A stretch of DNA of 32,113 nt from Burkholderiales bacterium (GTDB taxonomy: Bacteria; Pseudomonadota; Gammaproteobacteria; Burkholderiales; Burkholderiaceae_C). The DNA is taken from assembly GCA_947508055.1 (NCBI GenBank), contig CANNRR010000025.1, positions 1 through 32,113 on the forward strand, in the 5' to 3' direction. A program made the translations under genes and the position numbers. Positions 1 through 32,113 of this stretch are shown here, piece by piece. The notes below the pieces were generated by a model, which saw only the letters and a program-made list of their open reading frames with translations, was not told where the DNA came from and searched no databases. The stretch's first letter is position 1. Each line of letters begins with the position of its first letter.

Positions 1-50
1 CCACCTTGACATGGTGGGGGTCGTTGGTTCGAGTCCAATCGCGCCTACCA
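1..50 (+). tRNA. tRNA-Val(GAC), 3' part, cut by window start
   Basis: The window opens inside a tRNA. The anticodon stem (1-5 with 13-17) pairs perfectly around the loop TTGACAT, giving anticodon GAC (valine). A 5-nt variable loop, a T-arm (23-27 with 35-39, loop TTCGAGT), the 3' acceptor strand (40-46), discriminator A and an encoded CCA (48-50) follow. The acceptor 5' strand and D-arm lie before the window. Confidence 0.95.
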
Positions 51-57
51 ACAGGAT

Positions 58-92
58 AGCCCTGGTTTCCATTGTGGAATCGGGGCTTTTTT
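58..92 (+). terminator. Rho-independent terminator after tRNA-Val
   Basis: AGCCC (58-62) pairs with GGGCT (83-87). The stem continues inward with several G.U pairs and A-U pairs to about 12 bp, followed by a run of T (87-92). It begins 8 bases after the tRNA CCA, so it probably ends the tRNA transcript. Confidence 0.8.
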
Positions 93-194
93 ACGTCTGC
101 ATATAGGGTAATCCTGTGCCATTAAGGCTGATGCATTCCGTAGAATCTGTTGCACTGCAATACACTGGTGGTTACTAGGGAACCTTTACTCGCC

Positions 195-644
195 ATGCAA
201 AGCAAATCCAGCGCTGACCGCAAGCCAACACAGCGGGTCATTAAGAAGTACCCCAACCGTCGTTTGTACGACACGGACACGTCCAGCTACATCACATTGG
301 CCGAGATCAAGCAATTGGTCATGGAAAACGAGCCCTGCGTGGTGCGGGACGCTAAGACGGGTGAAGACCTCACGCGCAGCATTTTGTTGCAGATCATTCT
401 TGAGGAAGAGGCTAACGGGACGCCCATGTTTACCGCTGAGGTGCTCTCCAACATCATCCGTTTTTATGGGCATGCGATGCAGGGCCTGATGGGCGGATAC
501 CTAGAAAAAAACATGCAGGCCCTGATACAGATGCAAGCTCCCCTGGTGCAGGGGACCATGGGCAACAACCTGTTTCAGCAAATGCAGGAGCAGATGCAAA
601 AGCAAACCGAGCAGCTATTGGGTACCTTTGGCCTTAAGCGGTAG
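195..644 (+). CDS. phaR: Polyhydroxyalkanoate synthesis repressor PhaR
   Basis: This is a transcriptional regulator of PHA storage; in the family it binds both DNA and PHA and represses phasin genes. The N-terminal PHB/PHA DNA-binding domain is recognisable from RVIKKYPNRRLYDT and the following ITLAEIKQLV and VVRDAKTGEDLTR segments. The next stretch (ILLQIILEEE, then MFTAEVLSNIIRFYGHAMQG) is the typical accumulation-regulator region. The C-terminus is Gln/Met rich and probably coiled. I chose ATG at 195 (149 aa, MQSKSSADRK) because it matches the usual family N-terminus; a TTG at 150 would add 15 unconserved residues. It stands alone between a tRNA terminator and rimO. Family identity is clear; the target genes are not visible here. 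Confidence 0.9.
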   Translation: MQSKSSADRKPTQRVIKKYPNRRLYDTDTSSYITLAEIKQLVMENEPCVVRDAKTGEDLTRSILLQIILEEEANGTPMFTAEVLSNIIRFYGHAMQGLMGGYLEKNMQALIQMQAPLVQGTMGNNLFQQMQEQMQKQTEQLLGTFGLKR

Positions 645-698
645 TGATACCGCAGGGTGCGGACCGGATGATGTGGTAAAAACGGCGACAATTGCCTC

Positions 699-2093
699 AT
701 GAGTGAAGTAGTTTCTACCCCGTCCCGAGTGCCAACCGTTGGTTTTATTAGTCTCGGCTGCCCGAAGGCGCTTACCGATTCCGAACTGATTCTGACCCAA
801 CTGAGCGCTGAAGGTTACCAGACCTCCAAGACCTTCAGGGGCGCCGATCTTGTCATTGTTAACACCTGTGGCTTCATCGACGATGCAGTTAAGGAAAGCC
901 TGGATACTATCGGTGAGGCATTGGCAGAGAATGGCCGCGTGATCGTGACCGGTTGTCTGGGGGCCAAGAGGGTTGACAATGGCGACAACTTGGTGCGTCA
1001 GATGCACCCCAAGGTACTGGCAGTTACCGGTCCGCACGCCACGCAAGAGGTGATGGACGCGGTGCATGTCAATTTGCCCAAGCCACATGATCCCTTTGTT
1101 GATCTTGTTCCGAACTCCTTTGGTGTGGCTGGTATCAAGCTCACTCCCCGGCATTACGCCTATTTGAAGATTAGCGAAGGTTGCAACCACCGATGTACGT
1201 TTTGCATCATTCCGTCTATGCGGGGTGACTTGGTGTCGCGCCCTATTGGGGCGGTGTTGACTGAGGCCCGTGCTTTATTCGCCGGTGGTGTCAAAGAGTT
1301 GCTGGTCATCAGTCAGGATACCTCAGCCTACGGCGTGGATGTAAAGTACCGCACCGGGTTTTGGGACGGAAAACCGGTGAAAACACGCATGCTGGAGTTG
1401 GTTCAGGCGCTGGGCGAAATTGCAGAGCCTTATGGCGCATGGGTGCGTTTGCACTATGTATATCCGTATCCAAGTGTGGATGACATTCTTCCCCTCATGG
1501 CGTCAGGACTGGTATTGCCGTATCTTGATGTTCCGTTGCAGCACAGTCACCCTGATGTGTTACGCCGCATGAAGCGACCCGCGAATGGCGAGAAAAACCT
1601 GGAGCGTTTATTAAAGTGGCGAGAGGCGTGCCCGGAGATTGTGGTTCGCAGCACGTTCATTGCCGGGTTTCCGGGTGAGACTGAAGTGGAATTCACTCAC
1701 CTTTTGGACTTTATCCGTGAGGCGGAAATTGACCGTGCAGGCTGCTTTGCCTACAGCGCTGTGAGTGGTGCCTTGGCGAATGACCTGCCAGGCATGTTGC
1801 CTATCGAGTTGCGCGAAGAGCGTCGTGCACGATTTATGGCGGTGGCCGAAGCGGTGTCGGTAGTAAAACTGCAACGGCGTCTCGGCTCAATCATGCAAAT
1901 TCTCGTCGATTCGGCACCGGGGACGGGGAAAAAGGGCGGCGTGGGCAGGAGCTACGCAGAAGCTCCAGAGATTGATGGTGTAGTTCGTCTGCTACCACCG
2001 GAAAAAATTAGTAAAACATTAAAGGTGGGAGAATTCACCAAGGCACGAATCATGGCTGCGCAAGGGCACGATTTGGTAGCCATGCCGATATGA
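699..2093 (+). CDS. rimO: Ribosomal protein uS12 methylthiotransferase RimO
   Basis: This radical-SAM enzyme adds a methylthio group to the conserved aspartate of ribosomal protein S12, using two Fe-S clusters. The N-terminal methylthiotransferase domain carries the three cluster cysteines C21, C57 (NTCGFI) and C86 (TGCLG). The radical-SAM CxxxCxxC motif is C162, C166 and C169 (CNHRCTFC). A C-terminal TRAM-like domain ends the 464-aa protein, a normal RimO length (MiaB proteins have a different C-terminal signature). The start at ATG 699 is favoured by the typical opening [14 protein letters not shown]. No strong ribosome-binding site is seen. The gene ends just before a bidirectional terminator. 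Confidence 0.95.
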
Positions 2094-2124
2094 GTGCAGT
2101 CGAATACCAATTGCATTTAGAACA

Positions 2125-2155
2125 AAAAAAGCCGCATCAAGTGAGGCGGCTTTTC
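2125..2155. terminator. Bidirectional terminator between rimO and tRNA-Leu(CAG)
   Basis: AGCCGC (2130-2135) pairs with GCGGCT (2146-2151), with two to three further inner pairs after one mismatch. A run of A precedes it and TTTT follows, so the hairpin can end rimO on plus and the tRNA-Leu transcript on minus. Confidence 0.8.
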
Positions 2156-2175
2156 ATTAACTACATTACCATAGT

Positions 2176-2260
<85 letters not shown>

Positions 2261-2310
2261 ATCTCAGGAAAGAGAGCAATTGTATCAAAAATATTAGCCA
2301 AACCAGCGGC

Positions 2311-4575
2311 TTGCTGGATGAAGTTGAGGGGATAGTTCAAGGTCACCGCGATGGGCACGGATTTGTGTCCCGTGATGACGGTGCGCCAGACATCTATTTG
2401 CCGCCCAACGAAATGCGCGCGGTGCTGCACAAGGATCGTGTGAAAGTGCGCATTGTTCGCAGTGACCGCAAAGGACGACCCGAGGGGCGTGTCGTCGAGA
2501 TACTGGAGCGTGCAACACAGCCCATCATTGGCCGATTGTTGCAGGAAAGCGGTGTTTGGCTGGTGGCACCGGAGGATAAGCGCTATGGACAGGATGTCTT
2601 GATTCCCAAAGGCGCCACCAGTGTCGCCAAAGTGGGTCAGGTGGTGGTGGTCGAATTGGTCGAACCTCCTGCCTTGTTCGGGCAGCCGGTTGGCCGTATC
2701 AAAGAGGTCCTTGGTGAGGTGGACGACCCCGGCATGGAAATTGAAATTGCCGTTCGCAAATACAGCGTCCCCCACGAGTTTTCAGAGGCCTGCATTGCGC
2801 TGGCGCGGACCTTGCCAGATAAGGTTCGACCGCAAGATCAGGTCAATCGCATCGATTTGACGGACGTGCCTCTTGTCACAATTGATGGCGAAGATGCGCG
2901 CGACTTTGACGATGCCGTGTATTGCGAGCCCGCATCAAAAGGTCGTGGGAAGTCGTCGGTCAAAGGATGGCGGCTTTTGGTCGGCATCGCAGATGTCAGC
3001 CACTACGTTGCGACCGGTTCGGCGATTGACGTCGATGCATATGACCGTGCGACTAGCGTGTATTTTCCCAGGCGGGTGATCCCCATGCTGCCCGAAAAAC
3101 TGTCAAATGGCTTGTGCTCACTGAATCCTGAAGTTGAGCGTCTAAGCATGGTGTGCGACATGTTTGTAACGGCTGATGGCGAGGTGGAGGCCTATCAGTT
3201 TTATCCGGCCGTGATGTGGAGCCATGCGCGTTTCACCTATACCGAAGTGGCGGCAATTCTTGGCAACACACGCGGACCAGAGGCTATGCGTCGCAAAGAC
3301 CGTGTTGGAGACTTGTTGAACCTGCACGGTGTTTACCAGGCATTGATCAAGTCCAGACGAAAGAGGGGCGCGGTTGATTTTGAAACTACCGAGACTCAGA
3401 TAGTTTGCGATGAAAACGGGCGGATTGAAAAGATTGTGCCCCGTACCCGCAACGTGGCACACCGGGTAATCGAAGAGGCCATGCTTGCCGCCAACGTCTG
3501 CAGCGCAGATTTTATTTCGCAAAGTAAGCATCCTGGCCTTTTTCGGGTTCATGAAGGGCCTACTCCTGAGAAGAAGGAGATGCTACAGAATTACCTGAAG
3601 GCCTCAGGTATCGGTATGTCCATAAGCGACGATCCATCACCAGGTGAGTTCCAAGCAATTGCTGAAGCGACGAAAGACCGTCCGGATGCTCAACAAATCC
3701 ATTCCATGTTGTTGCGTTCCATGCAGCAGGCCATTTACACGCCAACCAACGGCGGGCATTTCGGGTTGGCCTACAGCGCTTACACCCATTTCACCAGTCC
3801 AATTCGCCGCTATCCGGATTTGCTGGTGCACCGGGTTATCAAGTCCATTCTTGAAAAGACGAGATACCAGTTGCCCGTCTTGCCAACACCCGGTGAAGCG
3901 CATGCAAAATTGGCGCGCCGACTCGAGAAGGGCGCAACTTCACGTACAGGGTCGGCGCAACCAGCGCCTAAAAAGACCAACGCTGAAGGAATGGCCTGGT
4001 TGGCAGCGGGTTTGCATTGCAGTGCCAATGAACGCCGAGCGGACGAAGCCAGTCGAGATGTAGAGGCCTGGTTGAAGTGCAAGTACATGAAGGAGCATTT
4101 GGGTGAGGAGTACGGCGGCGTAGTGACAGCGGCAACCAGTTTTGGATTATTCGTTACGCTGGACGCGATGTATGTCGAAGGCCTGGTTCATATAACGGAG
4201 TTAGGTGGAGAATATTTTCGTTTTGACGAAGCGCGTCAGGAGTTGCGTGGTGAGAGGACGGGTACCCGATACGCGATTGGTACCCGGGTACGCATTCAAG
4301 TTAGTCGGGTTGATCTGGATGGTCGCAAGATAGATTTTCGCCTCATACACGAGGGCGATGGATTGGTGTCCCGTGCGTTGCTGGATAAAGGCGCTGGTCG
4401 TGACGAGAAGCCCCGTCCAACCCAAGGTGATCGTTTTGACATCCAGGTTGGTGCGAGGCCCGTATCTTTTGCAGCGGAGTCGCGTAAGCGTGCGGTCGGT
4501 AAGCCCGTTCGATCATCGAAGTTGAAGGAAAAGCCAGCCGATTCTCAAAAGAAAGTGCCCAGAAAGCGCCGGTAG
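2311..4575 (+). CDS. rnr: Ribonuclease R (3'-5' exoribonuclease)
   Basis: RNase R degrades structured RNA 3' to 5' and acts in RNA quality control and tmRNA-linked decay. A cold-shock-like RNA-binding N-terminus (GHRDGHGFVSRDDG) is followed by the RNB catalytic domain with the metal-binding motif DGEDARDFDDAV near residue 192 and HFTSPIRRYPDLLVHR downstream. A polar insert of about 35 residues follows, then CSANERRADEASRD and an S1 domain (from about residue 600). The tail is Lys/Arg rich, ending RKRR. The start is uncertain: the frame is open through the divergent tRNA gene, there is no in-frame ATG, and I used TTG 2311 (754 aa). ATC 2284, placed after a purine-rich AGGAAAGAGAG at 2266-2276, is an alternative. 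It converges with nnr. Confidence 0.93.
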   Translation: MLDEVEGIVQGHRDGHGFVSRDDGAPDIYLPPNEMRAVLHKDRVKVRIVRSDRKGRPEGRVVEILERATQPIIGRLLQESGVWLVAPEDKRYGQDVLIPKGATSVAKVGQVVVVELVEPPALFGQPVGRIKEVLGEVDDPGMEIEIAVRKYSVPHEFSEACIALARTLPDKVRPQDQVNRIDLTDVPLVTIDGEDARDFDDAVYCEPASKGRGKSSVKGWRLLVGIADVSHYVATGSAIDVDAYDRATSVYFPRRVIPMLPEKLSNGLCSLNPEVERLSMVCDMFVTADGEVEAYQFYPAVMWSHARFTYTEVAAILGNTRGPEAMRRKDRVGDLLNLHGVYQALIKSRRKRGAVDFETTETQIVCDENGRIEKIVPRTRNVAHRVIEEAMLAANVCSADFISQSKHPGLFRVHEGPTPEKKEMLQNYLKASGIGMSISDDPSPGEFQAIAEATKDRPDAQQIHSMLLRSMQQAIYTPTNGGHFGLAYSAYTHFTSPIRRYPDLLVHRVIKSILEKTRYQLPVLPTPGEAHAKLARRLEKGATSRTGSAQPAPKKTNAEGMAWLAAGLHCSANERRADEASRDVEAWLKCKYMKEHLGEEYGGVVTAATSFGLFVTLDAMYVEGLVHITELGGEYFRFDEARQELRGERTGTRYAIGTRVRIQVSRVDLDGRKIDFRLIHEGDGLVSRALLDKGAGRDEKPRPTQGDRFDIQVGARPVSFAAESRKRAVGKPVRSSKLKEKPADSQKKVPRKRR

Positions 4576-4630
4576 TTCAACGACAGCAAATTTTTCCGCA
4601 TCGGTCTTTGAAGCAGCCGCACCGTAAAGA

Positions 4631-6007
4631 TCACAAATTTATCGCCAGATCTTTTGCTGTCATTGTGAATGGGTTGCGCCACTGGTCTGCAACTTCACCA
4701 TGCAGATAGACCGATTCGCAGGCACATTGAAACGCGTTTCCCCCTGAGGCGAGACGTGCGCCAATCTGACCGGCCAGCACGTCGCCAGTGCCTGCTGTTG
4801 CCAGTCGCGCGTTACCGGTTGGGTTGATACGCGAAGTGATGCCTGGCGCTGCAATGACAGTGCCTGAGCCTTTCAACACCACCGTGCAGGTAAATCGATC
4901 GGCAATGGCTTGCGCTACAGCCAGTCGGTCGGCTTGCACGTCTGCGCTTTGCATATTCATCAGACGGGCGGCTTCTAGCGGATGAGGGGTCAGCACCGTG
5001 GTCAGGTGACTTCTGCATGCGAGTTTGCGTTGTAGCGATAGGTCGCGTGAAATGGCGTTGAGTGCATCAGCGTCGAGCACAAGCCGTGTTGATCGTTCCA
5101 TGATGCCTTCCAAGTGCTCCGCGATGGAGTCGCCGCCGCCACATCCGGCGACGATTACCATGGATTCATAGGCGAGATCATTCAAATTTCGGAACATGAT
5201 GCCAGGCTGGCTTGTGTCCAGTTTCGCAATAGATGTATCCAGCAATGCCAAGTAAACTCTGCCCGCGCCACCATGCAACGCTGCCAGTGCTGCAAGCAAT
5301 GCTGCGCCTGACATTCCCTTCGCTCCACCTATGACGCCGACATCCCCAAAGCTACCTTTGTGAGTGTTGTGGGTGCGAACAGTAGGCGGTGGCGTACCGT
5401 TGAGCTCGGCGCACATCCTAGTAGGTTCGGCAACGCCCAGTGCATCGAACCAGATTTCCCCGCATGCGTCACGGCCGCTCGCCGTGAAGAGCCCCGGTTT
5501 GAGGACCAATAAACTCAGCGTGTAGTCGGCACGAACGAACGTCGCCTGGCATGCGCCTGTCTCTGCGTGCAGGCCGGAGGGAATGTCGACTGACAACACT
5601 GGTGCAATCTTGGAGTTGATTTGGCTTATCCACGCCCCATACAGGATGGAAATTTCGCGAATTCGTCCAATACCAAAAAGTGCGTCGATGCATAAATCAT
5701 ACTGATTGGGTGGTTCGACTGTGATCACTACGCCGGCTTCTAGGGCGGATTGGCGACTCGCCGCTGCATCCACCGGCAAACTGTCGATGTGACCACACGC
5801 CGTCACAACAGGCAACTTTCCCCACTGTTTGAGGTGTACCGCGGCCTCGTACCCGTCCCCGCCATTGTTACCGGGTCCGCACGCAATCCAAATGACTTGC
5901 GCGTGGGGAGCGACAGCCAGGGCGAGGCGAGCAATAGCCAGCCCCGCGCGTTGCATCAATGTGTGCGCGGTCAAGTGCCTGGCGGCCAACGCCTCCAACT
6001 CACGCAC
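4631..6007 (-). CDS. nnr: Bifunctional NAD(P)H-hydrate epimerase / ADP-dependent dehydratase
   Basis: This enzyme repairs damaged NAD(P)H: the N-terminal YjeF_N domain epimerises the hydrate and the C-terminal carbohydrate-kinase-like domain dehydrates it at the cost of ADP. The epimerase motif GPGNNGGDGYE lies at residues 44-54. In the second domain DADALN, LTPHPLEAARL and GTGDVLAG (from about residue 406, catalytic Asp about 409) are present. The GTG at 6007 is the first conventional start, but family-like sequence (PLFNRSAV) continues in frame upstream. The real start may be an ATT/ATC at about 6062-6067, close to the stop of the MBL gene (6072). The two minus-strand genes are probably one transcript. 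The 3' end faces rnr across 55 bp with no obvious terminator. Confidence 0.92.
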   Translation of the reverse strand: MRELEALAARHLTAHTLMQRAGLAIARLALAVAPHAQVIWIACGPGNNGGDGYEAAVHLKQWGKLPVVTACGHIDSLPVDAAASRQSALEAGVVITVEPPNQYDLCIDALFGIGRIREISILYGAWISQINSKIAPVLSVDIPSGLHAETGACQATFVRADYTLSLLVLKPGLFTASGRDACGEIWFDALGVAEPTRMCAELNGTPPPTVRTHNTHKGSFGDVGVIGGAKGMSGAALLAALAALHGGAGRVYLALLDTSIAKLDTSQPGIMFRNLNDLAYESMVIVAGCGGGDSIAEHLEGIMERSTRLVLDADALNAISRDLSLQRKLACRSHLTTVLTPHPLEAARLMNMQSADVQADRLAVAQAIADRFTCTVVLKGSGTVIAAPGITSRINPTGNARLATAGTGDVLAGQIGARLASGGNAFQCACESVYLHGEVADQWRNPFTMTAKDLAINL

Positions 6008-6071
6008 CGCGCTCCTGTTGAAAAGGGGTCTTGCTGCAACGGTGGGGTTGCCATTCTTGCCGATAATGCGC

Positions 6072-6959
6072 TCAGAATTCGTAGGACTCTCCTTCGCGCG
6101 CCAGTCTGATGTCCATTCCAGCTGTCAGTGAATGGTTGGTTGTGAGTGCTGTCCGAAAGGCATCTTCCAAAGCGTCATCGCTTCTAGTTGGTTCGTGGTG
6201 TGTGCAGAAAAGAACTTTGGCACCGACTTGCTTTGCGCTGCTGATGCTGGAACTGAAAGTCCCATGCCCCCATCCCTTTTTCAAGGGGTATTCTGCATCG
6301 GTATATGAGCTGTCCGCGATGAATACGTCGACACCGCGCATCGCATCGTGAATGGAGGCTATTTTTTCATCGACAAAGACTTGGTAATCTTCATATCCGT
6401 CATCGCCAGGTTCGTAGATGTTGTACGGGGGTTCGTGATCACCTGTGAAGAAAACTGCCTTTCCGTTGCTTTCGATGCGGTACCCAAAATCGATTACCGG
6501 GTGATTGAGCATGCATGGTGTCACGGTTGCTGATCCAATCTGAACGGTCTCACCCGGCACCAGGGTCACGTATTCAATGCGTGCTTTCATTTCAGCCTCG
6601 CGAACGGGGAAATAGCTGTACTGCAACTGGACGGACATCACCTGCTCAATGCCCTTGCCGGAAACAGGATCAAAGCCGCCGTGCAAACGCAAGGTGTTGC
6701 CTGGAATGAAGTTTGGTATGAAGAACGGCAGCCCCTGTATGTGATCCCAATGGGAGTGCGTTATGAGCACATTAGCAGTTACAGGTAGTTCGGCCAGCAA
6801 AGTCTGGGAAAGTGGAAATATTCCGGTACCAGCGTCCAGAATGATCAGTTCGTTGTTGTCGGTGCGGATCTCAATGCAGGTCGTGTTTCCACCATAGCGC
6901 ACTGTCTTCGGGCCGGGGGAGGCAATCGAACCGCGGACCCCCCAAAATTTGACCTTCAT
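6072..6959 (-). CDS. MBL-fold metallo-hydrolase
   Basis: This is a 295-aa metallo-beta-lactamase-fold protein. The metal-binding HSHWDH motif is at residues 68-73 (HxHxDH), and later ligands are suggested by NHPVIDFGYR, FTGDHEP, ADSSYTD and CTHHEP. The opening MKVKFWGVRGSIASP is typical of a cytoplasmic MBL subfamily, and no signal peptide is seen. ATG 6959 has a good upstream site (AAGGA, about 6 bases away). Substrate cannot be read from sequence; members of this fold include phosphodiesterases and RNases. It lies just upstream of nnr and is divergent from rpsB. Confidence 0.88.
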   Translation of the reverse strand: MKVKFWGVRGSIASPGPKTVRYGGNTTCIEIRTDNNELIILDAGTGIFPLSQTLLAELPVTANVLITHSHWDHIQGLPFFIPNFIPGNTLRLHGGFDPVSGKGIEQVMSVQLQYSYFPVREAEMKARIEYVTLVPGETVQIGSATVTPCMLNHPVIDFGYRIESNGKAVFFTGDHEPPYNIYEPGDDGYEDYQVFVDEKIASIHDAMRGVDVFIADSSYTDAEYPLKKGWGHGTFSSSISSAKQVGAKVLFCTHHEPTRSDDALEDAFRTALTTNHSLTAGMDIRLAREGESYEF

Positions 6960-7112
6960 ACCGATTCCTTTTTAGAGCAACAACCAGAAAGCGTCCGATT
7001 TGTCTTGGACTCTATTCTGCGCGAACCCAAGTTAAATTGCTGAGCCCCCTGTTGATTGGAGATGGAGTAGCGATTGATCGGCTCAGAGGCAACTCAGAAA
7101 ACCCCTCACTCA

Positions 7113-7121
7113 TGTTATACT
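7113..7121 (+). promoter_or_regulatory. Candidate extended -10 promoter for rpsB-tsf
   Basis: TGTTATACT is an extended -10 element (TGn plus TATACT at 7116-7121). No good -35 hexamer is seen 16-18 bases upstream, which is common when TGn is present. It would give a leader of about 130 nt before rpsB. The rest of 6960-7112 holds the MBL ribosome-binding site and no other clear signal. Confidence 0.45.
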
Positions 7122-7182
7122 TGAACGGCTTTGCTTATAGCGCATTTTGCTGTTCGCAATTCAATCGCAAATCCGCCCCGTC

Positions 7183-7248
7183 AAGGTGTTGTCTGCTTGG
7201 TTTATTCTGAGTCGGTCGATAAGGGGGCTGGATTTTAGACCTAACCTT
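7183..7248 (+). promoter_or_regulatory. Structured rpsB leader, possible S2 autoregulatory site
   Basis: AAGGT plus GTCT (7183-7194) can pair with AGAC plus ACCTT (7237-7248), giving two short helices around a symmetric 3x3 internal loop. The closing helix ends right at the GGAG of rpsB. Ribosomal protein S2 represses its own mRNA through a leader in other proteobacteria; assigning that role here is inference from position and pairing. Confidence 0.4.
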
Positions 7249-7259
7249 TGGAGTAAATC

Positions 7260-8015
7260 ATGGCAGTAACAATGCGCGAAATGCTGGAAGCTGGCGTCCA
7301 TTTTGGACACCAGACCCGTTTCTGGAATCCCAAGATGGCACCGTTTATTTTTGGCCATCGCAACAAAATCCACATTATTAACCTGGAAAAATCGCTTCCC
7401 ATGTTTCAGGATGCGGCGAAGTTTGTTCGCCAGTTGTCTTCAAAACGTGGGACCATTTTGATGGTGGGAACCAAGCGCCAAGCGCGTGAGACTGTGGCTG
7501 CTGAGGCTCAACGTGCTGGAGTTCCATTTGTTGATCAGCGTTGGCTCGGTGGCATGTTGACCAATTTCAAAACCGTGAAGACTTCGATCAAGCGCTTGAA
7601 GGAAATGAAGGCGCAGCAGGAAGTGGGTTTGGACAGCATGAGCAAGAAGGAGCAATTGATGTTTGCTCGGGAATTGTTGAAGCTCGAAAAGGATATCGGC
7701 GGCATTCAAGACATGGCAACTTTGCCGGATGCGATTTTTGTGATTGACGTGGGTTATCACAAGATTGCGATTGCCGAGGCGCGCAAACTCGGTATTCCCT
7801 TGATTGGTGTCGTTGACTCTAACCATTCGCCAGAAGGAATTGACTACGTTATTCCTGGGAATGACGACTCCTCCAAGGCCGTGACTCTGTACGCACGTGG
7901 CATTGCTGACGCCATTCTTGAAGGACGTGCCAATGCGATGGACGATGTTGTTAAGGCGGTTGTTGCTGCCGAGAGCGGCGATGAGTTTGTTGAGGTGAGT
8001 GAAGCCTCTACTTAA
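7260..8015 (+). CDS. rpsB: 30S ribosomal protein S2
   Basis: S2 is a 251-aa structural protein of the small subunit, bound near S1. The N-terminus [26 protein letters not shown] and the [20 protein letters not shown] region are characteristic. ATG 7260 is preceded by GGAG at a normal distance. It starts the translation block rpsB-tsf-pyrH-frr found in this order across bacteria. A terminator-like hairpin separates it from tsf. Confidence 0.98.
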
Positions 8016-8035
8016 GCTTTTTTCGCCCAAAAATC

Positions 8036-8059
8036 GGGGCTTTTTTGCCCCTTTTTTTT
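8036..8059 (+). terminator. rpsB-tsf intercistronic terminator/attenuator
   Basis: GGGGC (8036-8040), a TTTTTT loop and GCCCC (8047-8051) form a perfect hairpin, followed by eight T (8052-8059). No new promoter is obvious before tsf, so partial read-through would set a higher S2 than EF-Ts output. The leakiness is inference. Confidence 0.8.
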
Positions 8060-8101
8060 AGCCCCTATTAGATAGTTGAACTGATTTACGGAGAAAATAA
8101 A

Positions 8102-9025
8102 ATGGCTGCAATTACTGCAAGTATGGTTGCTGAATTACGTGGAAAAACGGATGCGCCCATGATGGAGTGCAAGAGAGCTTTGACTGAAGCTGAAGGCGAC
8201 ATGGCCAAAGCGGAAGAGTTGTTGCGTGTTAAGTTGGGTAGTAAGGCTGGTAAGGCTGCCGCCCGTATTACGGCTGAAGGTGTGGTGGTGAGTAGTATGG
8301 ACGGCACCACTGGCGCCATGCTTGAGGTCAATTGCGAGACTGATTTTGTAACGAAAAACGATAGTTTTCTGGCTTTTGCCAATGCTGCGGCTGCGTTGGT
8401 TGCGAAGCACAACCCCACCGATGTTTTGGCCTTGAGTGCATTGGCCTATGAGCAAGACGGTTTTGGCCCTACGCTTGAGGATGTGCGCAAAGGATTGATC
8501 GGAAAAATCGGTGAAAACATGACTTTCCGACGTTTTAAGCGTTTTGCCACCGGAACACAGTTGGCTTCTTACCTTCATGGTACCCGTATTGGTGTGGTGG
8601 TAGAGTTTGTGGGAGACGCTGTGGCTGCAAAAGATGTCGCTATGCATGTTGCTGCGATGAAGCCCGTTGCGCTGACCAGCGCCGATGTGCCGGCTGACTT
8701 GGTTGAGCGCGAGCGTTCTGTTGCAGCGGCTAAGGCCGCAGAGGACGCTGCCGTTGCTACGGCTGCCGGAAAGCCGGTCCAGTCGGCGGAAATTGTTGCC
8801 AAGCGCATTGATGGTGGCGTGCAGAAGTACCTCAAAGAGGTTTCGCTATTCAATCAGACATTTGTGAAGAACGACAAGCAAACTGTGGAGCAAATGCTCA
8901 AGGCGTCTGCCACTTCGGTCAAGGCCTTTACCATGTATGTGGTTGGCGAAGGGATTGAGAAGAAGGTCGATGATTTTGCCGCTGAGGTGGCAGCGCAGGT
9001 CGCAGCGGCCCAGAAATCCGCATAA
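8102..9025 (+). CDS. tsf: Translation elongation factor Ts
   Basis: EF-Ts is the guanine-nucleotide exchange factor that recycles EF-Tu.GDP. The N-terminal UBA-like segment ([20 protein letters not shown]) and the core motif [13 protein letters not shown] that contacts EF-Tu are clear. At 307 aa it has the usual bacterial length. CGGAG sits 8-12 bases before ATG 8102. It follows rpsB after the hairpin at 8036-8059 and precedes pyrH by 50 bp. Confidence 0.97.
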
Positions 9026-9075
9026 TTCAAGTCCAATGTCGTTGAAGTTTGTTTAAGCGTTACCCGGAGTCACCC

Positions 9076-9798
9076 ATGAGTCAAGAAAAGCCTGCTTACA
9101 AGCGAATTTTGCTGAAGTTGTCAGGCGAGGCCTTGATGGGTGATGACCAATTTGGAATCAATCGTGACACGATAGTTCGCATGGTTGACGAGATTGCCGA
9201 GGTCACACGACTGGGGGTTGAAGTCGCTGTGGTGATCGGTGGAGGGAATATCTTTCGCGGGGTTGCTGGGGGCTCAGTGGGCATGGACCGGGCCACCGCT
9301 GACTACATGGGGATGCTTGCAACCGTGATGAACGCGCTGGCCCTGGGCGATACCATGAACAAAGCCGGTTTGATTGCACGGGTCATGTCTGCTATTGGAA
9401 TCGAGCAGGTCGTTGAGCCTTACGTTCGCCCCAAAGCCCTTCAGTATCTTGAAGAAGGAAAGGTCGTGATATTTGCAGCAGGAACAGGAAATCCATTTTT
9501 CACAACGGATACTGCTGCCGCCCTGCGAGGTGCAGAGATTGGCGCGGAGATTGTTTTAAAGGCCACAAAGGTGGACGGAGTCTATACGGCAGACCCCAAG
9601 AAGGACCCGCATGCGACCCGTTACGCAAAGATTACTTTTAACGACGCCATGTCACAAAATCTAGGCATTATGGATGCTGCGGCCTTTGCACTCTGTCGCG
9701 ATCAAAAACTTCCCATTAAGGTATTTTCAATATTCAAGCATGGGGCGTTAAGGCGCGTAGTGATGGGGGAAGACGAAGGCACACTGGTGTACGTTTAG
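9076..9798 (+). CDS. pyrH: UMP kinase
   Basis: Hexameric bacterial UMP kinase phosphorylates UMP to UDP; it belongs to the amino-acid kinase fold. KLSGEALMG (residues 14-22) and GGGNIFRG bind phosphate, and the ATP/UMP core [19 protein letters not shown] is intact. I start at ATG 9076 (240 aa, [10 protein letters not shown]), which follows CCGGAG; a TTG at 9049 would add nine unconserved residues. It lies between tsf and frr as usual. Confidence 0.97.
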
Positions 9799-9852
9799 AG
9801 GCAGTGTTTCGCGGATGTTTCAGTGACAGGCTTGATGAGCGGAGAATGAAAT

Positions 9853-10413
9853 ATGGCAATTGATGAAATTAAGAAGGTGCTGGATGTAAAAATGGATCAG
9901 TCCATCGCGGCGTTCAAACATAACTTGACAAAAATTCGCACAGGCCGTGCCAATCCGGCTTTGCTGGACTCAGTACATGTAGATTATTACGGTGCAATGC
10001 TTCCGCTCAGCCAGGTGGCAAATTTGTCGTTATTGGATGCCCGCACCGTTAGTGTGCAGCCATGGGAAAAAGGGATGGGTGCCAAGATTGAGAAGGCTAT
10101 TCGCGATAGCGATTTGGGATTGAATCCATCCAGTATGGGTGACCTGATTCGTGTCCCCATGCCTGTGATGACAGAGGAGCGTCGGCGTGAATTGACCAAG
10201 GTTGTGCGGGCCGAGGGCGAAAGCTCCAAGATTGCCGTACGCAATTTGCGACGCGATGCAAATGAAGCTGTCAAGAAATTGGTCAAAGATAAATTGGTGT
10301 CCGAGGACGACCAAAAGCGCTCTGAGGCGGAAATTCAGAAACTGACGGACCGCCATATCGTGGAGGTGGACCGTCTGGTGGCTTCAAAAGAACACGACAT
10401 CATGGCGGTCTGA
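9853..10413 (+). CDS. frr: Ribosome recycling factor
   Basis: RRF, with EF-G, splits the post-termination ribosome. At 186 aa it has the family length. Characteristic stretches are [19 protein letters not shown], the [16 protein letters not shown] hinge region, and [14 protein letters not shown] near the C-terminal helix. Start ATG 9853 is preceded by GGAG. It is followed after 26 bp by uppS. Confidence 0.97.
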
Positions 10414-10439
10414 TTGCTGTCAAATAGGAGTGGTCATTA

Positions 10440-11165
10440 ATGGCTGGTCTGGTTCCTACGCCACTCCATGTTGCCATCGTAATGGATGGCAATGGTCGAT
10501 GGGCTTCCAAGCGTTTTCTTCCGCGCATCGCTGGGCACAAGCAAGGCGTTGACGCACTGAAACTTATTGTCAGAGCGTGCCCAAGTCGAGGCATCTCAGT
10601 TCTCACGGTGTTCGCTTTTTCGTCCGAGAACTGGAATCGTCCTGCCGCAGAGGTCTCCGGATTGATGGACATTCTCGTGCTCGCGCTTTCAAAGGAAGTA
10701 CCCAAGTTGCAGCGTGACGGCGTTCAAATTCGCTTTGTTGGCGCCCGCGACAATTTGTCAGCGCGGGTGAAGAAGGGGTTGGAAGACGCCGAAGCGGCCA
10801 CCGCGAATAACTCGGCGTTGACGCTCAATGTTTGTTTCAACTATGGTGGTCGTTGGGACATAGTTTTCGCCGCCGCGAAACTGGCGGATGCTGGAACGTT
10901 GATTACCGAGAAAAGTCTGTCCGGAGCTTTGGCCTTGGCACATTGCGGCGACCCGGACTTGCTGATTCGCACGGGCAATGAGAAACGACTTAGCAATTTC
11001 TTGCTGTGGCAGGTTGCGTATGCGGAACTGTATTTCAGCGCCCTGTTATGGCCCGATTTTGACGAGTCCGAGCTGGATAGCGCATTGTTGGAATTCAGAT
11101 CGCGCGAGCGTCGATTTGGAAAGACTTCCGCGCAAATTTCTGGCAATGTGGCGAGCGATGCATAA
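10440..11165 (+). CDS. uppS: Undecaprenyl diphosphate synthase (cis-prenyltransferase)
   Basis: UppS elongates farnesyl diphosphate with isopentenyl units to make C55 undecaprenyl diphosphate, the lipid carrier for peptidoglycan and O-antigen. The motif MDGNGRWA (catalytic Asp16) is followed by the conserved HKQGVDALK. FAFSSENWNRP and the C-terminal GDPDLLIRTGNEKRLSNFLLWQ are also typical. 241 aa. TAGGAG precedes ATG 10440. It is 12 bp upstream of cdsA. Confidence 0.97.
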   Translation: MAGLVPTPLHVAIVMDGNGRWASKRFLPRIAGHKQGVDALKLIVRACPSRGISVLTVFAFSSENWNRPAAEVSGLMDILVLALSKEVPKLQRDGVQIRFVGARDNLSARVKKGLEDAEAATANNSALTLNVCFNYGGRWDIVFAAAKLADAGTLITEKSLSGALALAHCGDPDLLIRTGNEKRLSNFLLWQVAYAELYFSALLWPDFDESELDSALLEFRSRERRFGKTSAQISGNVASDA

Positions 11166-11177
11166 AGGTAATGTTGC

Positions 11178-12029
11178 ATGCTGAAGCAGAGAGTTATCAC
11201 AGCGTTGGTGTTGTTGGCCATCTTGCTTCCGGCTGTTTTTTATCCCGCACCACAGGCATTCCTGGCAGTCGCATTGGTGTTGATTGCCGCTGGTGCGTGG
11301 GAGTGGGGTAAGCTCAACCAGTGCAGTCAGGCCGGCTCTCTGGTATTGGGCGCAGTTTGTGCGATGGTGTGCCTGGTGTCCTGGTATGTCGGGCTTTTGT
11401 ACCAGTCCCTGACCATGGTCTGGGTGTTTGCTGGGATCGTATGGGTTGTCGCCGGTACATGGCTTCTAAACGGGGGAGCCAAGGCCTGGACTGGTGTTCC
11501 ACAGCCTTTGCGTTTGATTGGTGGAGTTGCTGCGCTATGGGCTGCATGGGTTGCAGTAGCACAGGCCCGCATCATGGGAATCAATTTTTTGTTTTCAGTG
11601 CTTGTTTTGGTGTGGGTTGCAGATATTTCTGCGTACTTCGCGGGCAGAGCCCTAGGCGGACGGTTCTTTGACCGCAAACTGGCTCCGACCATCAGCCCTG
11701 GAAAAACATGGGAAGGGGCTTTCGGTGGATTGTTCGGTGTGGTCGCCTGTGCATTCGTGTGGCGCACCTTGGATAGCTCGGGGACTGGGGGGACAGCCAG
11801 TATCTACACGCATTTGGCAGACGTACATCCGGTATTTATGGTTTTGGCGGTTCTGTTTCTGGGGACCATGAGCGTTGTTGGCGATTTGGTTGAGTCGTTG
11901 TTCAAACGCAGTGCAGGTGTCAAGGACAGCAGTAACTTGTTGCCTGGACATGGGGGTGTGCTGGACCGTGTAGATGCGTTGCTGCCCATCCTCCCGCTCG
12001 CCATGATGCTGGCAACTTTAAGAATATGA
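11178..12029 (+). CDS. cdsA: Phosphatidate cytidylyltransferase (CDP-diglyceride synthase)
   Basis: CdsA makes CDP-diacylglycerol from phosphatidate and CTP, the entry to phospholipid synthesis. The protein is a 283-aa integral inner-membrane protein with several hydrophobic helices from the N-terminus (LVLLAILLPAVFYP onward). The C-terminal family signature is complete: SLFKR, then KDSSNLLPGHGGVLDRVD. ISPGKTWEGAFGG is also typical. Its TGA overlaps the dxr ATG (ATGA at 12026), indicating translational coupling. Confidence 0.97.
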   Translation: MLKQRVITALVLLAILLPAVFYPAPQAFLAVALVLIAAGAWEWGKLNQCSQAGSLVLGAVCAMVCLVSWYVGLLYQSLTMVWVFAGIVWVVAGTWLLNGGAKAWTGVPQPLRLIGGVAALWAAWVAVAQARIMGINFLFSVLVLVWVADISAYFAGRALGGRFFDRKLAPTISPGKTWEGAFGGLFGVVACAFVWRTLDSSGTGGTASIYTHLADVHPVFMVLAVLFLGTMSVVGDLVESLFKRSAGVKDSSNLLPGHGGVLDRVDALLPILPLAMMLATLRI

Positions 12030-13219
12030 AAATGTCTCGGGTGGTTGTGCTGGGGTCTACCGGGTCCATTGGCGTCAATACTCTGGATGTCATTGACCGG
12101 CATCCGGACAGGTTTGAGGTCTTTGCATTGACGGCCTCGACAAGCGTTGAAACCATGCTTGCGCAGTGCGCACGCCACAAACCAACCTTTGCCGTTATGG
12201 CCAGCGAAGAGCATGGCAAACTGTTACTTGAGGCTTGCGATGCTGAAGGTTTTCGTACACAAGTATTGTGGGGCGCCGGTGCCCTGGAAATGGTCGCGGC
12301 GCATGAAATGGTCGATATTGTTATGGCGGCTATCGTGGGTGCAGCTGGTTTGGCTGCCTGTCTTGCGGCTGCACGAAGTGGCAAGCGTTTGCTTCTTGCC
12401 AATAAGGAGGCGTTGGTCGTTGGTGGTCAGCTATTTATGGACACGGTTGCGGCCGGCGGTGCTACCTTGCTGCCCATCGATAGCGAGCACTCTGCGGTTT
12501 TTCAGTCCTTGCCGCCGGACCCACGCGATTGGGCGTCGCGAATTGACAAAATTATTTTGACTGCGTCTGGCGGGCCGTTTCGTAATCGCGAGCCGTCGAC
12601 TTTGCGCGATGTCACCCCGGAAGAAGCCTGTGCCCATCCCAATTGGGTTATGGGGCGCAAGATTTCTGTTGACTCAGCAACGATGATGAACAAAGCGCTT
12701 GAGGTCATTGAGGCAAAGTTTCTTTTCGGGGTGGCTCCTGAGAAAATTCAAGTTGTGATCCACCCGCAAAGTGTGATTCACTCGATGGTCCAGTATGTCG
12801 ATAATTCGGTGGTTGCCCAGCTTGGAACACCTGATATGCGTGGCCCGATTGCGTACGGTCTGTCTTGGCCTGACCGGGTGAGTTCTGGTGCCGCTGCACT
12901 CGATTTCGCGACGATGTCTGGACTGACCTTTGAAGCCATTGACACGGTAATGCACAAAAAGCGCTTTCCGGGGATAGATTTGGCGTGGGCTGCGTTGGCC
13001 GCGCCGCACGGAACCACAGCGGTCTTGAACGCGGCTAACGAGGTCGCTGTGGCTGCCTTTCTTGAGCGGCGAATCCGCTACGATGAAATCCACCATGTCA
13101 ACACAGAAACCTTGAGTTCGGTTCGACCCGAGGCGGCTGGTTCTCTCGAAGACCTGTTGGGACTGGATCTGCAGTCCAGGCGGGCCGCTGAAGCGGCTGT
13201 TTCGCGTCTGAGTGCTTGA
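12026..13219 (+). CDS. dxr: 1-deoxy-D-xylulose 5-phosphate reductoisomerase
   Basis: DXR converts DXP to MEP with NADPH, the first committed step of the non-mevalonate isoprenoid pathway, and so feeds UppS. The NADPH-binding GSTGSIG is at residues 10-16. NKEALVVGG, the metal-site region PIDSEHSAVFQ, and MGRKISVDSATMMNKALEVIEA are intact. 397 aa, full length. ATG 12026 overlaps the cdsA stop; a second ATG at 12032 is also possible. Confidence 0.97.
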   Translation: MKMSRVVVLGSTGSIGVNTLDVIDRHPDRFEVFALTASTSVETMLAQCARHKPTFAVMASEEHGKLLLEACDAEGFRTQVLWGAGALEMVAAHEMVDIVMAAIVGAAGLAACLAAARSGKRLLLANKEALVVGGQLFMDTVAAGGATLLPIDSEHSAVFQSLPPDPRDWASRIDKIILTASGGPFRNREPSTLRDVTPEEACAHPNWVMGRKISVDSATMMNKALEVIEAKFLFGVAPEKIQVVIHPQSVIHSMVQYVDNSVVAQLGTPDMRGPIAYGLSWPDRVSSGAAALDFATMSGLTFEAIDTVMHKKRFPGIDLAWAALAAPHGTTAVLNAANEVAVAAFLERRIRYDEIHHVNTETLSSVRPEAAGSLEDLLGLDLQSRRAAEAAVSRLSA

Positions 13220-13237
13220 TTATCGTCTCGCATTGAC

Positions 13238-14596
13238 ATGTTGACCCTGGTTGCATTTGTTGTTTCCATTGCGGTGTTGGTCACGGTACACGAATGGGGT
13301 CACTACGCCATAGCGCGCGGCTGCGGCGTTAAGGTCTTGCGATTTTCAGTCGGTTTCGGTCCGCGGATCGCGGGGTGGACATCGTCAAAGCTTGGGACTG
13401 AGTATGTGGTCGGGTTGTTCCCCATCGGGGGGTACGTCAAAATGCTGGACGAGCAGGCTGCCCCCGTGGCTGAATCTGAGCGATACATGGCATTCAGCAA
13501 TATGCCATTGCGCAGCAGGGCGTCGATAGTCATCGCGGGACCATTGGCCAACCTGTTGCTGGCGGTGGTTCTGTATTCTGTTGTGAACTGGATTGGCGTC
13601 GAGCAGCATCAAGCCGTCCTAGCTCGACCGCACCATCACTCAATCCTGGCCGAATCGGGCTTTGTCGGGGGGGAACGGATTCTGCGGGCAGCCTTGGATG
13701 GCGATGCCATGGAGGACGTAGTTTCATTTGAGGGTTTTCGGTGGTGGCTTGCAAAGGGCGCGATTGAGCACCGCAATGTGCAAGTGGAGTTCACTGACCC
13801 GCGTGGTGGAACCCATTCGACATTGTTGATGTTAGCTGGCATTGATGCGCGCCATGCTGACGCCCAACTGTTTCAGAAAATTGGGGCTGTGGGGCCTTTT
13901 TCTCGGGCTCGATTGGGTGCTTTGATGCCCGATGGTGCCGCCGAGCAGGCGCACTTGCTGACAGGTGATGTGGTGCTTCGAGTGGATGAAACAGACATCG
14001 TCGATGCTGCCCAGCTACGTGAAGTGATCCGCTCGTCTTGGCGAGCCGGCACTCCACAGCGCCAAACTTGGGAGGTGACGCGGAGCGGCGAGCATATGTC
14101 AATTGCCGTTGCTCCCAAACTGGTGCACGAAGGTGGCGAATCTATTGGTCGCGTTGGTGCAATCATTGGTGGCCCCCCTGCAGTAGTAATGGTCCAATAC
14201 GGGTTTTTGGACGGGATCAGTGAGGCGTTTCGCCACGCGTGGGAAACATCGTTCCTGACCTTGCGTGTGATGGGGCAAATTGTGATGGGGGAAGCATCGC
14301 TCAGAAACCTGAGTGGACCGATCGCCATCGCTGACTACGCTGGCAAATCAGCAGCAATGGGCTTCACCCAGTTTCTAGCTTTCCTTGCTTTGATGAGTGT
14401 CAGTTTGGGCGTTCTCAACTTGCTACCGTTACCGGTGCTAGATGGTGGTCACCTGATGTATTATCTTTGGGAAGCGCTTTCTGGAAAGCCAGTGGCGCAA
14501 CTGTGGACTGAACGACTGCAAAAAGTGGGTATTGTCATCTTGATGATGATGATGTCCGTTGCAATTTTTAACGATGTGACGCGTTTGCTGCGGTGA
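13238..14596 (+). CDS. rseP: RIP site-2 protease RseP
   Basis: RseP is an inner-membrane zinc metalloprotease that cleaves anti-sigma factor RseA inside the membrane and also clears signal peptides. The zinc motif HEWGH (residues 18-22) lies in the first hydrophobic segment. A PDZ region occupies the middle (LGALMPDGAAEQAHLLTGDVV), and the C-terminal LDGGH (near residue 402) supplies the third ligand. 452 aa. It starts 19 bp after dxr and its end is followed at once by the bamA leader. Placement before bamA fits envelope stress control, though no sigma-E promoter was identified. Confidence 0.95.
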   Translation: MLTLVAFVVSIAVLVTVHEWGHYAIARGCGVKVLRFSVGFGPRIAGWTSSKLGTEYVVGLFPIGGYVKMLDEQAAPVAESERYMAFSNMPLRSRASIVIAGPLANLLLAVVLYSVVNWIGVEQHQAVLARPHHHSILAESGFVGGERILRAALDGDAMEDVVSFEGFRWWLAKGAIEHRNVQVEFTDPRGGTHSTLLMLAGIDARHADAQLFQKIGAVGPFSRARLGALMPDGAAEQAHLLTGDVVLRVDETDIVDAAQLREVIRSSWRAGTPQRQTWEVTRSGEHMSIAVAPKLVHEGGESIGRVGAIIGGPPAVVMVQYGFLDGISEAFRHAWETSFLTLRVMGQIVMGEASLRNLSGPIAIADYAGKSAAMGFTQFLAFLALMSVSLGVLNLLPLPVLDGGHLMYYLWEALSGKPVAQLWTERLQKVGIVILMMMMSVAIFNDVTRLLR

Positions 14597-14643
14597 TTAT
14601 TCGGACCTGTCCTCAATCTTCCGGACTACTTAAATTGACAAAA

Positions 14644-16941
14644 ATGCAATTCAATCGCAATTTTCTGCGCCGCGTTTCCATTGCGGCAGCTTCGCTTCTG
14701 GTGATTCAGGGCGCGCTGGCGGTGGAGCCATTTACGGTGAAGGATATTCGGGTTGAAGGCCTCCAAAGAGCGGAAGCCGGGACGATTTTCGCCTCGTTGC
14801 CAGTTCGTGTCGGAGATATCTACAGCGATGAAAAGGCTGCGGCGTCAATCAAAGCCTTGTTTGGCCTTGGATTGTTCAAGGACGTGCGCATTGAGGTCAA
14901 CGCCGATGTTCTGGTGGTTATCGTGGAGGAACGCCCCACCATTGCCGAAATGGATTTTGTCGGTGCCAAGGAGTTCGATAAGGACGTTTTGAAAAAGGCG
15001 CTGGTGCAGATTGGACTGGCGGATGGTCGTCCTTTTGACAAGGCACTGGTTGATCGGGCGGAGCAGGAACTGAAGCGGCAGTACATCAATCGAAGTATGT
15101 ACGCCTCGGAAGTAATTACCACGGTTACACCTGTTGATCGCAATCGTGTCAATTTAAGCTTCGCAGTGGTGGAGGGGGAACCCGCCAAGATCAGCGATAT
15201 CCGCATTGTGGGAACCAAGGCTTTCTCCGAGTCGACTCTGCGTGGGCTGTTTGATCTTGATACTGGGGGATGGCTGAGTTGGTATACCAAATCGGATCGT
15301 TATGCGCGGGCTAAATTGAATGCGGACTTAGAGGCTTTGCGGTCCTATTACCTGGCACGCGGTTACCTGGAATTTAAGGTGGAATCAACCCAGGTTGCGA
15401 TTTCTCCGAATAAGCAGGATATTGGAATAACGATCAATGTCAGCGAAGGAGATCAGTTTGTCGTTTCCAGCGTCAAGCTTGCCGGGAATTTCTTGGGCAG
15501 GGAGGATGAGTTCCGTTCATTGGTTGCAATCCAGGCTGGGCAACCCTACAACGCCGATCAAATCGCTGTGACCAACAAAGCATTTACGGACCATTTCGGT
15601 AATTTTGGCTACGCTTTCTCGCGGATTGAGCCGCGTACCGTGATTGATCGCACAACCAATCGGGTTGAAGTGACTTTGCAGGCGGATCCATCCCGACGCG
15701 TATACGTCCGACGCATCAATGTTGCTGGCAATGATCGAACGCGCGACGAAGTGATTCGCCGTGAGTTCCGGCAGTTGGAGGCATCTTGGTATGACGGTGA
15801 AAAAATCAAATTGTCACGCAACCGTGTTGACCGGCTGGGGTATTTTAAGGAAGTGACCATGGATACCGCGGAAGTTCCGGGTTCTTTCGATCAGGTGGAC
15901 CTGACTGTCACCGTTTCCGAAAAGCCAACTGGAAGCATTAGCCTGGGCGCTGGTATTTCCAGTGCTGATGGATTTGGTTTGACGTTTGGTTTTAGACAGG
16001 ACAATGCGTTTGGCTCGGGAAACTCGCTGGGTATTGAGCTCAACACCAGCAAGCAAAATCGCACGCTGGTATTCAATACGACCAATCCCTATTTCACTGA
16101 AGACGGTGTGTCGCGAACGATTGATGTTTACCAGCGCAATACAAAGCCCTATGTTGATATCAATAGCTACGCGATTGAAACAACTGGAGGAAGCGTGCGC
16201 TTCGGGGTCCCATTCACCGAATTCGACACCGTCTATTTTGGTCTGGGCATCGACCAGACCACTGTTGTGGCGGGCACGTTATTGCCGGTGGTGTACCAGG
16301 ATTTTGCCAACCGCTTTGGATTTACCAGCAACGCGGTTCCGTTGACCGTTGGCTGGGGGCGTGACACTCGCGATAGTGCTCTTGTTCCTACCATGGGCAA
16401 GGTGATCAAGTCTTCCGCCGAGTGGAGTGTTGCGGGCGAACTGAAATATGTTCGGGCGACTGCCAGCTACCAGCATTACGTGCCTGTTACCAACAAGATA
16501 ACAGGGGCGTTCAATGCCGAGCTGTCGGTTGGTTCAGGCACCGGTGACACACCGTATCCCATCTTCAAGAATTTTTATTCTGGCGGTCTGGGGTCGGTGC
16601 GCGGCTTTGAACAAGGGAGCCTGACAACCGGGCCGCAACGTGATTTAGGCCTTACGTCAACTGGTGGTACCAAGAAGGTCAACTTCAATGCCGAATTGCT
16701 CTCGCCGCTCCCGGGTGGCGGCAAGGATCGGACACTGCGCGTCTACGCCTTCATGGACGCTGGCGGGCTCTACGGTCCAGATGAGGCAATTCAGTTTTCT
16801 GATATGCGGAGTTCCTATGGGGTGGGTATTAGCTGGATCTCACCAGTGGGGCCGTTGCGGCTCGCTTTTGCGAAGCCTATTCATCAATTCGAAAACGATA
16901 GAATTCAGTCCTTGCAATTCCAGATTGGAAGCTCTTTCTAA
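14644..16941 (+). CDS. bamA: Outer membrane protein assembly factor BamA
   Basis: BamA is the essential Omp85 core of the BAM complex that folds beta-barrel proteins into the outer membrane. A signal peptide covers residues 1-26 (cleavage likely ALA/VEP). The mature protein starts FTVKDIRVEGLQRAEAGTIF, the usual POTRA1 sequence; five POTRA repeats run to about residue 430, followed by a barrel. The barrel-lumen loop motif SVRGFEQGSL is near residue 651, and the protein ends in Phe as outer-membrane barrels do. I start at ATG 14644 (765 aa); a GTG at 14593 overlapping the rseP stop would extend the signal peptide unnaturally. Confidence 0.96.
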   Translation: MQFNRNFLRRVSIAAASLLVIQGALAVEPFTVKDIRVEGLQRAEAGTIFASLPVRVGDIYSDEKAAASIKALFGLGLFKDVRIEVNADVLVVIVEERPTIAEMDFVGAKEFDKDVLKKALVQIGLADGRPFDKALVDRAEQELKRQYINRSMYASEVITTVTPVDRNRVNLSFAVVEGEPAKISDIRIVGTKAFSESTLRGLFDLDTGGWLSWYTKSDRYARAKLNADLEALRSYYLARGYLEFKVESTQVAISPNKQDIGITINVSEGDQFVVSSVKLAGNFLGREDEFRSLVAIQAGQPYNADQIAVTNKAFTDHFGNFGYAFSRIEPRTVIDRTTNRVEVTLQADPSRRVYVRRINVAGNDRTRDEVIRREFRQLEASWYDGEKIKLSRNRVDRLGYFKEVTMDTAEVPGSFDQVDLTVTVSEKPTGSISLGAGISSADGFGLTFGFRQDNAFGSGNSLGIELNTSKQNRTLVFNTTNPYFTEDGVSRTIDVYQRNTKPYVDINSYAIETTGGSVRFGVPFTEFDTVYFGLGIDQTTVVAGTLLPVVYQDFANRFGFTSNAVPLTVGWGRDTRDSALVPTMGKVIKSSAEWSVAGELKYVRATASYQHYVPVTNKITGAFNAELSVGSGTGDTPYPIFKNFYSGGLGSVRGFEQGSLTTGPQRDLGLTSTGGTKKVNFNAELLSPLPGGGKDRTLRVYAFMDAGGLYGPDEAIQFSDMRSSYGVGISWISPVGPLRLAFAKPIHQFENDRIQSLQFQIGSSF

Positions 16942-17451
16942 ATGAACACTTCAAAATTACGTTGGTTGCTATCGGTGTTGTTGGCCGGCTGTGCATTGGG
17001 TGCAATAGCTCAGGACTTCAAGGTTGGGTATATCAACACTCAGGTCATCACAACACAGTCGAATCCTGCCAAGGCGGCCCAGGTTAAATTGGAGCAGGAG
17101 TTTTCCAAACGCCAGAAAGAGCTGACGGACCAGCAAGCCTCGCTGAAGGTATTCGGCGAAAAATTTGACCGTGATGCACCAACACTGAGCGAAAGTCAGC
17201 GTAGCGCCCGGCAAAAGGAAGGTGCTGAAATGTCCCGTGACCTCCAGCGTCGGCAGCGTGAATTTCAAGAAGACCTGAACGGCCGCAGGAATGAAGAACT
17301 GCAGCAAGTGTTAGACAGGGCTACAAAAGCCGTCAAGCTGGTTGCGGATGCAGAAAAGTACGACATGGTGTTGCAAGAAGTGGTGTACGTCAATACCAAG
17401 CACGACATTACCGAAAAGGTTTTGAAGATTCTTAACTCTGTCTCCAAATAG
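16942..17451 (+). CDS. skp: OmpH/Skp-family periplasmic chaperone
   Basis: Skp trimers hold unfolded outer-membrane proteins in the periplasm and deliver them to BamA. The 169-aa protein begins with a signal sequence (residues 1-23, possible cut AIA/QDF), then KVGYINTQVIT, followed by long charged helices forming the tentacle coiled coils, and ends with a short hydrophobic strand (YDMVLQEVVYV). The start ATG directly follows the bamA stop codon. The signal contains LAGC at residues 14-17, a possible lipobox, so lipoprotein processing cannot be excluded. Confidence 0.9.
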   Translation: MNTSKLRWLLSVLLAGCALGAIAQDFKVGYINTQVITTQSNPAKAAQVKLEQEFSKRQKELTDQQASLKVFGEKFDRDAPTLSESQRSARQKEGAEMSRDLQRRQREFQEDLNGRRNEELQQVLDRATKAVKLVADAEKYDMVLQEVVYVNTKHDITEKVLKILNSVSK

Positions 17452-17475
17452 GTACCGGACGACCGTCCTTGGAGT

Positions 17476-18450
17476 ATGAAAACTGACCTGTCGTCGATAG
17501 TCGCTGCATTGGGTGGCGTACTGCACGGCGATGGGGCACTCGTTGTGACTGGCTTGGCTCCACTGGAGACTGCTACCAGGCATGATGTGAGTTTCCTGAG
17601 CAACCCACGGTACCAGTCACAACTGATTGCGTCACAGGCGGCATGCATCATCGTGTCCTCGGCAATGCAAACCGCCGCAGTTGCCCGCGGGGCCTGTATC
17701 GTCACCGATCAACCGTATTTGTACTTTGCACGGCTGACTCAACTTTGGAAGCGCGGACGGGACGCAAGTATGTACTGTGGAATTCACGCGAGTGCCGTGG
17801 TCGATCCAAAAGCTGTTGTTCATCCCACCGCTACTATTGGCCCTCTGTGCGTGGTGGAACGTGGCGCTCGCATTGGTGCCGATACCGTGCTCAAGTCCCG
17901 TGTGACCGTAGGCGAAGACTGCGTGCTGGGTGAACGTTGCATTGTCCATGCCGGTGCCGTCATCGGAGCTGATGGTTTTGGCTTTGCGCCCAACGGAGTC
18001 GCTTGGGAAAAAATTGCGCAGCTCGGAGCTGTACAGATTGGCAATGACGTGGAAATTGGTGCCAACACCTGCATAGACCGTGGCGCTTTGCAAGACACCG
18101 TGATTGAAGATGGCGTCAAGCTCGATAACCTGATCCAAATTGGTCATAACGTGCGGGTCGGGCGGAACACTGCCATGGCTGGCTGTGTTGGCGTAGCCGG
18201 CAGTGCAACAATTGGTGAACATTGCACAGTTGGCGGTGGTGCCATTATCTTGGGTCACCTCACTTTGGGGCCGGATGTCAACATTTCTGCGGGAACGCTG
18301 GTTAGCAAGTCGATTTTGAAATCGGGGCACTACACTGGAATATTTCCGGTAGACGACAACGCAAGTTGGGAACGCAATGCGGCATCGCTCAAGCAGCTTT
18401 ACAGCTTGCGCGATCGAATCAAGACTTTGGAAAAAGAGATAAAGCAATGA
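17476..18450 (+). CDS. lpxD: UDP-3-O-acylglucosamine N-acyltransferase
   Basis: LpxD adds the second hydroxyacyl chain from acyl-ACP in lipid A synthesis. An N-terminal uridine-binding domain (residues 1-100, including [10 protein letters not shown]) precedes the left-handed beta helix of hexapeptide repeats. The catalytic-His region appears as [14 protein letters not shown], with [11 protein letters not shown] upstream. 324 aa, with a C-terminal helix ([17 protein letters not shown]). TTGGAG precedes ATG 17476. Its stop overlaps the fabZ start (ATGA at 18447). Confidence 0.97.
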
Positions 18451-18887
18451 TGGATATCCACGAAATACTCAAGCAGTTGCCCCATCGCTACCCATTTCTC
18501 ATGGTGGATCGTGTTTTGTCAGTAGAAAAGGGTAAAACTATTCAGGCACTTAAAAACGTGTCTATCAATGAGCCGTTTTTTAATGGGCACTTTCCGCATC
18601 GTCCGGTGATGCCAGGCGTATTGATGCTTGAAGCCATGGCCCAGGCGGCTGCGTTGCTTGCGTTTGACACTCTGGGTGTTACGCCAGACGACAAGACCGT
18701 GTACTACTTTGCCGGCATCGACGGCGCCCGCTTCAAGCGCCCGGTAGAACCCGGCGACCAACTGATCATGGACGTGGAGTTGCTGCGTATGAAGTCCGGT
18801 ATCTTCAAGTTCAAGGGTGTGACCCGTGTCGATGGCAACGTGGTTTGCGAAGCGGAATTGATGTGCACCATGCGCACCATCGCCTGA
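18447..18887 (+). CDS. fabZ: 3-hydroxyacyl-ACP dehydratase FabZ
   Basis: FabZ dehydrates 3-hydroxyacyl-ACP in fatty-acid synthesis and competes with LpxA/LpxD for hydroxyacyl-ACP. This hot-dog-fold protein has [10 protein letters not shown] at residues 13-22, catalytic His48 in [12 protein letters not shown], and Glu62 in MLEAMAQ. 146 aa from ATG 18447, which overlaps the lpxD stop; a second ATG follows at 18450. Base composition rises sharply within the gene (see findings). Confidence 0.97.
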
Positions 18888-18908
18888 GGCGTCCAGGCAG
18901 CTCACACT

Positions 18909-19703
18909 GTGACACATATTCACGCTAGCGCCATCATTGATCCTGCGGCCGAACTGGACGACTCGGTCACGATCGGACCTTACACCGTCATTGGACCGCA
19001 TGTTTGCATTGCAGCCGGAACCACGGTCGGGCCTCACTGCGTTATCGAAGGACGCACCACGATCGGCCGTGACAACCGCATCTTCCAGTTCAATTCCCTG
19101 GGTGCCATTCCGCAGGACAAGAAATACGCGGGTGAGCCCTGCGAACTGCGTATTGGGGACCGCAACACCATTCGGGAGTTTTGTACCTTCAACATTGGCT
19201 CACCTGGAGATGTGGGCGTAACGCAGGTCGGCAACGACAACTGGATCATGGCCTATGTACACCTGGCGCATGACTGTCAGGTGGGAAACAACACTATTTT
19301 CGCCAATAACTCGCAGCTCGCGGGTCATGTGCAAGTGGGCGATTGGGTTATTCTGGGCGGCTTCACTGTGGTTCACCAGTTTGTGCGCCTCGGGGCGCAT
19401 AGCATGACGGCTATGTGCGCATTGCTTTTTGCCGACTTGCCGCCCTTTGTGATGTGTCAGGGACAACCTGCCGCAGCACGCTCCATGAATTTTGAGGGCT
19501 TGCGCCGCCGTGGCTGGACGCCCGAGCGTATCAGTGGTATCAAGGCCATGCACAAGGCACTTTATCGGGATGATCTGACGTTGGATCAAGCGAAAACGCG
19601 TATCGCCGAACTGGAAGACGATCAGCCCGAAACAGCGGTTGACGTGGCCATGATGCTGTCCTTTCTGGATCAAACCTCACCCCAACGCGGTATCGTCCGC
19701 TAA
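18909..19703 (+). CDS. lpxA: UDP-N-acetylglucosamine acyltransferase
   Basis: LpxA catalyses the first lipid A step, moving a 3-hydroxyacyl chain from ACP to UDP-GlcNAc. Hexapeptide repeats fill the first two thirds ([20 protein letters not shown] onward). The catalytic-His segment is [14 protein letters not shown], and a helical C-terminal domain starts at [10 protein letters not shown]. 264 aa from GTG 18909, which matches the family start (THIHASAII). The residues where many LpxA have an NRGT motif read NIGSPGD here, probably a lineage variant. Confidence 0.96.
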
Positions 19704-19712
19704 GAGCGCTCT

Positions 19713-20900
19713 ATGCCCCAGGTGTTACCAGTGGCCTGTGTGCCGCTAGCCAACCCCTTTGTTGCCATGGTCGCGGGTGAAGCGTCCGGGGACTTGCTGG
19801 CTGGCTTGCTGCTGGGTGGGTTGCGCGCTCGCTGGCCTGAGCTAACCTGCGCTGGCATTGGTGGGCCGCAGATGGCACGCCATGGCTTTGACGCCTGGTG
19901 GCAGCACCACAAACTGGCGGTGCACGGTTATGGCTGGGAGGTGCTGCGCCGTTACCGTGAAATCGTCGGAATTCGCAACCAGCTCCAGGTGCGCTTGATG
20001 GCGCATCGACCGGACGTGTTCATTGGCGTCGATGCGCCAGACTTCAATCTGAAGTTGGAACGCAATTTGCGCGAGCAGGGCATCAAGACGGTCCACTTTG
20101 TCTGCCCATCCATATGGGCGTGGCGTGCTGAGCGGGTTGAGAAAATCCGCGCCAGTGTGGACCACGTTCTGTGCGTTTTTCCCTTTGAGCCTGAACTGCT
20201 GGCCCGCCACGGTATTAGCGCCACCTTTGTCGGCCATCCGCTGGCGAATGTGATTCCGTTAGAACCGGACAGAACTTCCGCCCGTAATGCACTGGGCCTG
20301 CAACCAGGGGACCGTGTATTGGCCCTGCTACCGGGCAGTCGGGTATCCGAGATCAGGCATTTGGCTTTTTGCTTCTTTAAGGCTGCAGCCCTCGTAAAAC
20401 AAGCGCAACCAGCTATTAAATTGATAGTGCCAGCCGTTCCTGCCCTGCGCGAGGCTATCGAAGCAGCTGCCGCCAAGGCGGGTATGCTGGATCATGTGCA
20501 AATCGTCAACGGTCAGTCGCATTCCGTGCTCGCGGCCTGTGATGTAACACTGATTGCCAGCGGCACCGCCACGCTGGAAGCGGCACTCTACAAGCGCCCT
20601 ATGGTCATTGCATACCGCATGGGCTGGTTGTCTTGGCAGATCATGCGGCGCAAACAACTCCAGCCTTGGGTAGGATTGCCCAATATTTTGAGCCAATCCT
20701 TCATCGTGCCGGAGCTATTGCAGCAGCGGGCTACCCCACAGGCACTAGCAGATGCAGTGCTGCAATGGTTGGCGGATCTGGACCATAAACCTGTGAAAAT
20801 GGCAATCTTGTACGAAAAATTTCTGGCGATGCACCATAGTTTGCGGCGCGACACTTCCACTTTGGCAACTGATGCGATCGAAAAAACTCTTGCGCGCTGA
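19713..20900 (+). CDS. lpxB: Lipid-A-disaccharide synthase
   Basis: LpxB joins UDP-diacylglucosamine and lipid X to form the lipid A disaccharide. It is a GT-B glycosyltransferase (family GT19), peripheral on the inner membrane. [12 protein letters not shown] (from residue 20) opens the fold, followed by [41 protein letters not shown] and the sugar-nucleotide site [11 protein letters not shown]. 395 aa from ATG 19713; an internal ATG just before VAGEA could also serve. A short palindromic repeat is embedded in frame at 20403-20428. It overlaps rnhB by 29 bp. Confidence 0.96.
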
Positions 20901-21489
20901 ACAGGTGGCGCTTTTATGGGGCGCAACGGGCCTGGTGGCTGGTGTGGACGAAGCAGGGCGAGGTCCTTTGGCGGGGCCCGTGGTGGCCGCGGCAGTGATA
21001 CTGGATGAACGAAAGCCCATCCTGGGGCTGGCCGATTCCAAAGTGCTGACGGCACGCCGGCGTGAACAGTTATTTGATGAAATCCGTGGGAAGGCACTTT
21101 GTTGCTCGGTTGCACAGGCAAGCGTCGAAGAGATCGATGCGCTCAACATCCTTCAAGCCACCTTGCTAGCGATGCGCCGTGCGGTGGAAGGTCTGCGTCT
21201 CAAGCCCGGTCTGGTACTTGTAGATGGAAACCGTTTGCCACCGCTGAGTATGCGCGCCGAGGCCATCGTGAAAGGAGATAGCAAGGTTGCAGCCATTTCC
21301 GCCGCGTCGATTCTTGCTAAGGTTACTAGAGATCGTTGGTGCGCCGAGTTGGATGTGCAGTACCCACAGTACGGTTTTGCTGGACATAAAGGCTACGGCA
21401 CGGCTGAACACCTGCTGGCGCTGCAAACCCATGGCGTTTGCCCTCAGCACCGCAAGACTTTCAGCCCGATCGCAAAGTTGCTGGCATGA
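20872..21489 (+). CDS. rnhB: Ribonuclease HII
   Basis: RNase HII cuts RNA in RNA-DNA hybrids and removes misincorporated ribonucleotides. The signature [14 protein letters not shown] places the first two catalytic acids at D26 and E27; a third is in LVDGNRLP (about D117). [21 protein letters not shown] is also characteristic. 205 aa from ATG 20872, which overlaps lpxB; a slightly later GTG is possible. Its stop overlaps the next start (ATGA at 21486). Confidence 0.95.
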
Positions 21490-22256
21490 GTGAGCCTGTT
21501 TCCATTACTTCGCGCGACAACCCGCTGCTAAAGGAGTTGCGCAAGATTGGTCAGGACAACACCGCCTACCGCAACGCCGGGCGGTTTTGGGTCGAGGGTG
21601 ATCACCTGTGTAGTGCCGCGCTGCACCGCGGGCAAAAACCTGTCGTAGCCGTATTTACTGAGGCATATTGGCCTCTAGCCCCCGCAGAATATGCGCAGTC
21701 AGCTATTAAAAATATAGTAGTTCCGGTGGCCTTGTTTCGCGAACTTAGTGGTTTGGAGTCGCCCGCTGGTGTGGGTTTTGTGCTCGATCTGCCAGTGTCT
21801 GCGATGTTGCAGACTACGGTTTCTACAGTCATCCTGGACCGGGTGCAGGACGCCGGAAACGTGGGTTCCATCCTGCGTAGCGCGGGGGCGTTTGGCTTTC
21901 GGCAGGTCGTGGCGCTCAAGGGCACGGCCGCTTTGTGGTCGCCCAAGGTTCTTCGTGCTGGCATGGGCGCTCACTTTGGCCTGAACCTACTGGAAGGCGT
22001 TGAGCTGGACGAACTGCTGGCGCTGGAGGTGCCGGTGGTGGTGACCAGTTCCCACCATGGGGAGTTGATCCAGAAATTGCGTCTGCCCCAGCCCTGTGCC
22101 TGGGCCTTTGGTCATGAGGGGCAGGGCGTGTGTCGCGAACTGATGGCTCGCACTAAAGTGCAGGTGCGCATCAGCCAGCCGGGGGGCGAAGAGTCGCTTA
22201 ATGTGGCTGCCGCAGCGGCTATCTGTCTGTATGCCAGCAGCCTGGTTGGTCATTAA
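21486..22256 (+). CDS. TrmH/SpoU-family RNA 2'-O-methyltransferase
   Basis: This is a SAM-dependent RNA ribose methyltransferase of the SPOUT (trefoil-knot) class. All three family motifs are present: [14 protein letters not shown] near residue 117, FGHEGQG near 208, and [18 protein letters not shown] near 233. The N-terminal part ([14 protein letters not shown]) resembles the substrate-binding domain of rRNA-type members. The exact rRNA or tRNA target cannot be told from sequence. I start at ATG 21486 (256 aa), coupled to rnhB; upstream in-frame codons lie inside rnhB. A short palindromic repeat lies in frame at 21693-21718. Confidence 0.92.
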
Positions 22257-22298
22257 GGTATTACGCCCAGTCGGGTGAGGAGCGCGACCCCCAGCCGC

Positions 22299-22304
22299 TA
22301 TAAT
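22299..22304 (+). promoter_or_regulatory. Candidate -10 element of the carA promoter
   Basis: A perfect TATAAT lies in the 171-bp gap between the methyltransferase and carA. The hexamer 17 bases upstream (TGAGGA) is a poor -35, so activation or weak basal strength is possible. Transcription would give a leader of about 115 nt. Confidence 0.5.
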
Positions 22305-22329
22305 GGGAGGCTTTCCAGAAAACAGCCGT

Positions 22330-22399
22330 CCCAAGCGCATTTCAAGCACCTTTCCCAACCAACAACAGCCGCCAAGAATCGTTCTTGAGCACGCTTGGG
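22330..22399 (+). promoter_or_regulatory. Structured carA leader
   Basis: CCCAAGCG (22330-22337) pairs perfectly with CGCTTGGG (22392-22399). The loop contains a second hairpin, CAAGAA (22373-22378) with TTCTTG (22382-22387). The structure ends about 18 bases before the carA GGAG (22418-22421). No T tract follows it, so it is not a plain terminator. Confidence 0.45.
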
Positions 22400-22427
22400 C
22401 GTACCCGTAACACAGTCGGAGAACCCA

Positions 22428-23606
22428 GTGCTTTTGTCTCTCAAGGGAACCACCCCCCCCGCCATTTTGGCGCTCGCAGACGGCACGGTCTACATTGGCA
22501 ATTCCATTGGAGCGCCAGGCTCCACAGCCGGAGAGGTCGTGTTCAATACGTCCATGACCGGCTACCAGGAGATCCTGACCGATCCCAGCTATTGCCAGCA
22601 GATCGTGACTCTCACGTATCCCCACATTGGCAACTACGGTACCAACCCCGAAGACATCGAGTCTGACCGGGTGCACGCCGCAGGACTGATCATCCGTGAT
22701 CTGCCGCTGGTGGCCTCCAATTTTCGCAGCACCGCAACGTTGAGCGAATATTTGGTGCAGGCCGGTACGGTGGCCATTGCCAACCTGGACACCCGTCAGT
22801 TGACCCGCCAACTGCGCACCCAGGGTACGCAAAACGGCTGCATTCTGGCGCTGGTCGCTGGCCAGGCGGTCACACCCGCAGTGCTGGAAAAGGCCATCGC
22901 TGCCGCCAAGGCTGCACCTTCCATGTCAGGGTCGGACCTGGCCAAGGTCGTTTCAGCCAAAGAAACGACCCATTGGACCGAAACGGAATGGATGCTGGGA
23001 GCCGGATTTGGTCAACAAACCGCCCCCCGGTTTCATGTGGTGGCCTACGACTTCGGCGTAAAAAAGAACATCCTGCGCATGTTGGCCTCGCGTGGGGTAA
23101 GGGTCACCGTGGTGCCCGCGCAAACCTCGGCTTCCGAAGTACTCAAGTACCAGCCCGACGGCATCTTCCTGAGCAATGGTCCCGGCGACCCAGGGCCCTG
23201 CGACTACGCTATCAAGGCCGTCGCCGAGCTGATCGAAACCGGTACCCCAACCTTCGGCATTTGTTTGGGCCATCAGATCATGGCGCTGGCCTCAGGCGCA
23301 AAGACCTTCAAGATGAAGTTTGGCCACCATGGTGCGAATCACCCGGTCAAGGATCTGGATAGCGGGCGCGTCAGCATTACCAGTCAAAACCATGGTTTTG
23401 CGGTGGATGGACGTACTTTGCCCGCCAACCTGCGTGCCACCCACATCAGTCTGTTTGACAACACGCTGCAGGGTCTGGAACGGACCGACAAACCGGCGTT
23501 TTGCTTTCAGGGTCACCCCGAGGCTTCGCCTGGGCCGCACGATATTGGGTACCTGTTTGACCGTTTCATTCGCTCCATGGAAACTGTGAGAGGTCAGCGC
23601 GCATGA
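22428..23606 (+). CDS. carA: Carbamoyl-phosphate synthase small (glutaminase) subunit
   Basis: CarA releases ammonia from glutamine and channels it to CarB for carbamoyl phosphate, the precursor of arginine and pyrimidines. The N-terminal CPS domain contains [11 protein letters not shown] and [17 protein letters not shown]. The class I amidotransferase domain has nucleophile Cys279 in FGICLGHQ and the His/Glu pair in [16 protein letters not shown] start at GTG 22428 (392 aa), six bases after GGAG; a TTG at 22395 lies inside the leader stem. The stop overlaps leuE (ATGA at 23603). Confidence 0.96.
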
Positions 23607-24262
23607 GTTTTTACGGTGTCACCGATTTGTGGACCTACGTGATTGGGGCATTTGGCATCATTTTGCTGCCCGGCCCAAATTCGCTGTTTGTACTGTCGGT
23701 CGCAACGGCACGCGGCGTGAGGGCGGGTTCCCAAGGCGCGTTTGGGGTGTTTGTGGGTGATGCCATTTTGCTGAGCTTCACAGCACTCGGGGCCGCAAGC
23801 CTGTTGCGCACCTATCCGGCGCTGTTCATGGCGGTGAAATATGCTGGCGCTGCTTATCTGACTTGGGTGGGGCTAAACCTCGTTTGGAGTGGCGTACAGA
23901 AGTGGCGCAATCGCGAAACCCCGCAGTCTACGGTCGTGCCAGAGACCCCCGCTCACTTGGCGCACCCATTCAAACGGGCGCTGGTGATCAGCCTGCTCAA
24001 CCCCAAGGCGATTTTGTTCCTGTTGTCGTTCTTCGTGCAGTTCATTGACGCCAGCTACGATGCGCCCGCCGTTCCGTTCTTGATCCTGAGCACGATTCTG
24101 ATGCTGTTCAGCGCCCTGTATTTGTTCGCCCTTATTTTTGCTGGTGCCCGCATGGCTCAGGGTTTTACCCGTCGCAAAGGCTTGACGGCTGGACTGTCCA
24201 GTGCAGTGGGTGGATTGTTCGTCTGGTTTGGCTCCAAACTGGCGACCGCGAGCCTGAGTTAA
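23603..24262 (+). CDS. leuE: LysE/RhtB-family exporter, LeuE-like
   Basis: This is a 219-aa inner-membrane amino-acid exporter with about six hydrophobic helices. Family features are [20 protein letters not shown] (first helix and loop), [10 protein letters not shown], and [24 protein letters not shown]. Overall it resembles E. coli LeuE (leucine efflux), including WTYVIGA at the start, but the actual substrate is uncertain. Its ATG overlaps the carA stop, so it is probably co-translated within the carAB operon. carB follows after 52 bp. Confidence 0.87.
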
Positions 24263-24314
24263 GCGCTACTGAATTAATTGAAAAGTAAAGAGCTAAAAAG
24301 CTACGAGTTCCAAT

Positions 24315-27300
24315 ATGCCAAAACGTACCGACATTCAAAGCATCCTCATCATCGGCGCCGGTCCCATCATCATTGGCCAAGCCTGCGAGTTCGACTATTC
24401 GGGTGTGCAGGCCTGCAAGGCGCTGCGCGAAGAGGGCTACAAGGTCATACTGATCAACAGCAACCCGGCAACGATCATGACCGACCCGGCCACGGCGGAT
24501 GTGACCTACATCGAGCCCATCACCTGGCAAACGGTCGAGAAAATCATTGCCAAGGAACGTCCCGATGCGATTCTGCCCACCATGGGTGGCCAAACCGCGC
24601 TCAATTGCGCGCTGGATCTGTGGCACAACGGTGTGCTGGCCAAGTACACGGGTGCCGCCACCGGCAAACCGGTGGAGTTGATTGGTGCCACACCCGAGGC
24701 CATCGACAAGGCCGAAGACCGCCTGAAGTTCAAGGACGCGATGACCAGGATCGGTTTGGGTTCGGCCCGCTCCGGCATCGCGCACACCATGGCAGAAGCC
24801 TGGGACGTACAAAAGACTTTAGGTTTTCCCACCGTCATCCGCCCCAGCTTCACGCTGGGTGGTACGGGTGGCGGCATTGCCTACAACCCCGAAGAATTCG
24901 AAGTCATCTGCAAGCGCGGCCTGGAAGCCTCGCCCACCAACGAACTGCTGATTGAAGAGTCGCTGCTGGGCTGGAAAGAGTACGAGATGGAGGTGGTGCG
25001 CGACAAAGCGGACAACTGCATCATCGTTTGCTCCATCGAAAACCTGGACCCCATGGGCGTTCACACGGGCGACTCGATCACGGTGGCACCGGCGCAGACG
25101 CTGACCGACAAGGAATACCAGATCCTGCGCAATGCCTCACTGGCTGTGCTGCGCGAGATTGGCGTGGACACGGGGGGGTCGAACGTGCAGTTCTCCATCA
25201 ATCCGGTGGACGGTCGCATGATCGTGATCGAGATGAATCCACGCGTGTCGCGCTCGTCCGCACTGGCCTCCAAGGCCACCGGTTTCCCGATTGCAAAGAT
25301 TGCTGCCAAACTGGCGGTAGGCTTTACGCTGGACGAGCTGCGCAACGACATCACCGGTGGCGCAACCCCCGCATCGTTTGAGCCCAGCATTGACTACGTG
25401 GTTACCAAGATTCCGCGTTTTGCGTTCGAAAAGTTTCCTACGGCCGACAGCCGCCTGACTACGCAGATGAAGAGCGTGGGTGAGGTCATGGCAATGGGTC
25501 GCACGTTCCAGGAATCATTCCAGAAAGCCCTGCGCGGCCTGGAAGTGGGCGTGGACGGCATGAACGAGAAAACCCAGGATCGCGAAGTGCTGGAGAAAGA
25601 GCTGGGAGAGCCCGGCCCCGAGCGCATCTGGTACGTGGGCGATGCCTTCGCCCAAGGCATGAGCGTGGATGAGGTGTTCGCGCTGACCAAGATCGACCGC
25701 TGGTTCCTGGTGCAGATCGAGCAAATCGTCAAGATTGAGCTGGAGATTGAGCAACTGCCCGTGCCTGACAGTGGCACCGCGCTGGACCGCATCGACGCCG
25801 CCACGCTGCGCAGCCTCAAGCAAAAGGGTTTCTCGGACCGTCGCCTGGCGCGCCAGTTCAAGACCACTGACACGGCTGTGCGCGAAAAGCGCCACGCCCT
25901 GGGTGTGCGCCCGGTTTACAAGCGGGTGGACACCTGCGCGGCAGAGTTCGGCACCAACACCGCCTACATGTACTCCACCTACGAGTCGGAAGGCGCGGAG
26001 TGCGAGGCAGCACCGACCACCAACAAGAAGATCATGGTGCTGGGCGGTGGTCCGAACCGCATCGGCCAGGGTATTGAGTTCGACTACTGCTGCGTGCATG
26101 CGGCATTGGCCATGCGCGAAGATGGGTACGAGACCATCATGGTCAACTGCAACCCCGAAACCGTGTCCACCGACTATGACACCAGTGACCGCCTGTACTT
26201 TGAGCCGCTGACGCTGGAAGATGTGCTGGAAATTGTCGACAAGGAAAAGCCGGTCGGCGTCATCGTGCAGTACGGTGGCCAGACGCCTTTGAAATTGGCG
26301 TTGGACCTGGAAGCCAATGGTGTACCCATCATTGGTACCAGTCCCGACATGATCGACGCAGCCGAAGACCGCGAGCGTTTCCAGAAACTGCTGCATGAGT
26401 TGAAGTTACGCCAGCCACCGAATGCCACGGCCCGTACCGAGCCCGAGGCACTGGAAAAGGCCGCTGCCCTGGGGTACCCGCTGGTGGTGCGCCCTAGCTA
26501 TGTGCTTGGTGGCCGTGCCATGGAAATCGTGCACGAGCAGCGCGACCTGGAGCGCTATATGCGCGAAGCCGTCAAGGTCAGCCACGACTCGCCAGTGCTG
26601 TTGGACCGCTTCCTGAACGACGCCATTGAATGTGATGTGGACTGCATCCGCGACTCAGCCGGTGCGACCTTTATCGGTGGCGTGATGGAACACATCGAGC
26701 AAGCGGGTGTGCACAGCGGGGACTCGGCCTGCTCCTTGCCTCCCTACAGCTTGAGTGCCGTCACGGTCACTGAAATCAAGCGCCAGACCGCATCGATGGC
26801 CGCTGCACTGAACGTGGTCGGGCTGATGAACGTGCAGTTTGCTATCCAGAACATCGATGGCCAGGATGTGATTTATGTGCTCGAGGTCAATCCCCGCGCA
26901 TCGCGTACCGTGCCCTTCGTGTCCAAAGCGACTGGCATCCAGCTGGCTAAGGTCGCTGCGCGCTGCATGGTGGGTCAAACGCTGGCTTCGCAGGGTATCA
27001 AGCATGAGGTCAACCCTCCGTACTTCAGCGTGAAGGAAGCGGTCTTTCCGTTCGTGAAGTTCCCCGGTGTGGACACGATCCTCGGCCCCGAGATGAAGTC
27101 CACCGGCGAAGTCATGGGTGTTGGTAAAACCTTTGGTGAGGCCTTTGTGAAGTCACAGCTGGGAGCGGGTGCCAAACTGCCACGCTCGGGCAAGACTTTT
27201 ATCTCGGTCAAGCAAAGCGACAAGCCCCGCGCCGTGGAAGTAGCGCGCAAGCTCGCGGGGATGGGCTTTACGCTTGTGGCAACCAAGGGAACAGCTGCGT

Positions 27301-27590
27301 CCATTAACGCAGCAGGCGTGCCTTGTGCCGTCGTCAACAAGGTCACCGAAGGGCGACCACACATTGTGGACATGATCAAGAATGAGCCTTTGGCGATGGT
27401 CATCAACACGGTGGAAGAGCGTCGCAACGCGATTGCCGATTCCCGTCAGATCCGTACCAGTGCACTTTTGGCAAGGGTTACGACCTACACCACTATCGCA
27501 GGAGCTGAAGCCGCTGTGGAAGGCATGAAATATCTCGACCAGTTGGACGTGATTTCCGTCCAGGAGATGCATGCGCAATTGCGGGCCTAG
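24315..27590 (+). CDS. carB: Carbamoyl-phosphate synthase large subunit
   Basis: CarB makes carbamoyl phosphate from bicarbonate, ammonia and two ATP. The 1091-aa protein has the two homologous synthetase halves: the first begins [20 protein letters not shown] and has an ATP-grasp region around [11 protein letters not shown]; the second begins [20 protein letters not shown] with [11 protein letters not shown]. An oligomerisation region lies between them, and a C-terminal MGS-like allosteric domain follows [20 protein letters not shown]. No frameshift is seen. Codon use is more GC-rich than in the rpsB-bamA block. Confidence 0.97.
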
Positions 27591-27607
27591 GCTTGCTCAG
27601 CAACTGT

Positions 27608-27616
27608 TGGCATAAT
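27608..27616 (+). promoter_or_regulatory. Candidate extended -10 promoter for greA
   Basis: TGG followed by CATAAT (27611-27616) is an extended -10-like element in the 141-bp carB-greA gap. The start site would fall near 27623, just before the hairpin at 27632-27667. No good -35 is seen. Confidence 0.4.
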
Positions 27617-27631
27617 CTGGCGTAGTAGTCA

Positions 27632-27667
27632 AAGGACAGTGCGGCGTGCAGACGCTGCCCTGTCCTT
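27632..27667 (+). terminator. Strong hairpin in the greA leader (carB terminator or attenuator)
   Basis: AAGGACAG (27632-27639) pairs with CTGTCCTT (27660-27667). After one T/C mismatch, GCGGCGT pairs with ACGCTGC around a GCAG loop, for 15 pairs in all. The tail TTGTCATTTTG is only moderately T-rich. It could end carB transcription, attenuate greA, or both. Confidence 0.6.
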
Positions 27668-27731
27668 GTCATTTTGACGGCCGGGTTTCGGTCAACGATT
27701 CTTTTATTTTTACTGCTTTCACTGTATTTAT

Positions 27732-28208
27732 ATGGCAACCATTCCAATTACCAAGCGCGGCGCAGAGATCCTTAAGGCCGAGTTGCACAAGCTTAAAACA
27801 GTCGAGCGGCCGTGGGTGATCAACGCGATATCCGAGGCGCGCGCGCAAGGTGATCTGAGCGAAAACGCCGAGTACGAGGCCGCCAAGGATCGTCAGGGCT
27901 TTATCGAAGGTCGCATTCAGGAAGTGGAAGGCAAATTGTCGGCGGCGCAGATCATCGATCCATCCGAGTTACACGCCGGTGGTAAGGTCGTTTTTGGTGC
28001 CACCGTAGAGCTCGAAGCAGAAGATACCGGAGAGCGGGTGACCTACCAAATCGTCGGTGAAGACGAGGCGGACCTTAAATTTGGGCGGGTCAATATTGGG
28101 TCACCCATTGCCCGTGCTTTGATCGGCAAGGAAGAGGGCGACACAGCCGAGGTGCAAGCACCGGGCGGAATCAAAGCCTACGAAATCATGGCCGTGCAGT
28201 ACATCTGA
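27732..28208 (+). CDS. greA: Transcription elongation factor GreA
   Basis: GreA enters the RNA polymerase secondary channel and stimulates cleavage of backtracked RNA. The N-terminal coiled coil carries the acidic tip [16 protein letters not shown]. The C-terminal FKBP-like domain includes [16 protein letters not shown] and [15 protein letters not shown]. 158 aa, full length, opening [21 protein letters not shown]. Downstream, the gene order expected in this family is not seen and an accessory-looking region begins. Confidence 0.97.
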
Positions 28209-28333
28209 TGTCATTGGCTGCGATGCGAGTCTTATGGCCACCATGTTCCAATACCTTTAGCAAAGATAAGCCGAAGAATAGGCACATCATTGCCACTGTC
28301 ACGAGACTGTCACCAGCGTCACAAACAAAAAAT

Positions 28334-28361
28334 CCTGCTTTTTTTTACGTAGCAGGCTTTT
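28334..28361 (+). terminator. Terminator downstream of greA
   Basis: CCTGCT (28334-28339) pairs with AGCAGG (28351-28356) and is followed by CTTTTC. An A-rich stretch precedes it, so it may also work on the minus strand, where it would lie just downstream of the tRNA fragment at 28382-28426. The loop is T-rich. Confidence 0.6.
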
Positions 28362-28381
28362 CATATCCCATGGGTCCTAGC

Positions 28382-28426
28382 TGGTTTGATCTGAGAGATT
28401 CGAACTCTCGACCTACGGATTAATAG
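28382..28426 (-). pseudogene. tRNA 3' half (Asn-like), truncated at the anticodon loop
   Basis: On the minus strand from 28426 this reads an anticodon loop CTATTAA, stem strand TCCGT, variable loop AGGTC, a perfect T-arm (GAGAG, TTCGAAT, CTCTC), acceptor strand AGATCAA, A and CCA. The bases before the loop (CTGCT) cannot pair with TCCGT, and no matching 5' acceptor (TTGATCT) occurs nearby. The loop would give anticodon ATT, resembling tRNA-Asn(GTT) with one change. Such 3' halves are typical remnants of integration sites. Confidence 0.65.
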
Positions 28427-29087
28427 AGCAGGAAATCACCTGTTTTCAGCGTCCTGCCCACGGCTTACAGACGCACGCATCACGTAACCGGGTGCCATGC
28501 GTAGTCTCAAACAGCTGTCAGAAGTTACGAAAAGGCTACGCTATGAATGAGGACAACTTGGACGATTCCATGAATCGCACGATATCGGTCTGCGCTTGGC
28601 TGTTGGATGTTGCTCAGCGCTCAGTAGATGAGTAGACGTCACTGACGCATTGGCGCTTCCATTGATTCGTGAAGTGCTAAAGGAATGCGGTTGGCCAAAA
28701 CAGTCTGTACTCGGGTGGGAGGTGGCAGGCAATTTTGCAACCTTACTCATACCGCAGCCCAGACTGCGCGTCTATGCCCGCGAGACCGTGATTGCGGACC
28801 TGGCCGGATTCCTGATGCCGCACGCACGGCGCGCACGCCAGCCCTCGTAGGGCGTTTTGAAGTAGTCTATTCGCACGCTCAGGTAAAGGGCTCTGAGGAG
28901 AATGCCATGGACCCAGAGCGTGGCGTGCAGCCCATGAAACGCCCGTGTCCCCCAATTTCTGGGCATTAGGGCACGTGCCCCAACTACCACTACAGGCCCA
29001 ATAGAACAACCATTTACACCCATTCCTGGGGCGACGTGGTCGCGGGTACGAATTCCAAACCGGGACTCGAATCCTGCGCTACAGTAG

Positions 29088-29121
29088 TGGCTCACTTGCC
29101 CATTGGAGTGAGCCATTCTTT
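29088..29121 (+). terminator. Terminator-like hairpin of unknown transcript
   Basis: TGGCTCACT (29088-29096) pairs perfectly over 9 bp with AGTGAGCCA (29107-29115), followed by TTCTTT. No gene is identified upstream on plus, so the transcript it would end is unknown. Confidence 0.45.
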
Positions 29122-29218
29122 GAGAGCTGCCTTGGAGTGCGAATCGGCCGCAAAGCCGCATGAACACTGGTTTTGCGCGAAAGTGGCGGGGTCTTCCGTC
29201 CGCTCCGACACTCTGCAT

Positions 29219-29258
29219 AAGGGTTTTCTGCTACTAAAGTAATAGCAAACCCTTTTCT
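29219..29258 (+). terminator. Terminator-like hairpin of unknown transcript
   Basis: AAGGGTT (29219-29225) pairs with AACCCTT (29248-29254), and TGCTA (29229-29233) pairs with TAGCA (29243-29247) across a 3-nt bulge; TTCTTG follows. It lies about 90 bp beyond the 3' end of the minus-strand tRNA-Leu, but the T tract is on plus. Confidence 0.5.
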
Positions 29259-29345
29259 TGTTCCAAAAGTGGGATGTGGCTGCATCAAGCAGCAGGTTTT
29301 GCCGCCTTCATTACCCTGTCGGATAAATGTGTTTGTAAGTGCAAA

Positions 29346-29660
29346 TGGTGCCTGAGACCGGAATCGAACCGGTACGCCCGTTATTCACGAAGCGGCGGAT
29401 TTTCTTCACACTACGGTTTTCACCGCCGACCGAGGTCGTTCGTGCGCTGGACTATGCCTTGACCGTTGCGTTTTCGCTTTAGGTCCGCGCCGTCTAGTCT
29501 CTACACCTTCACGACCATCGCTGGCCGAGCTTGGCTCGGTGTTGCCTCGATCGTCTCGATCAGGGGTTTCGCCGAATTTGACGCGATTCACTCGGGAACT
29601 TTCGCCGCCCGGTGCTCAATTTATTAAGTCCGATGTGTCTACCTATTTCACCACTCAGGC
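29346..29660 (-). tRNA. tRNA-Leu(UAA) split by a group I intron
   Basis: The 5' exon is 29660-29626 (35 nt) and the 3' exon 29403-29346 (58 nt including CCA). Joined, they give acceptor GCCTGAG/CTCAGGC, a D-arm with GTAGAC, an anticodon stem (GGA/TCC core) with loop CTTAAAA (anticodon TAA, read as leucine), a long variable arm of 21 nt as in class II tRNAs, T-arm ACCGG-TTCGATT-CCGGT, discriminator A and encoded CCA. The break is after U34, the site used by cyanobacterial and plastid tRNA-Leu(UAA) introns. The outermost anticodon-stem pair (T/C) is mismatched. Ordinary tRNA finders would probably miss this gene because of the 222-nt insert. Confidence 0.92.
29404..29625 (-). ncRNA. Group I self-splicing intron (ORF-less, 222 nt) in tRNA-Leu anticodon
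   Basis: On the minus strand the core elements read in order: P, AAATTCGGCGAAACC (29579-29565); Q, CCGAGCCAAGC (29539-29529); R, GTGTAGAGACTAGACGGC (29506-29489); S, AAGGCATAGTCC (29460-29449). P7 forms from GACTA (29499-29495) and TAGTC (29454-29450), making the guanosine site. P8 is GACC/GGTC (29485-29482 with 29464-29461). In P1 the exon end CUU pairs with the guide GAG (29617-29615), leaving the expected U.G at the splice site. The intron ends in G (29404, omega-G). A P9-region hairpin has a GAAA tetraloop. P, R and S closely match my memory of the Azoarcus tRNA-Ile intron, so subgroup IC3 is likely. There is no room for a homing endonuclease. Confidence 0.93.
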
Positions 29661-29671
29661 CCAAGTTGGGC

Positions 29672-29677
29672 ATTCTA
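29672..29677 (-). promoter_or_regulatory. Candidate -10 element of the intron-containing tRNA-Leu
   Basis: TAGAAT on the minus strand ends 11 bases before the tRNA 5' end, so the 5' leader would be only a few bases. The -35 region is weak (TTACGC at 16 spacing). The bases between it and the tRNA (GCCCAA, C, TTGGGC) form a small palindrome that includes the first tRNA bases. Confidence 0.45.
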
Positions 29678-29816
29678 CCCGTGTGTAAATCGTGCGTAAC
29701 TTGGAGCACAATCGCCCACCAAGTGATCGGGGTCAAACACAAGCCAACACAAGTCACGCCAACGGAAAAGTGGGGTTAAGATGTGTTCAAACAAGCTACT
29801 TGGTGTTGGGTCTTGA

Positions 29817-29873
29817 CTTAAAGACCGCCGCTTCGTGAATAGCGGGCGTACCGGTTCGATTCTGGTCTCGGCA
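29817..29873 (+). pseudogene. Inverted, intron-less 3' half of tRNA-Leu(UAA)
   Basis: From CTTAAAG in the anticodon loop to GGCA at the acceptor end, this plus-strand sequence repeats the joined exon sequence of the split tRNA-Leu. I count four substitutions and a one-base deletion in about 55 positions, and the intron is absent. No 5' half precedes it and CCA is lost (TCG follows), so it is not a working tRNA. The T-arm still pairs through a G.U. Confidence 0.8.
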
Positions 29874-29923
29874 TCGTAGATATTTTCAAGCAGTATTGCT
29901 CTTTCAGTAGCTACACTCCAACT

Positions 29924-30556
29924 ATGCCACGCTACAACGCTCCATTTGAAATCCATGTCCATGGTCAGGTGACATTGCGCAAGGATGTGCGCTTTGAGCA
30001 TCTTCAGGACGCGCTTAAGCCACTATGGAAATATGCGGGGGCACGGTCGCTCTCAGATGGGGCCAATAGCGTCTATGAGGATGAACCAGGAATTAAACTG
30101 GATGCCGATGAACATTTGCTCCAGATGTGCTGGACCGTGGCGGGTGACCACGATTTTCGACAGACTTTGGATGAGTTCTGTATGAACTTGAACGAGATTG
30201 CGGATGCTGGTGCAGCCATTGAAGTGACGTTTTATGACACCGATTTTGACGAGGAAGATGGTCCGCCGGGAACTGAATCAAGAGATGACTTTGTAATGTT
30301 ATTCGTCGGTCCCAATCCGGCTGCCATCATGCAGGTCCAGCGAGATTTGTTGGTGCAAGATGTGATCGGTTTGATGGAACGGCATTTTGATGGAGCCGAA
30401 TTAAGTGGGGTGATCGGTGAAGTCGATAAATTATTCGCCCAAAGGTTTGATGCTCTGGTCAGTTCGCTGGCGCTTGGCAAGCCTCCTAACGGGTCTGGTG
30501 GCAATTATGGCGGTGGGCACGGTGGCGGGGGGCGTAAACCACGCCACTTGCACTGA
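29924..30556 (+). CDS. Conserved hypothetical protein (possibly DUF6806 family)
   Basis: This is a 210-aa soluble, acidic protein with no signal peptide or membrane helix. It opens MPRYNAPFEIHVHGQVTLRKDV and contains HLLQMCWTVAGDHDFRQTLDEFC, an acidic patch (YDTDFDEED) and QVQRDLLVQDVIGLMERHFDG. The tail is Gly-rich and basic (GGGHGGGGRKPRHLH). I recall similar proteins widely in Burkholderiales under a DUF6806-type name, but function is unknown. ATG 29924 is the only good start; no clear ribosome-binding site precedes it. The tRNA fragment at 29817-29873 lies just upstream, and the HD-GYP gene follows after 99 bp. Confidence 0.8.
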   Translation: MPRYNAPFEIHVHGQVTLRKDVRFEHLQDALKPLWKYAGARSLSDGANSVYEDEPGIKLDADEHLLQMCWTVAGDHDFRQTLDEFCMNLNEIADAGAAIEVTFYDTDFDEEDGPPGTESRDDFVMLFVGPNPAAIMQVQRDLLVQDVIGLMERHFDGAELSGVIGEVDKLFAQRFDALVSSLALGKPPNGSGGNYGGGHGGGGRKPRHLH

Positions 30557-30655
30557 AACTGGCGTGGACATGATGCGGGACCGTTGGTGCGCAAGGTTGC
30601 TCTGGGCTTTACAGCAGTGGAACTGCGGAAGTTCTGCAATACGAGTGAAGTCTAG

Positions 30656-31894
30656 ATGCTAAAGAAAATTTCAGTTGAACAGCTCTTGGTCGGGATGCAT
30701 CTCAAGGAGTTTTGTGGATCCTGGATGGAGCACCCGTTCTGGCGGACGGGTTTTGTGCTGGTTGATCCGAAAGATATAGCGACTATTCTAGGCAGTAGCA
30801 TCAAGGAAGTCTGGATTGACGCTAGTAAGGGCCTGGACGTACCTCAAGGTCAGTCGGCCATCTCCGAAGCTGAGTCGGAAGCTCAAGTTGATGCGCAACT
30901 GCAACTGGCCGGCGAAGAAAAGCGCGAGTTGTCGCCGGCGTCCATCGGCATTGAAATTGAGCGGGCGGCAAAGATCTGCTTCCAATCCAAACAGGCTGTC
31001 ATTTCAATGTTCGAGGAAGCCCGCATGGGCAAAGCCGTTGACACGGGTGGCGCACGACAATTGGTCGAGGAAATTTCAGATTCAGTCGCTCGTAATCCGG
31101 GAGCACTGATCAGCCTAGCACGGCTCAAAACAGTGGACGACTATACCTACATGCATTCCGTCGCTGTTTGCGCGATGATGGTTGGACTTGCCAAGCAACT
31201 CGGGTTCGATGAGGCGCAGACCAGACTGGCCGGGATGGCTGGATTGATGCACGATTTAGGCAAGGCGCTCATGCCGATGGAGGTGTTGAATAAGCCAGGC
31301 AAGTTGACTGAGGCGGAGTTCAACATCATCAAGACGCACCCAGCTGAAGGGCATCGCATGTTGCTGGCCGGGCGCGATGTAAGTCCGGTGGTGCTGGATG
31401 TTTGTTTGCATCACCACGAAAAAACGGATGGGTCAGGTTATCCCAAAGGCCTTAAGGCTGATCAAATTAGCCTGTTCGCGAAGATGGGTGCTGTTTGCGA
31501 TGTGTATGACGCCATCACTTCCAATCGTCCATACAAATCAGGATGGGACCCGGCGGAGTCCTTGCGTAGGATGGCCGAATGGGCAAACGGCCACTTTGAT
31601 GGAAAAGTGTTCCAAGCCTTTGTGAAAAGCTTGGGGATTTATCCGGTTGGTTCTTTGGTCAAGCTGACCTCGGGGCGACTGGGTGTCGTCGTGGAGCAGA
31701 CCGGGAAGTCCCTCACCACTCCATCGGTCAAGGTTTTTTTCTCGACGAAATCGAATATGCGGATTGTTCCGGAGGTCATTGATCTATCTCAGCCGGGCGG
31801 AGTCGAAAAAATCGTGAGCCGTGAAGACCCAGCCAAATGGAAATTTTCCGATCTCAATGAGCTGTGGTCAGGGTTGAATAAAACCTCGTGGTGA
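30656..31894 (+). CDS. HD-GYP domain c-di-GMP phosphodiesterase with DUF3391
   Basis: HD-GYP proteins hydrolyse the second messenger cyclic di-GMP and so favour motility over biofilm. The N-terminal region (ISVEQLLVGMHLKEFCGSWMEHPFW) is a DUF3391 domain. The HD-GYP core has HSVAVCAMMVGLAKQLG, the metal pair in MHDLGK (about residue 197), HPAEGHRML, and HHEKTDGSGYP (about residue 251), followed by CDVYDAITSNRPYK. All key residues appear intact, so activity is likely. The C-terminus adds a small beta-rich segment (LVKLTSGRLGVVVEQ). 412 aa, cytoplasmic. Confidence 0.93.
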   Translation: MLKKISVEQLLVGMHLKEFCGSWMEHPFWRTGFVLVDPKDIATILGSSIKEVWIDASKGLDVPQGQSAISEAESEAQVDAQLQLAGEEKRELSPASIGIEIERAAKICFQSKQAVISMFEEARMGKAVDTGGARQLVEEISDSVARNPGALISLARLKTVDDYTYMHSVAVCAMMVGLAKQLGFDEAQTRLAGMAGLMHDLGKALMPMEVLNKPGKLTEAEFNIIKTHPAEGHRMLLAGRDVSPVVLDVCLHHHEKTDGSGYPKGLKADQISLFAKMGAVCDVYDAITSNRPYKSGWDPAESLRRMAEWANGHFDGKVFQAFVKSLGIYPVGSLVKLTSGRLGVVVEQTGKSLTTPSVKVFFSTKSNMRIVPEVIDLSQPGGVEKIVSREDPAKWKFSDLNELWSGLNKTSW

Positions 31895-31898
31895 GGTA

Positions 31899-31926
31899 CA
31901 AAACGGCGAAATTCGTACCGTTTTGC
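31899..31926 (+). terminator. Terminator after the HD-GYP gene
   Basis: CAAAACGG (31899-31906) pairs perfectly with CCGTTTTG (31918-31925), with CGAA/TTCG possible inside. It starts 5 bases after the stop codon. The T tract is part of the stem, so strength is uncertain. Nothing else is recognised between 31927 and 32047. Confidence 0.5.
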
Positions 31927-32047
31927 TGGGATGTAGTTGTTGTGGAACACGCGCAAGATGGTGAGCATTTTTTCCGGGAGGACCGCACCCTTTCTATGGC
32001 TAGGAAGGTGAGAACGGGAACCACGCCAATACTCCCGCGAAAATATC

Positions 32048-32113
32048 TCAGATACCGCTGGCCTTGCGTTGCTCCACCCGATACGCCGGCAACCCCGCCA
32101 GCATGCGCCGACC
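32048..32113 (-). CDS. 3' end of an unidentified minus-strand gene
   Basis: The last 66 bases read on minus as GRRMLAGLPAYRVEQRKASGI then TGA. The residue pattern and codon use look like a genuine C-terminus, but 21 residues do not identify a family and the rest lies outside the window. Confidence 0.4.
   Translation of the reverse strand, partial: GRRMLAGLPAYRVEQRKASGI

Follow-up and report, generated by a model that had tools for sequence, protein, structure and literature searches.

The tRNA-Leu(UAA) gene at positions 29346–29660 of the window, by which we mean the whole 32,113-nucleotide stretch of Burkholderiales DNA analysed here, is probably a spare or 'rescue' copy, brought by an integrative element that split the resident tRNA-Leu(UAA) gene. 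On the evidence of its sequence, the gene is interrupted by a group I intron. Half of another tRNA-Leu(UAA) lies ∼155 nt from it; this half, absent from the preliminary description of the locus, changes what the gene is.

The interrupted gene and the family of its intron

The gene lies on the reverse strand and comprises a 5′ exon of 35 nt (29626–29660, position 1 to U34), a 222-nt intron in the anticodon loop (29404–29625) and a 3′ exon of 58 nt (29346–29403, A35 to CCA). ARAGORN reads the joined exons as a 93-nt tRNA-Leu(taa). The same 93 nt are found uninterrupted, and identical over both exons (93/93), in a genome of the same genus, G001, and this exact empty site places the insertion after U34. 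The preliminary description, in which a 222-nt group I intron divides the anticodon after U34 of a betaproteobacterial gene and the exons join into a complete tRNA-Leu, is borne out by this empty site, by a match to the Rfam model RF00028 and by covariation; the host belongs to the order Burkholderiales. That description had looked to the Rfam group I covariance model as a check, and the model does match (29636–29429, 39.0 bits, E 2.2e-8, model positions 1–253), though under its gathering score of 50, so that the intron is missed by default annotation. ARAGORN run without intron search does not call this tRNA-Leu gene.

The intron folds with 54 of 55 pairs formed, the sole exception being a C.A in P4. 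The group I core from P3 to P8 is present (P3 6/6, P4 5/6, P7 5/5, P8 4/4), and P7 is perfect, as had been described. The expected ends are likewise both there: P1 pairs CUU with GAG and has a U.G at the 5′ splice site, and the last intron base is the G at 29404. Among 15 introns including that of the window, 97.3% of 804 cells are paired and 26 of the 55 pairs are changed on both sides, a level reached by none of 500 shuffles; the helices were drawn on the window sequence, which favours this structure over slid versions. We infer from the sequence that the intron splices in the cell.

A search of the window's own genome (G000, an assembly rated 91.8% complete) for another tRNA-Leu(UAA), a check also suggested at the outset, found no intact second copy; the joined tRNA matches only the two exons and the decayed half at 29815–29873. 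From the absence of another tRNA-Leu(UAA), the interrupted gene would be essential for survival. A scan of 29200–29930 for sigma-70 promoters found none.

In a tree of 169 rows, the window intron falls within a tRNA-Leu clade of 19 rows (SH-aLRT 97), all betaproteobacterial except for one unclassified Pseudomonadota MAG. Fourteen of the 18 tRNA-Ile introns form a clade of their own (SH-aLRT 99) and 25 of the 26 cyanobacterial introns another (SH-aLRT 100). The tree was built quickly, from 241 columns, and has long branches, and its deep order is therefore untrustworthy; duplicates were left out (L042=L200, L009=L169, L039=L156, L047=L082). Over 173 core columns, the identity of the window intron averages 0.84 to the three other loci that share its scar (L186, L038 and L104, also its nearest introns by BLAST) and 0.78 to 17 other Burkholderiales tRNA-Leu introns, against 0.70 to a tRNA-Ile intron of the same genome and 0.61 to 26 cyanobacterial tRNA-Leu introns. 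The four introns with the shared scar are scattered in the 19-row clade and do not form one clade. The earlier suggestion of a cyanobacterial insertion site joined to an Azoarcus-like core is not borne out by these comparisons, nor by the separation of the Leu clade from the Ile and cyanobacterial clades in the tree of tRNA introns that had been proposed as a check; the family to which the window intron belongs is widespread, and the intron is ordinary within it.

The second group I intron of the same genome interrupts tRNA-Ile(CAU) (L003:3219–3497; G000:C9 about 18218–18496, forward strand) and matches RF00028 with 53.1 bits. That the window intron hopped from this gene, with its guide changed from GUG to GAG, is extremely improbable, even though the two introns share one genome and a common core with 70% identity over the core columns; the window intron sits inside the supported Leu clade and resembles tRNA-Leu introns from other genera more closely, and such an origin is disfavoured by both the tree and the core identities. 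Introns of the Azoarcus tRNA-Ile(CAU) type have a core similar to that of the window and are represented in the same genome by this second intron, but differ in tRNA, in guide (GUG) and in clade. The cyanobacterial and plastid tRNA-Leu(UAA) introns share with the window intron the tRNA, the site after U34, the guide GAG and the core, although the cyanobacterial ones are placed, with one exception, in the separate clade noted above. The cyanobacterial and plastid genes are known as resident genes, not as cargo of elements. A gammaproteobacterial tRNA-Leu intron was reportedly described in J. Bacteriol. in 2002. Among other bacteria, the available text of two papers names tRNA-Ile2 introns for Acidovorax and Burkholderia (PMC8450103) and putative tRNA-Leu-TAA introns in Beggiatoa and Thiomargarita (PMC4853749).

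Introns of this kind are not rare; besides Burkholderiales, they occur in other Pseudomonadota, in cyanobacteria and further phyla, and on viral contigs. In searches of 399 genomes of the order and 398 of the phylum, RF00028 matched 40 and 34, respectively, the interrupted genes including, as judged by eye, tRNA-Leu(UAA), Ile(CAU), Arg(CCU), Asn, Thr and Ser; the further hosts in the order and phylum include Asn (L019, L028, L040), Thr (L023, L025), Ser (L043) and Arg (L046, L058–L061). A pattern scan of named genomes gave at least 119 stretches, a figure that includes some chance matches and is not an estimate of prevalence. The 80 stretches that were read, among the matches listed, are mostly tRNA-Leu(UAA) genes, with a few chance matches and many MAGs; by title, these genes come from Pseudomonadota, cyanobacteria, Acidobacteriota, Planctomycetia, Chloroflexi and Clostridia. 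Together with 30 loci from the genome searches, the 119 among the matches listed make 149, of which 114 have an intron-bearing tRNA-Leu; the calls are those of intron-mode ARAGORN, apart from a few that were re-read by script (L042 and L200, called Phe(aaa), were re-read as Leu). Classification of hosts by ARAGORN on all candidate joins proved too permissive and was replaced by exon reading and intron-mode ARAGORN. In twelve tRNA-Ile(CAU)-like genes (L011, L013, L014, L041, L048–L055) the intron seems, by eye, to lie between U33 and C34 and not after the anticodon, and to have a P9 of the Leu type.

The same pattern is found in 42 viral contigs from IMG/VR (L249–L290), 31 of which have an intron-bearing tRNA-Leu(UAA); their viral character was checked by PHROGs in three of the 31. 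Another tRNA, often tRNA-Ile(UAU) or Met, is present on the stretch in 26 of these 31. According to a 2014 review, phage group I introns were known solely in protein genes (PMC3984707). On one viral contig (L265:69–1519), the intron-bearing tRNA-Leu(UAA) lies 62 nt from an integrase gene (phrog_1), and its intron is placed by the tree among those of the type B loci described below. Plasmid records also match tRNA-Leu plus intron (1285, of which 1281 at 60–80%). Three were inspected, from E. coli, Aeromonas and Acinetobacter (L291:4995–5290, L292, L293); by eye their exons seem complete, the tRNA is unannotated in the table used, and resistance genes lie near all three loci, with aac(3)-II genes in two. 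The one plasmid intron scanned matches RF00028 with 39.8 bits, and an att-like GGACTTAAAA lies 157 nt upstream in L291.

A split tRNA half at the ancestral site

Positions 29815–29873, on the forward strand, hold a relic of the 3′ half of the original tRNA-Leu(UAA) (query 31–90, 92% identical), which we read as attR; the 154-nt spacer between it and the interrupted gene (29661–29814) is interpreted as the terminal part of an integrated element. On the same strand follows a DUF6806 gene (29924–30556, PF20621, E 1.4e-84) that marks the ancestral place of tRNA-Leu(UAA). The usual order in intronless relatives is tRNA-Gly, tRNA-Cys, tRNA-Leu(UAA), DUF6806 gene, and the scar upstream of the DUF6806 gene occupies the place of the intact tRNA in G001 and of displaced halves in G011 and G019. 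Isotypes match, a tRNA-Leu(UAA) adjoining a tRNA-Leu(UAA) scar. Only the 3′ half of the host tRNA remains in the window; neither a separate 5′ half nor attL was found in its own fragmented assembly (389 contigs, 6.8% contamination).

The flanks of 115 intron-bearing bacterial loci, including the window, were scanned over 450 nt per side, as were those of 31 viral loci and of 26 intronless controls, of which 24 belong to the window's genus. Each flank was 300 nt or longer at 107 of the bacterial and 24 of the viral loci, and the 115 still contain duplicate records. A split half accompanies the intron-bearing tRNA at 12 of the 115 loci (11 distinct), always upstream, and none of the 26 controls has one within 450 nt per side. 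In type A loci (the window, L104, L038 and L186) it is a 3′ half on the opposite strand, 154–167 nt from the spare, whereas in type B loci (L042/L200, L115, L135, L146, L168, L183, L188) it is a 5′ half on the same strand, at 162–197 nt. Weak half-like matches at L132, L185, L194 and L196, full-length matches at L116 and L117, and matches to the T-arm were not counted. The introns were the means by which all loci were found, and the share of intronless spares is therefore not derivable from these counts.

We consider it unlikely that the intron is an ordinary resident, inherited or gained at the native gene, beside an unrelated inverted duplication at 29815–29873. It is the half that occupies the native gene place of relatives, whereas the copy with the intron is in inverted orientation, without Gly and Cys as neighbours, and the same pair recurs at the three other type A loci at 165–167 nt, against 154 in the window. 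A tRNA-Cys lies upstream of two of 29 intron-bearing Burkholderiales genes compared with 16 of 23 intronless ones, the latter mostly from one genus. A resident intron would nevertheless suit L089 and L192, intron-bearing Burkholderiales genes that sit behind tRNA-Cys in the ancestral cluster, and the 103 of 115 intron-bearing loci that, like all 31 viral loci, have no split half in the 450 nt on either side.

A whole element is preserved at L104, from Rhodoferax sp. Gw_SlAct_bin_10 (genome G824), with which window positions 29346–29871, spacer included, are collinear (73% over 540 bp). The host tRNA-Leu of G824 is cut into a 5′ half (1–43, C130:24001–23959) and a 3′ half (31–93, 9120–9058), the two being 14.8 kb apart with the intron-bearing tRNA-Leu(UAA) between them, beside attR. 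Their acceptor strands are complementary (GCCCGAG and CTCGGGC), a 13-bp repeat, GACTTAAAATCCG, stands at both ends of the element, and a PF00589 integrase adjoins attL; ParB-like, helicase, primase and HNH genes lie further inside. No further tRNA-Leu(UAA) was found in the search of G824. Contig C142 and the end of C130 share a 127-bp overlap, and C142 ends exactly at the attachment core (L306:1, L305:16960–17086), which would fit a branch between integrated and empty sites in a mixed population. A phmmer search of 116 loci for relatives of the Rhodoferax integrase matched only the integrase itself.

The second half was sought in nine split-half genomes and in that of L109. It was found in three of the nine, at a distance of 68 kb in S. 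stutzeri KOS6, 51 kb in Eoetvoesiella caeni and 13.8 kb in a Rhodanobacter MAG, and not in the other six. In these three a PF00589 integrase adjoins attR, and the junctions lie within the anticodon loop, CTTAAAA. Pairing between the acceptor strands of the two halves is complete in KOS6 and E. caeni and has one mismatch in Rhodanobacter. The integrases are alike at 93% between KOS6 and E. caeni and 84% between KOS6 and Rhodanobacter; those of Rhodoferax and KOS6 are 30% alike and represent two distantly related lineages. Homologues of the type B integrase at 67–69% occur in three of 369 genomes, at sites read as intergenic terminators where no tRNA was called, and were not counted. A TrbI gene lies beside the spare at four of the seven type B loci (L135, L183, L188, L200), with CagX also at L183; neither was seen in the frames scanned of L115, L146 and L168. 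Over the seven type B loci, the mean identity of the 5′ exon is 0.97 among the spares and 0.85 among the host halves. Spares that are nearly identical across hosts whose own halves differ are as expected of cargo.

Both halves are present in four genomes (G824, G828, G829 and G831), and in each the host tRNA is split, the 5′ half being followed by element DNA and not by a rebuilt tRNA. No rebuilt tRNA-Leu(UAA) was found in G824, G828 or G831, nor in the window's own, incomplete assembly; an additional full-length match in E. caeni is tRNA-Leu(CAA), and extra matches also occur in G833, G834 and G105. These observations make it very improbable that the window holds a canonical tRNA-targeting island, in which the tRNA was rebuilt, the half is the usual displaced fragment and the intron arrived later by reverse splicing. 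Rebuilding is the stated rule for tDNA islands in the available text of PMC4383910, and two genomes of the window's genus, G011 and G029, fit such an island; in each, one contig has a complete tRNA-Leu following Gly-Cys, and another has a displaced 3′ half ahead of the DUF6806 gene, at a distance of about 1 kb in G029.

The window is classed as the leftover of an element, not as a working one, because no element integrase was found. Its own genome has four matches to the Rhodoferax integrase at 27–31%, none on the window contig, the best (29%) being on another contig, and positions 28150–29345 show no resemblance to the Rhodoferax element. The ∼1.1 kb that follow greA (28208–29346) are without a recognised gene. 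A rearrangement breakpoint or a misjoin may lie somewhere in 28208–29346, since greA is far from the tRNA-Leu site in relatives that have both on one contig (G001, G007 and G010).

A different interruption is seen in G007, of the same genus (L232:1914–4584), where a 2.58-kb group II intron (RF00029, 66.3 bits), encoding a reverse transcriptase-maturase of 651 aa, divides tRNA-Leu(UAA) at the anticodon loop; within this intron, at 4031–4115, lies an intronless tRNA-Leu(UAA) gene.

The attachment core and phage Daredevil

In the mechanism that we favour, a tyrosine integrase would recombine at the anticodon loop of the resident tRNA-Leu(UAA), which would be cut in two and not rebuilt, and the cell would come to rely on the tRNA-Leu(UAA) of the element, ∼155–197 nt inside one of its ends. 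This spare would be obliged to keep the anticodon loop, which is the target of the integrase. A group I intron in the loop would remove the target from the DNA, and self-splicing would restore the tRNA in RNA; such hiding of the core would be the reason for which the intron is retained. In the window, most of the element has, we infer, been lost, and the scar at 29815–29873 and the spare tRNA would be what is left.

The interrupted loop coincides with the core in the sequences compared. In all 12 elements, including that of the Gordonia phage Daredevil, the joined exons match the end of the element across the splice site, over 11–24 nt (8 in the decayed window), and it follows from the position of the intron that the DNA of the interrupted gene does not contain this run. 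The element's own core is shorter than this run, since part of the run is host sequence in integrated copies; it measures 13 bp in Rhodoferax and about 7–10 nt in the conjugative elements.

Daredevil is described in the available text of PMC10865867 as integrating at tRNA-Lys-TTT without rebuilding it, as having no tRNA of its own and as forming clear plaques; a figure legend in the same paper gives tRNA-Ile2-CAT instead. The phage nevertheless appears to encode a tRNA-Lys(UUU) hidden by a group I intron. ARAGORN in intron mode finds an unannotated tRNA-Lys(ttt) with a 238-nt intron at L322:2878–3189 (forward strand); the BLAST match lies ∼0.6–0.7 kb from the integrase gene. P3, P4, P5, P6, P7 and P8 of the intron are fully paired and P2 and P5a poorly, with 45 of 55 pairs overall in a forced alignment and an Rfam score of 15.4 bits. 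A 16-nt run ∼153 nt upstream of this putative spare, CGGACTTTTAATCCGC, equals the joined exons and is taken as the putative attachment core of Daredevil. The clear plaques speak against a spare that works well.

Four relatives of Daredevil, namely Mollymur, BrutonGaster and OneUp (named in PMC10865867) and Bantam (found by BLAST), have intronless spares, which have 7–10 nt through the anticodon in common with the upstream sequence. In these small numbers, a spare seems to have either stems that have diverged or an interruption. The intronless spares of these four relatives and of the group II intron of G007 are points against the favoured reading.

Relation to known systems and implications

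We read the window as the leftover of a tRNA-dependent integration with an intron-bearing spare, the mechanism being known from actinobacteriophages and the intron-bearing variant apparently new. Rescue by an element-borne tRNA has been shown by experiment in tRNA-dependent lysogeny (Guerrero-Bustamante and Hatfull 2024, PMC10865867), and that system, as far as the accessible text describes it, has in common with the elements considered here a tyrosine integrase, a short core of about 10 bp within a tRNA gene, a host tRNA that is not rebuilt and an element tRNA of the same isotype. The present elements differ in being found in Pseudomonadota, in carrying conjugation genes in some cases and replication genes in the 14.8-kb one, and in having as spare a tRNA-Leu(UAA) interrupted at the core by a group I intron; the text of PMC10865867 uses 'intron' a single time, in the title of a reference. 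Canonical tDNA islands (Islander, PMC4383910) share the tyrosine integrase, the crossover in the anticodon loop and a displaced tRNA fragment, but restore the split gene at the junction, which the present elements do not. The literature covered, mainly titles and abstracts and with subscription papers mostly outside it, contained no link between group I introns and the spare tRNAs of integrating elements.

The movement of endonuclease-less tRNA introns between lineages is an old open question. Carriage as cargo on integrating elements would give such introns a direct route from one lineage to another. A broader proposal, which we put forward tentatively and regard as somewhat doubtful, is that the self-splicing intron acts as an attachment-site lock on elements and phages, and that small tRNA introns lacking an endonuclease would then move between distant bacteria with the spare tRNAs of conjugative elements and phages as a main vehicle. 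The reading given here would extend tRNA-dependent integration from actinobacteriophages to elements of Pseudomonadota. Intron-bearing spares are missed by tRNA finders, seemingly so in a published phage described as having no tRNA of its own, and their introns may represent a function at the level of DNA for a self-splicing intron.
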